A stretch of DNA of 64,000 nucleotides from Halobacterium sp. R2-5 (GTDB taxonomy: Archaea > Halobacteriota > Halobacteria > Halobacteriales > Halobacteriaceae), in NCBI RefSeq assembly GCF_011734195.1, contig NZ_JAANTH010000001.1, forward strand, positions 558,001-622,000. The letters run 5' to 3'. The notes below the pieces were generated by a model. It had not been told where the DNA came from and made no database searches. It worked only from the letters and a program-made list of their open reading frames with translations. Of the stretch, positions 1 to 64,000 are shown in pieces. The position numbers and the translations under genes are program-made. Numbering within the stretch: position 1 is the first letter of the stretch; the number at the start of each line of letters is the position of its first letter.

Positions 1-56
1 AGCCCCGCGACTTCGGCGCGGGAACGACTAAGCCCCTCGCCGCCGACGCCACGCCT

Positions 57-497
57 ATGGTTCCGACGACATCTACCGCTGCGGCCGCGGGTACAGTCCG
101 CCCGAGCGCGCTCCTCGCGCCGCTCGGCGTCTGGCTGGTGCTCGCCGTCCTCGCCGTCGCGAACGGCGCGTTCCGGGAAGTCGTGCTGATTCCGCGCGTC
201 GGCGAACACACCGGCCACGTCGTCAGCACGCTCGTGCTCGTCGCCGTCATCTTCGCCGTCTCCGCGGCGTTCTTCGCGTCGACGGACGCCCAGTACGCCA
301 CCGCGGAGCTCGTCACGATCGGCGTCGTGTGGACGGTTCTCACTGTCGGCTTCGAGTTCCTCGTCGGCTACGTCGAGGGCACGCCCGTCTCCGTGACGGT
401 CGGCCAGTACGACGTGTTCGCGGGGCAAGTGTGGATTCTCGTGCCGCTGTCCCTGCTGGTCGCGCCGCTCGTCTTCGGGCGCGCGTTCGCCGGCTGA
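57..497 (+). CDS. Small four-helix membrane protein, unknown function
   Basis: 146-residue protein with four hydrophobic segments (about residues 20-36, 50-72, 82-102 and 121-142) joined by short polar loops, so it should sit in the cytoplasmic membrane. I recognise no catalytic motif or named family. The ATG start lies a few bases after a short AT-containing stretch, which would suit a leaderless transcript. It is followed by the proteasome alpha gene in the same direction after about 80 bp, so the two may or may not be cotranscribed. The coding frame has the strong G/C third-position bias of its neighbours, which supports it being real. Confidence 0.7.
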   Translation: MVPTTSTAAAAGTVRPSALLAPLGVWLVLAVLAVANGAFREVVLIPRVGEHTGHVVSTLVLVAVIFAVSAAFFASTDAQYATAELVTIGVVWTVLTVGFEFLVGYVEGTPVSVTVGQYDVFAGQVWILVPLSLLVAPLVFGRAFAG

Positions 498-580
498 CCG
501 GCGATTCGGCCGGCTGGCGCACCCTGCCGAAAGTCAAAGCCCTTTACGTGGGCGTGACTTACGTCGTGTCAAGGAAGACA

Positions 581-1303
581 ATGCAGGGTCAGAACCAGCA
601 GCAGGCCTACGACCGCGGTATCACGATCTTCTCGCCGGACGGCCGCCTCTACCAGGTGGAGTACGCGCGGGAAGCGGTCAAGCGAGGCACCGCCAGTATC
701 GGCGTCCGCACCGAGGACGGCGTCGTCCTCGTCGTCGACAAGCGCACCCGGTCGCCGCTCCTCGAGGGCTCCAGCGTCGAGAAGCTCCACAAGGTCGACG
801 ACCACGTCGGCGCCGCCAGCGCCGGCCACGTCGCCGACGCCCGGAAGCTCATCGACCACGCGCGCCAGCAGTCCCAGGTCGAGCGCGTGCGCTACGACGA
901 GCCCATCGGCGTCCGCACGCTCACGAAGGAGGTCACCGACCACATCCAGCAGTACACGCAGGTCGGGGGCGCGCGGCCGTTCGGCGTCGCGCTCCTCATC
1001 GCGGGCGTCTCCGACGGCGAGCCCCGCCTCTTCGAGACGGACCCGTCGGGCACCTCGAACGAGTGGAAGGCCGTCGCCATCGGTTCGGACCGCTCCGCGA
1101 TCCAGGAGTTCCTCGAGGACAACTACGAGGAGGGCCTGTCGCTGGACGACGGCGTCGACCTCGCGCTCCGCGCGCTCGGCGAGGGCCGCGAGGACGACCT
1201 CTCCCCGGAGGGCGTCGGCGTCGCCACCGTGGACGCCGAGACCGGGCTGTTCCGCGAACTCGAGACCGAGGAGACCGCCGAACACCTCGACGACCTCGAG
1301 TAA
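581..1303 (+). CDS. psmA: Proteasome subunit alpha
   Basis: 240-residue alpha subunit of the archaeal 20S proteasome. Alpha subunits form the outer heptameric rings that gate substrate entry and dock PAN-type ATPases; they are not proteolytic. The N-terminal signature of the family is clear (YDRGITIFSPDGRLYQVEYA, about residues 9-28), followed by the conserved KRG and the VVLVVDKR strand. The frame stays open upstream of 581, but the family N-terminus begins at this ATG. The C-terminus is acidic, as is usual in halophiles. A beta subunit gene is not in this window. Confidence 0.95.
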   Translation: MQGQNQQQAYDRGITIFSPDGRLYQVEYAREAVKRGTASIGVRTEDGVVLVVDKRTRSPLLEGSSVEKLHKVDDHVGAASAGHVADARKLIDHARQQSQVERVRYDEPIGVRTLTKEVTDHIQQYTQVGGARPFGVALLIAGVSDGEPRLFETDPSGTSNEWKAVAIGSDRSAIQEFLEDNYEEGLSLDDGVDLALRALGEGREDDLSPEGVGVATVDAETGLFRELETEETAEHLDDLE

Positions 1304-1373
1304 CGCTCCCGCGAGAGCGGCGGTTCACGCCCCGGCAGCAGTCCTTTTCCGCGCTCGTCCCCTACGTTTTCGT

Positions 1374-1721
1374 ATGAGTACAGAGTCACAGCAGAGCGCA
1401 CAGAAGCCGATTCGCGTCGCCGACGGCGACGAACTCCGCGAAGTCCTCGACGAGCACGACCGTGTGCTCGTGGACTTCTGGACGAAGGGCTGCTCGCTCT
1501 GTCAGGCGATCGAGCCCGTGCTGGGCAACGTCGCCCGCGAAACGGGCATCACGGTCGCGATGGCCAACCCTGGCGACGACATCGCGCTCGTCGACGAGTG
1601 GAACGTCCGGAGCGCGCCGACGCTCGTGCTCGTCGAGGACGGCGAAGAAGTCGGGCGGCTCGCCGAGGGGTTCCAGGGCGGCGACGACATCGAGGCGTTC
1701 CTCGACGAGCACCTCGACTGA
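1374..1721 (+). CDS. Thioredoxin-family protein with CSLC active site
   Basis: 115-residue thioredoxin-fold protein. The strand VLVDFWTKGC leads into a CxxC at residues 40-43, and the cis-proline is in the later SAPTLV segment (about residues 81-86), so the fold and redox centre are intact. The active site is C-S-L-C rather than the C-G-P-C of typical thioredoxins, so its redox potential and partners may differ from a general thioredoxin. No signal peptide is seen, so it is likely cytoplasmic. It is convergent with the next gene, with only one base between the two stop codons. Confidence 0.85.
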   Translation: MSTESQQSAQKPIRVADGDELREVLDEHDRVLVDFWTKGCSLCQAIEPVLGNVARETGITVAMANPGDDIALVDEWNVRSAPTLVLVEDGEEVGRLAEGFQGGDDIEAFLDEHLD

Positions 1722-1722
1722 G

Positions 1723-2442
1723 CTAGTCGTCGCTCGCCGGCTCCTCGGGGACGTCACGCTCGGTGACGTCCGGGAGGTGGGGGTCGCGGTTCGGGTCCCG
1801 GCCGAACGCCGGCAGCCCGTCGCCTAGCTGTTCTTTGAGCACGCGACGCAGCCGGTTGAGGCTCGTCTTGTCGAGGCCGTAGCGCTCGGCGAGCTCCGCG
1901 AACGCGGGCTCGTCGGTGACGTCGTGGCTGCGATAGCGCTCGTAGAGGTCGTTCATGCGGTCGGCGTCGAGGTCGCCGGGGTCGAGGTCGTCGATGCCGA
2001 AGTACCGGCGGCGGTCGACGTCGACGACGTGGCGGATGACCACGAGCGCGACCTTCTCGATGGCGCGCTGGCTGCCGAACTCCCTGAGGTCGATGTTGCC
2101 CATCACGCCGAGCGCGACGTCGCGCTGCCACGGCGTCACGTCCACGGCGTTACAGAGCGCCTGCGTCGTGCGCAGGCGGTCGAGGTAGTGGGTGCGGCGG
2201 CTGTGGCCCTCGGTCGCGGTGTGGCGCTCCTCGTGGAGCCGCCGGATGCTCTCCGAGAGGTCCGCGTCCGGGGACTCCGCGCGCCCGATGACGGTCGCGC
2301 TCGGGGAGACGACGCCCCACTTTCGGACCGTGGTGTCGCGCTGGGCCTCCGCCCGGGAGAGCGCGCCCGAACCCGGCCGGTTCTCGACGCGGCGCTCGTC
2401 GCGGGTCTCCCAGCGGACGTGGTCGCCTCCGTCTGCACTCAT
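1723..2442 (-). CDS. Probable haloarchaeal RNA polymerase epsilon subunit
   Basis: 239-residue soluble acidic protein that I recognise as the family annotated in haloarchaea as DNA-directed RNA polymerase subunit epsilon. Recognisable blocks are RKWGVVSPSATVIGR (about residues 40-54), LDRLRTTQALCNAVDVTPWQ (about 86-105) and SQRAIEKVALVVIRHVVD (about 120-137). The last third looks like a helix-turn-helix (AELAERYGLDKTSLNRLRRVL). The chosen ATG removes 37 residues of low-complexity extension that run into a repeat array. The gene lies downstream of three copies of a 47-bp promoter-like repeat in the same orientation. The function assignment rests on family memory; the structural role in RNAP is inferred. 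Confidence 0.65.
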   Translation of the reverse strand: MSADGGDHVRWETRDERRVENRPGSGALSRAEAQRDTTVRKWGVVSPSATVIGRAESPDADLSESIRRLHEERHTATEGHSRRTHYLDRLRTTQALCNAVDVTPWQRDVALGVMGNIDLREFGSQRAIEKVALVVIRHVVDVDRRRYFGIDDLDPGDLDADRMNDLYERYRSHDVTDEPAFAELAERYGLDKTSLNRLRRVLKEQLGDGLPAFGRDPNRDPHLPDVTERDVPEEPASDD

Positions 2443-2491
2443 TGCACGTCCATCCGGCCTCGTCGGGTTTAAACTCTCGGCCGGCGACGCC

Positions 2492-2798
2492 GCGGCTACG
2501 CGGTCGGGGTCCCTGAGAAGCTCCTCGTATCTACCCCTTGTCGCCAGAACCACTTAAAGAGGGCCGGCGAGCGGTCTCGCTGCCGCTGGCCGCTGGAAAC
2601 CACAGCGCTGTCGCTACGAGGCGTAGTGCGCTGAGAAGCTCTTCGTATCTACCCCTTGTCGCCAGAATCACTTAAAGAGAATCGGGGGTGGCTCGCCGCT
2701 CGCGAGTTGGCCTCGGATTCCGAGAACAGCCACGGCTGGCCGGTGCAACGCTCGGGAGAAGTCCTTCGTATCTATCCTTTGTCGCCAGAACTACTTAA
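2492..2798 (-). repeat. Triple 47-bp promoter-like repeat array upstream of the epsilon gene
   Basis: Three near-identical 47-bp elements at 2513-2559, 2631-2677 and 2752-2798, all in the same orientation and all upstream of the minus-strand gene that starts at 2442. Read on the minus strand each begins with a TATA-like TTTAAGT, then a conserved TTCTGGCGACAA, then TAGATACGA and CTTCTC. The distance from TTTAAGT to AGATACG (about 26 nt) fits a haloarchaeal TATA box and start site. Each copy also shares extra downstream sequence with its counterpart in the second array. No intact reading frame crosses all copies (a TGA falls in copy 2). Function as tandem promoters is inference. Confidence 0.75.
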
Positions 2799-2841
2799 AG
2801 CGAGAGCCGCCCCGGCCGCACGCCGGGCCGTCCATACTGGT

Positions 2842-3468
2842 TTACTCGCCTTCCACGAGCCGCCGGAGCTGGGACGGCGGGACGGCGCCGCGGGCCGCGT
2901 AGCCGTCGTACGCGAACGTCGGCACGCCCGTGACGCCGTGCTCGCGCGCCTCACGGAACCGCTCGCGGAGCTCGTCGTGGTACTGCTCGGTCTCGACGAC
3001 CTCGCGGAGCTCGTCGGCGTCGAGGCCGACGTCGGCCGCGAGCTCCGCGAGCACGTCCACGTCGCCGATGTCGCGGCCGTTCTCCCAGAGCGCCTCGAAG
3101 ATCGCGACGTCGAACTCCAGCCACTGCTCGGGGTGCTCCTCGCGGACGTACAGCGACGCCGCCTGCGCGTCCAGCGAGTCCACGTCGCGGGAGAAGTCCA
3201 TCACCATCTCGTCGGCGCCGTACTCCTCGCGGAGGCGCTCGACGTTCTCGCGGGCCTGCTCGAAGTACTCGTCGTCCTTGCCGTCGTCGACGTCGTGGTC
3301 GATCTCGCCGTCCGGCCCGCGCTTCTGGGCGCGCAGATCGAAGGGATGCCAGTCGACGTTGAGTTCTTCCTCGCGCTCGTCCTGGTACGTCGACAGCGAC
3401 TGTCGGCCGAGGTAGCAGAACGGGCAGACGTAGTCCGAGTACACCGTGATAGCTTCGGCGTCGCTCAT
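2842..3468 (-). CDS. DsbA/FrnE-family thiol oxidoreductase
   Basis: 208-residue DsbA-superfamily protein of the FrnE type: a thioredoxin fold with an alpha-helical insertion. The redox motif C-P-F-C sits at residues 15-18 just after the first strand (VYSDYVCPFC), and the cis-proline is in GVTGVPTF near residue 184. There is no signal peptide, so it should act in the cytoplasm, as FrnE proteins do in stress-related thiol exchange. It is preceded by the second triple array of promoter-like repeats and followed by the first, so its expression is probably tied to the same signal as the epsilon gene. The exact substrate is unknown. Confidence 0.85.
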   Translation of the reverse strand: MSDAEAITVYSDYVCPFCYLGRQSLSTYQDEREEELNVDWHPFDLRAQKRGPDGEIDHDVDDGKDDEYFEQARENVERLREEYGADEMVMDFSRDVDSLDAQAASLYVREEHPEQWLEFDVAIFEALWENGRDIGDVDVLAELAADVGLDADELREVVETEQYHDELRERFREAREHGVTGVPTFAYDGYAARGAVPPSQLRRLVEGE

Positions 3469-3546
3469 CGCCTACACGTAGGACGCGCTCGCCGAAAAGG
3501 CCCGTGCTGGCGGGGGTTCCCGCTGGAGTCCGGCGTGGACGAGGCA

Positions 3547-3882
3547 GCGGCTACGCGGTCGGTGTCTCCGAGAAGTCCTTCGTATCTACCTCTTGTCGCC
3601 AGAATCACTTAAAGAAACGTCGGAGTTTGGGCTCGACACCGCTATCTCTCGTGCGTGGGAGAACGACGGCACCGCGGCTACGGGGCGTAGCGCGCTGAGA
3701 AGCTCTTCGTATCTATCCCTTGTCGCCAGAGATACTTAAAGCGAGAGCGGGGGTCGGACGACGGGGAGCGAACGGGCTCTCGTGGTTCGACAGGAGCCAC
3801 TCGACTGACAGCCACGGCTGGTCGGTGCAACGCTCGGGAGAAGTCCTTCGTATCTATCCCTTGTCGCCAGAACCACTTAAAC
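3547..3882 (-). repeat. Second triple 47-bp promoter-like repeat array, upstream of dsbA
   Basis: Three elements at 3568-3614, 3695-3741 and 3836-3882, same length and orientation as the first array, upstream of the minus-strand dsbA gene that starts at 3468. Copies pair one-to-one with the first array: 2513 with 3568, 2631 with 3695, and 2752 with 3836. Pairs share flanking words at identical distances, for example GCGGCTACGCGGTCGG ending 6 bp before copy 1 and copy 4, and ACAGCCACGGCTGG starting 28 bp before copy 3 and copy 6. This points to duplication of a whole three-element block. The intervals between copies differ (118 and 121 bp against 127 and 141 bp). Confidence 0.75.
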
Positions 3883-4220
3883 CGAGAACGGTCGGGGACC
3901 CGAGAAGATGTTCGCCACAACGCCTTCCACAGTTCGCGGTCACCGCTCACGTGCGTGGCTGGTGTCCCCCCGTACGGGTCCTCCGTACACGGCCAGTCCG
4001 CAGTGGTCTAACGTTCGATGGCGACACTCGACTCTCGCGCCGTCGGCCGGCAGCGGCCGGCCGCTCGGCGGAGTCTTTTCCCCTGTACCGACGTGCCGTG
4101 TCGGCCGTGGCCGCGTGCTCTTTGCCGGCCTCGACGCACAAGCGCGAGCGCTCGCCGTCGCCCGCCCTCAGGTAGCGTCGCATCCACGCGCTTTTTCCCG
4201 TCCGCCGTCTATCTGGTGCC
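3883..4220. other. Intergenic stretch without a recognised gene
   Basis: About 340 bp between the second repeat array and nucS. The reading frames that cross it have no family features and are shadows of repeats or of nucS. It contains several short GC-rich inverted words (for example around GGCCGGCAGCGGCCGGCC near 4045) but no tRNA, SRP or RNase P signature that I can see. The last 40 bp should hold the nucS promoter; a CTTTTTCCC tract lies near 4190. Confidence 0.4.
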
Positions 4221-4922
4221 GTGACTCGCGCGCTCTCGAACCCCGACGCTGCCCGCGCGGCCGAGTTCGCCGCGGACGCCCGCAGCGGCGGCCTCGCGGT
4301 CTCGCTCGTCGGCGAGTGCGCAACCGTCTTCGAGGGACGCGCCGAGCGCCGGCTCCCCGCGGGCGTCCGGAGCGTCCTCTGGAAGCCCGACGACACGGTG
4401 CTCGTCCACGGCGCGACGGGCCGCGACCCCGACGCGTGGGCGTCCGGCGGCGGCGTCGACGTCGAGGCCACCGACGGCTCTCTCGAACTCCGCTGCGGCG
4501 ACGGCGACGCCGCGGACGCGCTCACCGTGCGGCTCGACGCCGTCCACCACGCCGCCGCGTTCGACCCGGCGGACGCCGACGCCGAGGTGTCCGGCACCGA
4601 GTCCGACCTCAAGGAGCGCGTGCTCGCGAACCCCGACCTCGTCGAACCCGGTTTCCGGCCGCGCAGCACGGAGCGCGAGACGCCCGCCGGTCCCGTGGAC
4701 GTCTACGGCCGCGGTCGTGACGGCGCCGTGGTCGTCGTCGAACTCAAAGCCCGCCGCGCCGGTCCGTCGGCGGCCTCCCAGCTGGAGCGGTACGTGAACG
4801 CGCTCCGCCGCGACCTCCACGCCGACGCCGACGTTCGCGGCGTGCTCGTCGCGCCCGAAGTCACGGAGAAGACTCGCCGCCTGCTCGCCGAGAGCGGGCT
4901 CGCTTTCTCTGCCGTGTCGTAG
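4221..4922 (+). CDS. nucS: Endonuclease NucS (EndoMS)
   Basis: 233-residue NucS, a RecB-like nuclease that in archaea and actinobacteria cuts mismatched or branched DNA, usually together with the sliding clamp. The C-terminal catalytic domain is clear: the ESDLKERVLANPDLVEPGF block, then PVDVYGRG and VVVVELKARR (the E-x-K of the nuclease core, about residues 170-180), followed by QLERYVNALR and GVLVAPEVTEKTRRLL. The N-terminal half is the DNA-binding/dimerisation domain. The start is GTG, chosen because no upstream start fits and the N-terminus matches family length. It sits close to mutS and a second MutS homologue. Confidence 0.9.
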   Translation: MTRALSNPDAARAAEFAADARSGGLAVSLVGECATVFEGRAERRLPAGVRSVLWKPDDTVLVHGATGRDPDAWASGGGVDVEATDGSLELRCGDGDAADALTVRLDAVHHAAAFDPADADAEVSGTESDLKERVLANPDLVEPGFRPRSTERETPAGPVDVYGRGRDGAVVVVELKARRAGPSAASQLERYVNALRRDLHADADVRGVLVAPEVTEKTRRLLAESGLAFSAVS

Positions 4923-4954
4923 CGAGTGACCGTGCTCTGTCCGGTTACGGTATC

Positions 4955-5455
4955 CTACCCGTTCTCGGACGCGTAGTTGGCGGTCGCCGCGACGCTGTAG
5001 TGGTCGATTTCGAACTCGGGCACCTCCTCGAAGGTCGCCGCCCACTGCCACGTGGCGCCGGCCGCCAGCTCGCCGTGGGTCGACTCTTTGCTCGCCGAGT
5101 CGAGGATGCTGTCCTGGTTCTCGTTCGCGTCGTACAGCGTCACCTCGACGCTGGCTGATTCGAACGCGCGGTCGGACGCGTTCGTCAGGTCGCCGGCGAC
5201 GACGAGGCCTTTCTGGCCCGCGCGCTGGAACTGCACGTTCTCGAGGGCCAGTTCTTCGGACTCGTGGTTCGTCAGCGGCGCGACCCCTTCCTCGTAGGGG
5301 CCGGGATTCTCGGGGGCGTTCCGGACGATAACCGCCGCGGCGTCCGCCTCGTCGGCCGCTCCGGCGCTCTCGTCGGAACCCGGCCCCGTACAGCCGGCCA
5401 GTGCCGCGCTCGCCGCCGCGACGCTCACCGCCCGGAGGAGTGTTCTTCGATTCAT
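4955..5455 (-). CDS. Tat-exported lipoprotein with FxLYD-type domain
   Basis: 166-residue secreted lipoprotein. The N-terminus has the twin-arginine pair (MNRRTLLRA) and a lipobox LAGC with cysteine 22, typical of haloarchaeal Tat lipoproteins anchored to the outside of the membrane. The mature part is acidic, and its middle (LVVAGDLTNASDRAFESASVEVTLYD) matches the FxLYD-type beta-sandwich seen in many haloarchaeal surface proteins. Function is unknown. It is convergent with nucS. Confidence 0.8.
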   Translation of the reverse strand: MNRRTLLRAVSVAAASAALAGCTGPGSDESAGAADEADAAAVIVRNAPENPGPYEEGVAPLTNHESEELALENVQFQRAGQKGLVVAGDLTNASDRAFESASVEVTLYDANENQDSILDSASKESTHGELAAGATWQWAATFEEVPEFEIDHYSVAATANYASENG

Positions 5456-5659
5456 TTTCCTTAGAGAGTAGTGTGTCCCGGCGGAGCCGGCGCGCTGCGC
5501 TCGGCAGTCGTCGGTGGTCTCGCGTTCGCCGAGAACCGACCCGGGTGTGAACGTGACGGCGACGACGGGGAAAAAGCCGGGCGTCGCTTCCGCCCCGTAA
5601 CCGCGGCCAAACAGTCGGTAGGCCCGGCCACGAGCGGCCCGCCCTCGGCGGGTTTCCCG

Positions 5660-8353
5660 CTACGTTCGTCGCTTCAGCTCGTTGAGGACGTTCAGCGCCT
5701 CGACGGGAGTGAGCTCGGCGATGTCGATCTCGTCCAGTCGGGACGCGAGGTCGCTGTCCTCGGCGTCCCCGCTGCCGTTCTGCTCGCTCTCGGACGCCGA
5801 CGCTCCGGTCGGGTCCGACTCCTCGTCCGACGGCTCCGGCGCGTCGAGGAACTCGCGGGCGCGCTCGACGACCGTCTCCGGGACGCCCGCGGTCTGCGCG
5901 ACCTCGATGCCGTAGGACGCCGTCGCCGGGCCCTCTCGGACCTCGTGCTGGAACGTAATGCCGTCGTACTCGCGGTGCTCGCACGACGAACCCCCACTCG
6001 TCTCACTCGCGGGGACGCCGTCCTCTGCGCGCGTCGCGCCGAAGTGGAGGTTCAGCGCGTCGTCGAGGCGGTCGGCGTCCGCGGTGAGCTCGTGGTGGTG
6101 GGTCGCGAACAGCGTCGTCGCGCCGAGCTCGTCGTGGACGTACTCGGTGACGGCGCGCGCGATGGCGAGGCCGTCCGTCGTCGACGTGCCGCGGCCGACC
6201 TCGTCGAGCAGCACCAGGGAGTCCTCGGTGGCCGCGCGCAGAATCGAGGACAGCTCCGTCATCTCCACCATGAACGTCGAGCGCCCGCCCGCGATGTCGT
6301 CGCTCGCGCCCACCCGGGTGAAGATGCGGTCGACGACGCGCAGGTCCGCGCTCCCCGCCGGGACGAAGCTCCCGGCCTGCGCGAGCAACACGATGAGCGC
6401 GACCTGGCGCATGTACGTCGACTTCCCGCTCATGTTCGGACCCGTGATGACCGCGACCCGGCGCTCGGGCGTGAGGCCGGTGTCGTTCGGCACGAACCCG
6501 GCCTCCGTGCGCTCCACGACCGGGTGGCGCCCGCCCTCGACGTGGATGCCGTCGCCGCCCACCTCGGGGCGCGCGTAGTCGTGGCTCGCGGCGACCGTGG
6601 CGAACGACGCGAGCGCGTCCACGGCCGCGACCGCCGCCGCCGTCGCCTGCACGCGCTCGGCCTCCTCGGCGACTCGGTCGCGTACTTCGCAGAACAGCTC
6701 GTACTCGAGGTCCTGGGAGCGCTGCTCGGCGCGCACGATGTCGTCCTCGCGCTCCTTCAGTTCGGGCGTGACGAACCGCTCGGAGTTCTTCAGCGTCTGC
6801 CGGCGCTGGTAGTTCTCCGGCACCGCGTCGAGGTTCGGGTTCGTCACCTCGATGTAGTAGCCGTGGACCGCGTTGTGGCCGACTTTCAGCGACTCGACGC
6901 CCGTGCGCTCGCGCTCCTGTTCCTCCAGGTCGTCGATCCACTGCTTGCCCGAGCGCTCGGTCTCCCGGAGGTCGTCCAGCGTCTCGTCGTAGCCGTCCCG
7001 GATGACGCCGCCCTCCGTGAGCTCCTGGGGCGGGTCCGGGACGATGGCCCGAGAGAGCAGGTCCCGAATCTCGGGGAGGTCGTCGAGGTTCGCGCGCAGC
7101 TCGCGCAGCTTCTCGCTGTCTGCGTCCGCCAGCAGGCCCCGAATCTCGGGCACCACGTCGAGGGTGTCCTTCAGCGCGCGCAAGTCCCGAGCGTTCGCGC
7201 GGCCCCGCGCGACGCGGGAAATCAGGCGCTCTACGTCGTAGACGTCCCGCAGGTGCTCGTGGAGCTCCTCCCGAGTGAGGGGGTCCGCGAGCAGTTCGCC
7301 GACGGCCTCGTGGCGCGCCTCGATCTCGTCGGTGTCGGTCAGCGGCCGGCGCAGCCAGTCCGTCAGCGTCCGCCGGCCGAGCGCGCACGCCGTCTCGTCG
7401 ACGACGTCCACGAGCGCGGTGCCCTCCGCGCCGTGGACGCTGCGCTGCTCGAACACTTCCAAACTTCGGAGCGCCACCGCGTCCATCTGGAGGTACTCGC
7501 GGGGGTCGTACCGCGTCAAGTGGTTCAGGTAGTCCAGCCGGTCGCCATCTTCACCCCCTCGCGTGTACTCGGCGTAGTCCAGCAGCGCGCCGCAGGCCGC
7601 CACCTCGGCGTCACTCGCGAGCGCGTCCGCGCTCCCGAAGTACGCCTCGACGGTCTCGCCGGCGCGCTCGGCGTCGAACGCCGCGTCGTCGTACTCCGCG
7701 ACGAACGTCCCGTCCTCGAAGCGGTCGGTTGCGACGCCCGGCCCGGTCACGAGCTCCGCGGGCGCGAATCGTCCGAGTTCGTCCCGGACGCGCGCCGCGT
7801 TCGGGAGGCTCGTCGCGTAGAAGTCCCCCGTCGAGACGTCCAGCAGCGCGAGGCCGAACCCACCTGACTCGCGGGATTCCCCGCTCGCCGTTCCCGTGGC
7901 GCTGCGCGCCACGCTGTCTGCCGCGAGCGCCGCGACGAAGTTGTTGTCGTCGCCCGCGAGCAGTTCGTCCTCGGTCAGCGTCCCGGGTGTCACGACCCGG
8001 GTGACCGCGCGGTCGACGACCCCCGTGACCTCGTCGGGGTCCTGCACCTGGTCGGCGACCGCGACCCGGTAGCCCGCGTCCAGCAGGTCGTCGATGTACG
8101 GCTCCGCGTTGTCTATCGGCACGCCCGCCATCGGGTACCGGCCCGTGGAGTCCTCGCGGGCCGTCAGCGTGATCTCGCAGATGCGGGCGGCCGCCTCCGC
8201 CGCGTCGCAGAACAGCTCGTAGAAGTCCCCGACCTGGAAGAGCACGAGCGCGTCCTCGTAGCGCCGCGTGAGCTCGAAGTACTGGCTCATCATCGGCGTC
8301 AGGTCGCCCTCGTTCTCGGCCATCTGGTCGGGTGGCCCGAGCGCCGCGTCCAT
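5660..8353 (-). CDS. mutS: DNA mismatch repair protein MutS
   Basis: 897-residue MutS1. Domain order is standard: mismatch-recognition domain with the [11 protein letters not shown] motif, the core and clamp, then the ABC ATPase with Walker [10 protein letters not shown] (about residues 636-645) and Walker B/signature DEVGRGTST (about residue 716), and an acidic tail ending in a C-terminal helix. The frame can be extended to a GTG at 8389, but the ATG at 8353 fits the family better. Two low-complexity insertions stand out: residues about 144-164 (rich in S/A/G, containing a DNA hairpin) and about 780-798 ([11 protein letters not shown]). No mutL lies next to it. Confidence 0.95.
7896..7912. 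repeat. Perfect hairpin inside a mutS insertion
   Basis: GTGGCGC-TGC-GCGCCAC: 7-bp arms and a 3-nt loop, lying in the part of mutS that encodes a 20-residue Ser/Ala/Gly-rich insertion in domain I. The arm/loop design is the same as the hairpin cluster in truD at 58407-58519. Confidence 0.6.
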
Positions 8354-8411
8354 GCCCGAAGGCAACGGGGCGGGCGCTGTTATGCTCACCGATTGGCGCG
8401 CCTCGCTCGCG

Positions 8412-8843
8412 TCAGAGCAGGCCGGCGAGCACGAGCAGCGCGACGCTCACGACGGCCGCGGCACCGAACCACGGTGTCGCGCTGTCGGCCGCGGACTCGA
8501 CGTCGTGGCCGGCGGTGAGGCGACTCGTCGCGACGTGCGCGAGCCCGGCGAGCACCAGCCAGAGGCCGGTCATCCCCAGCACGAGGTGGCCGCGGGAGGA
8601 GCCCGCGAGCGCCTCGAACGTGTAGAGGTTGCCGGCGAGGTGGCCGCCGGTCAGCAGCATCGCGAGGACGCTGGCGACGCTGAGTTTCGCGAAGCGGTCG
8701 GCGATCCACTCGACGGGTGCGGCGTCGAGCACGCCGCGGCGGGCGGCGGGCACGACGAACAGCGCGACGGCGAGCGTGCTCCCGGTCCACGCTGCCCCGA
8801 AGACGACGTGGACGACCCGGGCGGCGGTGATGTCGAAGCTCAT
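8412..8843 (-). CDS. CopD-like four-helix membrane protein
   Basis: 143-residue integral membrane protein with four predicted helices and an N-terminus ([13 protein letters not shown]) like the CopD domain family, in which histidine-containing helices are linked to copper or heme-type ligands. Histidines at about residues 12, 68 and 85 lie in or next to the helices. Short length and lack of a CopC partner leave its job open. The start ATG at 8843 is followed directly by the family N-terminus. It lies upstream of mutS on the same strand with about 58 bp between them. Confidence 0.65.
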
Positions 8844-8956
8844 CGCTTCCGGGTTCGCAGACGGAGGGAAATAACGCGTCGGTCTCCGGCCGGTACCGAC
8901 CGACGCGTCCGGGCGCGTCGCCGGAGACTAAGTGCCAGTAGGGCGTCGGCGGACGC

Positions 8957-9940
8957 GTGCGCACCGACCGCATTCTCGTCGCGGGGGAGACGCTCGTCGA
9001 CCTGTTCCCGTCCGGCCCCGGCGACCTCGCGACCGTCGACGGCTTCGTCCACCGCGCAGGTGGCGCGCCGGCGAACGTCGCCGCCGGGCTCGCACGCCTC
9101 GACAGCCCGCCCGCGTTCTGGACGCGGCTCGGCGCCGACGCGTTCGGCGCGTACCTCCGGGACGCGCTCGCCGACCGCGGGCTCGACGGCGAATTCGTCG
9201 TCGAGGGCGACGCGGCCACCGCGCTCGCGGTCGTCAGCCCGACGCCGGGCGGCGACCGCTCGTTCACGTTCTACGAGAGCGACACCGCCACGCTCGACTT
9301 CGATGCGGGGACCGTCCCCGACGACGCGCTCGCCGGCTACGACTGCGTCCACGTCGGCGGCGTCGCGCTCGCGAACGACGCTGGCCGCACCGCAACGCTC
9401 GACTTGGCCGAGCGCGCCCGCGACGCGGGCTGTCTGGTCTCGTTCGACCCGAACGCCCGCCCCGACCTCTGGGCTGCTCCCGAAGCCGCCGGCAACGTGC
9501 TCCGCGACGCGCTCGCACTCGCGGACGTGCTGTTCTGCAGCCCCGACGACCTCCAGCCGCTCGGCCTCGCCGAGCGCGCACGCAGTGACCCAGAGAGCGC
9601 CGCCGAACTCCTCGACCTTGGCCCGGAGACCGTCTTCCTCACGCAGGGCGGTGACGGTACGACCGTCGTCGCGGGCCGGTCGAGCAGGGAGCGCGTCACT
9701 TGCTCCGAACCAGCGTTCGACGTGGACGTGGTGGACACGACGGGCGCGGGCGACGCGTTCACGGCGGGCGCGCTCGCGGCCTACGAGCCCGGGATGGGCG
9801 CGTCCCGGCTCGCGGACGTGCTCCAGTACGCGAACGCGACGGCCGCGCTCACGACGACCGAGACCGGCGGGATGGCGGCGCTCCCGGACGACGAGGCGGT
9901 CCGCGCGCTGCTCGCCTCGGAACGCTCGCAGTCCACGTAA
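8957..9940 (+). CDS. PfkB-family carbohydrate kinase
   Basis: 327-residue ribokinase/PfkB-family sugar kinase, cytoplasmic. The N-terminal strand with the sugar-binding region (ILVAGETLVDLFP, then GGAPANVAAGLARL at about residues 36-49) and the C-terminal PfkB signature with anion hole and catalytic base (DTTGAGDAFTAG, about residues 259-270) are complete. The closest pattern is fructokinase or 2-keto-3-deoxygluconate kinase, but the sequence alone does not fix the substrate. Start is GTG at 8957; no upstream start precedes the conserved first strand. Confidence 0.85.
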   Translation: MRTDRILVAGETLVDLFPSGPGDLATVDGFVHRAGGAPANVAAGLARLDSPPAFWTRLGADAFGAYLRDALADRGLDGEFVVEGDAATALAVVSPTPGGDRSFTFYESDTATLDFDAGTVPDDALAGYDCVHVGGVALANDAGRTATLDLAERARDAGCLVSFDPNARPDLWAAPEAAGNVLRDALALADVLFCSPDDLQPLGLAERARSDPESAAELLDLGPETVFLTQGGDGTTVVAGRSSRERVTCSEPAFDVDVVDTTGAGDAFTAGALAAYEPGMGASRLADVLQYANATAALTTTETGGMAALPDDEAVRALLASERSQST

Positions 9941-9972
9941 CCCTTTACCCCCGTGGTCGCACAGTCGCAGGT

Positions 9973-11712
9973 ATGCGATTAGAGGAGTACTGGGGGGTCG
10001 GCCCGAAGACCGCCGACAAACTGGAGACCGAACTCGGCGTCGCGGACGCCGTCGACGCCATCGAGTCCGCGGACGTCCGCGCGCTCGTCGACGCCGGCAT
10101 CTCGCGGGGCCGCGCGACGCGCATCCTGCGGCGCGCGAACGGCGGGGAGGGGATGGACGCGCTCGCGACCGACGACGCCCGCGCCGTCTACAAGGAGCTC
10201 GTCGCGCTCGCAGCTGGTCACGCGGTCACGCCCGGCGCCGCCGACCGCATCCGCGTGCGCACGCCGCTGACCGACCGCGACGAGATGCGCGAGCGCCTCG
10301 ACGACGTGCAGGCCGCCCGCGAGACGTGGGTCCGCTTCGGCGAGGAGACCCGTCAGGCGGTCCTCGACACGTTCGACGCGCACGACGACGCGGGCGACAG
10401 CCAGCGCGCGGCCGTCGAGACCGCGCTCGCCCTGCAGGACGTCGTCGGCGACGACGCCGGCGTGTTCGCGGCCGTCACCGCGCTCGACACCGACGCCCTG
10501 GAGGACGCCGCGGACGCGCTGCGCTATCTCGACGGCGACGGGGTGGCGGACGGCGCGGACGCGAAACTCGACCGGCTCCGGGAGCACGCTCGCGCGCTCG
10601 AACGCCTCGAACGGGACACGTTCGACGTGCTCGAAGCGGTGCGCTCGCAGGGCGTCGAGGGCACCGAGGAGTTCCGCGAGGCGTTCGTCCAGTACGTCGC
10701 CAGCGAGACCGACGTCGAGCCCCGGCGCGTCCGCAACGCCGCGGAGCCGGACGCCACGGACGCCGCGGACTTCGTGAGCACGACGCTGCGCGCGCTCGCC
10801 GACGACGTCCGCGAGGACGAAAGCGACCGCGAGGAGGCGGTCGCGGCGGAGCTCCGCGGCGCCATCTCGAACGCCCGCGACGAGGTGGACGCCGCCGTCT
10901 CGGCGGTCGGCGACCTCGCGGTCGACGTCTCGCTCGCACGCTTCGCGGAGGCCTACGACCTCACGCGCCCCGAGTTCGTCGACGCGGACGCCATCGCCGT
11001 GGAGAACGCGCGCAACCTCTCGCTGGCCGCGGACGGAAGCGACGTCCAGCCGGTGACGTACGCGGTCGGCGACCACTCCCTCGACCCGCCGACCGGCGAC
11101 CGCGTCGCCGTGCTCACGGGCGCGAACTCCGGCGGGAAGACGACGCTGCTGGAGACGCTCTGCCAGGTCGCCGTGCTCGCCGCGATGGGGCTGCCCGTGC
11201 CCGCCGACCGCGTCGAACTCGGACCTGTCGACTCCGTCGTCTTCCACCGCCGGCACGCGTCGTTCAACGCGGGCGTGCTGGAGGCGACGCTGAACTCCGT
11301 CGTGCCGCCGCTGGCCGCGGGCGACCGCACGCTGATGCTCGTCGACGAATTCGAAGCCATCACCGAGCCCGGGAGCGCCGCCGACCTCCTGCACGGCCTC
11401 GTCACGCTCACTGTCGACGAGCAGGCGCTGGGCGTGTTCGTCACCCACCTCGCCGACGACCTCGAACCGCTGCCCGACGTCGCGCGCACCGACGGCATCT
11501 TCGCGGAAGGCCTCAGCCAGGACCTCGACCTGCTCGTGGACTACCAGCCGCGCTTCGGCACCGTCGGGAAGTCCACGCCGGAGTTCATCGTCTCCCGGCT
11601 GGTCGCCGACGCCAGCGACCGCGCCGAGCGCGCGGGCTACGAGACGCTCGCGCGCGCCGTCGGCGAGGAAGCCGTCCAGCGCACGCTCGCGGACGCCAAG
11701 TGGACGGAGTGA
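9973..11712 (+). CDS. MutS-family ATPase with N-terminal helix-hairpin-helix
   Basis: 579-residue MutS-related protein lacking the mismatch-recognition domain I of MutS1. The N-terminal 50 residues look like a helix-hairpin-helix DNA-binding module (YWGVGPKTADKLETELG), the middle is a long helical core/clamp, and the C-terminus is an ABC ATPase with Walker A TGANSGGKTTLLE (about residues 380-392) and a Walker B region ending LMLVDEFEAIT. This is the arrangement of archaeal MutS5/MutS2-like proteins rather than a mismatch sensor; no Smr nuclease domain is visible. The start ATG at 9973 was chosen over the longer open frame, which is a shadow of the kinase gene. Confidence 0.85.
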   Translation: MRLEEYWGVGPKTADKLETELGVADAVDAIESADVRALVDAGISRGRATRILRRANGGEGMDALATDDARAVYKELVALAAGHAVTPGAADRIRVRTPLTDRDEMRERLDDVQAARETWVRFGEETRQAVLDTFDAHDDAGDSQRAAVETALALQDVVGDDAGVFAAVTALDTDALEDAADALRYLDGDGVADGADAKLDRLREHARALERLERDTFDVLEAVRSQGVEGTEEFREAFVQYVASETDVEPRRVRNAAEPDATDAADFVSTTLRALADDVREDESDREEAVAAELRGAISNARDEVDAAVSAVGDLAVDVSLARFAEAYDLTRPEFVDADAIAVENARNLSLAADGSDVQPVTYAVGDHSLDPPTGDRVAVLTGANSGGKTTLLETLCQVAVLAAMGLPVPADRVELGPVDSVVFHRRHASFNAGVLEATLNSVVPPLAAGDRTLMLVDEFEAITEPGSAADLLHGLVTLTVDEQALGVFVTHLADDLEPLPDVARTDGIFAEGLSQDLDLLVDYQPRFGTVGKSTPEFIVSRLVADASDRAERAGYETLARAVGEEAVQRTLADAKWTE

Positions 11713-11770
11713 GGGAACCGCCGAGGGCCGTGTGCCAACGCCTTAGTGGCTGGTCGCCATCGCTGCCCGC

Positions 11771-12289
11771 ATGCCGATCGAACTCTCCGTGCTCGCGTCG
11801 CTGGCCGCGGTCGCGGTCCTGCTGGCGGTGTCGGCGTTCTTCTCCAGTACGGAAATCGCGCTGTTCTCGCTGACGCCCGACCGGCTGGACGCGCTCGCCG
11901 CCGGCGACGACCGCGGCCCCGCGCTGAAACGCCTCCGCGAGGACCCCCACCGGCTGCTCGTCACCATCCTCGTCGGGAACAACCTCGTCAACATCGCCGT
12001 CTCCAGCATCCTCACCGTGATACTCGTCGCGTACCTCCCGCCCGAGCTCGCCGTCGTCGGAACGACGCTCGTCGCCACGTCGCTGGTGCTCGTCTGCGGG
12101 GAGATTCTCCCCAAGTCGTGGGGGCTCGCGAACGCCGAATCGTGGGCGCTGACGGCCGCGCGGCCGCTGAAGTACGTCGGGCTCGCGCTGTGGCCGCTCG
12201 TCGCGTTCTTCGACGCGCTCACGCGCGGCGTCGCCGGAGCGACCGGCGGCAGCCCCGACATCGAGCAGGAGCTGCTAGAGGAGGACTGA
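11771..12289 (+). CDS. DUF21 (CNNM-type) membrane protein without CBS domains
   Basis: 172-residue membrane protein with a DUF21/CNNM transmembrane domain: an N-terminal helix followed by FFSSTEIALFSL, then VTILVGNNLVNIAVSS and VCGEILPKSWG, all hallmarks of the CorB/CNNM magnesium-efflux family. It stops shortly after the fourth helix, so the cytoplasmic CBS pair and CorC domain of full-length members are absent. It could be a stand-alone transport domain or regulated by a separate protein. Convergent with the eL15 gene. Confidence 0.8.
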   Translation: MPIELSVLASLAAVAVLLAVSAFFSSTEIALFSLTPDRLDALAAGDDRGPALKRLREDPHRLLVTILVGNNLVNIAVSSILTVILVAYLPPELAVVGTTLVATSLVLVCGEILPKSWGLANAESWALTAARPLKYVGLALWPLVAFFDALTRGVAGATGGSPDIEQELLEED

Positions 12290-12293
12290 CGGC

Positions 12294-12309
12294 GCCGCCG
12301 CTGGGCGGC
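12294..12309. terminator. GC hairpin between convergent genes
   Basis: GCCGCC-GCTG-GGCGGC: 6-bp arms and a 4-nt loop, just after the DUF21 stop codon and between two convergent genes. Likely a bidirectional 3'-end structure; no long T-run follows. Confidence 0.4.
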
Positions 12310-12334
12310 GGAAAAGAACGGGAGGAGTGAACCG

Positions 12335-12925
12335 CTACGACTTCCGGCGCTTGCCGGCGTTCGTGCTCGGACGGAGGTGCTCGGCGCCCTTGCCGCGAGT
12401 CTGGAGGCCGCGGGCGCGCTGCCCGGCGCTCGTCTTCCCGTGGAAGACGCGACCCTGCTGGCTGTCGTCGCAGATCCAGCTGAGGTCGTCGTCGTTCTGG
12501 ATGGCGCCGTGCTCGGGGTCCAGCAGAATCACTTCGAACCACTTCTGCGAGCCGTCCTCGCCGACCCAGTAGGAGTTCAGCACGCGGAGGTTCACGTACT
12601 TCTTGGACGCGCGCTCCTCGGCGATGCTCTGGAGGTTCTTCGCGCGACCGATGCGGTTGACGCCCTGCCGCTTCGTGCGGCGGCCCGCCTTGAAGCGGGA
12701 CTTCCGGGCGTTGCCCTTCCGGACGCTGACGCGCGCGACGACGACGCCCTGCTTGGCCTTGTAGCCCAGCTCTCGGGCCTTGTCCAGCCGGGTCGGGTGG
12801 TCGACGCGCTCGATGGCGCCTTCCTTTCGCCAGTCCTGCTTGCGTTGCCACTGGAGCTCGGCGAGCTTCCCGTCCTCGGGGTCCCGCCAGGCTTCCTTGA
12901 TGTGGGAGTAGAAGCTTCGTGCCAT
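12335..12925 (-). CDS. rpl15e: Ribosomal protein eL15 (L15e)
   Basis: 196-residue large-subunit ribosomal protein, the full family length. The basic N-terminus (MARSFYSHIKEAW), VVARVSVRKGNARKSRF (about residues 62-78) and the TSAGQRARGL C-terminal block are all conserved. It binds 23S rRNA and is found only in archaea and eukaryotes. Its basic character contrasts with the acidic neighbours, as expected for an rRNA-binding protein. Confidence 0.95.
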   Translation of the reverse strand: MARSFYSHIKEAWRDPEDGKLAELQWQRKQDWRKEGAIERVDHPTRLDKARELGYKAKQGVVVARVSVRKGNARKSRFKAGRRTKRQGVNRIGRAKNLQSIAEERASKKYVNLRVLNSYWVGEDGSQKWFEVILLDPEHGAIQNDDDLSWICDDSQQGRVFHGKTSAGQRARGLQTRGKGAEHLRPSTNAGKRRKS

Positions 12926-13070
12926 GTGTTGTCCGCGGGCGTTGCGTGGTTCAATTCTCGGTTCCCCCGAGAATCACATCCCGTCCCGACTCCCGTCAGG
13001 AGCCCGCTGGAGCCCGCTCGCCAGCGAGTTACCGACGTTTCGCATCGGTCGGGGTTAAGAACTTCGAATC

Positions 13071-14051
13071 CTACTCCGCGTCGAAGTCGAGGGCCGCGCG
13101 CTCGAAGCGGAGGCTGGGGCCGTCGGCGCGCTCGACGAGCGTCGCGCCGTCGAAGCCCTCCGGCACCGAGAACACCACGAGCAGGCGGCCGGACTCGCCG
13201 GGCGCCGCGGTCACTGCCGCCTGCCGCTGCCGGAACTGTTGGCTCGCGTTCTCGAAGCGCTGGTGGCCGTAGTTCGTCCCGTTCGCCGCCAGCGCGAAGT
13301 TCTGCTGGCGGACGACCACCTGCGAGTCGCCCGCGGTCACGTTCAACTGGACGACGACGAACGTCTCGCCCTCGGGTGGCCGGTAGGTGTTGGCGTCGGT
13401 CTGAAGCTCGTCCTGCACGCGGACGTCCCACTCCGCGGTCGCGGTGGTGTTCTCGTCGGCCGCCATCGAGAACGCCGTGAACGCCGGGCCCGCGTCTCCG
13501 CCACCGCCCGCGCCGACGAACGGCACGAGACTGAGCACCGTCCCGCCCGCGAACACCGCCGCGAGCACCACGACGGCCGCGACCACCAGCGGGACGACTG
13601 GAATACCGCTCGGCACGCCGCCGGGCAGCGGGGGGCTCGGCACGCTATCGAGCAGTGACCCGCCGTCGCCGTCGTCCGTGAACTCCGCGACGAGGTCCTC
13701 GGCGCCCTCGTCGCGGACGGACGAGGCGAGCTCGTTCGGATCGAGCAGGTGGACGTTGCCCGCGTCCGCGGCGCTCCGCGCGCCGGTCGTGAACCGGCCG
13801 CGGGTCGCCATCACGCGCACGTCCACGCCCTTCCGGTCGCAGAACGCCGCGAAGTCCTCGACCTCCGAAGCGCCGATCTCGGTCTCCGCGCTCGGGCGGA
13901 CGCCGATGAGCCCGCGCTTGCCGTTGTCCTTGTCGCCGCCCACGAGGTACGTGCCGTCGTCGTTCTCCGTGACGGACGTCGACCACCCTTTCTCCTCCCA
14001 GAACGCCGCGAGGAACGCGGGGAACTCCGACGCCGCCATCTCGTCGAACAT
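13071..14051 (-). CDS. Membrane-anchored protein: nuclease-like domain, one helix, DUF4352-like domain
   Basis: 326 residues in three parts. Residues about 5-120 resemble the restriction-endonuclease-like (Mrr_cat) fold: EFPAFLAAFWEEKGW, then a GKRGLIGVRPSA strand and VEDFAAFCDRKGVDVRVMATRG. A single transmembrane helix follows at about residues 152-176. The C-terminal half is a beta-sandwich of the DUF4352 type (FVVVQLNVT...VVVRQQNFAL) that should lie outside the cell. I do not see an intact catalytic D-(E/Q)xK, so the N-domain may be a binding module rather than a nuclease. The first ATG could be slightly internal, since the frame is open upstream. Confidence 0.65.
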   Translation of the reverse strand: MFDEMAASEFPAFLAAFWEEKGWSTSVTENDDGTYLVGGDKDNGKRGLIGVRPSAETEIGASEVEDFAAFCDRKGVDVRVMATRGRFTTGARSAADAGNVHLLDPNELASSVRDEGAEDLVAEFTDDGDGGSLLDSVPSPPLPGGVPSGIPVVPLVVAAVVVLAAVFAGGTVLSLVPFVGAGGGGDAGPAFTAFSMAADENTTATAEWDVRVQDELQTDANTYRPPEGETFVVVQLNVTAGDSQVVVRQQNFALAANGTNYGHQRFENASQQFRQRQAAVTAAPGESGRLLVVFSVPEGFDGATLVERADGPSLRFERAALDFDAE

Positions 14052-14131
14052 CAGGCAGCCCTCCGGGTCGGACGCGTACTCTCTCCGGTCATGCGGTCCC
14101 CAGGTACTGTCTTAGTCACCACGGTGCCACC

Positions 14132-15847
14132 TCATAAACGGTCGGGTCCGCGGCGGAGCGCCAGCAGCGCCGCCGCGACGAGCGCGACGAGCGTCGTCAC
14201 GGGCGACAGCGGCACGAACCCGCCGGACGAGCCGTCGTTGTTCGCGACCGGCGCGAGCGGCTCCGCGTCGTTCACGTGTAGCGTCACCTCCGTCGACGTC
14301 GGCGCTGCTGTCGTCTGTGTCGCGTTCGCTGTGGTCGTGTTCGGCTCTGGCGTCGTCTCCGGCTCGACGACGGCCGTACCAGCGACTGGCGACCCCGACG
14401 CTTCGTACGCGGGGTCGTCAGCGTCCAACTCCCCGTTCCCGTTCGCGTCGACGATCGCGGTCGCAGTCACGTTCGTCGGGCCGTCCAGCGACGTGTTCAG
14501 CGGGAGGTCGACGCTACCGTTGGTCGTCTGCGAGAGCGGCCCCGAGGTACCGACCGTCTCGTTGTCCGCGGTCAGCCGGAGGAACCCACCCCGGGAGAGT
14601 GTCACGCGCTCGACGGTCACCGTCCCGTTTTTGGCCACCTGCGAGGGGAACAGGACCGACGCCTCCGCAGCAGTCAACCGGACCGTGCTGCGCGTCTCGT
14701 CCTCGTAGCTCTGCACCCACAGCGGGAACTCCGCCGGTCGGTCGGCGTTCGAGAAGTCGAACGTCGTGCCGAATTCTCCCCCACTGGACACTCGCACGTC
14801 GGACTGCCAGAGACGGGGCGGATCCCCGTCCTCATGGAGCGCGCGCACGTTCAGTGTCGTCCCCGGGAGGAGGTTCGTCTCCCCGGAAATCTGCAGTTTG
14901 TCGCCGTTCCACGGCGCGAGCGTGTACCCGGGGTCGGCGCTGATGCTCACCGAGGGCTCTACGAGCGTCACGCGCTCCGTGAGCAGCGTCTGGTTCTCCG
15001 AGAAGAGCGGATTCTGCGTCTCGTCGACGGTGAGCTCGAACTCGTAGGTGTGGTTCGACCCCGTGCCGAGGTCGACGCGGCTGGTGTCCCAGAGCACGGC
15101 GAACTGGCCGTCGCCGCTACCGAACTGCGCTTCCACGCGCAGGTCCTCGGCGGTGTACGTTTCGGCCTCCGTGTTCGGTTCCGGGTCGAGTTCCTCGATG
15201 CGCATCTCGAAGCCCTCGCTGGCCAACTCGTCCACTGTCACGTCGCCGTCGAACGGCGCACCGTACCCGCTCTCGTTCTCGTCGACGACGAACGCCGCGT
15301 AGTCGCCGAGCACGACGTCGTCGTTGCCGCGCCCGATCTCGGCGTGGGTCTGAATGGCGCCGAGCGCGTTCCCGTCGCCGTCCTCGCCGAAGTAGTCGCC
15401 GGGGAGCGCGCCCGTCTCGCTCGTCATCTCGCCGTTCGGGAGCACCGTGAGCGTCCCGTACGCTTCGGTCTCCCCGTCGACAGTCACCTCCAGGACGTAC
15501 TCGCCGGGCTGGACGGCTTCGTCTAACGGTGGTCCCTTCAAGTCCGGCGCTCCACCCGAGATGAACTCGCCGGCGGTCTCGCCGTCCGAGTTGTACGTGT
15601 CGAACTCGATGGTGTCTGTCCCGCTGCCACCGAGACCGACCAGAACCTCGAAGCCGCCGCCCGAGATCGTTAGATTCGCGGGTCCGGAGTGCCCGACGCT
15701 GATACTGACTGTTCCGCCCCGCGTCACCGTGTAGTCCCCGACTGACGCGGACGCCTGTGTGTCAGCGGCGGCCGGCGCGACGCCGGCCAGCGCGGCAGCT
15801 ACCAGCACGAGCGCGGCGACGACGGGGACGAGGCGGGTGTGTGCCAT
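14132..15847 (-). CDS. Secreted surface glycoprotein of the BGTF/DUF7282-type
   Basis: 571-residue exported protein. A Sec signal peptide (residues 1-28, ending APAAADTQ) is followed by Ig-like beta-sandwich domains, many N-x-S/T sites, an EF-hand-like DANGNGELDADDPAY stretch near residue 480, a Thr-rich linker (about 504-530) and a C-terminal helix with a positive tail (ALLALRRGPDRL). The order signal-Ig-Thr linker-helix is that of haloarchaeal S-layer/BGTF-type proteins. The usual P-G-F tripeptide before the last helix is absent, so processing by archaeosortase A is uncertain. Expression from its own promoter is likely (TATA at 15884-15892). Confidence 0.75.
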   Translation of the reverse strand: MAHTRLVPVVAALVLVAAALAGVAPAAADTQASASVGDYTVTRGGTVSISVGHSGPANLTISGGGFEVLVGLGGSGTDTIEFDTYNSDGETAGEFISGGAPDLKGPPLDEAVQPGEYVLEVTVDGETEAYGTLTVLPNGEMTSETGALPGDYFGEDGDGNALGAIQTHAEIGRGNDDVVLGDYAAFVVDENESGYGAPFDGDVTVDELASEGFEMRIEELDPEPNTEAETYTAEDLRVEAQFGSGDGQFAVLWDTSRVDLGTGSNHTYEFELTVDETQNPLFSENQTLLTERVTLVEPSVSISADPGYTLAPWNGDKLQISGETNLLPGTTLNVRALHEDGDPPRLWQSDVRVSSGGEFGTTFDFSNADRPAEFPLWVQSYEDETRSTVRLTAAEASVLFPSQVAKNGTVTVERVTLSRGGFLRLTADNETVGTSGPLSQTTNGSVDLPLNTSLDGPTNVTATAIVDANGNGELDADDPAYEASGSPVAGTAVVEPETTPEPNTTTANATQTTAAPTSTEVTLHVNDAEPLAPVANNDGSSGGFVPLSPVTTLVALVAAALLALRRGPDRL

Positions 15848-15883
15848 GGCCGAGTGTCGTTCGCCCGTCTCTTCCGCGCGGCC

Positions 15884-15892
15884 GTATAAATA
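15884..15892 (-). promoter_or_regulatory. TATA box of the surface glycoprotein gene
   Basis: TATTTATAC on the minus strand, 37 bp upstream of the ATG, at the spacing expected for a haloarchaeal TATA box with a very short or absent 5' leader. Confidence 0.6.
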
Positions 15893-16050
15893 CAGTGGGG
15901 TGTCGAATCAGCGCCCGGACACGACGGGGTCCTCGAAGTAAGGCGGTCCTACCGCCGGACTCGTGAATTTCATATCGCGAAATAGGGTTTACCGAGATGA
16001 ACCGCGCGAACTCACGCCATCGAAAATCTGTGCGTGAGCGCCGTACGCGC

Positions 16051-16953
16051 TCAGAACTCGGAGACCGACTCGAACTCGCCGTCGGCGACCGCGCCCGCGA
16101 CCGCCGACCCGTCGATTTCGGGCACGTCGCCCGGGTACTTCTGCCGGAAGTAGCCGACGATGTTCCCCACGTCGCGGGCCAGCAGCTCGCGGGCGTTCTC
16201 GTGGTCGCTCGGCGTGGCCTGCGGCCAGTCGAACAGCGTCACGCCGTCCTCGCTCACGAAGACGTTGTACTCGCTGACGTCCGCGTGCACGTACCCCGCG
16301 TCGTAGGCGGTCGCGACCTCCCGGAGTATCAGGTCGAGGACGCCGCTGGCCTGCTCGGGCTCCAGTTGCGCTCGCGAGAGCTCCACGCCGTCGACGCGCT
16401 CCATCACGATCGCGTGGCGGTTGTGGTCGACGGGCCGCGGGACGTGCACGTCCGGGTACAGCGTCTCCAGGGCGTCGTACTCGCGCTCGGCGGCCTTCCG
16501 CGCGGTGTACTGCCAGGACGTGTGCTCCTTGTCGCTGGTGTAGTCGCGGCCGCGATGTACTTCCCGGAACTGCGTGTACCCCTCGCGGTGGAACTTCAGC
16601 GCCATCGGGCGGAACGACTGCACCTCGTAGACGTCGCTCTCCTTGCCGACGCCCAGCGGCGCGCCGAACCCCTCGACGGTGTCACGCTCGGCGAACGCGT
16701 GCAGCGCGAGCGCGTCGTAGCCCGCGAACGTCAGCTGGACGCCCTCGTACTGGATGGTCTTCCGTTCGAGGAACTCCCGGTCGAGCATCCTGTCGAGCCG
16801 GTAGTCGACTTCCTCCTGGGTCAGCCGGGAGAACTCCGGGAGCTTCTCGCGGCTCACCCACTCGGAGAACCGCATCCCGTGTTCGACGCCCGAGAGCAGG
16901 TGGAAGTCCTCCGGGTCGAGGTCCGCCATCTCGGCGGCGACGTTCCGAACCAT
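16051..16953 (-). CDS. rio2: RIO2-type serine/threonine protein kinase
   Basis: 300-residue RIO2 kinase, involved in small-subunit ribosome maturation. The N-terminal winged-helix domain (about residues 1-90) is characteristic of RIO2 and absent from RIO1. The ATP loop is LGVGKESDVYEV (about 100-111), with the lysine in MALKFHREG, and the catalytic loop HADVSEYNV holds Asp225 and Asn230. The metal-binding DFG equivalent is LFDWPQ with Asp242. Soluble and cytoplasmic. All catalytic residues are present. Confidence 0.92.
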   Translation of the reverse strand: MVRNVAAEMADLDPEDFHLLSGVEHGMRFSEWVSREKLPEFSRLTQEEVDYRLDRMLDREFLERKTIQYEGVQLTFAGYDALALHAFAERDTVEGFGAPLGVGKESDVYEVQSFRPMALKFHREGYTQFREVHRGRDYTSDKEHTSWQYTARKAAEREYDALETLYPDVHVPRPVDHNRHAIVMERVDGVELSRAQLEPEQASGVLDLILREVATAYDAGYVHADVSEYNVFVSEDGVTLFDWPQATPSDHENARELLARDVGNIVGYFRQKYPGDVPEIDGSAVAGAVADGEFESVSEF

Positions 16954-17286
16954 TCGCTGGGAAGTAGACGGCGCCGGGGTAAAAGCGCCTCGCCGTCGCC
17001 GCGCTCACCGCTCTCGCGCCCCCGTTCCGCGGAGCTGTCCCTCGTTCGTCGGATTACACGCCGTTCGGGCGTTCTACGATCGGCTTCTGTCTCCGCTCCG
17101 AAATCCCGCCTACCGTGGAATAAATCACATACCACGATATAGAATTCCGGCCACTCGGGGATAGCGGCGGGACCCCGAGCCCACAGATTCACCCGTCGCT
17201 CGGCGCTCACGCTGGCGTCCCGCTCGTCGGCCACTGCTGGCGGCACGGAGGGCCGGTTTTTTGCCGTCGGCCACGAACGGTAGGGC
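16954..17286. other. 333-bp divergent intergenic region
   Basis: Between the divergent rio2 and lipoate-ligase genes. It contains an AT-rich patch, AATAAATCACATACCACGATAT, at about 17118-17140 that is unlike its surroundings and may be a promoter or regulator site. A T-run (GGTTTTTTGCC) at about 17255 lies about 30 bp before the lipoate ligase start and may be its TATA-like element. No gene or structured RNA is recognised. Confidence 0.4.
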
Positions 17287-18096
17287 ATGACACTGGCCGA
17301 CCGAGAGTGGCGGCTGATACCCGAGGAAGCCCGTGACGGCCCGATGCAGATGGCCTTAGAGGAGGTCGCCGCGGAGACCGCCGCCGACGGCGGACCGCGG
17401 ACGGTCCGCGCGTACCAGTGGTCGCCGTCGACGCTCTCGATGGGGTACCGGCAGGCCGCCGACTCCGTCGACTGGGCGTTCGCCGGGCGCGAGGGAATCA
17501 CCGTCACGCGCCGCCAGACCGGCGGCGGCGGCATCTATCACGACGAGCACGCGGACATCTCGTACAGCATCGTCGCGCCCGCCGACGAACTCCCCGGGGA
17601 CCTGATGGAGTGCTACGGGATGCTCTGCGAGCCGATTCTCGACGCCTTCCGCGAGATGGGCGTCGACGCGGACTTCGTCGCCGAGGAACACCCCGCGATT
17701 CACGAGCCCGCGTGCTACCTGCGCGCGCTCCACCCCGCCCACGACATCGCCGTCGACGGCCGGAAAATCAGCGGCAACGCCCAGTACCGCACTCGGGACG
17801 CCGTCATCCAGCACGGCTCGCTGTCCTACGACCTCGCGGTCGGCGACCACCTCGGCGTGTTCGCCGACCCCGGGGTCGACGAGCAGCAGTTCCGCGACCG
17901 CGTCACGAGCATCTACGAGGAGTCGGGAATCAGCCGCGACGAGGCCGTCTCCGCGCTGGAAGACGCGTTCGCGGAGTGGTGCGACGCGGCGGTCGGCGAG
18001 TGGACCGACGAGGAACTCGCGGCCGCCCGCGAGCTCGCCGACGAGAAGTACGCGAGCGAGGCGTGGACGCGCGAGCGGACCGCGCCGACTAGCTGA
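17287..18096 (+). CDS. Lipoate/octanoate-protein ligase family protein
   Basis: 269-residue member of the BPL/LplA/LipB superfamily, which attaches lipoate or octanoate to carrier proteins. RRQTGGGG (residues 75-82) is the nucleotide/lipoyl-binding loop and GRKISGNAQ contains the invariant lysine 160. The extra C-terminal helical domain (about 215-265) matches the LipM/LplA-like archaeal type. Likely acts on lipoyl domains of 2-oxoacid dehydrogenases or glycine cleavage H protein, neither of which is in the window. Its last 8 bp overlap the end of the convergent peroxiredoxin gene. Confidence 0.85.
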   Translation: MTLADREWRLIPEEARDGPMQMALEEVAAETAADGGPRTVRAYQWSPSTLSMGYRQAADSVDWAFAGREGITVTRRQTGGGGIYHDEHADISYSIVAPADELPGDLMECYGMLCEPILDAFREMGVDADFVAEEHPAIHEPACYLRALHPAHDIAVDGRKISGNAQYRTRDAVIQHGSLSYDLAVGDHLGVFADPGVDEQQFRDRVTSIYEESGISRDEAVSALEDAFAEWCDAAVGEWTDEELAAARELADEKYASEAWTRERTAPTS

Positions 18097-18619
18097 ACCC
18101 GAACGTCTCCGGCTCGCCGCCGGTGTGTTCTTCGACGGCCTCGCGAATCTCGGCCAGCGGCGGCTGGTCGCGGGTCGGGTCGAGTGAGTGTTCGCCCACC
18201 CAGCGGTACTGGACGACGCCGTCCGCGTCCACGAGGAACACCGAGCGCTTCGACCGCGGGAACACCTTCAGCGCGCGGTACGTGACGCCGAACGCGTCCG
18301 AGAGGGCGAGGTCGGTGTCGGCGTACAGCGGGAAGTCGATGTCGAGGTAGTCGATGAACCGCCGGTGGGTCGCCGCGCGGGACCTGCTCGCGCCGACGAC
18401 GCGGACGTCATCGGTCGACGTGAACCAGCCGTAGTCGCGGAACGAGCACCACTCGTTCACGCAGTCCGGGCTGAAGTCGTTCGTGTAGAACACCATCAGC
18501 ACCGGCCGGTCGTCGTACAGCTCCGACAGCGCTGTCTCCGTCACGTCGCCGCTGGCGTGGACGAGCGGCGCCGACACGTCCGGTACTTCTTCGCCGTTCC
18601 CGACTGCGCCCCCTGTCAT
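18089..18619 (-). CDS. Peroxiredoxin (AhpC/TSA-Bcp type)
   Basis: 176-residue thioredoxin-fold peroxiredoxin. The peroxidatic cysteine 53 is in the sequence [10 protein letters not shown], with a second cysteine at 58 (5-residue spacing as in BCP-type atypical 2-Cys enzymes). The later [17 protein letters not shown] strand is standard. The family's usual T-x-x-C is S-P-D-C here, with serine replacing threonine, a tolerated change. Cytoplasmic hydroperoxide detoxification is the expected role. Confidence 0.85.
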
Positions 18620-18698
18620 ACTATCACCAGAGAGGGGAGTCGGGATAGGTGTTCCGACGCTTCGAAGCCCCTATGTCGCCCGCGCCGAACGGGGGCGT

Positions 18699-19535
18699 AT
18701 GCGAGTAGGCGCACACGTCTCTATCGCGGGCGGCGTCGACAACGCCGTCGAGAACGAACTGGACGTCGGCGGGAACTGCGGCCAGATCTTCACGCACTCT
18801 CCGCAAGTGTGGCAGGACCCGAACATCGGCGACGACGAGGCCGAAGCCTTCCGCGAGGGAACGGACGGGAGCCTCGACGGCCCGTGGGTCATCCACTCGT
18901 CGTACCTCGTGAACCTCTGTACCCCCAAGGACGACCTCCGCGAGAAGTCCGTCGGCAGCATGCAGAAGGAGGTCGAGGCCGCCGACCAGCTCGGCATCGA
19001 GTACGTGAACGTCCACCTCGGCGCGCACACTGGCGCGGGCGTCCAGCAGGGCCTCGACAACGCCGTCAGCGCGCTCGACGAACTCGACATTCCCGAGGGC
19101 GTCACCGTGCTCGTGGAGAGCGACGCGGGCTCGGGCACGAAGCTCGGCGGGGACTTCGAACACCTCGCGTACGTCCTCGAGGAGTCCGAACAGGACCTCG
19201 ACGTCTGCGTCGACACCGCGCACGCGTTCGCCGCGGGCTACGACCTCTCCACGCCCGAAGCCGTGACGGAGACGCTCGCGGAGTTCGACGACGTCGTCGG
19301 GTTCGAACACCTCGCGTGCGTCCACCTCAACGACTCCAAGCACGACTGCGGCACGAACAAGGACGAGCACGCTCACATCGGCGAGGGGCACATCGGCGAG
19401 GACGGCATGGACGCGTTCGTCAACCACGACGCCATCGTCGACAACGAGGTGCCGCTCGTGCTGGAGACGCCACACGAGGACGGCCGCGGATTCGCGTGGA
19501 ACATCGAGAAGGTGCGGGAACTGCGGGAGTCGTAG
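18699..19535 (+). CDS. nfo: Endonuclease IV (AP endonuclease)
   Basis: 278-residue TIM-barrel AP endonuclease that cleaves at abasic sites in base excision repair. Metal ligands are visible in order: GAHVSIAGG (His at residue 5), [29 protein letters not shown] (Glu), [39 protein letters not shown], and LETPHEDG. All expected His/Asp/Glu positions are kept. Its start ATG at 18699 directly precedes the conserved first strand. Confidence 0.93.
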
Positions 19536-19571
19536 ACTCCCGGAATGGTGACCGGCGGGAGCCGTGAACTG

Positions 19572-19591
19572 CGAGGCGCGTAAGCGCCTCG
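19572..19591. repeat. Perfect hairpin with GTAA loop after nfo
   Basis: CGAGGCGC-GTAA-GCGCCTCG: 8-bp arms and a four-base GNRA-type loop, 36 bp after the nfo stop codon. It could be a 3'-end structure of nfo or a small intergenic palindrome. Confidence 0.5.
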
Positions 19592-19677
19592 TCGTTGCGA
19601 GCGTCGTAGTCCGACTTCGGCAGTCCGAATCGCACGAGGACCCCGTCGCTTTTGCCGACCCCGTATTTAGTGGGGGT

Positions 19678-20493
19678 GTGCGCCGCTTCAGCGCCGACTA
19701 CCTCGAAGAGACGCGCCGCGGGATGTGGGCCGAGCGAGAGGCCCTGGACGCGCTCCGGCTGGGCAGTCGCGAGCGGATTCTCGACGTGGGGTGTGGCACC
19801 GGGGAGCTCACGCGGGTGTTCCGAGAGGAGTCCGACGCGGAGGTGCTCGCCCTCGACGCCGACCGGGAACTGCTCGAGCACGTCGCCGCGGACGAGCGCG
19901 TCGTCGGGGACGCGACGCGGCTGCCGTTCCGCGAGGACGCCTGCGACCTCGTCGCGTGCCAGGCGCTGCTCATCAACCTCCCGGACCCCGTCGCCGCCGT
20001 CCGGGAGTTCGCGCGCGTGTCCTCGGGGCTCGTGGCGGCAGTCGAGCCGAACAACGCCGCGGTCACCGTCGAGTCGACGGTGGCGAGCGAGCCGCCACTC
20101 GCCGCCCGCGCCCGCGACGCGTACATCGCGGGCGTCGACACGGACGTCTCGCTGGGTGCGGGCGCCGCGGACTGCTTCGAGGAAGCCGGGCTCGTGGACG
20201 TGTCGACGACGCGGTACGAGCACGTGCAGGCCGTCGAGCCGCCGTACGGCGAGGCCGCGCTAGAGGCCGCCGCGCGCAAGGCGACCGGCGAGCGCCTCGC
20301 CGAGCAGCGGCCGACGCTCGCGGCGGGCGGGCTCTCCTCGGAGGCCTACGACGCGCTGCGCGCGGAGTGGCGGGAGATGGGCCGCGAGGTGGTCGCGCAG
20401 ATGCGCGAGGACGACTACGAGCGCGTCGAGACCGTCCCGTTCCACGTCACCGTGGGCCGCGTCCCGGACGCCGACAGGGCGGCTCCGGAGTAG
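19678..20493 (+). CDS. Class I SAM-dependent methyltransferase
   Basis: 271-residue soluble methyltransferase. SAM-binding motif I is ILDVGCGTGELT (residues 34-45), motif II is VLALDADRELL, and VVGDATRLPFREDACDLVACQAL is the motif III region. It resembles the UbiE/Methyltransf_11 group; the substrate cannot be told. The GTG at 19678 was chosen because the protein family begins close to RRFSADYLEETRRGMW, and GTATTTAG 14 bp upstream may be a promoter element of a leaderless transcript. The longer frame upstream crosses an intergenic hairpin and is unlikely. Confidence 0.8.
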   Translation: MRRFSADYLEETRRGMWAEREALDALRLGSRERILDVGCGTGELTRVFREESDAEVLALDADRELLEHVAADERVVGDATRLPFREDACDLVACQALLINLPDPVAAVREFARVSSGLVAAVEPNNAAVTVESTVASEPPLAARARDAYIAGVDTDVSLGAGAADCFEEAGLVDVSTTRYEHVQAVEPPYGEAALEAAARKATGERLAEQRPTLAAGGLSSEAYDALRAEWREMGREVVAQMREDDYERVETVPFHVTVGRVPDADRAAPE

Positions 20494-20546
20494 GGCTCGT
20501 TTTCCACTTCTCCGGGCTTTATTCGTCGGACACTCCACCTCGCGGT

Positions 20547-21626
20547 ATGGACGACAGAGTCCGCCGCCACGCCGAGATTCTCGTCGAGGACTGCACCGAC
20601 GTGCAGCGCGGCGACATGGTGTTGATTCGCGCGCCGAAGGAGGCCGAAGACCTCGTGGTCGCGCTGTACGAGCAACTCGGCGAGGTCGGCGCGCGGCCGA
20701 CCACGAAGTGGGGGTCGGCTCGCGCTGCGCGCGCGTACAACCGCGCGATGGACGTCGGAGATTACGAGACGAAGGCTCACGACCTCGCCGCGATGGAGGA
20801 GACCGACGTCGTGTTCCTGATCGGGGGCGGCGGGAACGCCTTCGAGACCAGCGACGTTCCGCCGGAGAAGGGCCAGGCCGCGAGTCGCTCGCACGGTCCG
20901 ATTCTGGAGGAGCGCCTCCGCAAGCGCTGGGTCATCACCCAGCATCCGACGCCCGCGGACGCCCAGCAGGCGGAGATGAGCACGGCGGCCTACGAGGACT
21001 TCGTCTACGACGCCGTGGACAAGGACTGGGACGCCCAGCGGGAGTTCCAGGCCCAGATGGTCGAAATTCTGGACGAAGGCGAGGACGTTCGCGTCGTCTC
21101 CGGGGACACCACCGACATCACGATGAGCATCGCGGGGATGGAGGGCGCCAACGACTGGGGCGACAAGAACATGCCCGCGGGCGAGGCGTTCACGTGCCCG
21201 GTCCCGGACAGCGTGGAGGGTGAAGTCCTCTTCGACAAGCCGCTCATCCGGCAGGGCAAGGAGATCACGGACGCGTGGCTGGAGTTCGAGGGCGGCGAAG
21301 TCGTCGACTTCTCGGCCGCACAGAACGAGGCCGCGCTGGAGAGCATTCTGCACACGGACGAGGGCTCGCGGCGCCTCGGCGAGCTCGGCATCGGGATGAA
21401 CCGGGCCATCGACCGGTTCACGTACAACATGCTGTTCGACGAGAAGATGGGCGACACCGTCCACCTCGCCGTCGGCGGCGCCATCGAGGAGTGCGTCCCC
21501 GAGGGCCAGCCGTTCAACGAGTCCGCGACCCACGTCGACATGATCGTCGACATGAGCGAGGACTCCTACATCGAGGTCGACGGCGAAATCGTCCAGCGTG
21601 ACGGGACGTTCCGGTTCGAAGAGTAG
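20547..21626 (+). CDS. M29-family aminopeptidase (aminopeptidase T-like)
   Basis: 359-residue metallo-aminopeptidase of peptidase family M29 (thermophilic AmpS/aminopeptidase T type), cytoplasmic. Conserved segments are NMPAGEAFTCP (about residues 210-220, with the catalytic/metal Glu), ELGIGMNR (about 286-293), LFDEKMGDTVHLAVGG (with metal ligands, about 304-319) and HVDMIVDM near residue 331. The ATG at 20547 gives the family length; the longer open frame upstream is antisense to nothing conserved and overlaps the methyltransferase. Likely functions in peptide turnover. Confidence 0.85.
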   Translation: MDDRVRRHAEILVEDCTDVQRGDMVLIRAPKEAEDLVVALYEQLGEVGARPTTKWGSARAARAYNRAMDVGDYETKAHDLAAMEETDVVFLIGGGGNAFETSDVPPEKGQAASRSHGPILEERLRKRWVITQHPTPADAQQAEMSTAAYEDFVYDAVDKDWDAQREFQAQMVEILDEGEDVRVVSGDTTDITMSIAGMEGANDWGDKNMPAGEAFTCPVPDSVEGEVLFDKPLIRQGKEITDAWLEFEGGEVVDFSAAQNEAALESILHTDEGSRRLGELGIGMNRAIDRFTYNMLFDEKMGDTVHLAVGGAIEECVPEGQPFNESATHVDMIVDMSEDSYIEVDGEIVQRDGTFRFEE

Positions 21627-21791
21627 CGTGGTTCGGAGTGAGTGAGCGGGGCGAACGAATGAGACCCACGTCATAGCGCACGGCGACGTTCGGAAGCCGT
21701 GAGCACGCGAGCACAGCGACGCGAGTGCGAACTACGGACAGCCGAACGGCGAACGCGGGAGGCCGGTGAGACCGGTCCTGCCGGGAGCGCG

Positions 21792-22925
21792 TCAGTCGTC
21801 CAGGCTGGAGTTGTCGGAGTCACCGAAGTCGGTGTCGTCGGTGTCCGAGCTCCCGAGGTCGCTGTCGCGAGTCGCGTCGTCGACTTCGGAGTCGGGCGAC
21901 CCGGAAGTTCCTGCGCCCGTGCCACTCGACTGCGTGGCCTCGCGAGCGGACTGCACCCAGTCGTCGATGTTCTCCTCGACGTAGTTCTGGCCGCCGAGGC
22001 CGAGGGCGACGCCGATACCGATGGCGAGCGCGATGGCGAGCGCGCCGAAGAACGCGACGAAGAACGACGTGAACACGCCGGCGAGGATGGCGGTCTGGAA
22101 GCCGATGGCGCCGAGCGCGATGGTCGCGGTGACGTAGTAGATGAACAGCTTCACGCCGAGGCCGGCCCAGTCGGTCGCCCGGCTGGCGTCGCTGTTCGCG
22201 ACGTGACCGCCGACGCGCTCGGCGAGCCAGATGCCGACCAGCAGCACGATGAGCGCGCCCGCGAGCGCGGGCAGGTAGGCAGCGAACGTGTCGAGGAGTT
22301 CGGTGAGCGCCTCGATTTCGACGATGTCTGCGACGGCGAGCAGCGTGAGCAGGTAGATGTAGTACGTGACGAGTAGGCCGACGATGTGGCCGAACTCGCC
22401 GCGCTCGTCGCCGAACTGTTCGAGCGGCGTGTCACGGAGGTGCGGGCCGATGTCGAACCCGCCGACGAGGTCCGCGACGATGTCCCCGATGATGCGGCCG
22501 ACGACGAACCCCACGATGAGCAGGACGACCGCGCCGAGGATGGTCGGGAGGTACGACGCGAGGTTGCCCAGCAGCTCGGAGAGCTGGGTGATGTCGAGGA
22601 CGTTCACCGCGGCGACGATGGTGACGAAGTAGATGTAGTAGGCGACGAGCTTCCCGAGCGCGCGTGCGATGCTGTCACCTTCGTCCCCCTCAGACGTCCC
22701 CTCGGTGTCCCTGCCGGGTCCGTATTGTGAGATGCCGATGCGTTCGATTATCCGTCTGACGACGCCGCCGACGATTCGGCCGATGATGAAGCCGATGACG
22801 AGGATGATGATTGCGCTGAGGATGGTCGGCAGGTACGCGATGACCTCCGCAATCGTCTCCTGGACGGCGTCGGTGACCGTCTCCGTCTGCTGGAGTGGTG
22901 TGAGTGCCGTGCCTGTGGGTTTCAT
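21792..22925 (-). CDS. Mechanosensitive-channel-type membrane protein with repeated TM-helix motifs
   Basis: 377-residue polytopic protein built from repeated units of the conserved TM helix found in MscS-family channels: YLPTILSAIIILVIGFIIGR at about residue 30, YLPTILGAVVLLIVGFVVGR at about 125, YLPALAGALIVLLVGIWLAE at about 220, and a last GALAIALAIGIGVALGLGGQ at about 295. The classic MscS beta domain is missing, so this belongs to the short class often annotated mechanosensitive ion channel family protein. The last 60 residues are a disordered Ser/Asp tail, plausibly cytoplasmic. Confidence 0.75.
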   Translation of the reverse strand: MKPTGTALTPLQQTETVTDAVQETIAEVIAYLPTILSAIIILVIGFIIGRIVGGVVRRIIERIGISQYGPGRDTEGTSEGDEGDSIARALGKLVAYYIYFVTIVAAVNVLDITQLSELLGNLASYLPTILGAVVLLIVGFVVGRIIGDIVADLVGGFDIGPHLRDTPLEQFGDERGEFGHIVGLLVTYYIYLLTLLAVADIVEIEALTELLDTFAAYLPALAGALIVLLVGIWLAERVGGHVANSDASRATDWAGLGVKLFIYYVTATIALGAIGFQTAILAGVFTSFFVAFFGALAIALAIGIGVALGLGGQNYVEENIDDWVQSAREATQSSGTGAGTSGSPDSEVDDATRDSDLGSSDTDDTDFGDSDNSSLDD

Positions 22926-23044
22926 GCTACCTCAGATACAAAAACTCCTTGAGGTATTGTTACACGGAGTCTGTTAACAGTACACGTAGCTTACTGGCAG
23001 GCGCAGAGAGGAGGACTCAGGACCCGGAAAATCGCACCTGTTCG

Positions 23045-23692
23045 CTACACGACGTCGCCGCGGACGGTCGCCCCTTCCGCGCGCTCGCGGCGTTCCTCGA
23101 CGGCGGCGGCGGCCGTCTCCGCCTCGCTCTCGTCGGCGCCGAGCATCTCCAGGGCGCCCGACAGCGTCGGGAAGACGAACTCGCCCTCGCGGAGCTTCCG
23201 GAGGGCGTCGTCGCTGCGCTCGCCCTCGGCCCACAGGCAGACGCCCCGCGGGTCGAGGACGTTCTCGTAGGTCTCGGTCGCCCGCGCGCCCTCCAGGCGC
23301 TGCGTGACGTTGTCCTCGAAGCTCGCGTTACACACCTCCAGGTGAATCGGCTCGTCGTCGTCGAGGAGGTGCGCGGCGAGACAGCGCTCTGGCGCGACGT
23401 GGCCGTTGTCGTTCGCGCGCAGGTACTCCGGGTGCTCGTCGGCCCACGACGCGCGAACCGTCTTCCCGACGCCCTTCACCCCGTACTCGCGCTCGAACTC
23501 GTCGGCGCGGTCGGCGTCGTCCCCCCGCAGGAGGATGTCCTTCGTGAGGTAGACGTCGAGGCGCTCGACGGGATCGAGGCCGAGCGCGACGTCGCCGTAC
23601 ACCCAGAGCTCGCGCACCGGCACCGGCATCTCCTCGCTCGCGACGGTGTCGACGAGCTCCTCCACTCGGTCGACGGCGGCGTCTCGGTCCAT
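23045..23692 (-). CDS. Conserved haloarchaeal protein (DUF7095-like), possible nucleotidyltransferase-like fold
   Basis: 215-residue acidic cytoplasmic protein that I recognise as a conserved haloarchaeal family (I believe DUF7095). The opening VRELWVYGDVALGLDPVERLDVYL has a G-D-x-A-x-G spacing that recalls nucleotidyltransferase folds, but the rest gives no clear catalytic set. Highly conserved-looking blocks are VRASWADEHPEY and YENVLDPRGVCLWAEG. The ATG at 23692 was chosen; the upstream extension overlaps the divergent HD-protein promoter. Function unknown. Confidence 0.6.
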   Translation of the reverse strand: MDRDAAVDRVEELVDTVASEEMPVPVRELWVYGDVALGLDPVERLDVYLTKDILLRGDDADRADEFEREYGVKGVGKTVRASWADEHPEYLRANDNGHVAPERCLAAHLLDDDEPIHLEVCNASFEDNVTQRLEGARATETYENVLDPRGVCLWAEGERSDDALRKLREGEFVFPTLSGALEMLGADESEAETAAAAVEERRERAEGATVRGDVV

Positions 23693-23819
23693 CGCGTACC
23701 CGTAGCCCGCGAGCGCCGAAAACCGTTGTGCACGCCCGCGGCAATCGAAAGACCAACCCGCTCGGGGGTCGTATCCCTGACAATCTCGGTCGGTCCCTCC
23801 GGACCGGCGACGCACACCC

Positions 23820-25208
23820 ATGCCGGCCACGCAAATCAAAGACCCCGTCCACGGCTACGTCGAACTCGAACAGCCGCTCGTCGACAACGTCCTCGACCAC
23901 CGCGCGTTCCAGCGGCTCCGCCACGTCCGCCAGCTCTCGGCGACCTACCTCGTCTACCCGGGCGCGAACCACACGCGCTTCGAGCACTCGCTGGGCGTCT
24001 ACCACCTCGCGCGCACCGTCTTCGAGAACCTCCGCGAGCAGCCGTACTTCTACCGGGACGCCACGACCGCGGAGCTCGACGACATCCAGCGCACCCTGGA
24101 GTGCGCCGCGCTCCTCCACGACGTCGGCCACCCGCCGTTCAGCCACCTCGGCGAGCGCTTCGTCGACACCGACGACCTCCGCGACCGGCTCGCCGACCAC
24201 GGCCTCCAGGCGACGTTCGCGGACGCCGGCGTCGGCGACGCCCCCATCCGCGAGGCGTCCGCGCACGAGCTCTTGGGCTGTCTCATCGTTCTCGAAGAGT
24301 TCGCGGACGGCCTCCACGAGATGGACGTCGACCCCCACGACGTCTGCGCGCACGTCCTCGGGTACAGCCTCGAGTACGAGCGCGGCGGCCGCTGGCAGCA
24401 CGGCGTCGCCGCCCAGATCCTGCACTCGCCCATCGACGTCGACCGCCTCGACTACATCACGCGGGACAACCAGATGACGGGCGCGGACGTCCTCAGCTTC
24501 GACACCGACCGCATGGTCGGCTCCTACACCGCCCACCCCGAGGAGGGGCTCGCGCTCTCGGACAAGGCGCTCTCGACGATCGGCAACTACCTCGAAGGCC
24601 GCATCGCCGTCTACATGTGGGTGACCCAGCACCACAAGTCAGTCTACGCCCACGTCCTCCTGAGCGAACTCCTCGACGAGCTCGCCGCGCTCGCCGACGA
24701 ACCGCCCGTCACCGCCGACCGCGTCCTCGACGGCGAAATCGACGACAACACCATCATGGAGCGGCTGCGCGTCGCCGCCCGCGAGCACCCCGACTCCACG
24801 CTCGCTGCGCTCTACGACCGCTTCCGCGCGCGTCGCTTCCCCGAGACGTGCTGGAAGCACCGCATCGCGTACGCCGACCGCGTGGACGCCAACCTCGACG
24901 CATTCAGCGACTGGCTCGTCGAGCACGCCGACCGCATCGAGGCCGACCTCGCCGACGAGCTCGACGTCGCCGCCCACGAGGTCTGGGTCGAGCAGTCCTA
25001 CGTCCCCGAGTACGAGCCACAGGACCTCGAAGACATCCCCATCGCGTACGGCGGCACCACCCGCTCGGTCGGCGACTGGGGGCTGTACGGCGAGCGCGCG
25101 TTCGACCGCCCGATCCCGTTCGTCTACGTCCCTCACGGCGTCGAGAAGCGCGCGACCGAGACGCTCGTCGACTGGTTCCACGCCGCGCAGTACGAGCCCA
25201 CCCCGTGA
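23820..25208 (+). CDS. HD-domain phosphohydrolase (SAMHD1/dGTPase-like)
   Basis: 462-residue HD-superfamily hydrolase related to SAMHD1 and dNTP triphosphohydrolases. The N-terminus IKDPVHGYVEL and RLRHVRQLSATYLVYPGANHTRFEHSLG are diagnostic. Metal ligands are His56 (FEHS), His100-Asp101 (LLHDVGHPPFSH) and a distal Asp in DVDRLDYITRD. Expected to hydrolyse (d)NTPs or related nucleotides in the cytoplasm; the exact substrate is not certain. Divergent from the DUF7095-like gene. Confidence 0.88.
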   Translation: MPATQIKDPVHGYVELEQPLVDNVLDHRAFQRLRHVRQLSATYLVYPGANHTRFEHSLGVYHLARTVFENLREQPYFYRDATTAELDDIQRTLECAALLHDVGHPPFSHLGERFVDTDDLRDRLADHGLQATFADAGVGDAPIREASAHELLGCLIVLEEFADGLHEMDVDPHDVCAHVLGYSLEYERGGRWQHGVAAQILHSPIDVDRLDYITRDNQMTGADVLSFDTDRMVGSYTAHPEEGLALSDKALSTIGNYLEGRIAVYMWVTQHHKSVYAHVLLSELLDELAALADEPPVTADRVLDGEIDDNTIMERLRVAAREHPDSTLAALYDRFRARRFPETCWKHRIAYADRVDANLDAFSDWLVEHADRIEADLADELDVAAHEVWVEQSYVPEYEPQDLEDIPIAYGGTTRSVGDWGLYGERAFDRPIPFVYVPHGVEKRATETLVDWFHAAQYEPTP

Positions 25209-25419
25209 ACGCGGCCGCTCTCCCCTGACCTCGTCCCCCTCGTTCCCGCCGCAAGCTCCGAGGTCGCCGGCTGAGCCATCGCCCGCTCGCTCCCGCAGCC
25301 GAATCTGTGTGCGTATGTTCGCTGCAATCGCCGATTTGCTATCCCGACATGTGATTTATCGGTCGCCGCGGTTCGCCGAGACGTAACGGTGAAACGCCGG
25401 CGCTGCAAACGTGTACCCA

Positions 25420-26382
25420 ATGGACTGCACCAAGTGCGACCGCGAGGCCGTGATGCACGCGGCGTACTCCGGCGCGCACCTCTGCGAGCGCCACCTCTTC
25501 GAGAGCGTCGAGCGCCGCGTGCGGCGGCGCATCCGCGAGGACGACATGCTGCCCGACGACGCCACCCCCGAGGACCCCGAGACGTGGGTCGTCGGGCTCT
25601 CCGGCGGGAAGGACAGCGTCGTCCTCACGGACATCGTCGAGGAGACGTTCGCGGAGGACCCGCGCGTCGAACTGGTCGCGCTCACCATCCACGAGGGCAT
25701 CGAGGGCTACCGCGACGAGAGCCTCGCCGCCTGCGAGGAACTCGTCGCGGACCGCGACGTCCGCCACGAGGTCGTCGCGTACGCCGACGAGTTCGACGTG
25801 GAGATGGACGACGTCGCCGAGGACGACCCGCTTGACATGGCACCCTGCGCGTACTGCGGGGTGTTCCGTCGGGACCTCCTCGCGCGGTACGCCGAGGAGT
25901 ACGACGCCGACAAACTCCTCACCGGCCACAATCTCGACGACGAGGCCGAGACGGCGCTGATGAACATCTTCGAGGGGAACGTCGAACAGGTCGCGAAGCA
26001 CTTCGACGCCAGCCTCGGACCGTTCGACGAGCGCACGCCCAAAGAGGACATGATTCCGCGCGCGAAGCCGCTCCGGGACGTCCCCGAGAAGGAGGTCGCG
26101 CTGTACGCCCAGCTCCGGGACCTCCCGGTCCACATGGAGGAGTGCCCGCACGCCAGTGAGGCGTTCCGCGGCGAGATCCAGGACCTGCTGTTGAAGCTGG
26201 AGGAGAACCATCCGGGGACGCGCCACTCCATCATGGCGGGCTACGAGGAGCTCGCCGGGCTCGCGGCCGAGGAGTACGGCGACGAGGACGAGCCCGTCGG
26301 CGAGTGCGAGGAGTGTGGCGCGCCGACGACGCGGGACCGCTGCCGGAAGTGCGCGCTCGTCGAAGCCGTCGACGCCGTCTGA
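25420..26382 (+). CDS. ncsA: tRNA 2-thiolation protein NcsA (Ncs6/TtuA type)
   Basis: 320-residue PP-loop ATPase that activates U34 of Lys/Glu/Gln tRNAs for thiolation using a ubiquitin-like sulfur carrier. The PP-loop is SGGKDS (residues 61-66). The central C-A-Y-C pair with the later cysteine in MEECPHA forms the catalytic/Fe-S site. Zinc-binding pairs lie at both ends: CTKC with a later CERH at the N-terminus, and CEEC...CRKC at the C-terminus, as in the Ncs6/TtuA family. The ATG at 25420 is preferred over the GTG 9 bp upstream, since MDCTKC starts the family. Convergent with ftsZ2. Confidence 0.9.
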   Translation: MDCTKCDREAVMHAAYSGAHLCERHLFESVERRVRRRIREDDMLPDDATPEDPETWVVGLSGGKDSVVLTDIVEETFAEDPRVELVALTIHEGIEGYRDESLAACEELVADRDVRHEVVAYADEFDVEMDDVAEDDPLDMAPCAYCGVFRRDLLARYAEEYDADKLLTGHNLDDEAETALMNIFEGNVEQVAKHFDASLGPFDERTPKEDMIPRAKPLRDVPEKEVALYAQLRDLPVHMEECPHASEAFRGEIQDLLLKLEENHPGTRHSIMAGYEELAGLAAEEYGDEDEPVGECEECGAPTTRDRCRKCALVEAVDAV

Positions 26383-26385
26383 GAC

Positions 26386-26405
26386 CTACCGCTACGGGTC
26401 GGTAG
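26386..26405. terminator. Hairpin between convergent ncsA and ftsZ2
   Basis: CTACCG (26386-26391) pairs with CGGTAG (26400-26405) across an 8-nt loop, just after the ncsA stop and between convergent genes. Probable 3'-end structure; weak evidence. Confidence 0.4.
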
Positions 26406-26428
26406 CTGCCGCGAAAAGAACTGGGCGG

Positions 26429-27619
26429 TTACCGGATGACGTCGAGGCCGTTGTTCTTCTCGACCTCTTCCTTGCCGCCGTCCGAGTGCGCGCCGAACTC
26501 GCTCGAGGTGCTGCCGGCATCGTCGACGGCGCGCTGCTTGGCGTCGGCGTCGACATCCTTGAGCTCCTGGCGGGACTTGTCCGCCTGCTTCTGGGTGCTC
26601 GGACCGAGCACCTGCGCGGACTGCACGCCGGTCATGATGGCCATGACCCGCACCTTGCCCTTGTAGTTCTCCTGGATGCGCGCGCCCCAGATGACGTTCG
26701 CGCTCGCGTCCAGCCGTTCCGTGATGTTGTCCGCGATGCCCTCGGCCTCTTTGAGCGTGAGGTCCGGGCCACCTGTGATGTGGACGAGTCCGCCGCTCGC
26801 GCCGCGGTAGTCGACGTCCAGCAGCGGGTGGTTCATCGCGTCCTTGACGACCTCGTTGGTCTTGTTCTTGTCCTGGGTCTCGCCGACCAGCATCACCGCC
26901 ACGCCGCCCTGGTTCATGATGGCGGTCATGTCGGCGTAGTCCAGGTTGATGAGGCTGGGCTGGGTGATGGTCTCGCTGATGCCCTTGACCGTCTCCGCGA
27001 TGATCTGGTCCATCACGGAGAAGGCCTTCCCGATGGGAAGGTTCGGGACGTAGTCGAGCAGGCGGTTGTTGTCGAGGACGATGATGGAGTCCGCCTCGTC
27101 GCGGAGCTTCTCCAGGCCCTCCTCGGCTTTCACCGTGCGGGCGCGCTCGACGTTGAACGGCGTCGACACCATGCCGACGACGATCGCGCCCTGCTCTTTG
27201 GCGATCTTCGAGACGACGGGCGCGGCGCCTGTGCCGGTACCGCCGCCCATCCCGGCGGTCACGAACACGAGGTCCGCGTCGCCGAGCACCTCCTTGATGG
27301 TTCCCTGGGCCATCTCGGTGGCGCGCTCACCCATCGAAGGGTCGCCACCCGCGCCGAGGCCGTTCGTCAGGGACTTCCCGACGAGAATCTTCGTGTCGGC
27401 CTCGATCATCTTGAGGTGCTGTTTGTCCGTGTTGATGGCGATGGTGTCGGCGCCCTCGACGCCGATGTTGTACAGCCGGTTGACCGTGTTGTTGCCGGCG
27501 CCGCCAGCGCCCACGATGACGATGCGCGGGTCGCCGAACTCGTCACCGTCGCTGCTCGCGTCCATCTCCCGCTGTTCGGCTTCGGCGTTGTCGAGGGCGT
27601 CCTGAACGATGTCCTGCAT
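26429..27619 (-). CDS. ftsZ2: Cell division protein FtsZ2
   Basis: 396-residue tubulin homologue that forms the division ring. It has the GTP-binding GAGGAGNN (residues 37-44), the tubulin signature GGGTGTG (125-131) and the T7 loop [11 protein letters not shown]. The N-terminus ([19 protein letters not shown]) is the haloarchaeal FtsZ2 type rather than FtsZ1. The C-terminal tail after about residue 345 is acidic and disordered and ends in NNGLDVIR. It starts 2 bp after cdrS, so the two are surely one transcript, and it lies downstream of the repeated GTAAGAC operator region. Confidence 0.95.
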
Positions 27620-27621
27620 CG

Positions 27622-27789
27622 TTACACCTTCGCCCAGTTGTTCGTGCCGGCCTGGTCGGTCTGCTCGTCTATCATCTCACGGACCGCCGACCGAATCGCC
27701 TCGCTACGATTCGGGAACTTGCCCCGTTCGACCATCTGTTCGACCTCGTCGATCTGCTGTTTCGGAATGCGGAGTGTCACACGCTCCAT
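27622..27789 (-). CDS. cdrS: Ribbon-helix-helix regulator CdrS (55 aa)
   Basis: Small gene encoding a 55-residue ribbon-helix-helix protein: beta strand [11 protein letters not shown] followed by two helices with the RHH turn [17 protein letters not shown]. It ends GTNNWAKV. In haloarchaea (Halobacterium and Haloferax) this gene, cdrS, is cotranscribed with ftsZ2 and regulates cell division. The stop codon is 2 bp upstream of the ftsZ2 ATG. The start ATG at 27789 is unambiguous because the RHH strand begins there. It probably binds DNA as a dimer, perhaps together with CdrL. Confidence 0.9.
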
Positions 27790-27808
27790 ATTTGGTATCC
27801 CCGTTGTG

Positions 27809-27905
27809 GTAAGACGGCGTTCGGTTCCGGCTGCGTCTTACAGAACCGTTGGGCGGGTCATAACCCCGCGCCGTCGTCCGATTCTCTGTAAGACAACCGT
27901 CTTAC
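27809..27905. promoter_or_regulatory. Repeated GTAAGAC/GTCTTAC operator region of cdrS-ftsZ2
   Basis: The 174-bp gap upstream of cdrS holds GTAAGAC at 27809-27815, GTCTTAC at 27835-27841, and a perfect palindrome GTAAGAC-AACC-GTCTTAC at 27888-27905. The two half-sites of the palindrome have centres 11 bp apart, about one helical turn. A TATA-like TTATATAC (minus strand, 27931-27938) lies 26 bp upstream of the palindrome, placing the palindrome over or just after the likely transcription start. Such inverted repeats are what a dimeric RHH protein would bind; binding by CdrL or CdrS is inference. Confidence 0.65.
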
Positions 27906-27950
27906 GTACCACTACCCACAGTGTCTCAACGTATATAATTAACGGCGGAT

Positions 27951-27967
27951 GTAAACAGATGTCTTAC
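27951..27967. promoter_or_regulatory. Degenerate fifth operator site overlapping the cdrL stop
   Basis: GTAAACA-GAT-GTCTTAC: one perfect GTCTTAC half (27961-27967) and one degenerate partner. It covers the cdrL stop codon, so it lies between cdrL and the cdrS promoter. Confidence 0.45.
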
Positions 27968-28491
27968 CGATCGAGGGCGTCCGCCGACGCGGTCCGCCGG
28001 CCGCAGTGCGGACAGAACGACCAGTCCGCGCGCACCTCGTCGCCGCACTCGCAGAACACGCGCCGCGTCGCCTTCTCCCCGCAGTTCGGACAGTACACGT
28101 GGTCGTCAGACAGCGCCGCACCGCACTGCGCGCAGCTCTGCTCGCGCCGGCCGCCGCTGTCCGTCGGACGACCGTCGCCGCGGCCGGTCGGCTCGCGGCG
28201 CGGCGCTCCCTGCTCGCTCCGAACGTCCGCACGCAGTCCGTCGGCGGGCTCGACCGTGATATTCACGTTTACGTCCCGCTCGCGCGCTCTCGCGGCGAGC
28301 CGCCGCTCGACGAGTTCGTCGACGCGCTCGGCGATAACGTCGTCGACGCGCTCCCCGCCGGCGTCCTCGTCCGCGCCCCCGCCGTCGAGGTACGTACGCA
28401 GCGCCTCGCGCATCACCTCGCTCTTGGACTCCTCGCGGTCGTCGACGGCGTCCACGAGGTCGTCGTCCGCCCGGAAGGTTATCTTCGACAT
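27964..28491 (-). CDS. cdrL: Ribbon-helix-helix/zinc-ribbon regulator CdrL
   Basis: 175-residue DNA-binding protein. The N-terminus is a ribbon-helix-helix (KITFRADDDLVDAVDD, then the helices ESKSEVMREALRTYL). A central charged helix with VDELVERRLAARARER follows, and the C-terminus carries two zinc-ribbon-like CxxC pairs: CAQC...CPNC and CECG...CPHC. This is the CdrL (cell division regulator, long) architecture known to sit with cdrS-ftsZ2 in haloarchaea. It has its own upstream start and is separated from cdrS by the operator-bearing 174-bp region. Confidence 0.85.
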   Translation of the reverse strand: MSKITFRADDDLVDAVDDREESKSEVMREALRTYLDGGGADEDAGGERVDDVIAERVDELVERRLAARARERDVNVNITVEPADGLRADVRSEQGAPRREPTGRGDGRPTDSGGRREQSCAQCGAALSDDHVYCPNCGEKATRRVFCECGDEVRADWSFCPHCGRRTASADALDR

Positions 28492-28609
28492 GCCCGTTCG
28501 CTACCATCTATCACCTGTGGGGTCTTCAAGCCACTCCTCGCGTCTGACGCCCGTCGTCGCCCCGAATGGTAACTCTTAAATCCGGACGACGGCCTACGAA
28601 CGAATGCGC

Positions 28610-28683
28610 CCGCCCTTAGCTCAGACTGGTAGAGCAGTCGACTGTAGATCGACTTGTCCCCCGTTCAAATCGGGGAGGGCGGA
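28610..28683 (+). tRNA. tRNA-Tyr (anticodon GTA)
   Basis: 74-nt cloverleaf. Acceptor CCGCCCT pairs with AGGGCGG plus discriminator A; the D-arm is GCTCAGACTGGTAGAGC; the anticodon stem GTCGA/TCGAC encloses loop CTGTAGA with anticodon GTA; and the T-arm is CCCCG-TTCAAAT-CGGGG. A C1-G72 pair is the archaeal tRNA-Tyr identity element. An upstream CTTAAAT about 35 bp away can serve as TATA box. The CCA end is not encoded. Confidence 0.95.
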
Positions 28684-28993
28684 CTCGTTTTCCAGTCGAA
28701 CTACGTTCGAGGGACGGCGCCGCGTTTTCGACGCATACGCCGCACAATCCGTCTGCGAGTCGAACGGGATACCCAGTCAACGCTCCGCGTCCTCGTCCTG
28801 TATGCAGCAGCCCTCCTCATTGGGTGGACTGCTCTCGTGAACGAGCAACAGTGCAAAGCATACCGTCTATGGGCGCAGCCTCTCCGGAGTCGTCCCCGGT
28901 GAGGAGTGCCTGTACCGGGCGAAAACCTCCTCTCCTTTCTATTACAAGGCTAATAATTTTCCGCGTACATCTCGACTCTGAAGTTGGACTACA
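28684..28993. other. 310-bp intergenic region after tRNA-Tyr
   Basis: Lower GC than the flanks. It contains a possible short frame (about 28654-28902) whose end has a hydrophobic helix (RVLVLYAAALLIGWTAL), but it overlaps the tRNA and lacks family features, so I do not call it a gene. The last 80 bp are AT-rich (ATTACAAGGCTAATAATT at about 28940-28957) and probably form the promoter of the next gene. Confidence 0.35.
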
Positions 28994-29476
28994 ATGAAAA
29001 TTCCACTGCTGGGAGGGTCGTCTGCGGTCTCGCAGAGGGCCGAGAGTGATCGGTTCGAGGAGGCCGTGATAGATGCGATCAAGGAGTCGAACGACAAGAC
29101 CGTCGAGATCAGACCAGCGAACGAGTCGAAAGGAGGGGGGATATCGCGGCTGCTGTTGTTCGTCGGCGCTGCGATCGGGCTCGGCTACTGGATGCGGAAG
29201 TCACAGAAGCCGAAGGAGATACTCGAGAGCGCGAAGAGCGAGACCGCCGACCGAACCGAGGAGATGTCCGAGCGGGCTGCCGATCGGACCGAGGAGATGT
29301 CCGAACAGGCCGCCACGACGATTCAGGAGGGTGGCGAGACGGTGGCCGAGCGCGTCGAGGCGGGGTCACAGGAGGCCGGAGAGCAGATCGAGCAGACGGG
29401 CGAGGATGCCGCCGAGGCGACCGAGGAGGCCGGTGAGGAGGCCGCGGAGAAAGCCGACGAGGACGAGAGCAACTAA
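28994..29476 (+). CDS. Small membrane-anchored protein with acidic repetitive tail
   Basis: 160-residue protein. One transmembrane helix (about residues 50-67, ISRLLLFVGAAIGLGYWM) separates a short charged N-terminus from a long acidic tail. The tail has near-repeats RTEEMSERAAD/RTEEMSEQAA (about 91-111) and then EEAGEEAAE-type heptads, so it is likely helical or coiled-coil, similar in style to YtxH/apolipoprotein-like stress proteins. Function is unknown. The gene has lower GC than its neighbours. Confidence 0.7.
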   Translation: MKIPLLGGSSAVSQRAESDRFEEAVIDAIKESNDKTVEIRPANESKGGGISRLLLFVGAAIGLGYWMRKSQKPKEILESAKSETADRTEEMSERAADRTEEMSEQAATTIQEGGETVAERVEAGSQEAGEQIEQTGEDAAEATEEAGEEAAEKADEDESN

Positions 29477-29501
29477 CCGACTGGGTGCGGCGCGGTCGCG
29501 T

Positions 29502-29688
29502 TCGTCGCTTCGACGCGGAGACCGTCGGCGTTCCCCCGCTAATCCACGTCACCTGCGCGCTGTGGTCGTCGACCGAGACGTCGCTGCCGGCTATCACGTC
29601 CTCTTGCGCCCGGGGGAACCCGAAGTGGAACGGCGGTGATCGTCGCGAGGATGGCCGTCACCGCGACCATCAAGTTGAACTCCTGCAT
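29502..29688 (-). pseudogene. Possible relic of a small type IV pilin-like gene
   Basis: On the minus strand an ATG at 29688 opens MQEFNLMVAVTAILAT, a pilin-like hydrophobic segment. A one-base shift near 29631 changes to the frame FHFGFP...AGSDVSV, which continues to QVTWISGGT near 29530, a beta-rich ending often seen in haloarchaeal pilins. Neither frame alone makes a complete protein: the first frame soon ends, and the second has no start and then runs into antisense. I read this as a decayed gene, but chance similarity cannot be excluded. Confidence 0.35.
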
Positions 29689-29755
29689 CGTCCGTTTTCA
29701 CCAGTAATACGCCCGGCGGACGCGTGCGTCAGTAGTTGCCAGTAACCGCGCTCGG

Positions 29756-31171
29756 TCAGTCGTCGCCGACGTCCGGGCGCTGGTGTGGGGCGGCGCCCGC
29801 GGAGCCGGCGACGTTCTCGCGGAGGTCGGCCTCGATGGCTTCGAGCGTGCGGCCCTTCGTCTCGGGGACGAGGCCGTACGTGAACACGAGCGCGACGGCG
29901 CTGAAGCCGCCGAACAGCCAGAACGTCCACGACGGGCCGACGTTCGCGGTGAGAATCGGGAACGACAGCGACACCGCGAGGTTGGCGCCCCAGTTCGCGA
30001 CGGTGGCGACGCCCTCCGCGGAGCCGCGGACCGACAGCGGGTAGATTTCGGAGATGAGCAGCCAGAAGACGGGGCCGAGCCCGACCGCGAAGAAGGAGAT
30101 GTACAACATCAGGCAGACGGTCGCGGCGATTCCGAGCACGCCGGAGAGCCCGGGGAGGTAGAAGATGACGCCGAGCCCGGCGAGCGTCACGGTCATCCCG
30201 CCGGTGCCGACGAGCAGCAGCGGGCGGCGGCCGACGCGGTCGACGAGCGCGATGGCGACGACCGTGATGGCGACGTTGACGGCGCCGATGCCGACCGTCG
30301 CGAGGATGGACGCCGTGCTCCCGAAGCCCGTGGACTCGAGGATGGTCGGCGCGTAGTACATCACCGCGTTGATGCCCGTGATCTGCTGGAGGACGGCGAG
30401 GCCGACGCCGACGACGAGCGCGGGCCGGAGCCACGGCGCGAGGAGGTCGCGGAGACTGGTGCCGGATTCGCGTTCGACGGTCTCCTCGATTTCGGCGAGT
30501 TCGTCGTCGACGCTGCCCTCTCGCGTGCGTTCGAGGACGCGGCGGGCGTCGTCGGGCCGGCCGTGGCTGAACAGCCACCGCGGGCTCTCGGGCATCTTGA
30601 GCACGCCGACGCCGAGCACGACGGCGGGCACCATGCCCGCGCCGAGCATCCACCGCCACGCGCCGGCGTCCGCGAACGCGTAGTTCACGAAGTACGACGC
30701 GAGGATGCCGATGGTGACCATCAGCTGGTGCAGCGACGTGAGCCCGCCGCGGATCTCCGGCGGCGCGATCTCGGAGATGTACAGCGGGCCGACGACGGAG
30801 GCGAACCCGATGGCGACGCCGTCGACGAGCCGGCCGGCGACGAGCACGGGGACGTTCGGCGCGACCGCCATCAGGAACGACCCCGCGAAGAAGACGACCG
30901 CGGACAGCAGGATGAGCCGCCGTCGCCCGATTCGGTCTGCGAGCCGGCCGCCGAGCATCGCGCCGCCGGCGGCGCCCGCCATGGCGCCGCTGACGACGAT
31001 GCCCTCGACGAGCGGCGAGAGGCTGAACGAGTCGTTGATGAACAGGATGGCCCCCGAGATGATGCCCGTGTCGAAGCCGAACAGCAGCCCGTTGAGGGCG
31101 GCCATCGCGGCGACGACGTAGACGAAGCGGGATTGCCCGCCGAGGGCCCCGTCTGCGTCCGTGAGTCCCAT
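29756..31171 (-). CDS. Sugar porter, major facilitator superfamily
   Basis: 471-residue 12-helix MFS sugar/proton symporter. Sugar-porter signatures are all present: GGRLADRIGRRR in loop 2-3 (about residues 75-86), PESPRWL after helix 6 (about 204-210), QQITGINAVMYYAP in helix 7, DRVGRRPLL in loop 8-9, and PETKGRTLE after helix 12. Located in the cytoplasmic membrane, it should import a hexose or pentose; the specific sugar is unknown. The divergent 178-bp region upstream is AT-rich and contains palindromes that may be regulator sites. Confidence 0.9.
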   Translation of the reverse strand: MGLTDADGALGGQSRFVYVVAAMAALNGLLFGFDTGIISGAILFINDSFSLSPLVEGIVVSGAMAGAAGGAMLGGRLADRIGRRRLILLSAVVFFAGSFLMAVAPNVPVLVAGRLVDGVAIGFASVVGPLYISEIAPPEIRGGLTSLHQLMVTIGILASYFVNYAFADAGAWRWMLGAGMVPAVVLGVGVLKMPESPRWLFSHGRPDDARRVLERTREGSVDDELAEIEETVERESGTSLRDLLAPWLRPALVVGVGLAVLQQITGINAVMYYAPTILESTGFGSTASILATVGIGAVNVAITVVAIALVDRVGRRPLLLVGTGGMTVTLAGLGVIFYLPGLSGVLGIAATVCLMLYISFFAVGLGPVFWLLISEIYPLSVRGSAEGVATVANWGANLAVSLSFPILTANVGPSWTFWLFGGFSAVALVFTYGLVPETKGRTLEAIEADLRENVAGSAGAAPHQRPDVGDD

Positions 31172-31313
31172 GCGTACGACACGGATTTTTACTACTAATA
31201 CAAAAAATTCTCCAAAATTCCCGGTCGCTCGGAACGAGCCATCGCGGCCGGACTACCCCGCTGCCGTACCTGGAATTCACGCTCGCCAACGGGGAATTTT
31301 CGATCTCCTCCCC

Positions 31314-31325
31314 GAAAATATTTTC
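31314..31325. promoter_or_regulatory. AT-rich palindrome between transporter and receiver-like gene
   Basis: GAAAATATTTTC is a perfect 12-bp palindrome, flanked by CCC/ACGG, 25 bp before the receiver-like gene. It may be part of a TATA region or an operator. A related GGGAATTTTCG lies at about 31292. Confidence 0.4.
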
Positions 31326-31349
31326 ACGGAGAACGCGAATACTCTGCAC

Positions 31350-31820
31350 GTGACACTCCTGGTCGCGGACGAAACGCGGCAGGCGCTCGCCGCCGCGCTC
31401 CCGGACACCGTCGTCGTCGACGCTGCGGGGGTCGGCGACGCGGTCGCCCGCGACGCGCCGGACGTCGCCGTCGTCGACGCGAACGCCGTCGCAGACCCCG
31501 CCGCTGTCGTCGACACGATCCGCGAGCACGCCGACGGTGCCGCGGTCGTGGTGGTCGGCACGTCGACCGTCGACGCCGACGTCGCGTGCGCGACCAGCGA
31601 CGAGGCCTCCGTGCTCGCGGCCGTCGAGCGCGCCCGCCAGATCGCCGCCTACCGGAACTCCGTCTCCGAGCTCTACGCGGCGTGCCGCGAGCGCGCGCTC
31701 GGCAGCCCGAGCGAGGACGTCCGCGAGCGCCGCCGCGTCGCGGACGAACAGTTCGCCTCGCTGCCCGACGACAGGGACGCGTTCGCCGCCGCGCTGCGCC
31801 CGGAGGACGAGGATGGTTGA
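31350..31820 (+). CDS. Receiver-like protein with HalX-like C-terminus
   Basis: 156 residues. The first 90 look like a degenerate response-regulator receiver fold (VTLLVADETRQ, DVAVVDANA, AAVVVVGT), with the phosphoacceptor region reduced to D-A-N-A. The C-terminal helical part (RQIAAYRNSVSELYAACRERA...DEQFASLPD) resembles the HalX domain of haloarchaeal response regulators. The start GTG at 31350 is the first plausible one after an AT-rich promoter. The stop overlaps the ATG of the MinD-like gene by 8 bp, so they are cotranscribed and probably work together. Confidence 0.65.
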   Translation: MTLLVADETRQALAAALPDTVVVDAAGVGDAVARDAPDVAVVDANAVADPAAVVDTIREHADGAAVVVVGTSTVDADVACATSDEASVLAAVERARQIAAYRNSVSELYAACRERALGSPSEDVRERRRVADEQFASLPDDRDAFAAALRPEDEDG

Positions 31821-32586
31821 GGCGTTCGCCGTCGCCTCCGGGAAGGGCGGCACCGGGAAGACGACGAGCACGCTCGCGCTCGGGATGGCGCTCGCCGACG
31901 ACTACGACGTGACGGTCGTCGACGCCGACACCGGGATGGCGAACCTGCTGTTCCACGCGGGCCTCGCGGACGTCGATGTGACCCTCCACGACCTCCTGAT
32001 TACCGACAGCGGCGCCGACGTCTCGGACGCCGTCTACGAGCGCTACGGGATGCGCGTCGTTCCCTGTGGCACGGGACTCGGGGACTTCCGCGAGGCGGAC
32101 CCGGCTCGGCTCCGCGACGTCGTCGCCGACCTCGCGGCCGACACGGACGTCCTCCTCCTCGATTCGCCGGCGACGCTCGCGAGCCGCAGCGCCGTCCTCC
32201 CGGTGGTGCTCGCGGACCGCGCGGTGCTCGTGGTGCAGCCGACGATTCCCGCCATCTCGGACGCACTCAAGGTCCAGGAGTACGCGACGTCGTACGGCAC
32301 GGGCGTCGCCGGCACGCTCTACAACAAAGTCCAGGACCCCGAGGCGGTCGAGCGCGTCGCCGAGCAATCCGGGAAGTACTTCGAGGGCGCGACGCTCGGC
32401 TCGATCCCCGACGACGACGCGGTGCGGTCGGCGCGGCGCGCCGGTGAGCCGCTGCTCGCGCACGCGCCCGACAGCGACGCCGCGGCCGCGTACCGGCGCG
32501 CCGCCGATGCCATCGACGTCCGAGAGGCGGACGCCGAGTCGGTCGCCGACCGCTTCCGGAGCGCGGTCGTCCCGGAACAGCCATGA
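31813..32586 (+). CDS. MinD/ParA-family ATPase
   Basis: 257-residue deviant Walker ATPase. The Walker A is KGGTGKTTST (residues 11-20), DADTGMANL is the switch/second-lysine region, and the LLLDSPATL is the Walker B strand. Members position cell-division or motility machinery at the membrane or cell pole. I recall that haloarchaeal MinD2 is encoded in an operon with a small acidic partner, and the layout here is similar, but the paralogue cannot be fixed without a tree. It overlaps both neighbours by 4-8 bp. Confidence 0.85.
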   Translation: MVEAFAVASGKGGTGKTTSTLALGMALADDYDVTVVDADTGMANLLFHAGLADVDVTLHDLLITDSGADVSDAVYERYGMRVVPCGTGLGDFREADPARLRDVVADLAADTDVLLLDSPATLASRSAVLPVVLADRAVLVVQPTIPAISDALKVQEYATSYGTGVAGTLYNKVQDPEAVERVAEQSGKYFEGATLGSIPDDDAVRSARRAGEPLLAHAPDSDAAAAYRRAADAIDVREADAESVADRFRSAVVPEQP

Positions 32587-33113
32587 CCGAACTGACGTTC
32601 GCGCGCGTCGTCGACGACGCGGCGGCCGCGCTGTCGCTCGCGCTCGACCGCGAGCTCACCGGCCACGCTGTGCTCACCCCGCAGGACGCGCTCCTCCTCG
32701 ACGACGACGGCGAGGGCGTCGTCGCGTTCACTGACGGCGTCCCCACGCACGTCCGCCACACGGGAACGGGGCGGGGCGGCGCAGCGGCGCTCGCGGACCT
32801 CGCGACGACCGGGCCGCTGCGCGTGGAGTGCTACGCGGGCGACGACGGCAGCGTCCCCCGCACGGACCAGCACGCCGTCGCACCCGGCACGCCCGCCGAG
32901 CGACTCGCCGGCGACGACGTTCTCGCGCAGCGAACCCGAGAAGCCGCCGAAGCCGGGGACATCGGAGACGGCGACCCCGCTGACGACGACCTCGACGCCG
33001 TCGAAGCCTTCCTCGCGGACGAGGAGAAAGTCGAGGCGATTCGGGACCGCGCCCGCGAGGAAGCCCGCGAGCGCGCCGAGGAGTGGGGATTCGACGAATT
33101 CTCCGAGGACTGA
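32583..33113 (+). CDS. Acidic protein cotranscribed with MinD-like ATPase
   Basis: 176-residue soluble acidic protein with no named domain that I recognise. The N-terminal two thirds contain short beta-strands (LLLDDDGEGVVAFTDGVP), and the C-terminal third is a charged helix (EEKVEAIRDRAREEARERAEEWGF). The ATG overlaps the stop of the MinD-like gene by 4 bp (ATGA), so translation is coupled. It may be an adaptor or effector of the ATPase, by analogy with the operon partner of haloarchaeal MinD2. Confidence 0.7.
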   Translation: MTELTFARVVDDAAAALSLALDRELTGHAVLTPQDALLLDDDGEGVVAFTDGVPTHVRHTGTGRGGAAALADLATTGPLRVECYAGDDGSVPRTDQHAVAPGTPAERLAGDDVLAQRTREAAEAGDIGDGDPADDDLDAVEAFLADEEKVEAIRDRAREEARERAEEWGFDEFSED

Positions 33114-33163
33114 CTACTGCTCGGCGGATCGCGGCGAAAAATGGAACGCGTGGAGTTCGGAGT

Positions 33164-36025
33164 TCAGTTGCGGGTGCGGACGAACAGCCCGAGAGAGCCC
33201 ACGGACGCGATGAGCGCTGCGCCCGGCGCGGCCGCGCCGGTGTTCACGATGGAGAGTCCACTGTTGGAGTCCAGGGTGTCCGACCAGTCGAACGAATCAC
33301 CTTCGACTACACCGCCAGCTCCGCCACAGTTCCCCGTATCAAGGTTGAAGTTCGGGCTCACGTAGTCGGCCCCCTGGTAGTCGACGACGCCGACGACCTT
33401 GATGCCGGACTCGAACTCGTCGCCCTGCTCGAATCCGTAGCCGACGACGCCCTCTTCACCGCTCCCGAAGTTCTGCTGGTCGTAGTCGTACTCCGAATCA
33501 GCGTCGTCAACGTCCACAGTGACCGTGCTGTACGCGTCACCCTCCTCGTCGTACAACACGATTTCGAAGGAGCTCACGGACGTGTCGGAGTAGACGATAA
33601 TCTGACTACACCCGGCGAACTTCGGTGGGGGGATTTCGGGCACGGCCGTAGTAGTGGTCGGCTGTTCGGTGGTTGGTGCCTCTGTCGTTGGCTGTTCGGT
33701 GGTCGGTGCTTCCGTGGTCGGCTGCTCGGTAGTTGGCGCCTCTGTCGTTGGCTGTTCGGTGGTTGGTGCTTCCGTGGTCGGCTGCTCGGTAGTTGGCGCC
33801 TCTGTCGTTGGCTGTTCGGTGGTTGGCTGTTCCGTCGTCGGTTGCTCCGTCGTCGGTTCCTCGGTCACGGGCGGGGCGCCATCGGCTGTCGTAGTTGGCG
33901 CTTCGGTGGTCGGTGCCTCGGTGGTTGGTTCCTCAGTGGTGGGTGCTTCGGTAGTCGGCTGTTCAGTCGTGGGTGCTTCGGTAGTCGGTTGTTCCGTTGT
34001 CGGCTGCTCGGTAGTTGGTGCCGGTGCTGGAGTGGTCGGCTGTTCGGTCGTAGGGGCTTCAGTGGTCGGTTGTTCGGTGGTCGGCTGCTCGGTGGTCGGC
34101 TGCTCAGTGGTCGGCGCCTCCGTCGTCGGCGCTTGGGTCGTTGGCTGCTCGGTAGTTGGTGCTTCCGTGGTCGGTGCTTCGGTAGTTGGCGCCTCTGTCG
34201 TCGGCTGTTCGGTGGTTGGCTGTTCCGTCGTCGGTTGCTCAGTCGTGGGTTCTTCGGTGGTTGGTTCCTCAGTGGTCGGTTGCTCCGTCGTCGGTTCCTC
34301 GGTCACGGGCGGGGCGCCATCGGCTGTCGTAGTTGGCGCTTCAGTGGTCGTCTTCTCGGTGGTCGGCTGTTCAGTCGTGGGTTCTTCGGTGGTTGGTTTC
34401 TCGGTGGTCGGTGCTTCGGTCGTGTCCGGTTGCTCGGTCGTCTCTCTGTCGTCGTCTTTCTCTTTCGGCTCGGGGCAGTGGCCTGCGATCAGGTACGCCG
34501 CGCCGGTGTCGACCTCGCCGGAGTCGTTGCGCGGTGCGCCGACGAGCACGTCCGTGCTCCCGTTGTCGGTCGCGTCTCCGGCGTCGGACACCGCCTGGCC
34601 CGCGCGGTCACCCTCGCTTTCGCCGACGAGCTTCGCGGTCGCCGTCGAGAGATTGCGCTCGGTGGCGGGCTCCTCGCTACCCTCGACGAGGTAGACGGCG
34701 CCCGCGTCCGGCGCCGTCGAGTTGTTCCCGGGTGCGCCGACGAGCACGTCCGCGTACTCGTCACAGGTCACGTCACCCGATCCCGCCGACGAGACGTCGT
34801 AGCCGGCCTGGTCGTCCTCGCTGTCGCCGAGCAGCGTGGTGCCGGCGTCCGTCAGATTCACCGTCCCGGTGACGTCCTCGCCGCCGTGGACGACGTAGGC
34901 TGCGCCGGCCGACGTGCCGTGCTGGTCGTTGTACGGCGCGCCGACGACAACGTCGCCGTAGCTGTCGTTGTTCACGTCACCGGCTTCGGCGACCGACCAG
35001 CCCGCGTGGTCGCGGGCCGCGTCCCCGGCGAGCTTCACGGTCGCCTCGGACAGCGACTGCGTCCCGGAGACGTTCGCGGTGAGGACGTACGCTGCGCCCG
35101 CCTCGCCGGCGTTCGAGTCGTTGTTCATCGCGCCGACGACGATGTCCCGGTCGCCGTCGCCGTCGAAGTCACCGGCGGGTGCGACTGACCAGCCCGCGAA
35201 GTCGCCGGAGCTCTCGCCTTCGAGTGTCGCCGCCGCGTCCGCGAGGGACACGTTCTCGCCGTCCGCGTCGGAGACGACGTAGACGGCGCCCGCGTTCTGG
35301 CCCGCGGAGCTGTTCTGTGGTGCGCCGACGAGCACGTCGTCACCCTGAGAGCGGTTCACGGTGGCGACCGCCCAGCCGGCGCGGTCGCCCGCGCTCGCGC
35401 CGACGAGCTTCCGGTCGGCTTCAGCCAGGGACGCACTCTCGGGGAGGTCGCCGCCGTGGACGACGTACGCGATCCCCGCCGACGAGCCGTTTCGGTCGTT
35501 CAGTGGCGCGCCGACGACGACGTCGTCGGTGCCGTCGTCGTTGACGTCGCCGGCGGCGACGGAGTAGCCGGCGCGGTCGCTGTCGTCGACGCCGGTGAGC
35601 GTGACGTCGGCGGACGCGGCGTCGACGTCGGTTTCGTTTACGGGGCCGTAGAAGACGTAGACGGCACCGGACTTGTTGCCGCTGGCCGTGTCGTTTTCGG
35701 GTGCGCCGACGATGAGGTCTTCGACGCCGTCGCCGTTCAGGTCGCCGTGGGCGAGCGCGGCTCCGAACGTGTCGTTGGCGCTCGCGCCCTCGAACTTCGT
35801 CTCGGCGTCACCGAGTGGGGTGGTTCCGGAGTTCCACCCGTCCTGTTGTGTCGCTTGGCTGGCGCTCACGTCGCTTCTACTGGGGTCGTCACCGACGCGC
35901 TCGCTGGAGTCGATGACACCGGAGACCCCCAGGCTCGCCGCTCCGACGGCGAGGAACACGACGACAGCGACTGTCAGCCACGGTCGCGCTCCCGACGCTC
36001 GCTGAGTGTCTGTTGTGGAATCCAT
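33164..36025 (-). CDS. Large cell-surface protein: seven FG-GAP repeats, TPE-rich stalk, C-terminal anchor
   Basis: 953-residue exported protein. A signal anchor helix (residues about 17-37) precedes seven FG-GAP/integrin-alpha-type repeats (about 70-500), each of the form G-(W/Y)-x-V-x-x-A-G-D-x-N-x-D...VVGAP with calcium-binding DxDxDG-like loops; seven units fit a closed beta-propeller. Then comes a 260-residue Thr/Pro/Glu stalk of TTEQP/TTEAP units, a small cysteine-containing domain (GCSQIIVYSDTS...TGNCGG, about 805-905), and a C-terminal helix followed by RTRN that anchors it. Likely an adhesin or S-layer-associated protein. A TATA box (CTATAAC, about 36053-36060) lies about 30 bp before the ATG. 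Confidence 0.85.
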   Translation of the reverse strand: MDSTTDTQRASGARPWLTVAVVVFLAVGAASLGVSGVIDSSERVGDDPSRSDVSASQATQQDGWNSGTTPLGDAETKFEGASANDTFGAALAHGDLNGDGVEDLIVGAPENDTASGNKSGAVYVFYGPVNETDVDAASADVTLTGVDDSDRAGYSVAAGDVNDDGTDDVVVGAPLNDRNGSSAGIAYVVHGGDLPESASLAEADRKLVGASAGDRAGWAVATVNRSQGDDVLVGAPQNSSAGQNAGAVYVVSDADGENVSLADAAATLEGESSGDFAGWSVAPAGDFDGDGDRDIVVGAMNNDSNAGEAGAAYVLTANVSGTQSLSEATVKLAGDAARDHAGWSVAEAGDVNNDSYGDVVVGAPYNDQHGTSAGAAYVVHGGEDVTGTVNLTDAGTTLLGDSEDDQAGYDVSSAGSGDVTCDEYADVLVGAPGNNSTAPDAGAVYLVEGSEEPATERNLSTATAKLVGESEGDRAGQAVSDAGDATDNGSTDVLVGAPRNDSGEVDTGAAYLIAGHCPEPKEKDDDRETTEQPDTTEAPTTEKPTTEEPTTEQPTTEKTTTEAPTTTADGAPPVTEEPTTEQPTTEEPTTEEPTTEQPTTEQPTTEQPTTEAPTTEAPTTEAPTTEQPTTQAPTTEAPTTEQPTTEQPTTEQPTTEAPTTEQPTTPAPAPTTEQPTTEQPTTEAPTTEQPTTEAPTTEEPTTEAPTTEAPTTTADGAPPVTEEPTTEQPTTEQPTTEQPTTEAPTTEQPTTEAPTTEQPTTEAPTTEQPTTEAPTTEQPTTEAPTTEQPTTTTAVPEIPPPKFAGCSQIIVYSDTSVSSFEIVLYDEEGDAYSTVTVDVDDADSEYDYDQQNFGSGEEGVVGYGFEQGDEFESGIKVVGVVDYQGADYVSPNFNLDTGNCGGAGGVVEGDSFDWSDTLDSNSGLSIVNTGAAAPGAALIASVGSLGLFVRTRN
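33645..34440. repeat. Minisatellite encoding the Thr/Pro/Glu stalk
   Basis: About 800 bp of tandem 12- to 15-bp variants of GGTTGGCTGTTCGGTGGT-like units encoding TTEQP/TTEAP/TTEEP. A larger block containing the unit ADGAPPVTEEP occurs twice, 438 bp (146 codons) apart (33861 and 34299), showing an internal duplication that keeps frame. The opposite strand has a long open frame of V-G-C-S repeats, which is a shadow. Confidence 0.85.
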
Positions 36026-36308
36026 ACGCTATCGTCGGCATCCAGCAATTTTGTTATAGAATTCGAACACGAGAGTAGGCTCACCCACAGGAACTGACCG
36101 GATCCGGGCCGAGCGATCCGAACGCGGCCCCTGCGCGGAAAGTGTATGTTACCAAGACACATACGAGTGATTCGACGAACTGCGAGGTTAATAGCGAGAA
36201 ACGCTCCTCAGTCTCTATGGCGCTCGCTATCGACGGATAAAGCCAGTAAATCACGGCTGAACGACACCGGCGTTCGCGGTAAGGTAGCTTTCGAACCGCG
36301 GGGTCCTG

Positions 36309-36806
36309 TCAGTGCGGCCGAGCGACGTGCCCCAACCGCGTCGTCCCCTCGGGTGTGGTGACGCGGACGTCGAACGCGACGGCGACGACCACCGTCTCCC
36401 CAGCGCGCTCCTGTACGACGACGCCACCGTGCGCTTCACACGAGCCGAACGACCGACCCTCTCCACCGGGACAGTCGACGCGCTCCGCGAGCGCACCGTC
36501 GTACGATACGCTCACGACGACGCCGTCGCCGAGTCTACTCCGCTCGACCGTGCCGAGCCGCGGCGCCAGCGAGTCCTCGACGCGATCGACAGCGGCCTCT
36601 CGGTCCGCCCACGCGGTCCCGGTCGCCGTCTCCGCGGCGTCGTCCGCGATTCGGTCGAGAGCACGCGTAACGTGCTCGCCGTGGCTTTCGTCCACATCCG
36701 CGACCGCGGGCGCGTAGCCGAACTGGAGGTACGCCGCGGCGACCGGGACGAGCGCCAGCGCGGCGACGGCGGCCGCGACGAGCACGAGTTGACCGCGCTC
36801 GCTCAC
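36309..36806 (-). CDS. Pilus-operon small membrane protein (DUF7261-like)
   Basis: 165-residue protein with an N-terminal hydrophobic segment right after a RGQ-type motif (SERGQLVLVAAAVAALALVPV), an arrangement common to the small proteins of haloarchaeal PilB/PilC clusters; I believe this family is DUF7261. The remainder is an extracytoplasmic beta-rich domain with a C-x8-C pair (about residues 115-125). The GTG at 36806 overlaps the preceding stop (GTGA), which decides the start. Last gene of the pilus operon. The role is inferred to be a minor pilin or assembly component. Confidence 0.65.
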   Translation of the reverse strand: MSERGQLVLVAAAVAALALVPVAAAYLQFGYAPAVADVDESHGEHVTRALDRIADDAAETATGTAWADREAAVDRVEDSLAPRLGTVERSRLGDGVVVSVSYDGALAERVDCPGGEGRSFGSCEAHGGVVVQERAGETVVVAVAFDVRVTTPEGTTRLGHVARPH

Positions 36807-37222
36807 GCGTACCACACCCACACTGTGACGCGGCCGTTCCCGGTCGGGACGCGTGCGACACCCACCGCCGCGTTCGACGGCCGGACGTGTCCGACGGCGC
36901 CGTGGGGCGTCCGCACCCGGAACAGCAGGTTGTCCGGGAGAATGCGGTCGACCCGCCGCTCCAGGGAGGCCCGCTCCCGCTCGAACGTCTCCTCGGAGGC
37001 CGCGACCTCCGACAGCCGGGTGGTGTCGCCGTGCTGGGGCGGCTCGTTCGCCAGCACGGTCGCGGCGTCCTGCGCGTACGCGTCGAGCTGTGCCTGCTCA
37101 CTGACGCCGCCCGCGGGCGTGCCGAACGCGAACGCGCTCGCGACGGCGGCCACGAACAGCACACCGACGCCCGCCTCGACGACCGACAGCGAGAGCTGAC
37201 CGCGATTCCTCCGGTCACGCAT
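36803..37222 (-). CDS. Pilus-operon small membrane protein (DUF7262-like)
   Basis: 139-residue protein with a positively charged start (MRDRRNRGQLS) followed by a hydrophobic helix (about residues 12-34), then an extracytoplasmic domain. The pattern K/R-rich head, Q, hydrophobic stretch resembles class III (type IV-like) pilin signals. It overlaps both neighbours. I believe it belongs to the DUF7262 family, known only from haloarchaeal pilus clusters. Function is inferred from context. Confidence 0.6.
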   Translation of the reverse strand: MRDRRNRGQLSLSVVEAGVGVLFVAAVASAFAFGTPAGGVSEQAQLDAYAQDAATVLANEPPQHGDTTRLSEVAASEETFERERASLERRVDRILPDNLLFRVRTPHGAVGHVRPSNAAVGVARVPTGNGRVTVWVWYA

Positions 37223-37877
37223 CGACGGTCACCCCCAGAACTGCCTTCGTCGTCGTCTCCGCGCGATACGTAATCGTCACGCCACCCGGCGCGAGCTCGC
37301 CGTCGCCCTCGAAGGCCAGCGAGACCGTGTCGTACCGGGCGAGTTCGACGTCGTACGAGCCGTCGAGACCTCTCTCGTCGCGGAGGACGACGCGGTCGTT
37401 CGCGCGCACGGTCGTCACGTCCGCGCCGTCGCCGAACGTCAGCGTCGCGTTCGCGGTGCGTCGCGGCAGCGTCACCGTGGTGCCGCTCTCGAACCTCGGC
37501 GAGAGCTCGCGCCGGTCGACGTCTGCGACGAGCACGACGCGACGCATCGTCGCGCCGCCGGTGGGGTCGCCGCGTTCCACGACCGACTCGCCGTCGAGCG
37601 TGACGCGGACGGCGGCGTCACCGGGGAGCCAGTCGTCGCCGAGCCGCGCGCTCGCGGTCTCGACGGCCGCCCGCGAGAGCACGTTCGCGCGCACCGCCAG
37701 CGGGCCGTCCGCGGCGACGAGGCGCTCGGACACGCTACCCGCGAGCCGGCCGTCCTCGGAGTCGGTGTTCGCGCCCGCGAACGCGCTCCCCGCGAGTCCG
37801 ATCGCGGCGCCGACGCTCGTGACGACGAGCAGCAGCGCTATCGCGAGCGCCGGCAGGTTCGCCTGCGCACGCGTCAC
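37215..37877 (-). CDS. Pilus-operon small membrane protein (DUF7263-like)
   Basis: 220-residue protein. The N-terminus MTRAQANLPALAIALLLVVTS has the charged head, A-Q and hydrophobic helix of a pseudopilin-like signal. The rest is a beta-rich extracytoplasmic domain with repeated V-x-L-x-x-D-x-x patterns and no cysteines. ATG overlaps the upstream gene by 4 bp (ATGA-type junction). Role inferred from operon context. Confidence 0.6.
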   Translation of the reverse strand: MTRAQANLPALAIALLLVVTSVGAAIGLAGSAFAGANTDSEDGRLAGSVSERLVAADGPLAVRANVLSRAAVETASARLGDDWLPGDAAVRVTLDGESVVERGDPTGGATMRRVVLVADVDRRELSPRFESGTTVTLPRRTANATLTFGDGADVTTVRANDRVVLRDERGLDGSYDVELARYDTVSLAFEGDGELAPGGVTITYRAETTTKAVLGVTVDA

Positions 37878-38344
37878 GACTCTGCCCCCGCGAGCTCGAC
37901 GACGTACCCGCCCTCGGAGTGCGTTCGCACGCGGACGAGCGCGTCGCTGTCGGTCCAGTTCCCCCGGACGTCTCGCACGCTCTCGGGGAGCACGAGCGGC
38001 GTCTCGCCGCCGACGTCCCCGTGCCCGTGAACGAGCACGAGTCGCTCGCCGTCGGCGGTGACCCGATAGTCGCTGCCGCGAATCGTCGCCGGGAGGCTGA
38101 CGCGGCGCTCCGCGACGACGTCACCCGCGTCGGCTCCCGCGCTCGCCCGTACGGGCACGGCAGCTTCGACGTTCGCGGCCGCGTGCTGGAGCGTGCGCTC
38201 GCCGACCTCGTCGGCCGCCGCGGTGCGCGCGTTCGGGACGACGCCGCCGTACAGCGTCGTCGTCAGGAGCGCGACGAACAGCACGACGATGCCGGCTTCC
38301 AGCGCCTTCCCGACCGCGGGCGCGGCGGCGCGGCTGTCGCTCAC
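37874..38344 (-). CDS. Pilus-operon small membrane protein
   Basis: 156-residue protein with a hydrophobic helix at about residues 15-34 (ALEAGIVVLFVALLTTTLYGG) and a short extracytoplasmic domain. The GTG at 38344 overlaps the upstream gene's stop by 4 bp, which fixes the start; a much longer open frame in this register is antisense-like and not coding. Likely a minor pilin-like component; the family is unnamed to me. Confidence 0.6.
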   Translation of the reverse strand: MSDSRAAAPAVGKALEAGIVVLFVALLTTTLYGGVVPNARTAAADEVGERTLQHAAANVEAAVPVRASAGADAGDVVAERRVSLPATIRGSDYRVTADGERLVLVHGHGDVGGETPLVLPESVRDVRGNWTDSDALVRVRTHSEGGYVVELAGAES

Positions 38345-39045
38345 GTCACCGTCACCCCCGTCTCGTGGACGACGACGTACGCGGTCCGCGACCCCGGGAA
38401 GTCGGCTATCACGCTCGGCGTGCCGTCGCCGTCGACGTCCCGCTGGCTGACGGTGGCGTTCAGCTGCTCGAACTGCTCGCGGACGGCGTCGGTGTGCGCC
38501 GTCTCGACGGCGACGCGGTAGCCGCCGCGCCCGAGGTCCCGGCGGTCGTGGGAGACGTTCGACCGCAGCGTGTACGTCACGCCGCCGGTCGCTGTCCGTG
38601 ATACGTCGCCCTCCAGTGCTGGCACGCTCACGACGAGCACGTCCGGGTCGGCGGTCACGGACACCGGCGTCCGCGTGCGCGACCAGCCGGCGCCGTGCGC
38701 GAGCACGGACCCGGCGAGATAGGTGGCGCCGCGATCGCCGGCGGAGAACCGGAGCGCGTTCGCGTCGACGGTCGCGACGACGCCGCCGCTGTCGAGCACG
38801 CGAACCTCGCGGTCCAGCGTCTCCAGGCTGCCGCTCGTGAACGAGACGGTGCCGCGGCGCACGCCCGTTGTCTCGACGGGCTGGAGCGCCTCGTCGAGGT
38901 CGCCGGCGACCCGCTGGGCGTCGCTGGCGGCGGCGTGCTGGTCGACGACGTTGCCGACGCCGGCGGTCAACAGGCCGAGCGCGACCACGGTCACCCCGAG
39001 CAGGACGGCGACGCCGACGACGTTCGACTGCGCGCGACCGCTCAC
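38341..39045 (-). CDS. Pilin/flagellin-N-terminal-like protein of the pilus operon
   Basis: 234-residue protein beginning MSGRAQSNVVGVAVLLGVTVVALG, which is the archaeal type IV pilin N-terminal pattern (charged head, then S-N-V-V-G and a 20-residue hydrophobic helix), so it is probably processed and exported. The extracytoplasmic part is beta-rich with Asn-x-Ser/Thr sites. The GTG at 39045 overlaps the pilC stop (ATGCTGTGAGC). Similar proteins are annotated DUF7289 in haloarchaea. Confidence 0.7.
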   Translation of the reverse strand: MSGRAQSNVVGVAVLLGVTVVALGLLTAGVGNVVDQHAAASDAQRVAGDLDEALQPVETTGVRRGTVSFTSGSLETLDREVRVLDSGGVVATVDANALRFSAGDRGATYLAGSVLAHGAGWSRTRTPVSVTADPDVLVVSVPALEGDVSRTATGGVTYTLRSNVSHDRRDLGRGGYRVAVETAHTDAVREQFEQLNATVSQRDVDGDGTPSVIADFPGSRTAYVVVHETGVTVT

Positions 39046-40886
39046 AGCATCCCCACCCCCGCGAAGACGGCATACGCGAACGCCACCAGGAGCCCCGAGT
39101 GCAGGAGCGCGTCGTACCGGCCGCGGCTCGCGGCGCCCGCGAACCACCCGCAGGAGAGCATCGTCGCCTGCGTCACGAGGTAGAACCGGTAGCGGTCGCG
39201 TTCGAGGTCGACCGCGTCCGGGTCGATGGCGAGCCCGCCGGCGCTGGCGGCGTTCGACACCGACGACAGCTGCGCGAAGCTGTCGAGGACCGAGAGGTTC
39301 ACGGCGACCGTGATGCCGACGACGAGGACGGCGGTCGTCCACCCGACCGCGACGTAGACGAGCAGCCGCGAGCGCAGCGCGCGCTTCTCGTGGTAGAGCC
39401 GCCCGACTTCCGCCTGCAGCGCCTCGAAGGCGGCGTCGGCGTCGCTGCCAGCGTCGAGCGCACCGGAGACGAGCCCGACGGTCTGGGCGGCGAGCTGGGT
39501 GTCGACGCGCTCGACGAACCGGTCGAGGGCGGCCGCGCGCACGTCCTCGCCGCGCGTGGCGACGCCGAGGTTGAACGCGAGGTCCCGGACGTCCGGGTTC
39601 AGCGGGCCGGCGTCGACGTCGCGGGCGACGCGCTCGACGGCCTCCCCGAACGGCCGCCCGAGGCTGACGTGCCCGGAGACGGCGTGGACGAAGTCCTGGA
39701 TCTCGCGGTCTTTCGCGTCGTCGATGCGTGCACGCCGGGCCGCCACGAGACCGACCGGAACGGTGAACGCGACGTACGCCAGCAGGGCGACGTTCGCCGG
39801 CCGGAATCCGCCCTCCCAGAGCGCGGCGCCGACCGCGAGCGCGGGCAGGGCGAGGACGACGGCGGCGTCGGCGGGGTTCCGTGTGGCGTTCGCGAGCACG
39901 CCGAGCCCCGACGAGCGCCGGTGGCCGCTCCAAGCGAACCCGCGCGGCCGCATCGACTCCACGATGTAGGCGGCGAGCGCGCCGACGACGAGCACGAACC
40001 CGCCGCTGCCGTACACGAGCAGCTCGCGAACGGTCGCGGTCCCGACCGGCGTCGCGACGGTCCGTCCGAGTCCGGGCGCGAGCACGCTCAGGACGGTAGC
40101 GACGATGACCAGGAGCGCGGGGAGCACGAGCAACACGATGAACAGCTCGGCGACGAGCTCGAGGAAGCCGGCGGCGCGCTCGCGGGTGCGTTCGCGGCTG
40201 TTCGCGAGCATCCGCGATTCGAGTTCGAGGTACTGCGCGACCGCGTCCGGGCCCTGGGCGGCGTGCTCGCGGAGCTTCAGGAGGAACGGTGCGAGTAGCT
40301 CCCGGCTCGGCGTGTCGCGGGCGACGACGCGCAGTCCGCGGTCGACGCTCCCCGTGAGTTCGGCGGTGTTGAGGACGTCCTGGAACGCGGCCGCGGTCTC
40401 GCCGTACGCGGCCGGCCGGTCGGCGACCCGCGAGAGCAGTTCGCGCTCGTCCGTAGTGCCGGAGGCGAGCACGGAGAGGTAGCGGACGGCGCCGGGGAGC
40501 GTGCCCGCGATGTCCGAGCGGCGGCTGCGGGCGCGCCACCCGAGGTAGTGGCCGCCGAGCCGTACGGTAGCGTGTTTCGCGACGACGCCCGTCGGCAGCC
40601 CGACGACGACCGCGGCGGTGAGCGACGGCGTGAACGGTGACGGTTCGACGACGGGGCCGAGCGATTCTGGCGGGAATAGGAGCGCGACGGCCGTCGCAGC
40701 GAGCGCGCCGCCGGCCGCGAACGCCAGCCAGGACGCGCCGTAGACGCGCGCGAGGAAGACGTCGAAGCTCACGGTCAGCCGGCTCGCGCGGTAGCGCTTC
40801 CGGTCGGCGTCGTGGCGCGAGCGGTCGGCTTTGCGCGCGAACAGCGCGTACAGCGCGCGGTCAAGGACGCCAAGCGTCGCGCTCAC
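39042..40886 (-). CDS. pilC: Type II secretion/pilus assembly membrane protein PilC (TadC-like)
   Basis: 614-residue polytopic membrane platform protein with two T2SSF-type domains. Blocks such as PGAVRYLSVLASGTTDERELL (about residues 130-150), and the later IQDFVHAVSGHVSLGRPFGEAVERVARD (about 393-420) are the paired conserved segments of the GspF/TadC family; helices cluster at about 55-75, 245-275, 290-310, 340-385, 510-535 and 570-610. It follows pilB by 19 bp. It should be the inner-membrane platform driven by the PilB ATPase. Confidence 0.88.
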   Translation of the reverse strand: MSATLGVLDRALYALFARKADRSRHDADRKRYRASRLTVSFDVFLARVYGASWLAFAAGGALAATAVALLFPPESLGPVVEPSPFTPSLTAAVVVGLPTGVVAKHATVRLGGHYLGWRARSRRSDIAGTLPGAVRYLSVLASGTTDERELLSRVADRPAAYGETAAAFQDVLNTAELTGSVDRGLRVVARDTPSRELLAPFLLKLREHAAQGPDAVAQYLELESRMLANSRERTRERAAGFLELVAELFIVLLVLPALLVIVATVLSVLAPGLGRTVATPVGTATVRELLVYGSGGFVLVVGALAAYIVESMRPRGFAWSGHRRSSGLGVLANATRNPADAAVVLALPALAVGAALWEGGFRPANVALLAYVAFTVPVGLVAARRARIDDAKDREIQDFVHAVSGHVSLGRPFGEAVERVARDVDAGPLNPDVRDLAFNLGVATRGEDVRAAALDRFVERVDTQLAAQTVGLVSGALDAGSDADAAFEALQAEVGRLYHEKRALRSRLLVYVAVGWTTAVLVVGITVAVNLSVLDSFAQLSSVSNAASAGGLAIDPDAVDLERDRYRFYLVTQATMLSCGWFAGAASRGRYDALLHSGLLVAFAYAVFAGVGML

Positions 40887-40905
40887 GGCTCGTCCTCCGG
40901 CCGCA

Positions 40906-43047
40906 TCACTCGCTGGCCCTCCGCTGGAGGCGTTCGACGGTCGCGGTCTCGTCCGTCCGGAGGTCCGACAGCAGCCCGAACAGCTCGTCGAACTCCGAGA
41001 CGTCCTCGCGGTCGAGGTACTCGACGTACCGCCGCTTCTTCGCGAACTCGTCGCGGACGTCCTCGACCGGGCGGTCCGTGCGCTCGGCGAGCTGGTCGAG
41101 GAAGCGCACGTCGTCCGCGCCGGCGAAGTCGAAGCCGCCGTCGGGAACCCGCTCCAGTATCCGGCGGTAGTGGACTTCGCTGCCGTCCTTCTCGACGGTT
41201 TCGGTGTCGCTGCCGGGCTCGCCGACGAGCTCCACGATCTCGCCGACGTAGCGCTCGCCGTCGACGTGCCGCGGGAAGACGACGAGGTCGACCTCGCGGA
41301 GGAGGTACGCGGGCACGCCCTGCTCGATGGCGCGGTTGACGAGCGTCTCGACGCCCTCGGCGTGCGTGGTGCCGACGACGCCGTGCCCGGTATTCAGGAC
41401 GTTCGCGAAGCTCTCGAAGCTCTCCTCGGTGTTGATCTCCGCGATGACCTCTACGTCGGGGTTCAGGTAGTTCGTCTCGGTCATCAGGTCCGCCATGGAG
41501 ACCCGCTTGAACTCGCGCTCGTGGTCGCGCGTCGTCAGCGAGACGCCGGTCTCGTGGGGGAGTCGGACCTCCCGGGACCCCTCGTCGATGCTGATGGGGC
41601 GGTCGTCGAACGGGACGAACGGCATGTGGGCGTTCATCAGCGTCGTCTTCCCGACGCCCGTGGGGCCGGAGAACAGGACGACGCCGTGGTGCTCGTAGAC
41701 CATCCACAGCAGCGCGACGACGTCGACGGAGACGGTGTCCTGCTGGAGCAGGTCGACGGGCGTCAGCGCCTCGGCGGCCTGCTTCCGGATGGAGACGTGC
41801 GGGCCGTCCTCGCTGATGACGGGGAGCGCGACCGCGCAGCGAATCGTGACGTCCGCTTCGACTTCCGCGGGTTCGAGGTTCACTTTCGCGGAGGGATTCG
41901 AGGCGTTCAGCTCGACGCCGTCGCGGGCGGCGAGCTGGGTGACGAGGTTGACGAAGCGCTGCTCGTCGTCCAGCGAGAGGTTCGTCGGCAGCCGTTCGGC
42001 GGACGCGCTGAGCCGGCCGCGGGGGACGACTTTCACGCGCTCGCCGACGGCGTTGGCCTCGACGTCTTCGAGGCGGTCGTCGCGGACGGGGACGGTGAGT
42101 TCGCCGTCGCCGACGAAGTCCCGGAGCACGTAGTACGTGAGGTCGTCGAGGCGGTCGTCGCTGAACCGGCGACCGACGGGCGGCACCGCGAGCCCGTACT
42201 CGGCGAGCGCGGCGCGCAGGCGGTGTCTGGTGGCGTCGAGCCACGCTCGCGTGTTGCGGACGGTGAGCCGGCGCGTGAGGAATGTGCGGGCGCGGTCGGC
42301 GACGAACTCCGCGCGGCCGTCCTCGTCGCCGAGCAGGCCCTCGACGTTAGCCTCCCAGATGCGGGACTTGCACTCGTCGATGAGGTCGTCGTCGCCGGGG
42401 AGGCGGTCGGGCTCGCGGACCGCGTACTTGGTGTCGAAGGCGTCCCGGCCGAGGACGTGCTCGCGGTAGACGACGACGGGCACGTCGAATCCGCGGAACG
42501 GGACGGTGTAGCGGGCGAGGCGCTCGGAGAGGAAGCGGTCGAGGTGCGGCGGGCTCGCCGGGAGGTCGGTGCTCGCGGGCGCGTACTCGCTGGTGTGGAC
42601 GACCAGCGAGTCGGCCGCGGCGTCGGCGACTTCGACGCCGTCGTCGAGCGCGAGCGGCGTGAGCTCGCCGAGCCCGCGGAGCTCGCAGAGCGCGTGGAAC
42701 TCGACGCGCCGGCGGGCGGCCCGCGAGCAGTCGGTGAGTCGGGCGAGCACGCGGCGGTGTTTCTCGCCGAGGCCGGCGGCGACGCGCTCTCGGGTCCCCT
42801 CGCGGGTGCGCGGGCGGGAGAGCTGTGCGTCCGCGAAGTAGTCGGTGACGCGGTCGAGCGCGGTCTCGTCGCCGGCGCCGAGCGGCGGCGTCCGGGCGTC
42901 GTACGCGAACCCGCCGTCGCGCTCGACGACGGTGACGACGACGCCGGGGTGGATCTCGTACTGGCTGCGGACCGCTGGTGCGTACCACGCGTCCGGGTCG
43001 TCCGGCGGCACCGGCGACGGGACGGCGTGGGCGGCGAGCGCTGACAT
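40906..43047 (-). CDS. pilB: Type IV pilus/type II secretion ATPase PilB (TadA/VirB11-like)
   Basis: 713-residue cytoplasmic motor ATPase. The N-terminal 350 residues are the long archaeal extension; the C-terminal half is the T2SSE domain with Walker A GPTGVGKTTLMN, the Asp box around ISIDEGSREV, Walker B VEVIAEINTEES and the His box GVVGTTHAEGVETLVNRA. The helicase-like R of the usual VIGEIRG is replaced by N-T, a feature I associate with the haloarchaeal PilB group. It is the first gene of a seven-gene operon, with a promoter at 43065-43078. Confidence 0.92.
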   Translation of the reverse strand: MSALAAHAVPSPVPPDDPDAWYAPAVRSQYEIHPGVVVTVVERDGGFAYDARTPPLGAGDETALDRVTDYFADAQLSRPRTREGTRERVAAGLGEKHRRVLARLTDCSRAARRRVEFHALCELRGLGELTPLALDDGVEVADAAADSLVVHTSEYAPASTDLPASPPHLDRFLSERLARYTVPFRGFDVPVVVYREHVLGRDAFDTKYAVREPDRLPGDDDLIDECKSRIWEANVEGLLGDEDGRAEFVADRARTFLTRRLTVRNTRAWLDATRHRLRAALAEYGLAVPPVGRRFSDDRLDDLTYYVLRDFVGDGELTVPVRDDRLEDVEANAVGERVKVVPRGRLSASAERLPTNLSLDDEQRFVNLVTQLAARDGVELNASNPSAKVNLEPAEVEADVTIRCAVALPVISEDGPHVSIRKQAAEALTPVDLLQQDTVSVDVVALLWMVYEHHGVVLFSGPTGVGKTTLMNAHMPFVPFDDRPISIDEGSREVRLPHETGVSLTTRDHEREFKRVSMADLMTETNYLNPDVEVIAEINTEESFESFANVLNTGHGVVGTTHAEGVETLVNRAIEQGVPAYLLREVDLVVFPRHVDGERYVGEIVELVGEPGSDTETVEKDGSEVHYRRILERVPDGGFDFAGADDVRFLDQLAERTDRPVEDVRDEFAKKRRYVEYLDREDVSEFDELFGLLSDLRTDETATVERLQRRASE

Positions 43048-43064
43048 TACGAGCTACTGCTTCG

Positions 43065-43078
43065 CTACTTAATTTAAA
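43065..43078 (-). promoter_or_regulatory. TATA box of the pilus operon
   Basis: AGTTTAAATTAAGT on the minus strand, an AT-rich island 18-31 bp upstream of the pilB start, fitting a strong haloarchaeal TATA box with a leaderless or nearly leaderless transcript. Confidence 0.6.
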
Positions 43079-43163
43079 CTCTCGTAAATAGTGGTAAACT
43101 TGCGCCGAGTGGCCCGAGTGAACCGTTCGCGAGACCTATGCTGTCAACACCGCAAACAACGGC

Positions 43164-43526
43164 GTGGTTCGGAACCGACGCGCCCCGTCGGTCGCCCTCC
43201 TCTGCGTGCTCGCGGTTTCGCTGGCCGCCGCGACGCTCGCGGACCCTCAGGAACCGACCGGCGGCAGCGGCACCGACTCCCAGTCCGGCGACGGCGGCGA
43301 CGGACTGGGCAACCCCGAGCCGGTGGACGGCGACGGCCCCTTTCGTACGAGCCCGCCGTGCGTTCCGCTGCTCGCAACGCCCACGGCCGCCTTCGGAATC
43401 CTCGGATTCGCGGGCCTCCTCGGCCTGGTCGCGTACCGCCGCGACGGCGTCGTCCCCGCACTCGTCGTCGTGTTCGTCACTCGGAGCAGTGACTTCCATA
43501 CGCCTTCTTCGCCCCACCGCGTTTAG
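43164..43526 (+). CDS. Small membrane protein, possibly a truncated DUF4129-type protein
   Basis: 120 residues: signal-like helix (about residues 8-27), a Gly/Ser/Asp-rich linker, and a second helix (about 71-105, LATPTAAFGILGFAGLLGLVAYRR). This beginning resembles the first part of haloarchaeal DUF4129 membrane proteins, which continue for several hundred residues; here the frame ends after VVVFVTRSSDF. An inverted repeat GTCACT/AGTGAC at 43476-43493 marks the point where similarity to that family would stop. It may therefore be a remnant; it lies just upstream of tRNA-Ser. Confidence 0.5.
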   Translation: MVRNRRAPSVALLCVLAVSLAAATLADPQEPTGGSGTDSQSGDGGDGLGNPEPVDGDGPFRTSPPCVPLLATPTAAFGILGFAGLLGLVAYRRDGVVPALVVVFVTRSSDFHTPSSPHRV

Positions 43527-43599
43527 TGATACATGTTGACACGATTACTCCTCCGCCAATCGTAATCCCTAAATCCGACAACGGCGTTTCTCGGGACGA

Positions 43600-43684
43600 G
43601 CCGAGGTAGCCTAGCCTGGCCAAGGCGGTTGCTTCGAGAGCAACTGTCCTCACGGACTCAGGAGTTCAAATCTCCTCCTCGGCG
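43600..43684 (+). tRNA. tRNA-Ser (anticodon CGA)
   Basis: 85-nt class II cloverleaf with a long variable arm. Acceptor GCCGAGG pairs with CCTCGGC, discriminator G; the anticodon stem GTTGC/GCAAC carries loop TTCGAGA, anticodon CGA; the variable arm is TGTCCTCACGGACTCA; the T-arm is GGAG-TTCAAAT-CTCC. Its last 21 bp are repeated exactly at 43806-43826. Confidence 0.93.
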
Positions 43685-43748
43685 CTTCTCCGAGCACAAC
43701 GTCGCGGACCTCCGGGTCCGCGACTCGCGCAGGAATCGCGGACGAGCG

Positions 43749-43826
43749 GGAGATTTGAACCCTGCAAGACGCAGCGCGAACGCAGTGAGCGACCGTCTTG
43801 CTCCGGTTCAAATCTCCTCCTCGGCG
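43749..43826. other. Att-like duplicate of the tRNA-Ser 3' end with an inverted copy
   Basis: The 21 bp at 43806-43826 are identical to the 3' end of tRNA-Ser (43664-43684), a direct repeat 142 bp apart. In addition, 43749-43761 (GGAGATTTGAACC) is the perfect inverse of 43805-43817 (GGTTCAAATCTCC), and CAAGAC (43765-43770) pairs with GTCTTG (43795-43800), forming a long hairpin. Direct repeats of a tRNA 3' end are the footprint of integrase-mediated insertion (attL/attR); no integrase lies between them, so an element was probably lost. Confidence 0.6.
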
Positions 43827-43973
43827 TCTGCGACTCGCTGCGCTCCTCGCTCACTACGTTCGCTGTGGTGCTTGCGTCGTCTCGACTGCCGAGCGCGCCG
43901 CCCCTTTCAGTCCCGCCACGTGTGGGTAGTTCTCGCTGATAGGGCCGGCCGCGAAAATCAGTAACGAGTCGCG

Positions 43974-45509
43974 TCAGTCGGCGGCCGTCGCGGCCTCCTG
44001 CTCGGGGAGGAGGCGGTCGAGCGCTTCGACGACGGCGGTGACGCTGGCGGCGGTGATGTCCGCGTCGCTGGCGTCGACGGTGACCGTGCGGTCGCCGCGC
44101 GAGACGGTGACGTGGACGGTGACGACGGCGTCCGTGCCGCCGGTGATGGCGTCGACGTGGTACTCTTCGAGGTGGAAGGTGACGTCGCCGAGCGCGTCCC
44201 GGACGGCGGTCATGGCGGCGTCGACGGGGCCGCTGCCGGTGCCGGCGGCGCTGTACTCGTCGTCGTCGACGCGCAGGCGGACCGACGCCGTGGGGGTGCC
44301 GCCGCCGCTCGCGGCGGTGAGGTCCAGTACTTCGACGCGGCGGTCGCGGCCGTCGCCGCGGACGTCGTCGGCGACCGCGAGCAGGTCGGCGTCCGTGACG
44401 CGCTTGCCGCGCTCGCCGAGTTCGTTCACGCGCTCGACGACGTCCGCGAGTTCATCGTCGGTGACTTCGACGTCGTGCTCGGCGAGCGCGGCGCGCACGC
44501 CAGCGCGGCCGGCGTGCTTCCCGAGGACGAGGCGACGCTCGCGGCCGACCGCCTCCGGGGGGTAGGGCTCGTACATGCGGTCGTCCTTGAGCGTGCCGTC
44601 GGTGTGGATGCCGGACTCGTGGGCGAACGCGTTCTCGCCGGAGACCGCCTTGTTGGGCGGGAGCGGGACGCCCGTGGCCTCCGCGACGGTCGACGCGAGG
44701 TCGTAGAGCTGTTCGGTGTCGACCGGTTCGAGGTCGTAGCAGTGCCAGAGCGCGACTGCGACCTCTTCGAGCGCGACGTTGCCGGCGCGCTCGCCGACGC
44801 CGTTGACGGTGGCGTGGACGAGGTCCGCGCCCGCGGCGACGCCAGCGAGCGCGTTCGTGACGGCGAGCCCGAGGTCGTCGTGGGTGTGGACGCTGACGGG
44901 GCCGTACTCGGACGCCGACGCGACGAGGTCGTAAACGCGCTCGGGGCTGGCGTGGCCGACGGTGTCGGCGACGCAGAAGCGGTCCGCGCCGGCGTCCGCG
45001 GATGTCTCCGCGAGCTCGTCGAGGAACGAGTCGTCGGCGCGGGAGCCGTCCTCGCCGATGACTTCCACCCAGAGCCCGTGGTCGGTCGCGTACTCGACGA
45101 GTTCGCGCGTGGTGTCGAGGACGCTCTCGCGACTGGTGCCGACTTTGCCTTCGACGTGCCGGTCGCTGGCGGGGACGACGAGGTTCACGCCGTCGACGCC
45201 GCAGTCGAGTGCGAGTTCGACGTCGCGCTTGACGCCGCGACAGAAGCTCGTGACCGTGGCGTCCAGGTCGAGGCCGGTGACGCGGCGAATCGTCTCGCGC
45301 TCGCCGGCGCTCGTGCACGCGCTGCCGGCTTCGACGACGGAGACGCCGGCGGCGTCGAGTTTGCGCGCGACTGTCGCCTTCTGGTCTGCGGTCAGCGAGA
45401 CGCCGGGCGCCTGTTCGCCGTCGCGGAGCGTGGTGTCGAGGAACTGTACGTCGTGTGCGCCGCCGTCGAGAGCGGCAGGGAAACTAGTGCCGGAGAATTT
45501 CTCGGCCAG
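43974..45509 (-). CDS. 2-isopropylmalate synthase/citramalate synthase family enzyme, start uncertain
   Basis: About 511 residues of an alpha-IPM synthase/homocitrate/citramalate synthase: a TIM-barrel with DTTLRDGEQAPG (acetyl-CoA and metal region), VHTHDDLG, NGVGERAGN, SGIHTDG, and a C-terminal LeuA allosteric domain. It condenses acetyl-CoA with a 2-oxo acid in leucine or isoleucine synthesis. No ATG, GTG or TTG precedes the conserved DVQFLDTT in this frame; the only upstream candidate is CTG at 45509, with a stop 16 bp beyond. An ATG in another frame at 45558 may be the original start, separated by a one-base frameshift. Confidence 0.7.
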   Translation of the reverse strand: MAEKFSGTSFPAALDGGAHDVQFLDTTLRDGEQAPGVSLTADQKATVARKLDAAGVSVVEAGSACTSAGERETIRRVTGLDLDATVTSFCRGVKRDVELALDCGVDGVNLVVPASDRHVEGKVGTSRESVLDTTRELVEYATDHGLWVEVIGEDGSRADDSFLDELAETSADAGADRFCVADTVGHASPERVYDLVASASEYGPVSVHTHDDLGLAVTNALAGVAAGADLVHATVNGVGERAGNVALEEVAVALWHCYDLEPVDTEQLYDLASTVAEATGVPLPPNKAVSGENAFAHESGIHTDGTLKDDRMYEPYPPEAVGRERRLVLGKHAGRAGVRAALAEHDVEVTDDELADVVERVNELGERGKRVTDADLLAVADDVRGDGRDRRVEVLDLTAASGGGTPTASVRLRVDDDEYSAAGTGSGPVDAAMTAVRDALGDVTFHLEEYHVDAITGGTDAVVTVHVTVSRGDRTVTVDASDADITAASVTAVVEALDRLLPEQEAATAAD

Positions 45510-45558
45510 CCGCCGTGAGGCGACTTACTCTATCCTCCGTGCCGGTGTGGTCCGACAT
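45484..45558 (-). other. 24-codon frame that may be the lost 5' end of the leuA-family gene
   Basis: Minus-strand ATG at 45558 encodes MSDHTGTEDRVSRLTAAG and ends at a TAG at 45484-45486 that overlaps the downstream leuA frame. A +1 shift (skip of one base) anywhere between 45524 and 45487 would join it to the enzyme. It is not Leu/Ile-rich, so it does not look like an attenuator peptide. It is better read as the detached N-terminus. Confidence 0.45.
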
Positions 45559-45620
45559 GGTGTACGTGTGTTGGCGGGCCGCACACGTTTGAACTTGTGG
45601 GGTGTGACAGTTGTTGCCTG

Positions 45621-45968
45621 TCAGGTGTCGAGCCAGACGTGGTCGCCGACCGAGATGTCGTCGGCGGCGCCCGCCGGGAGTTCGACGAGCGTGTCGCAGC
45701 GCGCCTCGCCGCGGCCCGTCCACGCGGAGAGGCGTTCGACGCGCTGGACTTCCTCGTTCTCTATCCAGAGGGCGTCGATGGCGAACGGCACGAACACCAT
45801 GTGGACGTCGCGGCTGTCGGCGCCGTCGAAGTCGAAGACGAGCGCGTAGTCGCCGGGAATCGACCGTCGGAACATCAGCCCGCGGGCCTGCGAGAGGAAC
45901 GACTCGGCGACGTCGACGTCGGTGGCGAGCGTGCGCGCGTCGCCGTCGCGTTCGTGGCGGAGGTGCAC
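45621..45968 (-). CDS. DUF192 family protein
   Basis: 115-residue protein of the DUF192 (ACR) family: VDVAESFLSQARGLMFRRSIPGDYALVFDF and VHMVFVPFAIDALWIENEEVQRVE are the hallmark blocks, with the L-M and HMxFVxFxID motifs. The fold is a small beta-barrel; function is not settled. No signal peptide here, unlike many family members. A TGACAG/CTGTCA hairpin lies at its 3' end (about 45605-45622). Confidence 0.9.
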   Translation of the reverse strand: MHLRHERDGDARTLATDVDVAESFLSQARGLMFRRSIPGDYALVFDFDGADSRDVHMVFVPFAIDALWIENEEVQRVERLSAWTGRGEARCDTLVELPAGAADDISVGDHVWLDT

Positions 45969-46027
45969 ACCCGGAGTGGACGGCGGGCGGCGAAAAGCGT
46001 TACCCCGTCCGGCCGCTACGCCGGGGC

Positions 46028-46540
46028 GTGAAGAAGACCCCTACCGGGACCGCCGTCGGGGTCGACGACCCCTACGACCACGCGGGCGTCTGCGACTACG
46101 CGACGGGCGACGGGAAGTGCCGGTACGCGTTCGAGCACGGCAGCCACGACCCGGAGTTCGCTGACGAGCGCCGCGCCGACGACTTCGCGTGTCCGGTCGC
46201 GGACGGCGACTGGGAGTGGGCGGACTGCCCGCACTACCGGTGCCGCCAGCGCGACCGCGAGTGCGCGCGCTGCGGCCTCGAGGAGCGCCGGCAGGCGCAC
46301 GCCGACGAGCAGCCGCTCCTCGAAGAACACCACCTCGCGTACGACGACGAGGAGGACGTCGGCCACGAGATCACGGTGTTCCTCTGCCGGTGGTGTCACG
46401 CGAAGGTCCACGACTCGTGGGCGCGCATCGACGACGACGCCAGCCCCGACCCGGAGGCCATCGCGACCGCGGAGGGCCGCCGCAGCGAGGAGCACTCCGA
46501 GCTCGCGTTCGACACCGCGGCCGAGCGCTTCGACGAGTGA
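46028..46540 (+). CDS. HNH-like zinc-finger protein (DUF7097-like)
   Basis: 170-residue protein with a cysteine/histidine-rich core: CxxR...CPHYRCRQRDRECARCGLEER, then EEHHLAYDDE and LCRWCHAKVHDSW. The order C-x-x-C, H-H-L, C-x-x-C-H-x-x-V-H is that of an HNH endonuclease (the H-H in EEHH as catalytic/metal pair, the last H in KVHD). It is conserved in haloarchaea (I believe DUF7097). Whether it cuts DNA is unknown. The GTG at 46028 is the best start, since the frame upstream overlaps DUF192. Confidence 0.65.
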   Translation: MKKTPTGTAVGVDDPYDHAGVCDYATGDGKCRYAFEHGSHDPEFADERRADDFACPVADGDWEWADCPHYRCRQRDRECARCGLEERRQAHADEQPLLEEHHLAYDDEEDVGHEITVFLCRWCHAKVHDSWARIDDDASPDPEAIATAEGRRSEEHSELAFDTAAERFDE

Positions 46541-46581
46541 GCGCTTCGACCCGGCGGCGCTCTAGCCGCCGGGGAAGCGCT
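46540..46581. terminator. Two-tier hairpin between convergent genes
   Basis: AGCGCTTC (46540-46547) pairs with GAAGCGCT (46574-46581), and inside it CCGGCGGC (46551-46558) pairs with GCCGCCGG (46565-46572). It lies exactly between the convergent HNH-like and hyuB stop codons, so it is a likely bidirectional terminator or RNA 3'-end structure. Confidence 0.6.
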
Positions 46582-46584
46582 GTC

Positions 46585-48300
46585 TCAACCGTCGCTCTCC
46601 GGAGTCTCCGCAGTCTGGTCGTGGAACTCGCGGACGTACGCCTCGGTCACCTTCTCGAGTTCGAGGTCGCGGACGATGGCTTCGACGTCGCGGTCCGCGG
46701 GGTTCCCGAACCCGCCGGCGCCCGGCGTCCGCACGCTCACGACCGTGCCCGGGTCGAGGTCGTGGACGGACTTCTGCGGGAGGCGCTCGCCCGCGTCGTC
46801 GTCGCCGTACTCGTCGGCGTCGTAGACGTACGCCGCGCCGCGAGTCCCCTCCTCGCCGCCCGCGATGCCGTAGGGCGCGTGCTGCTGACGGTCCGCGAGC
46901 AGGCTGAAGCGCGCGACGTGGTCCCGGACCTGGATGTCGCGGCGCAGCCCGAGGCCGCCGCGGTGCTCGCCCGCACCGCCCGAGTCCGGCCGGTAGGCGT
47001 ACTGCCGGACGCGCAGCGGGTACGCCGTCTCCAGCACTTCGACGGGCGTGTTCATCGTGTTGGACATGTGGACGTGGACGCCGTCGAGGCCGTCGCCGTT
47101 CGGCCGGCCGCCGAACCCGCCGCCCTGCGTCTCGTAGAACGCGTACGGGCTGCCATCCCGCGGGTCCGTCCCGCCGAACGTGATGTTGTTCATCGTGCCC
47201 TGACCGGCGGCGGTTACGCGCTCGGGGGCTTCCGTGCCGAACGCGCCGAGCACGACGTCCGTGACCCGCTGGCTGGTCTCGAGGTTGCCGCCGACGACCG
47301 CCGCCGGCGGCTCCGGGTTGACGATGCTCCCCTCCGGCGCGTCGATGTCGATGGGCCGGTAGCAGCCGTGGTTCGGCGGGATGTCAGGGTCGGTCACGCA
47401 GCGGATGGCGTAGTACGTCGCCGACGAGGTGACCGCGAGCACGGCGTTCACCGGGCCCTCCGTCTGGTCGGCGGTGCCCGCGAAGTCCACGTGGACGCTG
47501 TCGCCGTCGACGGTGACGGTGGCGCACACGCGCAGGTCGGTGTTCCCGCGGCCGTCGTCGTCGAGGACGTCCTCGAAGCTGTACGTGCCGTCCGGGAACT
47601 CCTCCAGTTCCGCGCGCATCCGGCGCTCGGAGTAGTCCTGCACCTCGTCGAAGGCCTCGGAGAGCTCCTCGACGCCGTACCGGTCGACGAGTTCGTGGAC
47701 GCGCTCGCGGGCGGTCTCGTTGGCGGCCTCCTGGGCGCGCAGGTCGCCGCGGCGCTCGTCGGGCGTGCGCACGTTCAGGAGAATCATCTCCATCACGTCG
47801 TCGACGACCTCGCCGCCCTCGAACAGCTTCACGGGCGGGATGCGCAGCCCTTCCTGGTAGATTTCCGTGGAGTCCGCGGCCACGGAGCCGGCGGTGGAGC
47901 CGCCGACGTCGGCGTGGTGCGCGCGGTTCGCGGCGTACGCGACGAGCGTCGGGTCCTCGGACTCCGGGTCCGCGAACACCGGGGAGACCAGCGTCAGGTC
48001 CGGGAGGTGGGCGCCACCGTGGAACGGGTCGTTCAGCAGCACCGCGTCGCCGGGCCCGAGGTCGCCCTCGAAGGCGTCGACGGCGGCCTTCACGGAGAAC
48101 GGCATCGCGCCGAGGTGGACGGGCATGTTCTCCGCCTGGGAGACCATCTCGCCGCCCGCGTCGAACAGCGCACACGAGCAGTCGCGGCGCTCCTTGATGT
48201 TCGGCGAGTAGCCCGTGCGCACGAGGTTCGCGTTCATCTCCTCGGCGATGGCGGTGCAGCCGTTCCGGATGACTTCGAGGGTGACGGAGTCCACCATCAC
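46585..48300 (-). CDS. hyuB: Hydantoinase/oxoprolinase subunit B
   Basis: 571-residue HyuB-type subunit of ATP-dependent N-methylhydantoinase/5-oxoprolinase. The family opening (VTLEVIRNGCTAIAEEM), the NLVRTGYSPNIKERRDCSCALFD block and the C-terminal GAGGFGNPADRDVEAI are complete. With HyuA it cleaves cyclic amides such as hydantoins or 5-oxoproline. Start may be GTG 48300 or ATG 48297; both overlap the hyuA stop (GTGATGG), so translation is coupled. Confidence 0.88.
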   Translation of the reverse strand: MMVDSVTLEVIRNGCTAIAEEMNANLVRTGYSPNIKERRDCSCALFDAGGEMVSQAENMPVHLGAMPFSVKAAVDAFEGDLGPGDAVLLNDPFHGGAHLPDLTLVSPVFADPESEDPTLVAYAANRAHHADVGGSTAGSVAADSTEIYQEGLRIPPVKLFEGGEVVDDVMEMILLNVRTPDERRGDLRAQEAANETARERVHELVDRYGVEELSEAFDEVQDYSERRMRAELEEFPDGTYSFEDVLDDDGRGNTDLRVCATVTVDGDSVHVDFAGTADQTEGPVNAVLAVTSSATYYAIRCVTDPDIPPNHGCYRPIDIDAPEGSIVNPEPPAAVVGGNLETSQRVTDVVLGAFGTEAPERVTAAGQGTMNNITFGGTDPRDGSPYAFYETQGGGFGGRPNGDGLDGVHVHMSNTMNTPVEVLETAYPLRVRQYAYRPDSGGAGEHRGGLGLRRDIQVRDHVARFSLLADRQQHAPYGIAGGEEGTRGAAYVYDADEYGDDDAGERLPQKSVHDLDPGTVVSVRTPGAGGFGNPADRDVEAIVRDLELEKVTEAYVREFHDQTAETPESDG

Positions 48301-50357
48301 CGACCACCCCCCGTGTCCACGACGACATTCCCGTGCTCGTCGACGTCCGCGGTCTGACCGGGGTGGACGACGACCGTGCTCTCGGCGCCCTCGACGACCG
48401 CGGGGCCGTCGAAGGACGCGTCCGCCGGGAGCTCCGCGCGGTCGTAGATGCGCGTCTCGCGGGGCTCGCCGCCGTAGGTCACGGTCCGTTCTTCGCGAAT
48501 CGCGCCCTCGACGCTACCCTCGCTCGCCGGCGGCTCCAGCGCGGGCGTGTCCACGCCGCCGCGCGCTCGGAGCCGGAGCGTCACCAGTTCGACGGGCTCC
48601 TCGCGGTCGGCGTGCCCGTAGCGCTGTTCGTGGCGCTCGTGGAAGCGCTCCACGACCGTTTCGAGCGCGCGCTCGTCGACCTCGCCGTCCGGGACTGGTA
48701 CGGAGATTTCGAACGACTGGCCGGCGTACCGGAGGTCCGCGGTGCGCTCGTAGTACCGCGATTCGGGTGCGACCTCCTCGTCGTCGAGGCGCTGTTCACC
48801 CGAGTCGTGGAGGTCCGCGAACACGTCCCGGACCGCCCGCGGCGACACCTCCTCGATGGGCCGCACCCGGGAGACGCTGTAGTCGTACAGCACGTCGCTG
48901 ATGAGCAAGCCGAGCGCGGAGAGGACGCCCGCGGTCTGGGGGACGACGACCTTCGGGATGTCGAGGTCGTCGGCGAGCCGGCAGGCGTGCAGCGGGCCGG
49001 CGCCGCCGAACGCGACCAGCGCGAAGTCCCGCGGGTCGTAGCCGCGTTCCACGGAGACGACGCGGAGCGCGCGCTGCATGTTCGCGTTCGCCACGTCGAG
49101 GACGCCCTGCGCGGCCTCCTCGGCGGTCATGTCGAGTTCGTCCCCCAGTTTCTCCTCGAACGCCGCCTGGACGTCGCCGACCGCCACGTCCAACTCCCCG
49201 GAGAGGAAGCGGTCGGGGTCGAGGCGCCCGAGCAGCAGGTGGGCGTCCGTCGTCGTCGGCTCGGTGCCGCCGCGGCCGTACGAGATGGGGCCGGGGTCCG
49301 CACCGGCAGAACGCGGGCCGACGCGCAGCGCGCCGCCCTTGTCCACCCACGCGATGGAGCCGCCGCCGGAGCCGACGGTGTGGATGTCGATCATCGGGAC
49401 GCCGACGGCGTAGTCGCCGACCGTGACGTCCGTCGAGACGAGCGGGTCGCCACCCTGCACGAGCGAGACGTCGCAGGACGTGCCGCCCATGTCCATCGTG
49501 ATGACGTCGTCGATGCCGCAGCGCTGCGCGACGAACGTCGCGCCCTGTACGCCCGCGGCGGGCCCCGACAGCAGCGTGTTCACGGGGCGCTCGCGGGCGG
49601 CCTCGGCGGTGATGAGGCCGCCGTTGGACTGCATGATCTTGAGCTCGGCGCCGACGCCGCGCTCGCGGACGTGGTCGCCGAGGTTCCCGATGTAGCGGTC
49701 CATCACGGGCTTCAGCGAGGCGTTCAGCGACGTGGTGAGCGTGCGCTCGTACTCCCGGATCTCGGGGAGCACGTCGCTGGACAGGGAGAGGGAGGCGTCG
49801 ACGCCCTCCTCGCGGAACAGCTCCGCGACGCGGCGCTCGTGGGCGTCGTTCTCGAACGCGAACAGCAGCGAGACGGCGACGCTGTCCGCGCCGCTGTCGG
49901 CGACCTCGGCGGCGAGCTCGCGGACCGCGTCCTCGTCGAGGTCGCGGACGACGTTCCCGCGCTCGTCGAGGCGCTCGGGCACCTCGAAGCGGCGGTCCCG
50001 CGGCACGATGGGCGCGGGCTTCTCCGCGTCGAAGTCGTAGATGTCGGGGCGGTTCTGGCGCGCGATCTCGAGCACGTCGCGGAACCCTTCGGTGGTGACG
50101 AGTGTCGTGTCCGCCCACGTGCCTTCGAGAACGGCGTTGGTCGCGACGGTGGTGCCGTGGCTGAGGAACGCGACGTCGCCGAACGAGAAGCCGGCGTCGT
50201 CGGCGCTCTTCTCCAGGCCGTTCACGACGCCGGTCTCTGGGGCGTCCGGGGTCGAGGGCGTCTTCGTGACGTCGACGCGGCCGTCGTGGACGGTGACGAT
50301 GTCCGTGAACGTGCCGCCGACGTCGACGCCGACGCGCGTGCCGTCCGCGGGGTTCAC
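48297..50357 (-). CDS. hyuA: Hydantoinase/oxoprolinase subunit A
   Basis: 686-residue HyuA-type ATPase subunit of the actin/hexokinase fold. The first phosphate loop is VGVDVGGTFTDIV (about residues 8-20), the next conserved blocks are SHGTTVATNAVLE (about 66-78) and MDMGGTSCDVSL (about 289-300), and YERTADLRYAGQSFEISV marks the C-terminal domain. A good ribosome-binding-like GGAGG precedes the GTG start, so this gene may have a leader. It couples ATP to ring opening with HyuB. Confidence 0.88.
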   Translation of the reverse strand: MNPADGTRVGVDVGGTFTDIVTVHDGRVDVTKTPSTPDAPETGVVNGLEKSADDAGFSFGDVAFLSHGTTVATNAVLEGTWADTTLVTTEGFRDVLEIARQNRPDIYDFDAEKPAPIVPRDRRFEVPERLDERGNVVRDLDEDAVRELAAEVADSGADSVAVSLLFAFENDAHERRVAELFREEGVDASLSLSSDVLPEIREYERTLTTSLNASLKPVMDRYIGNLGDHVRERGVGAELKIMQSNGGLITAEAARERPVNTLLSGPAAGVQGATFVAQRCGIDDVITMDMGGTSCDVSLVQGGDPLVSTDVTVGDYAVGVPMIDIHTVGSGGGSIAWVDKGGALRVGPRSAGADPGPISYGRGGTEPTTTDAHLLLGRLDPDRFLSGELDVAVGDVQAAFEEKLGDELDMTAEEAAQGVLDVANANMQRALRVVSVERGYDPRDFALVAFGGAGPLHACRLADDLDIPKVVVPQTAGVLSALGLLISDVLYDYSVSRVRPIEEVSPRAVRDVFADLHDSGEQRLDDEEVAPESRYYERTADLRYAGQSFEISVPVPDGEVDERALETVVERFHERHEQRYGHADREEPVELVTLRLRARGGVDTPALEPPASEGSVEGAIREERTVTYGGEPRETRIYDRAELPADASFDGPAVVEGAESTVVVHPGQTADVDEHGNVVVDTGGGR

Positions 50358-50626
50358 GCGATACCCCTCCGCGGTCGAGCCTGTGCTGTGACTACGTCGT
50401 CGGGCTGATTGATGTCCATGAGGAAGTCAGACACACGCTCGGATGGGCGTCGAAGGCCCACGGGAGCGCTCGTCGGAACTCGTCGACTGGGTCGTACTCA
50501 TTGTCACGCCGTACCACCCCGAGCAAGTAAAACCTCCGCCGCGGAGAGGACGACCGCGTGCCGTCGGTGCGTCTCCAGCGTCGCGAACGGGTGGGTTTTT
50601 AGTCGCGAGTCGTCTACGCCGCTGCA

Positions 50627-51178
50627 ATGACACGCATCCTCGTCGTCGACAACCACGGTCAGTTCACCCACCTGGAGCACAGGCTGCTCCGGGACATGGA
50701 CGGGGTGGAGACCGAAACCGTCGACAACACGACGCCGGCGGCGGACATCGACGCCGACGGCCTCGTGCTCTCGGGCGGCCCCGACATGGCCGACACTGGG
50801 AACTGCGCGGACTACCTCGACCTCGACGTCCCCGTCCTCGGCATCTGCCTCGGCATGCAGCTCATCGCCGCCGAACTCGGCGGCCGCGTCGAGTCCGGCG
50901 AGTACGGCGGCTACGCCGACGTCGACGTCGAAATTCTCGACGACGACGACCCGCTCGTCGGGTCGCTCGCGCCCGAGACCCGCGTCTGGGCGAGCCACGC
51001 CGACGAAGTCGTCGAGGTCCCCGACGGCTTCACCCGCACCGCCGCCAGCGACATCTGCGACGTCGAAGCCATCTCGGACACCGACCGCGACCTCTACGGC
51101 GTCCAGTGGCACCCGGAGGTCGCACACACCGAGGAAGGCGAAGCAGTGTTCGAGAACTTCGTCGACGTCTGCGAGTAG
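50627..51178 (+). CDS. guaAA: GMP synthase glutaminase subunit A
   Basis: 183-residue class I glutamine amidotransferase, the separate glutaminase subunit of archaeal GMP synthase that passes ammonia to the GuaAb ATP-pyrophosphatase. Nucleophile Cys74 sits in GICLGMQ, and the His-Glu pair is in VQWHPEV near residues 163-168. No synthase subunit gene is in the window. The start codon ATG at 50627 begins the conserved first strand (TRILVVDNHGQF). Followed by DUF2070 after 4 bp. Confidence 0.92.
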   Translation: MTRILVVDNHGQFTHLEHRLLRDMDGVETETVDNTTPAADIDADGLVLSGGPDMADTGNCADYLDLDVPVLGICLGMQLIAAELGGRVESGEYGGYADVDVEILDDDDPLVGSLAPETRVWASHADEVVEVPDGFTRTAASDICDVEAISDTDRDLYGVQWHPEVAHTEEGEAVFENFVDVCE

Positions 51179-51182
51179 GCCG

Positions 51183-53048
51183 ATGACCGAGACGCAAGGC
51201 GAACTGGCGAGCCTCTCGAAGTTCATCTTCCGGGCGCCGCACTGGTACACGAGCGTCGCGCTCTCGCTGGTCATCGCGGCGCTCGCCGGCGTCGCCGCCT
51301 TCGACAGCCAGTACGTCCTCGAGGACGCCTGGCAGGGCGTCTTCTTCATCGGCGTGCCGACCGTCGTCGCGAGCCTCGCGACCACGCCCGTCGACCGCTT
51401 CTTCGGCGGCCAGCTCACGTACAGCCGGTCGTCACTGCTAGCGTTCGCGTGCGAGGTCGTGGTCGTCGTCGTGCTCGTCGCCGCCGGCGTCGTCTCCACG
51501 CTCACCGGCCGCTTCGGCCAGAACTTCGTCTTCGACGCGCTCGTCGCCGCGCTCGGGCTGGTGTTCGCGATCCGGTTCCTCGTCGTGCTCGCGGTCTCCC
51601 GGGACTCGCCGCTGGTCGCCGCGGTCCCCGCGAGCATCCAGACTGCCACCGCAGGGGTCCTGCTGTTCGTCTACAGCGGCACGATGAACCTCCTCACGAC
51701 CGGCGGCAGCATCGCGAGCGCGTACCTCTCCCGGCCGGCCGAGGCGCCGCCGGAGATCCAGTACGCGTTCGTCCCCCAGGACTTCGTGCTGCTGGCGTTC
51801 CTCACCGCGCTGTACGGCGTCGCGGCGTACGCGTTCGTCGTCGCCATCGACCGGCCGTGGCAGCGCAGCCTCGACGTCAGCGTCCTCGACTTCATCAGCG
51901 GGTTCATCGGCCACATCGCCGAGGGCACCCGCGAACTGGAGGGGTTCTTCGAGCAGATCGGCGAGGAGGCCGTCGTCCCCGTGACGGTGCTGGCGTTCCG
52001 GACCACCGACGGCCACGAAGAGAAGGCCCGCTTCGTGCTGCCGATGATCCACCCCGGACCGATGGGCGAAATCGGCGGCGGCAACCTCCCGCAGCGGGTC
52101 GCCGAATCCGCTACCGGGCTGGCGTTCCCGCCCCACGCCACCGCCGGCCACGACTTCAACCTCGTCACCGAGCGCGAGGTCGAGACGCTCATCGACGCCG
52201 CCGACGACGCCTTCGAGTCCATCGAGTACGGCGACAGCGCCAGCGCCGGCGTCCGCGTCGAGGAGGGCGAAGCGAAGCTGCTCGGGCAGGCGTTCGGCGA
52301 CGACGCGCTCCTCGTCTCCACGTTCTCGCCCGGCTACGCCGACGACGTCGAGTACGCCGTCGGGCTCGCCGCGACAGCCGAAGCCCGCGTCGAGGGCATG
52401 GACGACGTGCTGCTCGCGGACGCGCACAACTGCAACAACGGCCTGGGCGGCGACGACCTCGGGCACGTCTACCCCGGGAGCAAGCGCTCGTTCGACATGA
52501 TCCGGGGCGCCGGCGAGGCCGCCCGCCGGCTCGACGACGCCGACGAGGGGCCGCTCGAACTCGGGGTCGCGTGGGACCGCACGCCGTGGCGACCCGAGGA
52601 CGGCATCGGTCCGCTCGGCGTCCGCGTCGCTGTCCTCGAAGCCGGCGGCGACCGTACCGCGTACGTGCTCGTCGACGGGAACAACATGGAGCCCGGGCTC
52701 CGCGAGGAGCTCGTGGACGCCCTCGACGCCGTCGACCAGGCCGAAATCATGACCACGGACACCCACATCGTCAACACCGTCGAGTCCACGAACCAGGTCG
52801 GCGCGGCCATCGACTGGGACGAACTCGCGGCGCTCGTCGTCGAGCTCACCGAGGAAGCCGTCGACGACCTCGACCCCGTCGAGGCGGGCATGGCCAGCGA
52901 GCGCGCCGAAGTCACCGTCTTCGGCAACGACCGCACGGAGACGCTCGCCAGCCACGCCAACGCCGTCATCGCGATGGGCGGCGTGGTCGCCGCGCTCGCC
53001 GTGCTCGCGACCGTCACCATCAGCGTCCTCATCTTCTTCCTGACGTAG
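51183..53048 (+). CDS. DUF2070 family membrane protein
   Basis: 621-residue archaeal protein with about seven helices in the N-terminal 240 residues and again one near the C-terminus (about 598-620), separated by a large soluble domain. The middle contains FVLPMIHPGPMGEIGGGNLP and DAHNCNNGLGGDDLGHVYPGS, which are the conserved, metal- or phosphate-like motifs of DUF2070. Function is unknown. Its start lies 5 bp after guaAa, so the two are probably cotranscribed. Confidence 0.88.
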   Translation: MTETQGELASLSKFIFRAPHWYTSVALSLVIAALAGVAAFDSQYVLEDAWQGVFFIGVPTVVASLATTPVDRFFGGQLTYSRSSLLAFACEVVVVVVLVAAGVVSTLTGRFGQNFVFDALVAALGLVFAIRFLVVLAVSRDSPLVAAVPASIQTATAGVLLFVYSGTMNLLTTGGSIASAYLSRPAEAPPEIQYAFVPQDFVLLAFLTALYGVAAYAFVVAIDRPWQRSLDVSVLDFISGFIGHIAEGTRELEGFFEQIGEEAVVPVTVLAFRTTDGHEEKARFVLPMIHPGPMGEIGGGNLPQRVAESATGLAFPPHATAGHDFNLVTEREVETLIDAADDAFESIEYGDSASAGVRVEEGEAKLLGQAFGDDALLVSTFSPGYADDVEYAVGLAATAEARVEGMDDVLLADAHNCNNGLGGDDLGHVYPGSKRSFDMIRGAGEAARRLDDADEGPLELGVAWDRTPWRPEDGIGPLGVRVAVLEAGGDRTAYVLVDGNNMEPGLREELVDALDAVDQAEIMTTDTHIVNTVESTNQVGAAIDWDELAALVVELTEEAVDDLDPVEAGMASERAEVTVFGNDRTETLASHANAVIAMGGVVAALAVLATVTISVLIFFLT

Positions 53049-53179
53049 CCCCAGCGCCTCGCTGGCCCGGGCACAGTGCCGGATAATGACGGACGGGATA
53101 TATTTTCGAGCGCCTGGGGGAGAATATTTGGATAACTAATTTAGGATAGTGTTGTGTCAACAAGTGTCGTGGTCTAACA

Positions 53180-54292
53180 ATGGCTGACGATACAGAAGAT
53201 ATCGCTTCAGAAATGAGGCAAAAAGCGAAAATCGAAACACAGAGAAAACCCTCATCGAGGCGGTCCTTCCTCCGGGGACTCGGCGTCACCGCCTCGGCTC
53301 TGGCTCTGCCCGGCACTGCTCTCGCGACCCGAGACGGCTCCGACGGGGAGGACGTCGACGTTCACCGAGATATCACCTTCGCCGAACGGCCGGCAGTCGG
53401 CGAGGGGAGTCACACGGACGGCGAACTCAGGCTCGACCTGTACCTCCCACAGGAGAAGAACCCGAAACCGAGACCCGTGCTCGTGTACATCCACGGCGGG
53501 ATGTGGCTGTTCGGAGCCAAAGACGCGGACCCGTACCTGTACGAGCACCTGGCGCGGCAGGGGTTCGCCGTGGCCAGCATCGAGTACCGGTTCATCCAGG
53601 AGGGACGCTTCCCCGCCCAAATTCGGGACGTCCGCGCGGCGATTCGCTGGCTTCGGGCGCACGCGAGCGAGTACGACCTCGACGGCGACAACGTCGGGAC
53701 GCTCGGGTCGTCAGCGGGAGGCCACCTCTCTGCGCTCGCAGGGGTCACCAACGGAGTCGACGAGTTCGAGGGCGACGGACCCCACACCGACTACTCGAGC
53801 CACGTGCAGGCGGCGGGGTCGTGGTTCGGCCTGTTCGCGCTCCACAAGATGGTCGAAACTGCGCCCCCGGAGAGCGACTTCCCGTACGAACAGCCCCAGT
53901 CACCAGAGTCGCGACTGGTCGGAGAGACGATCGAGGACAACCCCGAGGCGGGCAAGTACGCCAGTCCGATTACGTACCTCGACAAAGACGACCCGCCGCT
54001 CCTGCTCTACCACGGGAAAGACGACGGGCTCGTGGGATACGGACAGAGCGAACTGATGTACGAGAAGGCCCGAGAACTCTGCCACGACAGCTCCCTCTAC
54101 CTGCTCGACTCGCTCGGCCACTCTACCAACGATGTCTATTCGGCACTCGAGAGCAAGCCACCAGCCGAGGGGACTACCCGAACAGTCCACTGTCGCCCCT
54201 CCGAAAACGCCCCGGACGAACGAACGAAAGACGGGCCGGTCGCCTCGATGAAGGACGTGGAACAGTTCTACCGGAAGACGTTGCGAGACTGA
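53180..54292 (+). CDS. Tat-exported alpha/beta hydrolase (esterase/lipase-like)
   Basis: 370-residue secreted hydrolase. A long charged N-terminus ends in the Tat motif SSRRSFLRGLG (residues 26-36) and a hydrophobic stretch to A-L-A near residue 49. The mature domain is BD-FAE/carboxylesterase-like: oxyanion HGGMW (105-109), nucleophile Ser178 in LGSSAGGH, and an Asp in GKDDGLV and His in SLGHSTND complete the triad. The first 100 bp are AT-richer than surrounding genes and the region upstream is very AT-rich, suggesting recent acquisition. Substrate unknown. Confidence 0.8.
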   Translation: MADDTEDIASEMRQKAKIETQRKPSSRRSFLRGLGVTASALALPGTALATRDGSDGEDVDVHRDITFAERPAVGEGSHTDGELRLDLYLPQEKNPKPRPVLVYIHGGMWLFGAKDADPYLYEHLARQGFAVASIEYRFIQEGRFPAQIRDVRAAIRWLRAHASEYDLDGDNVGTLGSSAGGHLSALAGVTNGVDEFEGDGPHTDYSSHVQAAGSWFGLFALHKMVETAPPESDFPYEQPQSPESRLVGETIEDNPEAGKYASPITYLDKDDPPLLLYHGKDDGLVGYGQSELMYEKARELCHDSSLYLLDSLGHSTNDVYSALESKPPAEGTTRTVHCRPSENAPDERTKDGPVASMKDVEQFYRKTLRD

Positions 54293-54406
54293 CGCGCTCC
54301 GCGTCCCCGAACCCCGCTCTCGCTGAGGCCGATTTCGTCGGACAACGGGTGAGCCGTACAGCTAGCGCCGTCGCTACGGAGTCGGCGAAGAACGGAGAGA
54401 AGTCCG

Positions 54407-54661
54407 CTACGCTTCGTCGAACAGGTCGTCGACCGCACCGCGCGCCGCGAGCGCGGCGTCCTCCGCGACCTGCTCGACGTCCGCGTCGGCGTCCGGCGCG
54501 TGCACGTAGACGTCCACGTCCAGTACGCCGTCCTCGAACGTCACCGTGACGTCGAGGTCGTCGACGTCGCCGGTCGCCAGCCGCGAGAACACGAGGCCCT
54601 CGGCGGCTTCCGCGGCGGCCTCGACGACTTCCTCGTCGGTCGGCTCCTCGGCGGTTCCCAT
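54407..54661 (-). CDS. DUF3194 family protein
   Basis: 84-residue acidic protein of the archaeal DUF3194 family (TDEEVVEAAAEAAEGLVFSRLA, DVDVTVTFEDGVLDVDVYV). It has a mixed alpha-beta fold of unknown function. It follows prefoldin beta after 3 bp, the usual archaeal arrangement, so a link to folding or translation is likely. Confidence 0.85.
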   Translation of the reverse strand: MGTAEEPTDEEVVEAAAEAAEGLVFSRLATGDVDDLDVTVTFEDGVLDVDVYVHAPDADADVEQVAEDAALAARGAVDDLFDEA

Positions 54662-54664
54662 CAG

Positions 54665-55045
54665 TTACGCGCTCGGGCCGCCCATCGGACCGCCGCCGCC
54701 GGCGCCGCCGAGCATGTCCTGGAGCTCTTCCTGGAGCTCCTCGAACTGCTCCTGCACGCGCTCCTCCTGCTTCTGGAGGGTGTCGACGCGGACTTCGAGG
54801 TTGTCGACCTTCTCCTCGAGGTCGTCGGCGGCGTCGTCGTAGTCGGTCTCCACGAGGAGCTCGCCGACCTCGCGGTACATCGTCGCGTCCTCGTCGATGT
54901 CGTCGAGGGCGTCGAGGGCGGTCTCGGCGTCCGAGAGCTGTGTCTCGGCCTGCTGCTTCTGGGCCGCGACCGTCTGCGCTTTCTCCTGAAGGTCCTGTAG
55001 CTGCTCGAGTTTCTCCTGTGCTTCCGGCGGCAGATTACCCTGCAT
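54665..55045 (-). CDS. pfdB: Prefoldin subunit beta
   Basis: 126-residue prefoldin beta: two long coiled-coil helices (about residues 5-45 and 78-115) joined by a beta hairpin, [20 protein letters not shown] at the start and a Gly-rich C-terminal tail. It forms the hexameric prefoldin chaperone with alpha subunits. The start ATG at 55045 excludes a long spurious upstream extension. Confidence 0.92.
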
Positions 55046-55131
55046 ACCTTCGAGGAGGTTCGCCCGACAGAAAAACCCCCGTATTACGCCCCGAGGACCA
55101 GCCGACGGCGACGACGCCGGACTCGCGCAGC

Positions 55132-55389
55132 TCAGCGCCGCTCGCGCCGCGCAGCCGCTGCCGCGCGCTCGGCGACCTCGACCAGCGTCAGCCACGTGTT
55201 GTTCCCGGCGCGCAGCGCGGTCAGGTCCGCGGCCTCGACCGTCACGGTGACCGTCGCGCCGTCGCGCTCGACGGACGCCTCGCTGCGGTCGCCCTCGATG
55301 TCGCCGGCCTCCACCGCGACGCTGCGCTCGACGACGCGAGCGACAGCGGGAGAACCGTAGTCGAAAACCAGGTCCGTTCCGTGGGCCAC
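55132..55389 (-). CDS. pcc1: KEOPS complex subunit Pcc1
   Basis: 85-residue Pcc1, the small dimerisation subunit of the KEOPS complex that makes t6A37 in tRNA. The strand order and TLVEVAERA helix at the C-terminus, with NTWLTL, are typical. It sits in the conserved archaeal cluster between rpoP and prefoldin beta, which supports the assignment. Confidence 0.82.
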
Positions 55390-55395
55390 CGTCCG

Positions 55396-55530
55396 TTACC
55401 GGACGTCGACTTCCTTGACGTCGCGGCTCCGCTCTTTCAGCAGGACGCGGTGCCCGCAGTACGGACACCGGACCCCGCCGTACTCGTCGAGTTCGACGTC
55501 GCGCTTACAGCGGGAGCACTTGTACGCCAT
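55396..55530 (-). CDS. rpoP: RNA polymerase subunit P
   Basis: 44-residue zinc-binding RNAP subunit (Rpb12 homologue): CSRC near the start and [11 protein letters not shown], ending [11 protein letters not shown]. Four cysteines in a zinc ribbon are all present. The ATG (55530) overlaps the eL43 stop by one base (TAATG), so the two are translated together. Confidence 0.92.
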
Positions 55531-55844
55531 TATTCCTCGACGGCTTCGACGTCGGCCTCGACTTCGACGTCCGCGTCGCCCTCGCCGAGCGCCGCGCGAA
55601 TCGAGCGCGTGACGGCGCGCCCGCCCGGGGTCTGCGGCTTGTACGCGCCGCCCGCGTACTTGTGACCGCACTTGTCGCACTGCCAGACGCCAGTGCCCTC
55701 GCGGGCGACGGCGTCGGAACCGCAATCCGGACAGGTGTGGTCGTCGTTCATCTCGTCCTCGATTTCGGAGACGCGACGCCGGGAGACGCGGCCGTAGCGC
55801 GCGCCGAATCGGCCGGCGCTCCCCGCGGAGCCCTTCTTAGCCAT
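55530..55844 (-). CDS. rpl37ae: Ribosomal protein eL43 (L37Ae)
   Basis: 104-residue large-subunit protein with an N-terminal basic segment ([25 protein letters not shown]) and a zinc ribbon CPDC...CDKC. The C-terminal acidic tail ([15 protein letters not shown]) is a halophilic extension. The ATG at 55844 is the family start; a longer in-frame start upstream is unlikely. First gene of the eL43-rpoP-pcc1-prefoldin-DUF3194 cluster. Confidence 0.93.
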
Positions 55845-55933
55845 AGTGGACGCACCTACCGTCGGGTCGCACATGAACGCTACGGTTCAGTCTCGTCTTC
55901 TCCCCGTCAGCGCGTCGCTGAGAACGCGACGAT

Positions 55934-56656
55934 TCAGTCCCGCAGTCCCTCGTCCGTGAGCGCGTCGTTGAGGTCGGCGCGCACGCGCTCGCCGGTCTCG
56001 CGGTTCATCGCCGTGGTGACGACGCGGTTCTCCTGGACACTGGAGCCGTCCCGGACGAGCAGCCGGAGGTTGCCGTTGTCGTCGGCGCGCGTGACCTTCG
56101 CGCGGACGCCCGTCCGGGAGCCGGAGCCGCCGGCGTCGATGGGGCCCGGGATGACCTTCTTGACGTTCGGGTGGGCGGCGACCGTCCGAATCGCCTGCCG
56201 GCCGTCGCGGTCGCCGATGAGCGTGGAGTGGCGGCCGCCGATCTTCTCGCTGGCGGGCTCGTCGACGACCTCCAGCGAGCGGTCGCCGCGGCGCTCGACG
56301 ACCGCTTCCACGGGATTCTCGCGGGGGACGCGGTAGACCTCGTAGCGGAGGTCCGTGCGCACCGCCGAGATGACGTCGTGGTCGCCCGCGACGAAGACGT
56401 CCTCGGGGCGCTTGCGCCGTATCTCGTCGGCGATGCGGCCGGCGAAGTTCCGGAGTTCGACGACGCCCGCCTCGCCGCCGTCCTCGGGGACGGTCGCGAT
56501 GTCCGTGCGGCCGACGACGTCCTCGTCGTCGAGGAACGTGAGCGTGGCGTGGTCGCGGTCGCAGGCGGCGACGACCCCGTCGCAGTTCGCGGTGTCGCAG
56601 ACCAGGCAGTAGTCGCCCGGCTTCCGCAGCGGAGTCCCGCACCGCCGGCAGTCCAT
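55934..56656 (-). CDS. DUF2103 protein with N-terminal zinc ribbon
   Basis: 240-residue protein. The N-terminus has CRRCGTPLRKPGDYC...CDTANC (zinc-ribbon-like), and the second half has GRHSTLIG and HPNVKKVIPGPIDAGG, diagnostic of DUF2103, a predicted metal-binding family. A helix-rich middle with FAGRIADEIRRKRPED links the two. Function unknown; adjacent to the eL43 operon on the same strand but separated by 89 bp. Confidence 0.82.
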   Translation of the reverse strand: MDCRRCGTPLRKPGDYCLVCDTANCDGVVAACDRDHATLTFLDDEDVVGRTDIATVPEDGGEAGVVELRNFAGRIADEIRRKRPEDVFVAGDHDVISAVRTDLRYEVYRVPRENPVEAVVERRGDRSLEVVDEPASEKIGGRHSTLIGDRDGRQAIRTVAAHPNVKKVIPGPIDAGGSGSRTGVRAKVTRADDNGNLRLLVRDGSSVQENRVVTTAMNRETGERVRADLNDALTDEGLRD

Positions 56657-56732
56657 ACCGGGGGAAGTCCCGCCGCGCGCAAAAGGTCGGTGTTTCGCGT
56701 GGTGGACGGGACGCAGCCGCGAGCGCCGCGCC

Positions 56733-57659
56733 TCAGACGTCCACGCCGACGTCCTCGGCGGTGAGCACGTCGGGCAGCGAGCCGTCGCGCTCGCCCTCGA
56801 TGTCCGCGAGAATCTCCTTGAAGTAGGCGTTGAACAGCTCGGGGTGCTCGCTCATCGGGAAGTGGCCGATGTCCGCCATCTCGACGGCGACCGCGCCGTC
56901 GCCGATGCCGTCCGCGACCGCCTCGCCCATCTCGGGGTCGGTGAGGTAGTCGTACTCGCCGTTGACGGCGTACAGCGGGCACTCCGTGGCGTCGATGTCG
57001 CCGAGCTTCTCGCGGTAGTCGTGGTCGACGGAGTAGTAGTAGAGGTCGCCCTTGAACACGCCCGTGGCGCCCTGCTCGTAGAGGTACATCGTCTCGCGGC
57101 GCGCGGGCTCGGGGCTCTGCTTGGCCATCAGCCCCCAGCAGGAGTACGCGTTGACCTCCGTCGTGTTGATGTGGGCGTGGTCGAGCCAGTCGATGTAGAA
57201 CCCGGGGCTGTGCGCGCCCGTCTCTAAGCCGACGAGCGCGCGGAACCGCTCGGGGTACCAGTCCGCGAGTTCGAGCGTGACGTTCCCGCCCATGCTCGAC
57301 CCCATGAAGATGGGGTCGTCGAGGTCGAGCGCGTCCGCGATGCCGACGATGGTGTCCGTGAACTGCTCGGCGGTCAGCGTGTAGTCCTCGGCCCACCACT
57401 CCTCGCTCTTCGGCGGGACGGACTTCCCGTGGAACGGCAGGTCGTACGCGATGAGGCGGTAGTCCTCGGCGAGTTCCTCGTCCGCGAGGAGGTGGCGCCA
57501 CTCCTGGTTGTTGCAGCCGGCGGTGTGCTGGAGGAGAATCGGCTGGGCGTCCTCGGGGCCGTTGGCCTCGTAGTAGACGCGGTGGTCGACGCCGTCGATC
57601 TCGACGTGGACGTACTGTCCCGTGATCTCCTCGACGTCGCCGTGACTGTGTTCGCTCAT
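56733..57659 (-). CDS. Alpha/beta hydrolase paired with an SCP2-like protein
   Basis: 308-residue soluble alpha/beta hydrolase. Nucleophile Ser122 is in GSSMGGN, the catalytic Asp is near EYDYLTDPEMG and the His in DIGHFPMSEHPE. The oxyanion region QHTAGCNNQEW differs from classic HG motifs. Its ATG overlaps the upstream gene stop by 4 bp, so the two are cotranscribed and probably functionally linked, for example in lipid or aromatic ester metabolism. Substrate unknown. Confidence 0.8.
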   Translation of the reverse strand: MSEHSHGDVEEITGQYVHVEIDGVDHRVYYEANGPEDAQPILLQHTAGCNNQEWRHLLADEELAEDYRLIAYDLPFHGKSVPPKSEEWWAEDYTLTAEQFTDTIVGIADALDLDDPIFMGSSMGGNVTLELADWYPERFRALVGLETGAHSPGFYIDWLDHAHINTTEVNAYSCWGLMAKQSPEPARRETMYLYEQGATGVFKGDLYYYSVDHDYREKLGDIDATECPLYAVNGEYDYLTDPEMGEAVADGIGDGAVAVEMADIGHFPMSEHPELFNAYFKEILADIEGERDGSLPDVLTAEDVGVDV

Positions 57660-58090
57660 CAGAGGTCACCCCCGTTGTTGTGGGTCTTCCGCATCAGGTC
57701 GAGCGCGCGCTGGAACGCCCGGAGGTTCTGGAAAATCTTCTTGTTGTCGCCCGTGAGCCGGAGGTGGCCGTCGTCGCCTTTCACGGCGGAGCGGTAGTGC
57801 GAGGCGATGATCTCGTGGTTGAACGCGGGCGGCGTCTCCTGGACGAACTCCTCCCAGGCCTCGCGGTCGCCCTCGACCCCGAACGACCACGCGTAGTTCA
57901 TGCCGGGTTCGGGGACGACGTCGTCCACGGTGCCCTCGTCCATCTGGACGAGAAAGCGGTCCTCGCCGATGTCGACGTAGAAGTTCTCGTCGAACGTGTC
58001 GTGGCCGCGGACGGTCATCTCGTCGTCCTCGTTGACGAGCTCCTTGTAGTGCTCCCACCAGCCGTGTGAGCCGAGTTCTGTGTCAGCCAT
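57659..58090 (-). CDS. Small SCP2-like protein
   Basis: 143-residue soluble protein. The C-terminal half (SAVKGDDGHLRLTGDNKKIFQNLRAFQRALDLMRK) and the strand pattern resemble the sterol-carrier-protein-2 fold, a small ligand-binding domain, though similarity is weak to my eye. The ATG at 58090 was chosen; upstream codons belong to the leader. An AT-rich TATA element lies 69-80 bp upstream (58159-58170). Confidence 0.55.
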   Translation of the reverse strand: MADTELGSHGWWEHYKELVNEDDEMTVRGHDTFDENFYVDIGEDRFLVQMDEGTVDDVVPEPGMNYAWSFGVEGDREAWEEFVQETPPAFNHEIIASHYRSAVKGDDGHLRLTGDNKKIFQNLRAFQRALDLMRKTHNNGGDL

Positions 58091-58158
58091 AGTGTGCGAG
58101 ATGGAGCGGGCGACAGGCGCCGCCCGCGCCATTCGGCCGGAGCTACACCGACCCCTCA

Positions 58159-58170
58159 ATTATTTATTAG
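58159..58170 (-). promoter_or_regulatory. TATA region of the SCP2-like/hydrolase operon
   Basis: CTAATAAATAAT on the minus strand, about 70 bp upstream of the first gene, giving a transcript leader of about 40-45 nt if the start lies 25 bp downstream. Confidence 0.5.
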
Positions 58171-58300
58171 CCGCCTACGCGGCGGTTAGCGGCCGCGGGA
58201 ACGAGGAACACTCTGCGTTCGGCGAGATTACGGTCGGCGTTCGACGAGCTGCGAGCGTAATCTACTCCTAACGACGGCACCGCTGCTCGCTCGGCCCTGT

Positions 58301-59725
58301 TCAGAGGTCCAGCGGGCTCGTCTTCAGGTACTCGCGGAGGACGACCGTCGCGTAGCTCCCGGAGGGGAGCGAGAACTCGAAGGCGAGCGGGTCGCGCTCG
58401 ACGTCCTCAGAACGCTCTGCGTTCTGATGGGTGGTTCGAGAGACGCCGTCGGCGTCTCTCGTCATCTCGGAAGACTCTGTCTTCCGGCTGACTGCGGAAG
58501 ACGACGTAGTCGTCTTCCGAACGTCGAGGTCGGGACGGAGCAGGACTGCGCGCCGAGTCCCCGAGGAGTCGAACTCGCCGGGGAGGTCGAAGTCCGCGGG
58601 TTCGAGGTCGAGGTCGTCGAGCACCGAGCGCTCGATTTCTCCCGGTTCGCCCTCGGCGAGCTCGGTGTCGGTGCCGACCAGCGGCGCGGTGACGAACGCC
58701 CGACCGCGGGCGCAGTGCCGCGCCATCACGTCCACGCGGTCGGCGGTGACGCGCTGCTCGCGGCTCGAATCCGGGCGCGCCACGCCCTCCGGGGCGTCCG
58801 ATTCCGCGAACCACACGACGTCGCCCTCGACCGGCTCGTGGAACGGCAGCCCGCGCTCCATGCGCTCGGAGAGCATCCGGTTGAACGCGTACGACTGGGC
58901 GGCGTGGACGAACAGCCGCTGGAGGTTCGACGGGAACGTCTCCACGGCGTCCCGGAAGCCCCCGCCGTCGGCGAGCTCGTGGAGCATCGTGCGCTCGTAA
59001 CGCAGCCGGCTCGGGAACTCCGCTAAGGCGGCCTGCCAGTCCCGCGTGTCCTCGACGAAGCGCCGGGCCCGACTGCTGTCCTCGGGCTCGTACTCCGTGG
59101 GGTTGCCGAGGTACGCCATCGCCGCGCTCTCCCAGTCGCCGCGCAGGATGGCGAGCCCGACCTCGTGCGTGACGGGGCGCTTGCTGCCGAAGCGCTGCTG
59201 GCCGAAGTAGTTCGGCACGCCGGGGTCGCCGCCCGCGAACGCCGCGAGGGCGCCGGTGACGGCCTCGGCCTGTTCGGGCGCGTCCGGGTCCCGGACGACG
59301 ACGCGGAACTCGTTGCCCGCGAGGTCGCCGAACGCCAGCCCGCGGCCGGCGCGCCCGACGACCTCGACCTCGGCGTCCGAAATCTCGGGGAGGTCCTCTG
59401 GCTCGACTTCGCGGGCGGCGAACAGCTGCGTGGTGACGGCGTGGCGGTCCTTCGTGCCCGCCCACGTCACGCGCTCGCGGCTCATCCCGAGGCGGTTCGC
59501 GAGCTCGCGGGCGAAGTCGTTGGTGTCCCACGACGTCAGCGTCGCGCGCAGGACGAGCCACGGGTAGTCGCCGACGTCGGCGTCGACGGGCTGGGTGTCG
59601 AACTCCTCGATTTCGGTGACGCGGAAGTCGGCCGGCGACTCCCGGAGGCGGCCGCCGGTGCCGTCGCTGTCGCTGGCGTAGTACGCCATCCCGACGGCGC
59701 GTTCGAGTTCGTGAGCCTCGCGCAT
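58301..59725 (-). CDS. truD: tRNA pseudouridine synthase TruD, with a hairpin-coded insertion
   Basis: 474-residue TruD, which makes pseudouridine 13 in tRNA. The catalytic Asp93 is in [11 protein letters not shown] (residues 90-100), followed by [19 protein letters not shown] and the TruD domain. Between about residues 402 and 441, where family members have a short turn, there is a 38-residue Ser/Thr/Arg-rich insertion encoded by four DNA hairpins (58407-58519). The frame is kept, so the enzyme may still work; the insertion is near the C-terminal core strand ([19 protein letters not shown]). Confidence 0.93.
58407..58519. repeat. Four perfect hairpins in tandem inside truD
   Basis: Hairpins at 58407-58427 (9-bp arms, loop TCT), 58437-58461 (11-bp arms, loop GTC), 58468-58486 (8-bp arms, loop TCT) and 58495-58519 (11-bp arms, loop GTA). 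All four arms are perfect and all four loops are 3 nt. Hairpins 3 and 4 share the arm start CGGAAGAC. The 113 bp keep the truD reading frame. They behave like a palindromic insertion element. Confidence 0.85.
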
Positions 59726-59808
59726 TCGTCCCCGTCTCCGGGCGCCCGCGGCTTAACCCGGCCGGTTCGCCCTCACTACTTTGCCGGTACGCGCCGAACC
59801 ACGAGTCG

Positions 59809-61239
59809 ATGGCCGACTACCGCGCCGGCTTCCGCTCGGCCGACACCGAGCACGACGCCGTCGACCTCCCGGTGGAGGGCGCCCTCCCGGAGTGGCTGAG
59901 CGGCGCGCTCGTCCGGAACGGCCCCGGGAAGTTCGAGGCGGGCGAACCGGGAAGCGGAGAACGGTTCGCGCACTGGTTCGACGGCCTCGCGCTCCTCCGC
60001 CGGTTCGGCTTCGACGACGGGAGCGTGGAACTCACGACGCGGTTTCTGCGCACCGAGGAGCTCCGCGCCGTCGTCGAGGAGGGACGACTCGGCGCCGGAC
60101 AGTTCGGCACGGGCGCGGGCGGGAGCCTGCTCGCGCGCCTCAAGCACTCCGTGAGCCCGGCGTCGACGGACAACGCGAACGTGAACGTGATGCGCGCCGG
60201 CGGCGACTTCCTCGCACTCACCGAAGTCCCGACGCAGGTCGCCTTCGACCCGGAGACGCTGGCGACCGAGGGCCGGTGGGCGTTCGACGACGACCTGGAC
60301 CCGCACGTGGCGTGTGCGCATCCGGTGACGGACCCCGAGACGGGCGCGACGTTCAACCTCTCCGTGCGCTTCGGCCGCCGCCCCGAGTACGTGCTCACGC
60401 GACTGCCCGAGGGCCGTACCAGCAGAGAGGTCGTCGCGCGGGTCGCGCTCTCCGAACCGGTCTACGTCCACAGCTTCGCGCTCACGCCCGAGCACGTCGT
60501 CGTCGCGGCGTGCCCGCTGGTCATCGACCTCTGGGGGCTGCTCCGGCCGGGCGGCCACGACACCTTCCTCGACGCGCTGGACTGGCGGCCCGAGCGCCCG
60601 ACGCGGTTCGTCGTCGTCTCCCGCGACTCCGGGGACGTGGTCGCGGCGCCGACCGCGCCCGCGTTCTTCACGTTCCACCACGCGAACGCGTTCCGCCGCG
60701 GCGACCGCCTCGTCGTCGACCTCGTCGCGTTCGAGGACGCCGGCGTCGTGGACTCGCTCGCGCTCGACGACCTGCGGGCGGGGTCCGTCCGGACGATCGA
60801 CGGCGATCTGCGGCGGTACTCGGTCCCGCTGGACGGCGGGCGCGCTACGCACGAGCCGGTCGCGACCGGCGGGCTCTCGCTCCCGCGGTTCGACGAGCGC
60901 CGCCGCGGGAAGCCCTACCGGCACGTCTACGCGACTCGCACCGGTGGCCCCGGAGACGCACCGAACCACCTCGTCGGCGTGGACTGCTGGACCGGGGACA
61001 CCCGCGTCTGGGGGGAGCCGGAGACGTTCTGCGGCGAGCCCGTCTTCGTCCCCGAGCCTGGTGGCGGCGAGGCCGACGGCGTCGTGCTCTCGGTCGTCCT
61101 CGACGCCGACCGCGAGCGGTCGTTCCTGCTCGTGCTGGACGCCGCGACGTTCGAGGAGCGGGCGCGAGCGTGGGCACCGGACGTCCTCCCGTTCGACTTC
61201 CACGGGCAGTTCTACCCCAGCGACTCCTCCAGGTCGTGA
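59809..61239 (+). CDS. Carotenoid oxygenase family protein
   Basis: 476-residue RPE65/carotenoid cleavage oxygenase, a seven-bladed propeller with a four-histidine iron centre. The likely ligands are His171 (VACAHPV), His221 (YVHSFAL), His290 or 291 (FFTFHHANA) and His467 (DFHGQFYP). Family opening LSGALVRNGPGKFE and HWFDGLALL are clear. In haloarchaea such enzymes could supply retinal for rhodopsins or cleave bacterioruberin-type carotenoids; which is unknown. Confidence 0.85.
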   Translation: MADYRAGFRSADTEHDAVDLPVEGALPEWLSGALVRNGPGKFEAGEPGSGERFAHWFDGLALLRRFGFDDGSVELTTRFLRTEELRAVVEEGRLGAGQFGTGAGGSLLARLKHSVSPASTDNANVNVMRAGGDFLALTEVPTQVAFDPETLATEGRWAFDDDLDPHVACAHPVTDPETGATFNLSVRFGRRPEYVLTRLPEGRTSREVVARVALSEPVYVHSFALTPEHVVVAACPLVIDLWGLLRPGGHDTFLDALDWRPERPTRFVVVSRDSGDVVAAPTAPAFFTFHHANAFRRGDRLVVDLVAFEDAGVVDSLALDDLRAGSVRTIDGDLRRYSVPLDGGRATHEPVATGGLSLPRFDERRRGKPYRHVYATRTGGPGDAPNHLVGVDCWTGDTRVWGEPETFCGEPVFVPEPGGGEADGVVLSVVLDADRERSFLLVLDAATFEERARAWAPDVLPFDFHGQFYPSDSSRS

Positions 61240-61306
61240 GAGCCGTCGGCGACAGCGGTGAGAAAGAACGAGGGGGTATGGGCCTCGGAGCGGTCAGCGC
61301 GCGTGC

Positions 61307-62014
61307 TCACTCCTCGACGATGAACTGCGAGGCGCGGTCCAGGACCTCCGAGCGGGACAGCGCCTCGTCGAACGCGTTCGGGAACGGTACCTGCATGTCG
61401 AGCACCCGGAGGAACGACGCGTGCCGGGCCTCGACGCTGTGGATGCTCAGCGCCGACGTCACCACGTCCTCGTTCTCGATGGAGGGGGCGGCGCCGGCGT
61501 ACGCGCCGACGCCCGTGTCCTCCAGGACGACCGCGGTCGCGACGAACTCGTCGGGCTCCTCGACGGCGGATCCGAAGTCGAACTCCGGCTCCTCGACGGG
61601 CTCGCCGCCCAGGTCCTCGACGACCGCGCCGAGCGTCTCGAAGTGCGTCTCCTCGTGGTCTCTGACGACCTCCAGCGCCTCGTAGACGTGGTCGCTGACG
61701 GAGTCGTCGGCCTCCTCGAACGGCCCGTAGCAGGCGAGGTCGTCCTCGTCGATGTTGTCCAGTGCCGCCTCGTAGAACCGGTACTCGAGCGCTTCGAGCG
61801 TCCGGGCGTAGTTGAGGACGGCCACGTCGTCCTCGAACTCGTCGTCCCCGCTCGCGTCCTCGTCCCCGTGCTCGTCGCTCGCGAGCACCGGCGTGGAGAA
61901 GGCGCTCCCGAGCGCGAGCGCGCCGAGCGCGCCCGTCCCGGCGAGGAAGCCCCTGCGGGAGTTGCTGGTGTCCGAGCGGTGCGCCGTCGGGTCGTCGGTC
62001 TCGTCGGCTGTCAT
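61307..62014 (-). CDS. Tat-exported ferritin-like protein
   Basis: 235-residue protein with a Tat signal (SRRGFLAGTGALG, residues about 20-32) and a ferritin-like four-helix domain: LEALEYRFYEAAL, DHEETHFETLG (E-x-x-H), and SVEARHASFLRV (E-x-x-H type) match the two metal-binding helices of this exported ferritin-like group. The ATG at 62014 is chosen because the Tat region begins just after; the extension is not conserved. Likely extracytoplasmic, di-metal or stress-related. Confidence 0.78.
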   Translation of the reverse strand: MTADETDDPTAHRSDTSNSRRGFLAGTGALGALALGSAFSTPVLASDEHGDEDASGDDEFEDDVAVLNYARTLEALEYRFYEAALDNIDEDDLACYGPFEEADDSVSDHVYEALEVVRDHEETHFETLGAVVEDLGGEPVEEPEFDFGSAVEEPDEFVATAVVLEDTGVGAYAGAAPSIENEDVVTSALSIHSVEARHASFLRVLDMQVPFPNAFDEALSRSEVLDRASQFIVEE

Positions 62015-62283
62015 CGCGGGAACCACTACTGTCAGCCCGCAGTTTGTTATGGGTCCACAATCCTCGGGGGCGTGCAGTAGGCCGGAGTGTGTCACGTCTA
62101 CTCGCGAAGTATTATCACGCTATGTACGTGTCACGGGGCTGTCTTCTGGTGGGGGACGTGGCCGCCAAAGAGCACCGTAAGCGGCGCGACGTGAACCCCA
62201 GCCGTGACGGATTCACCGAGCGTGTCGGTTCTGATTAAGGGGGTAACTTCGACTCGCGGCCCGGGACACGGGCCGTTCGCCGG

Positions 62284-62622
62284 TCAGAACAGCGAGAGGT
62301 CGCCCGTGATTTCGTCCACGTCCGCGTCCGCCGCCGGCCCGACTGCGACCGCCGTCGGCGTCCCGGGCTCCAGCTGCGTGCGGCCCGCGTCCTCGATGAC
62401 CGCTGACGGCAGCCCCTTCGCCTTCGCCTCCTCGGATATCTGGTAGAGCTCGCGCTCGCTGCCGGCCTTCACCACGACCTTCGCCTGGCCCTGCTGTTTC
62501 CACTGGCGCTGGGCCTGCTCGTCGGCGTACTCGTAGGCCTTCAGGGAGGCGTGGGCGACCTGCGCGGCGAGCTTTCCCTGCCCCATCCCGATGTCCGTCC
62601 GGGCGGCGATGACCTGTTTCAT
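62284..62622 (-). CDS. pth2: Peptidyl-tRNA hydrolase Pth2
   Basis: 112-residue archaeal/eukaryotic-type peptidyl-tRNA hydrolase, which frees stalled peptidyl-tRNAs. The start [25 protein letters not shown] and the later VVVKAGSE...[19 protein letters not shown]...AVGP are the family motifs, with catalytic Lys/Asp/Gln positions present. The ATG at 62622 gives standard length; the upstream frame overlaps the divergent gene. Confidence 0.93.
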
Positions 62623-62728
62623 GTCCGGCCGGAGGTGGGCGGCGGCCAAAGCCTTGGCTACTCGCGCTCCGCGGCGGAGCGGCCGCGCTACCGACAGACA
62701 CTTGCCAGTTCCGCGGGCAGTCCGCGAC

Positions 62729-63343
62729 ATGGCCCCACGCACCCCGCTCTCCCGCCCTCGCCAGTACTTCGAGGAGCGCGGCTTCGACCTGTGGCCCGCG
62801 GCGGGTGCCGTCGCCGTCGCGGCGCTCGCGCTCGCCGCCGCGCTGTTCGGGTTCGCCGCGCTGTTCGTCCGCCGCCTCCGCGCGGCCGGCCACGGCGACG
62901 CCGCCGCGCGGGTCTGGTCCGCGCTCTCCGAGGAGATCGTCGGCATCGTCGTCCTGTTCTTCGTCGGCTGGGTCGTCACCGCGGGCGTCCTCTACGTGGC
63001 CGCGCGGCTGTTCGTCGGCTACGACGCCGGGTTCCGGGAGACGCTCGTCGTCGCCGGGTGGGGGACCGCGCCGTCGATTCTCAACACGGTGTTCGCGTTC
63101 GCCGTGCTAGCGTTCGCGCTCGACGCCGCGAGCTTCGCCACCGCCGAGGCGTTCGCCCGGCAGTTCAAGTCGACCGTCGGGTCGACGGGCGTCTACCGCG
63201 CGCTGTTCACGTTCGCGGTCGCCGGCTGGCAGGCGTTCATCTACACGGAGGGTGTCGCCGTGGCGTTCGACGCCGACGGGGGCAGCGCGCTCAAAGTCGG
63301 CGTTCTCGTCGCGTACGGCGGCTGGCTGCTCAGCCTCTTCTGA
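62729..63343 (+). CDS. Yip1-family membrane protein
   Basis: 204-residue polytopic membrane protein resembling Yip1-domain proteins: about five helices, with the block [12 protein letters not shown] at the N-terminus, [25 protein letters not shown] and [18 protein letters not shown]. The role in archaea is unknown. The ATG at 62729 is the start; the frame upstream overlaps the pth2 promoter. Confidence 0.75.
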
Positions 63344-63376
63344 AACCTTTAGGCGCCCCCGGTTCCACCACCCGGT

Positions 63377-63964
63377 ATGATACTCTCCGACCGGGACATC
63401 CTCGCGCGGCTCGCCGACGGGGACCTCGTCGTCGAACCGATCGACGACGTCGACCTCCAGGTCCAGCCCGCGAGCGTCGACGTCCGCCTCGGCCGGCGCT
63501 TCCTGGAGTTCGAGCGCGCGAACGTCCCCTGCATCCACCCCAACAAGGAAGAGGAAGTCGAGGACTACGTCACCGAGACGGTCGTCGACGACGGCGACGA
63601 GTTCATCCTCCACCCCGGGGACTTCGTGCTCGGCACTACCAAGGAGCGCGTCGAGGTGCCGCCGGACCTCGTCGCGCAGGTCGAGGGGCGGTCCTCCTTG
63701 GGCCGGCTCGCCGTCGTCGTCCACGCCACAGCCGGCTTCATCGACCCCGGATTCGAGGGGAAAGTGACGTTAGAGCTGTCGAACCTCGGGAAAGTCCCGG
63801 TCGCGCTCACGCCGGACATGCGCATCAGTCAGCTCGTGTTCACGGAGCTCACGAGCCAGGCCGACCGGCCGTACGGTGAGGGGCGCGGGTCGAAGTACCA
63901 GGACCAGGACGGCCCGCAGGCGAGCCGCATCCGCGGCGACCGCGAGTTCGGTGGCGACCAATGA
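63377..63964 (+). CDS. dcd: dCTP deaminase
   Basis: 195-residue dCTP deaminase that makes dUTP (or dUMP, in the bifunctional type) from d[13 protein letters not shown] and the [10 protein letters not shown] block are the N-terminal signature. RSSLGRL (about 105-111) binds phosphates and the [17 protein letters not shown] segment contains the catalytic Glu133. Its stop overlaps the ATG of the next gene (ATGA). Confidence 0.93.
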
Positions 63965-64000
63965 AGTTCCTCGAAGAGGTCGTCGTCGAGGAGTTCCTGC
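63961..64000 (+). CDS. Start of a probable haloarchaeal transcriptional regulator (partial)
   Basis: Only 13 residues ([13 protein letters not shown]) are inside the window. This start is the one I associate with a haloarchaeal helix-turn-helix/ThiN-like protein. It overlaps dcd by 4 bp. The identification is tentative because most of the gene is missing. Confidence 0.4.

Follow-up and report, generated by a model that had tools for sequence, protein, structure and literature searches.

The window analysed here is a stretch of 64,000 nucleotides from Halobacterium sp. R2-5, near the start of which two minus-strand genes are each preceded by three copies of a 47-bp element (Table 1). The product of the first gene (1723-2442) has no match in Pfam or NCBIfam. 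Four plasmid records annotated as DNA-directed RNA polymerase subunit epsilon match it at 53-59% identity over 86-95%, and its homologue in Halobacterium salinarum is 68% identical. Based on this annotation and on the H. salinarum homologue, the gene is probably the orthologue of OE_1279R. Epsilon (rpoeps, OE_1279R) is an extra subunit of the Hbt. salinarum polymerase found in a subset of haloarchaea; native templates are transcribed efficiently by the epsilon-containing polymerase, and a 2021 review still described the biological relevance of the subunit as enigmatic (PMC8305020). The sequence-only reading had regarded the two genes behind the arrays as ordinary, a description that does not suit a pair in which one encodes a polymerase subunit and the other a DsbA/FrnE-like thioredoxin-fold protein. 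Another thioredoxin-fold gene (1374-1721, plus strand) stands tail to tail with the epsilon gene, and together with the neighbouring dsbA it forms a small thiol-redox cluster.

Table 1. Genes, TATA box and element copies around the two arrays. Read on the minus strand, the six copies begin at 2558, 2676, 2799, 3613, 3740 and 3881.
Feature	Position	Strand	Remarks
RNA polymerase subunit epsilon gene, 239 aa	1723..2442	-	homologues so annotated; cyclin-box fold predicted, residues 77-210
Separate leaderless-type TATA (TTTAAA), 31 nt upstream of epsilon ATG	2468..2473	-	conserved in 10 Halobacterium species
Element copy 1	2512..2558	-	epsilon-proximal; first T of TTTAAGT 116 nt upstream of ATG; predicted start near 2531
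Element copy 2	2630..2676	-	
Element copy 3	2753..2799	-	
DsbA/FrnE-like thioredoxin-fold protein gene, second target in Halobacterium	2842..3468	-	Pfam DSBA 5e-37
Element copy 4	3567..3613	-	dsbA-proximal; partner of copy 1
Element copy 5	3694..3740	-	partner of copy 2
Element copy 6	3835..3881	-	partner of copy 3; 95% over 80 nt

The six copies had been described as gap-free minus-strand repeats in two groups of three, and the alignment bears this out, with 38-45 of the 47 positions identical. Copies 1-3 lie upstream of the epsilon gene and copies 4-6 upstream of the DsbA-like gene. The element reads TTTAAGT-nn-YTCYSGYNAYAA-n4-TAGATACGA, and the consensus of the window copies (minus strand, 2440-3960) is TTTAAGT-nn-YTCTGGCGACAA-n4-TAGATACGA-RGRNCTTCTC. 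The promoter-like anatomy noticed earlier is present, namely a TATA-like TTTAAGT, a fixed gap and a start-site-like TAGATACGA. The proposed pairing of the copies also agrees with their 40-nt downstream flanks, which are identical at 28/40 (1-4), 26/40 (2-5) and 29/40 (3-6) positions, whereas every other pair shares 6-21/40. Duplication of a three-element block here means homologous order and not a perfect copy, as the spacings are 118 and 123 nt on the epsilon side and 127 and 141 nt on the dsbA side. Allowing up to three mismatches, a 34-nt pattern matches the 2.98-Mb genome at these six places only, and its reversed control gives no match in the same genome. The six-copy pattern is far beyond chance. 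In 10 of 12 Halobacterium species, copy 1 lies at the same distance from the ATG to within 1 nt.

Other readings of the arrays were rejected. Open reading frames through them are interrupted by stops in some copies or have no family match, and no credible Rfam match points to an RNA gene. A general RNA hairpin after the start region was likewise rejected, since the mean folding z-score of -0.07 is the same as upstream. A strong hairpin directly 3' of the start region does occur at three loci of Halarchaeum and three of genome G244, with matching changes in both arms between loci; it is absent in most other genera.

The element is widely conserved among haloarchaea. The 34-nt pattern matches in 23 of 59 genomes of the order and its reversed control in none. 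A wider IUPAC version, searched for exactly in one genome per species across 84,980 species, returned 75 stretches, all of them haloarchaeal, from Halobacterium, Halarchaeum, Halorussus, Haladaptatus, Halomicrococcus, Halococcus, Natrialba, Natrinema, Natronorubrum and other genera. Sixty-one instances served to build a sequence model of 46 positions. In 176 aligned instances, TTTAA, the TC of the middle block and its last A-AA, and the AGATACG region are near-invariant. The distance from the TATA-like box to the start region is fixed at about 26 nt and is gap-free in all main-type copies. A literature search on the motif letters found nothing in open-access papers, which is in keeping with the earlier impression that the motif had not been described. 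Not noticed at that stage were the connection with epsilon, the breadth of the conservation, the occurrence in further families and the separate leaderless-type TATA.

The placement of the copies is as expected of a core promoter, outside genes and mostly facing one. Among 257 distinct copies from all fetched loci, 3 fall within predicted open reading frames, and the next gene is on the same strand for 176 and convergent for 77 (about 30%), counts that are approximate because the gene calls come from a simple codon model. Random scatter, named at the outset as the outcome that would speak against a promoter, is not what the genome search found, given that 254 of the 257 copies are intergenic. 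Epsilon is the next gene for 92 copies, and 18 converge on its 3' end. Not every copy is followed by an obvious target promoter. Beyond epsilon, the targets include DsbA in Halobacterium, UbiA/MenA with MenC in Halorussus and an RlaP-family gene in Natrialba; GNAT, cupin, HTH_10, Na/Ca exchanger, BAAT-like and other genes were met once or a few times. These targets have no evident common pathway, and a recurrence of redox and quinone genes is weak. In three Halorussus loci the menA-menC operon, with its element, lies behind a pyridine-nucleotide-disulphide oxidoreductase gene and 130-170 kb from epsilon.

In five loci of Halorussus and Halomicrococcus, copies downstream of epsilon are aimed back into its 3' end, and the same layout is seen at two loci of Haladaptatus or its family. 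These copies look as if they make antisense RNA. Three loci of genome G081, alike among themselves, have elements convergent on the 3' end of TRAM-domain genes.

The start codon of epsilon has a TATA box of its own. An AT peak at -31 to -27 upstream of the epsilon ATG is found in other genera too, and this leaderless-type TATA is strongly conserved inside each genus while differing from genus to genus. Many of the other targets, like epsilon, also own a leaderless-type TATA near the start codon. Given this separate TATA at the epsilon start codon, the elements would be additional or regulatory promoters and not the sole ones.

The distribution of the element was compared with that of epsilon. 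In 135 genomes of the order that are at least 90% complete, element and epsilon apparently occur in the same 74. When the count was repeated on 392 genomes of the order, 177 had both, 209 had neither, 3 had the element only and 3 had epsilon only (Fisher p-value 1e-104, which ignores shared ancestry). Five of the six discordant genomes are explained or nearly so. G009 is a fragmented assembly, and its contig stops about 300 nt past the last element; G175 and G273 each have a single variant element, which follows a divergent epsilon paralogue at a distance of 50 nt; G284 has a variant element, below threshold, 127 nt upstream of epsilon; and G220 has a below-threshold core match elsewhere in the genome. 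In the sixth, G223, an epsilon homologue is present and no element was found. Because a linked site alone would render the co-occurrence trivial, unlinked copies were counted as well, and at least 41 genomes carry copies, 67 in all, that are separated from epsilon by more than 20 kb or placed on a different contig. In G018, elements are present and none is near epsilon. The association also holds inside several families. In f1, f4, f6, f7 and f14, some genera or species have both and others have neither; in f14, for instance, G061 and G081 have both and G038 and G052 neither. G244, from a family (f5) otherwise almost without epsilon, has epsilon together with 8 sites on five contigs. One exception aside, the element occurs exactly where the genome encodes epsilon, usually directly upstream of its gene.

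The type of element varies together with the epsilon protein. The epsilon tree conflicts with the host families: Halobacterium is joined with Natrialbaceae (99/92), Halarchaeum and a neighbour genus are joined with Halococcus-type and Haladaptataceae epsilon (100/97), and the Natrialbaceae genomes G099 and G284 fall with family f7 in a weaker grouping (89/94). The start-site half of the element tracks the epsilon clade and not the host family. It reads TAGATACGA in the main clade, AAGATATAGACGG in f4g40, TCRTAGTGAGG or close variants in f7, f8g85 and f4g49, and TCGTAGTAGAGG in f8g43. In G284, copies on contigs other than that of epsilon also have the start half of the epsilon clade. At the loci of distant epsilon paralogues, the core is found within one mismatch in 7 of 15, as compared with 1 match in 300 shuffles, and distant paralogues with low G+C often have a variant element close by. 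Divergent epsilon paralogues occur at seven loci in low-G+C stretches or on plasmids; they are annotated as hypothetical or as epsilon, and some have their own variant element while others have none.

How might a polymerase subunit be connected with a promoter element? The AF2 models, one for epsilon and one for a divergent paralogue (31-40% identity), contain one confident helical domain, residues 77-210 in epsilon, and not the two cyclin repeats of TFB/TFIIB. In a fold comparison with the two models, the first cyclin repeat of TFIIB/TFB/Brf ranked top, with Z values of 10.2 (yeast TFIIB, 2.4 Å, 96 aligned) and 11.7 (2.2 Å, 94 aligned). Other cyclins rank next, with Z of about 9, so the match is to the cyclin-box fold only, and Z values of this size for helical domains are suggestive only. 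Foldseek on the epsilon models gave nothing significant (E never below 0.2). No sequence homology to solved structures or to TFB was found: the epsilon and TFB profiles show no relation (hhalign probability 0.1-0.3%), and none of 54 epsilon members matches Pfam TFIIB (PF00382). In known complexes, the first TFIIB repeat touches DNA beside the TATA box. We infer that the invariant middle block would lie where such a repeat contacts DNA.

Several known systems resemble parts of this arrangement. The alternative TFB/TBP factors of Halobacterium have specific promoters, so that promoter classes are chosen by variant initiation factors, as may be the case here, and the predicted fold of epsilon resembles the first TFB cyclin repeat. 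Unlike TFB, however, epsilon has a single cyclin domain, lacks the Pfam match and the profile similarity, and is described as a polymerase subunit. Haloarchaeal rRNA operons have tandem promoters and, like the arrays, place several promoters in a row before one gene; the rRNA operons of this genome are without the element, because all six sites are in this locus. Autoregulated bacterial sigma factors carry their own promoter class, and epsilon would be similar in having its own promoter type before the factor gene, joint inheritance with it and paralogues with their own variants. The machineries are unrelated, and the likeness is an analogy only.

The closest counterpart with mapped starts is viral. 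Like the element, the class I intergenic repeats of the halovirus HF2 are repeated, intergenic, strand-specific and of similar length, with a TTTAAGT TATA box and a conserved start region (PMC8707807). Unlike the element, they have no YTCYSGYNAYAA block, are found in one virus group and have no link to epsilon. One of them, IR4, has mapped transcription starts and acts as a promoter in Haloferax volcanii without virus factors (PMC8707807). IR4 (L283 170-280) and the epsilon element of G284 (L255 2314-2351) have the TTTAAGT box in common and an identical start region, TTAGAGTGAGGAG; the spacing of box and start region differs by 2 nt between them. The HF2 gamma motif CGTCTNNTAGAG is not in the window copies, which have GACAANNNNTAGATACGA instead; only the G284 variant shares TTAGAGTGAGGAG. 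As IR4 works without the middle block, a TATA box and a start region can suffice without epsilon. A viral origin of the element was considered and rejected: the strict pattern matched no stretch in viral contigs, and a loose pattern gave AT-rich chance matches only.

On balance, we favour the explanation that the epsilon-containing polymerase uses the repeat as a core-promoter element and that epsilon is autoregulated. It builds on the conservation and position of the element, on its co-occurrence with epsilon, unlinked sites included, on the covariation of element type with epsilon clade and on the predicted fold; that the element is active as a promoter, that epsilon reads it directly and in which sense it regulates are inferred. 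TTTAAGT would be the TATA box and TAGATACGA the start-site region, and transcription is predicted to start at the G, about 27 nt past the first T. Between box and start, the invariant YTCYSGYNAYAA block would mark the promoter class and be read by epsilon, whose one TFIIB/TFB-like cyclin domain may act with TBP/TFB or replace part of TFB. The main conserved target would be the gene of epsilon itself, controlled from tandem copies that lie upstream of its basal leaderless promoter; in some genera a further copy, aimed back into its 3' end, would contribute. The resulting circuit would be an autoregulatory loop with a small lineage-specific regulon, comprising dsbA in Halobacterium, the menA-menC operon in Halorussus and the RlaP-type gene in Natrialba. 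Several observations speak against this explanation: epsilon and many targets own a leaderless TATA on which the element may act; the convergent copies, some antisense to epsilon, make up a sizeable share; IR4 does without the middle block; epsilon has no profile, Pfam or significant Foldseek match to TFB; and G223 and G018 depart from the general pattern.

The first of these observations leads to a less probable explanation, in which the element is an operator or upstream activating site for epsilon or a co-inherited factor and acts on the nearby leaderless promoter without being a promoter itself. In most genera examined, a conserved TATA lies between the elements and the epsilon ATG, at -31 to -27, and would suit this, as would the tandem copies typical of operators and an orientation bias that is no more than moderate. 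It accounts poorly for the gap-free TATA-to-start geometry, for a variant whose start half equals that of a mapped haloviral promoter, and for copies with no obvious target promoter behind them. The second observation bears on transcriptional interference. Tandem-upstream and antisense layouts would also fit negative feedback of this kind within the favoured circuit; that the elements are epsilon-driven promoters which mainly silence the leaderless epsilon promoter is improbable. The leaderless promoter does sit downstream of the arrays, and both the 18 copies that converge on the epsilon 3' end and the convergent copies at the TRAM genes of G081 are in line with it, but menA and dsbA look like ordinary activated genes.

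We also doubt that the element is read by another regulator of which epsilon is just the commonest target. The elements of G018 that are not near epsilon would be expected in that case, but a regulator with other targets should retain them in genomes without epsilon, and the 209 genomes without epsilon or element argue otherwise; in addition, divergent elements often lie beside divergent epsilon paralogues, and element type tracks epsilon clade even at unlinked sites. A mobile or repetitive intergenic sequence of the REP/MITE kind with no regulatory role is disfavoured as very improbable. Tandem copies and a spread on Haladaptatus plasmids and contigs are what it would predict, against a core that is invariant across families, an intergenic and promoter-like placement, a start-codon distance kept to 1 nt in most Halobacterium species, and no sign of element ends or terminal repeats.

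The explanation of the repeat as an epsilon-dependent promoter can be extended to the family. More tentatively, epsilon proteins could be archaeal promoter-selectivity factors, a functional counterpart of alternative sigma factors, each with a cognate element; paralogues on chromosomes and in mobile regions would have co-diverged with their elements, and epsilon would control its own gene and a small regulon. The repeat itself is a real and unusually well conserved promoter-like element that marks epsilon genomes. By tracking epsilon almost perfectly, it offers a candidate binding site, a set of target genes and a direct genetic test. If the proposal is true, archaea would possess a factor, associated with the polymerase, that selects its own class of promoters.

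Follow-up and report, generated by a model that had tools for sequence, protein, structure and literature searches.

The promoter of the division operon cdrS-ftsZ2 in Halobacterium sp. R2-5 carries a cluster of the 7-bp word GTAAGAC (GTCTTAC on the other strand), and comparison across genomes indicates that this cluster is a class-wide operator array at an archaeal division operon. The indication comes from the conservation of the words, from the near-single copy of their central palindrome in each genome and from its fixed distance to the TATA element. The words are probably read by dimers of RHH proteins, with CdrL as the main reader in most haloarchaea.

The array at the Halobacterium sp. 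R2-5 locus

The window, i.e., the whole 64-kb stretch of DNA that was analysed, holds on its minus strand, in this order, cdrL (27964-28491; RHH plus double zinc ribbon; Pfam RHH_1, CdrL_M and DZR), the array, cdrS (27622-27789; a 55-aa RHH protein; Pfam RHH_1) and ftsZ2 (26429-27619; Pfam Tubulin and FtsZ_C). Among the named genomes, those of Halobacterium species are closest, Hbt. salinarum DSM 3754 (L035) being one of them. Five exact copies of GTAAGAC/GTCTTAC were found, all inside 27809-27967 (159 bp) and none elsewhere in the window; the positions claimed for them in the earlier note, one of them at the cdrL stop, were exact. Site A (27961-27967, minus strand) overlaps the TAA stop of cdrL (27964-27966) and lies just upstream of the TATA element. 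Sites B (27899-27905, minus) and C (27888-27894, plus) are the two halves of the 18-bp core palindrome GTAAGAC-N4-GTCTTAC (27888-27905), whose exactness and 4-bp spacer, also claimed previously, could be confirmed. The core overlaps the predicted transcription start of cdrS-ftsZ2, which was placed from the position of the TATA box. The predicted 5' leader (27790-27908, minus) carries B to E, with D (27835-27841, minus) in its interior and E (27809-27815, plus) immediately before the start codon of cdrS. By eye, a TATA/BRE-like element was recognised at about 27930-27943 (minus); its TATA-like part (TTAATTATATA, about 27931-27941) lies, in the direction of the transcript, about 33 bp ahead of the base at which the palindrome begins.

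A mere chance cluster would be consistent with the total of GTAAGAC in the window, which is ordinary (5 versus 3.15 ± 1.59 in shuffles). However, the whole genome of 2.98 Mb contains 32 such words, 27 of them outside the array, and at the rate of these 27 the Poisson probability of at least five words in 159 bp is about 5e-17, as a post hoc value. Chance is ruled out by this rarity in the genome and by the conservation at 240 distinct loci described below, and practically no weight is given to it.

Conservation across the haloarchaeal class

The exact palindrome GTAAGAC-N4-GTCTTAC was present in 309/391 genomes of the haloarchaeal class and in 72 of 86 genera, while its reversed control was present in 1/391. 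Matching genomes have one copy each, except for G239, in which two were counted; the rows were inspected by eye. In all 110 palindrome-bearing genomes that were opened (L001-L030 and L188-L267) it lies within 300 bp upstream of cdrS, and the N4 form was found in 63 of 80 named loci. True absence of the palindrome from the other 82/391 genomes was considered and rejected, as all 77 examined keep at least two exact words, mostly with a 5-bp spacer, and the N4 form was found in 0/77; among the 82, G385 and G389 were unsearched, and no cdrS was matched in G229, G348 and G362.

For the word counts, 240 distinct 250-bp regions upstream of cdrS were used, including that of the window, since the named genomes partly recur among the unnamed ones; L032 and L188 were excluded for insufficient length. 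These regions hold 1061 exact words, i.e., 4.42 per locus compared with 0.023 in shuffles. The adjacent 250-bp bins hold 0-11 words each, with the exception of the next bin upstream, which holds 117. The recurrence of the half-sites at other ftsZ2 promoters, on which the earlier note had made its interpretation depend, was therefore borne out very strongly (309/391 genomes; 4.4 words per locus). The gene context is equally stable, since ftsZ2 directly follows cdrS in 240/240 distinct loci and a cdrL match lies upstream of cdrS in 232/240. At one locus (L375, genome G217) a second RHH-like gene was seen directly upstream of cdrL, with a profile match of 42 bits.

In a scan of the phylum, palindromes with spacers of N2-N6 were found in 79/81 genomes of the class versus 5/311 others; the reversed control was found in about 23 of the 311 non-class genomes by our own count. 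The palindrome is essentially confined to the haloarchaeal class, a restriction also reported for CdrL (PMC7439475), which favors CdrL as its main reader.

The arrangement of the sites is less rigid than the words themselves. An exact B/C pair with 9-13 bp from start to start is present in 232/240 loci, the distance being 11 bp in 162/240 and 12 bp in 63/240, so that short repeated words stand about one helical turn apart, as in the repeated half-site operators of RHH proteins. Site E is exact in 221/240 loci, D in 160/240 and A in 186/240, the last in one orientation in 107 and in the other in 79. On a FastTree phylogeny of FtsZ2 (237 rows), the B-C spacing changed at least 17 times and the orientation of A at least 10 times. 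Invariant words with drifting spacing and orientation have the look of DNA half-sites that are read separately, and because GTxxxAC is nearly symmetric in itself, one dimer per word could reasonably be inferred. The distance from the start of the TTTATA-like word to the start of B is 31-33 bp in 194/215 loci, when words with at most one mismatch were accepted at about 14-45 bp upstream and 25 loci with two mismatches were excluded.

Words within the cdrL coding sequence

The 117 words in the next bin upstream led to a further set of sites inside cdrL. GTAAGAC occurs within the cdrL coding sequence in about 106/232 loci (e.g., L016), where it is read as Arg-Lys-Thr and lies typically about 320-325 bp upstream of B. 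Many relatives have one or two such exonic words, and none is found in cdrL of the window itself. The Arg codon of Arg-Lys-Thr is CGT in 123/124 cases, compared with 806/4609 of all Arg codons in CdrL and with 4/27 cases in which Arg-Lys is not followed by Thr. With synonymous codons shuffled per gene, 21.0 exonic words would be expected (maximum 34 in 200 shuffles) versus 122 observed, although these statistics of the full set ignore kinship among rows; the exonic word occurs in 14 of 42 diverse representatives. The codon choice of cdrL is bent to keep the exonic half-site.

CdrL and the loci without cdrL

Published ChIP-seq of Hbt. salinarum reports the region upstream of cdrS-ftsZ2 as the only reproducible genomic site of CdrL, at a region-level resolution in which individual words were not singled out (PMC7439475). 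In strain DSM 3754 of this species, four of the sites (A, C, D, E) match the word exactly, and a single mismatch was found in B. The suggestion of the earlier note that the repeats form an operator array for division control is thus supported by the class-wide conservation and by the CdrL peak in this region (PMC7439475). However, a simple CdrL operator is an incomplete description, since eight genomes without cdrL keep the core.

In these eight of the 240 loci (L136, L153, L200, L259, L261, L262, L263 and L265) cdrL is absent from both the locus and the genome. Protein and profile searches for cdrL in the eight genomes gave nothing above 24 bits, whereas three cdrL-bearing controls gave 194-242 bits. 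The eight genomes contradict the published statement that CdrL, reported to be confined to Halobacteria, is encoded by all sequenced members (PMC7439475). At least five changes are needed for the loss of cdrL on the FtsZ2 tree. A tRNA-Tyr gene flanks cdrL in the window (28610-28684) and is still near cdrS in 4/5 scanned cdrL-less loci, as after a clean deletion. The core pair B/C and site E are kept in 8/8 of these genomes each, all exact, and the operator is therefore not restricted to loci with cdrL (8/240 keep the core without it). CdrL cannot be the sole reader, and something else maintains the core; CdrS is the obvious candidate where cdrL has been lost. A loss of A and D tied to the loss of cdrL was also considered (A in 2/8 versus 184/232 and D in 1/8 versus 159/232; Fisher about 0.002 each) and was rejected, as only 3-5 independent pairs on the tree remain and give no significance.

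CdrS and its probable sister code

CdrS could also be the main reader everywhere, by autoregulation, and the CdrL ChIP signal would then be secondary or caused by competition. This is considered rather unlikely, although several observations are in its favor. The cdrS gene is encoded at 240/240 distinct loci and the core survived at least five losses of cdrL. Moreover, the beta strand of CdrS, MERVTLR in 240/240 loci, and its CdrL counterpart MSKITFR are alike.

The known targets of CdrS are in part against it. ChIP of CdrS in Hfx. volcanii gave 18 sites, including ftsZ1 (-50), dacZ (-47) and hisB; cdrS-ftsZ2 is missing from these sites as listed in Table 1, the construct having been an N-terminal FLAG fusion, which places the tag beside the strand that reads the DNA, driven by another promoter (PMC8406309). 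Upstream of ftsZ1 (L276-L305 and L269), the palindrome GTCNGAC-N4-GTCNGAC was found exact in 19/29 loci and with one mismatch in 8/29, and shuffles reached such a palindrome with at most one mismatch in 0.14%. The set consisted of 29 genomes of family f4, one further Halobacterium and the genome of the window, with 29/31 loci usable (L298 and L299 were dropped). In 26/29 loci the palindrome is located between -63 and -68 relative to the ATG, immediately ahead of a TATA element, and it has the same 7+4+7 geometry as the core of the array, which is a further point for CdrS as its reader. The CdrS-type palindrome also precedes hisB in two g23 genomes (L311 and L312), an FtsZ gene in one genome (G021, L306) and sepF in one (G030, L314 1501-1518); SepF is reported to fall on cdrS repression in Hfx. 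volcanii (PMC8406309). Exact copies numbered 1 to 7 per genome in 18/18 genomes, versus 0 for the reversed control. The sole exact copy in the genome of the window lies just upstream of a gatB-like gene (L355 1501-1518). At dacZ in 30 genomes, i.e., the ftsZ1 set minus the genome of the window, a GTCNGAC-like site close to the TATA box stands out in some, whereas it is weak in others or missing from them; start codons here were guessed by script and at least the rows of L329 and L343 look misplaced.

CdrS therefore probably reads pairs of GTCNGAC, and the array would represent a sister code one fixed base apart. The array words do not fit the predicted CdrS code GTCNGAC-N4-GTCNGAC, because their position 3 is A and not C, and this difference (GTC versus GTA) argues against CdrS as the main reader of the array, as do the lack of cdrS-ftsZ2 among the 18 listed ChIP sites (PMC8406309) and the confinement of the array to the class, although cdrS-ftsZ2 itself is reported to be broader in distribution (PMC7439475). 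Consequently, the idea in the earlier note that the array serves both RHH regulators stands for CdrL, with its ChIP peak in the region (PMC7439475), and is weakened for CdrS, which seems to use the sister word and whose ChIP list does not contain the array (PMC8406309).

Reading of the words by some other haloarchaeal protein, distinct from CdrL and CdrS, would reconcile the lack of a CdrS ChIP signal with the genomes that have no cdrL, and weak second RHH matches do occur in some genomes (e.g., G093, 22 bits). However, no candidate is common to all genomes and the published CdrL ChIP points at the array region (PMC7439475), so that such a protein appears improbable. CdrL as the main reader in most haloarchaea is still preferred.

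The predicted leader RNA

The repeats could also act as RNA, with B-C, C-D and D-E pairing into hairpins of the leader that exclude one another and regulate translation or stability; this may coexist with the DNA role. In 42 diverse loci, the leader segments were more structured than shuffles (mean z of -1.84 ± 0.24 for C-D and -1.37 ± 0.20 for D-E), whereas five control segments had z between -0.63 and +0.38. Published measurements of mRNA and ribosomes point to control of the cdrS-ftsZ2 operon at a post-transcriptional level (PMC8303175). On the other hand, the predicted start lies downstream of both A and the exonic words, which are thus probably outside the transcript. In a sequence-only alignment, in which the half-sites are invariant and the inner segments align poorly, no predicted leader pair showed changes on both sides, neither between half-sites nor in inner pairs, and an Rfam scan of the leader gave three weak matches, all under the gathering scores. 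One alignment (A2) has a truncated row for the window, owing to wrong coordinates, which leaves the result as it is. Action of the repeats as RNA is regarded as quite unlikely; a second, RNA layer on top of the DNA role is possible. In the leaders of the relatives, the excess folding between half-sites was seen without a common sequence.

Proposed mechanism and its significance

Based on these comparisons, each pseudo-symmetric 7-bp GTxxxAC word would most likely take one RHH dimer. The B/C pair would be bound on the transcription start, with A just upstream of the TATA box and D and E in the leader. CdrL would be the main reader in most haloarchaea, its occupancy of B/C may hinder initiation, and A together with the exonic words may contribute to the assembly of a larger complex. 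Where a lineage lacks cdrL, the core sites would be kept in use by a different reader, most likely CdrS of the operon itself.

A more extended model is put forward tentatively, as one that has some chance of being correct. The promoter could be a shared landing strip for two RHH proteins with sister codes, in which CdrS autoregulates through the core and CdrL is overlaid on it. CdrL would also extend to its own gene, in which GTAAGAC doubles as codons for Arg-Lys-Thr. The start-site pair would thereby be linked, perhaps by looping, with words located about 320 bp upstream, and loss of cdrL would lead to a fallback on CdrS.

The array bears on the question of how the dose of FtsZ for the division ring is adjusted in archaea. 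It provides base-level targets throughout the class, i.e., an invariant core at the predicted start site, auxiliary words and an exonic word under codon selection. Moreover, through the sister code ftsZ1 and hisB would be linked to CdrS, as would sepF in one genome and an additional FtsZ gene in another. The lineages without cdrL are natural experiments for separating CdrL from CdrS.

Comparison with known systems

Both regulators, CdrL and CdrS, were known before. The additions made here are the words of the operator with their exonic counterpart, the sister code and the lineages lacking cdrL. With the CdrL region of Hbt. salinarum described in 2020, the array shares the locus, the genes and the single genomic target, and L035 carries the array (PMC7439475). 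No motif, palindrome or site map occurs in the text of that paper (PMC7439475), to which the present analysis adds the words, their layout, their conservation throughout the class and the exonic site. The CdrS ChIP motif of Hfx. volcanii published in 2021 is symmetric, and its paired sites spaced by 11 bp match those found at ftsZ1 and hisB (PMC8406309). The predicted CdrS code lies upstream of the TATA element at ftsZ1, whereas GTAAGAC of the array overlaps the predicted start. In the text of the literature searched, as distinct from figures or supplements, there was no mention of the operator words or their exonic copy, nor of lineages lacking cdrL, and the sister code was not spelled out in letters. 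A full-text search for the words returned unrelated papers only, none seen to print the motif.

The closest likeness in form is the omega repressor of Gram-positive plasmids, whose RHH dimers bind 7-bp heptads in either orientation, several per promoter and as adjacent repeats. The array similarly has several 7-bp words per promoter in either orientation; however, the omega heptads are adjacent, while the words of the array are scattered across 160-450 bp, a single pair being fixed. The RHH proteins Arc, CopG, MetJ and NikR bind short subsites in pairs, at a distance of about one helical turn, and NikR was the only solved structural family found by sequence search. Their operators resemble the array in the paired subsites and differ from it in words and effectors.

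Follow-up and report, generated by a model that had tools for sequence, protein, structure and literature searches.

Palindromic insertion in truD

The window (the whole 64,000-nt stretch of Halobacterium sp. R2-5 DNA that was analyzed) contains truD, in which a series of perfect hairpins interrupts an otherwise ordinary coding sequence. The features, listed in the direction of the gene, are as follows.

58301..59725, minus strand: truD (archaeal tRNA pseudouridine synthase D, 474 aa), with the reading frame open across the insertion
58403..58522, minus strand: the whole inserted element, 120 bp, GTT...GGAC, encoding a 40-residue peptide; missing in 12 congeneric truD genes, its edges being placed by empty sites elsewhere
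58523..58525, minus strand: left target triplet GAC (the GRC side of the GRC-GNC target; consensus from 49 independent sites)
58520..58522, minus strand: element 5' end GTT, seen in 43 of 49 sites
58495..58519, minus strand: core hairpin 1, CGGAAGACGAC-TAC-GTCGTCTTCCG, a perfect inverted repeat with 11-bp arms
58487..58494, minus strand: linker CAGTCAGC, whose CAG, judging from the 60-bp copies, would be part of the core linker CAGCCCA, split by the nested unit
58432..58491, minus strand: nested second double-hairpin unit, 60 bp (hairpin 2, AGATGA, hairpin 3, AACCA), with edges accurate to within a few bases
58468..58486, minus strand: hairpin 2, CGGAAGAC-AGA-GTCTTCCG, a perfect inverted repeat with 8-bp arms
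58462..58467, minus strand: linker AGATGA, conserved among related copies
58437..58461, minus strand: hairpin 3, CGAGAGACGCC-GAC-GGCGTCTCTCG, with 11-bp arms, or alternatively 12-bp arms and a 1-nt loop
58428..58436, minus strand: linker AACCACCCA, which by comparison with other copies consists of AACCA (nested unit) and CCCA (core linker)
58407..58427, minus strand: hairpin 4, the second hairpin of the core, TCAGAACGC-AGA-GCGTTCTGA, a perfect inverted repeat with 9-bp arms
58403..58406, minus strand: element 3' end GGAC, seen in 48 of 49 sites
58400..58402, minus strand: right flank GTC (the GNC side of the target; consensus from 49 independent sites)

The order within the insertion is GTT, hairpin, CAGTCAGC, hairpin, AGATGA, hairpin, AACCACCCA, hairpin and GGAC. 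A preliminary description of this DNA had reported four perfect hairpins in truD at 58407-58519, and the inverted repeats were found at these places, all readable with 3-nt loops. Its judgment that such a cluster is beyond chance agrees with 60 third-order Markov simulations of the 64-kb window, in which hairpins with arms of at least 8 bp and a loop of 3 nt occurred at a mean of 6.3 per 64 kb and never numbered more than 2 in any 113-bp span. The segment, taken as single-stranded DNA, had a folding energy of -44.9 kcal/mol (z = -9.3). TruD had been called otherwise normal, and its residues 11-466 match the Pfam TruD family with an E value of 4.6e-146. The proposed insertion is clean, as exactly these 120 bp are missing from truD in all 12 other Halobacterium species (one genome per species), but the extent first given was slightly too narrow, the real block being 58403-58522. 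No comparable element was present in the 80 Halobacteriales truD loci searched.

In the structure of Methanosarcina mazei TruD (1z2z), a short unaligned segment lies between the aligned stretches flanking the insertion point, suggesting that this point is a variable loop. The AlphaFold model of the Halobacterium protein has a mean pLDDT of 67, with about 25 in the insertion block; such low values are consistent with disorder of the inserted peptide but are too weak to build on.

A perfect single hairpin is also present in mutS (7895-7913), in a variable linker exceeding that of two relatives by about 45 bp. The hairpin had been taken for a match to those of truD, an assignment that we reject, since it is a lone stem without the linkers of the element and chance alone commonly yields single hairpins of this size.

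Core element and its distribution

A search for relatives in the genome, as advised in the preliminary description, showed the element to be multicopy, with the hairpins conserved and with copies that code in frame. Dozens of copies came to light when this genome and its genus were searched at the DNA level; most are simpler than that of truD, and the source genome (G000) has roughly 15 loci. The core is a 60-bp double hairpin of the form GTT-(hairpin 1)-CAGCCCA-(TCAGAA..NNN..TTCTGA)-GGAC. In the truD copy, the core linker is interrupted between CAG and CCCA by an extra 60 bp comprising two hairpins and the linkers GATGA and AACCA; rather than four arbitrary hairpins, the unit is thus a 60-bp double hairpin enclosing another unit of 60 bp, likewise with two hairpins.

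Two-hairpin units with GATGA/AACCAC linkers were found standing alone at L003, L176, L207 and L208. Another species (G008) has the 120-bp composite of truD in frame in one of its genes, and near-full-length composites are present in intergenic repeats of G005; core and nested unit would move as one block. At L280, the core comes directly after the GGAC of a variant unit with the linker CGCACA, the arrangement expected if the right end of the element can itself act as a target. The long intergenic repeats of G005 (L169-L174 and L182) have the form GGATTGAAAGGGCG ... GAGGGCTTTC and enclose a hairpin composite; with their long complementary-looking ends, they are possibly a large structured non-coding element.

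Using a covariance model (R1) built from 15 copies of the 60-bp core, we detected the core in 11 of the 13 Halobacterium genomes and in 247 of 293 Halobacteriales genomes (~85%). In a phylum sample of 247 genomes, 40 Halobacteriales matched versus a single other genome (about 1 of 204 non-Halobacteriales, E = 6.9e-5). A strict linker pattern with an unconstrained center gave 59 matches in 29 genomes, all of them Halobacteriales, while its reversed control gave none; the centers of the matches were nearly all palindromic, although the pattern leaves them free. The element had no significant match in Rfam, and assignment to an Rfam family or a CRISPR repeat was rejected for want of a significant match. 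In the open literature searched, the core sequence is printed in no relevant paper.

Ends and target site

Over 49 independent sites, the element starts with GTT in 43 and ends with GGAC in 48, and the target is GRC followed by GNC, with C at -1 in 47, G at +1 in 45 and C at +3 in 32. Six further independent copies have empty sites in relatives, the flanks joining after removal of exactly 60 bp; insertions of 60 bp with empty relatives were seen in the genes for DUF2797, NAD kinase, lipoate ligase, TnpB and a PALP enzyme and in the gene at L179. The window itself has an empty site in the lipoate-protein ligase gene (17876/17877), where G002 carries a 60-bp element at the homologous position, and another at 52639-52646 for an 87-bp three-hairpin version that is in frame in G005 (L030/L168). 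Pre-existing hairpins were considered as preferred targets and rejected, the tendency being weak overall (mean arm 4.1 versus 3.5 in controls). Striking insertions into hairpins were seen at L213, L237, L241 and L244.

Conservation of stems and drift of loops

In an alignment of 53 copies fitted to the covariance model, 98.3% of the stem cells pair, and compensatory changes occur in 15 of the 20 pairs (140 compensatory cells). The stem covariation score was 0.370 versus 0.098 in shuffles, and slid controls collapsed; an unfitted alignment gave the same picture. Copies at matching sites differ at 55% of the bases in loops and 8.6% in stems and linkers, compared with 18% in the flanks. Loops of 3 nt predominate among the copies, and in two close pairs (L184/L230 and L283/L284) the sole difference is that one loop is reverse-complemented. 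We infer that these reversed loops are the outcome of arm-to-arm template switching or hairpin flipping; the perfection of the stems may alternatively be due to selection on structure.

Copies inside genes

About two dozen host genes, with coding sequences called from open frames, GC3 and Pfam, carry the element, nearly all in one orientation and frame. Hosts supported by Pfam are those for NAD kinase, NTPase_I-T, fibrillarin, lipoate ligase, ParA/MinD-like ATPase, PALP enzymes, TnpB and a P-type ATPase. Lengths divisible by three were found for 15 of 18 copies in genes versus 6 of 27 non-coding copies (Fisher p = 7e-5). Orientation and codon phase were identical in all in-frame cases examined, and the same frame recurs in the fibrillarin genes and the P-type ATPase. 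The consensus is open in four of its six frames, and among these the in-frame copies use the most hydrophilic. The peptide that they encode is hydrophilic and probably disordered. A codon-phase preference of the target may contribute to the phase bias, but it leaves the orientation bias unexplained.

In fibrillarin genes, in-frame copies lie near the N-terminus at differing positions in Halobacterium (L181), in another genus (L292) and in Natrinema (L346). Several tnpB genes belonging to IS605-type elements also host it, at varied positions and in or out of frame (L213, L229, L234 and L281). Frame-breaking copies in otherwise intact-looking genes are those of the acyl-CoA thioesterase of G005 and G009, the macro-domain protein of G008, two tnpB genes and L228.

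Origin and mobilization

We consider the hairpin cluster in truD to be, with a probability of about 0.85, a copy of a non-autonomous mobile palindromic element of Halobacteriales, one that inserts with defined boundaries and without target duplication, is dispersed in many copies, conserves its stems through paired changes and shows a bias of frame. The core goes in between GRC and GNC with no duplication of the target, so that the site loses nothing. The hairpins would arise on a single DNA strand, or else as cruciforms, to be cut after GRC/GGAC and joined by a protein acting in trans. Template switching from arm to arm would keep the stems perfect and occasionally flip a loop. Copies of 60, 54 or 120 bp keep the reading frame, and selection against gene loss would leave mainly in-frame copies.

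It is possible, though rather doubtful, that the elements derive by shrinkage from IS200/IS605-type ends (PATE-like) and depend for movement on a Y1 HUH TnpA, which would recognize the terminal palindromes and act by single-strand excision on a short target without duplication. The lack of duplication, the fixed short left target, the similar right terminal GGAC and the two palindromes fit such an origin, as do copies lying in tnpB genes (L213, L285) and in palindromes resembling IS605-type ends (L226, L287, L343); moreover, the accessible text of PMC3119063 presents 52-bp PATEs as possibly mobile in Haloquadratum. However, Y1_Tnp (IS200/IS605 TnpA) is absent from the source genome G000, despite its element copies, and likewise from G001, G003, G006 and G010, all element-bearing Halobacterium. 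In a survey of 23 tnpA loci of the genus, in which transposon ends were undelimited and IS1341-type (tnpB-only) ends were left out, few had the core (L305, L306, L312 and L319, with L306 and L312 representing the same tnpB insertion). The 3' side of the target (G at +1) is unexpected for IS605, and hairpin 1 follows GTT directly, leaving little space for a guide sequence. The case for Y1 TnpA as obligatory mobilizer is weakened by the TnpA-less hosts and by the scarcity of core-bearing tnpA loci, and the mobilizing enzyme may have been lost.

Removal or skipping of the element at the RNA or translation level, by splicing or by bypassing like that of mitochondrial byps, would leave host proteins without the peptide. 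A 58-bp frame-breaking copy in the acyl-CoA thioesterase gene (L322/L324), common to G009 and G005 and absent in G011 and the other species, speaks for this, as the 84 codons flanking it, up to a second insert in G005, differ between the two genomes by 10 synonymous and 0 nonsynonymous changes; the macro-domain gene at L196 is also intact on both sides of its 58-bp copy. Nevertheless, we hold skipping to be improbable: the G005 thioesterase looks dead, its second insert further on containing a stop, and removal would make unnecessary the frame-keeping lengths that are in strong excess in genes.

Even less probable is an ordinary archaeal MITE, which would have terminal inverted repeats and be inserted by a DDE transposase that duplicates the target. 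The element is short, multicopy and of non-coding origin, as a MITE would be, and the flanks of the truD and L030 copies read GACGT/GACGT and GACAC/GACAC, respectively. However, the left and right flanks disagree beyond GAC in most copies. Copies with GGC on the left and GAC on the right correspond to empty sites reading GGC, GGT or GGG, so the right GAC is the element's own end and no target is duplicated; a 5-bp duplication, suggested by the truD flanks, is ruled out by these empty sites at other loci. That GACGT seems to be repeated on either side of the truD copy results from the target preference together with the element end GGAC, and the inverted terminal bases number only about 4 and are imperfect. 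Growth of the hairpins on the spot, through slippage or template switching within truD and with no mobility involved, would explain why loops invert and stems look actively kept perfect, but it is the least credible of these readings and is refuted as the origin by the dispersed family, the same linkers and ends occurring at dozens of unrelated sites with precise empty sites and in most Halobacteriales genomes sampled.

Beyond its identification as a mobile palindromic element, we tentatively propose, at odds slightly short of even, that the family is an undescribed and near-ubiquitous class of haloarchaeal mobile DNA, characterized by paired hairpins with 3-nt loops, insertion between GRC and GNC without duplication, no known transposase, nesting, movement as composites, and the repeated lengthening of host proteins by copies in one set orientation and frame. 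Most known examples of palindromic repeats that enter reading frames come from Rickettsia and a few other bacteria. The present family is homogeneous, its ends, target and empty sites are defined, and its hosts include core genes (truD, fibrillarin and NAD kinase among them). It offers a clean comparative system in which to ask by what means such elements travel, how the perfection of their stems is maintained and with what frequency selfish DNA contributes new segments to proteins. Since Haloferax volcanii and other haloarchaea are genetically tractable, movement can be tested.

Comparison with known systems

The 49 sites and the empty sites revealed neither the long terminal inverted repeats nor the target duplication of MITEs. 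GTAG-REPs with RAYT are likewise unmatched, as no GTAG was found at the element ends in the 49 sites and no Y1_Tnp in G000. Repetitive hairpin-forming elements of organelles are also small paired hairpins that spread. Mitochondrial double-hairpin elements, which in the accessible text of PMC2800124 are small paired hairpins spreading between sites, belong to an organellar, unrelated setting and are likened here by description only.

PATEs and IS605-type terminal palindromes, as portrayed in the accessible text of PMC3119063, resemble the core in having two palindromes, no duplication and haloarchaeal hosts. In PATEs the palindromes are set back from the ends by some 20-50 bp, whereas hairpin 1 of the core starts at base 4, and TnpA is missing from several hosts of the core. 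In the same accessible text, SMR-A of Haloquadratum is an element of ~110 bp that causes no target duplication, inserts into IS605-type palindromes and has an enigmatic mobilization (PMC3119063). It is set apart, by description only, by prominent terminal inverted repeats, and in-frame insertion into host genes, as seen with the core, is not part of the description there. On that text, SMR-A is the nearest haloarchaeal description, and the truD element family might overlap with it (HqIRS42/43/55).

Rickettsia palindromic elements (RPE) are short palindromic units that lie in frame in many unrelated genes and add a peptide to the product, RPE-4 and RPE-6 being CGTC-REPs (PMC10969869, PMC3733652). 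The truD element family is likewise found in frame in unrelated protein genes, and the likeness to Rickettsia elements drawn in the preliminary description therefore holds for behavior. It gives no evidence of descent from them: consensus, loop length and target differ from those described, and the family is confined to Halobacteriales. Compared by description, RPE are bacterial and were ~150 bp as first described, whereas the haloarchaeal core measures 60 bp, combines fixed linkers with two 3-nt-loop hairpins and is found only in Halobacteriales.

CGTC-tagged REPs of bacteria form hairpin dimers, insert into palindromes, have intragenic copies and lack an associated transposase, and pseudouridine synthase genes are among their recurrent hosts (PMC3733652). 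Their head-to-head dimers have outward-facing ends with an unpaired CGTC tag, to which the ends of the core may be compared: the left one reads CGTT... and the right one GGACG, or CGTCC when read on the opposite strand, but the outermost C and G are supplied by the target. The CGTC-REPs have loops of 4-5 nt, A/T in the first two stem pairs and a CCA tail, whereas in the core the loops are predominantly 3 nt, hairpin 1 starts with C-G and G-C and the second hairpin with T-A and C-G, and there is no CCA tail, the linker being CAGCCCA. In function, the haloarchaeal element is closest to the Rickettsia palindromic elements and the CGTC-tagged REP dimers.
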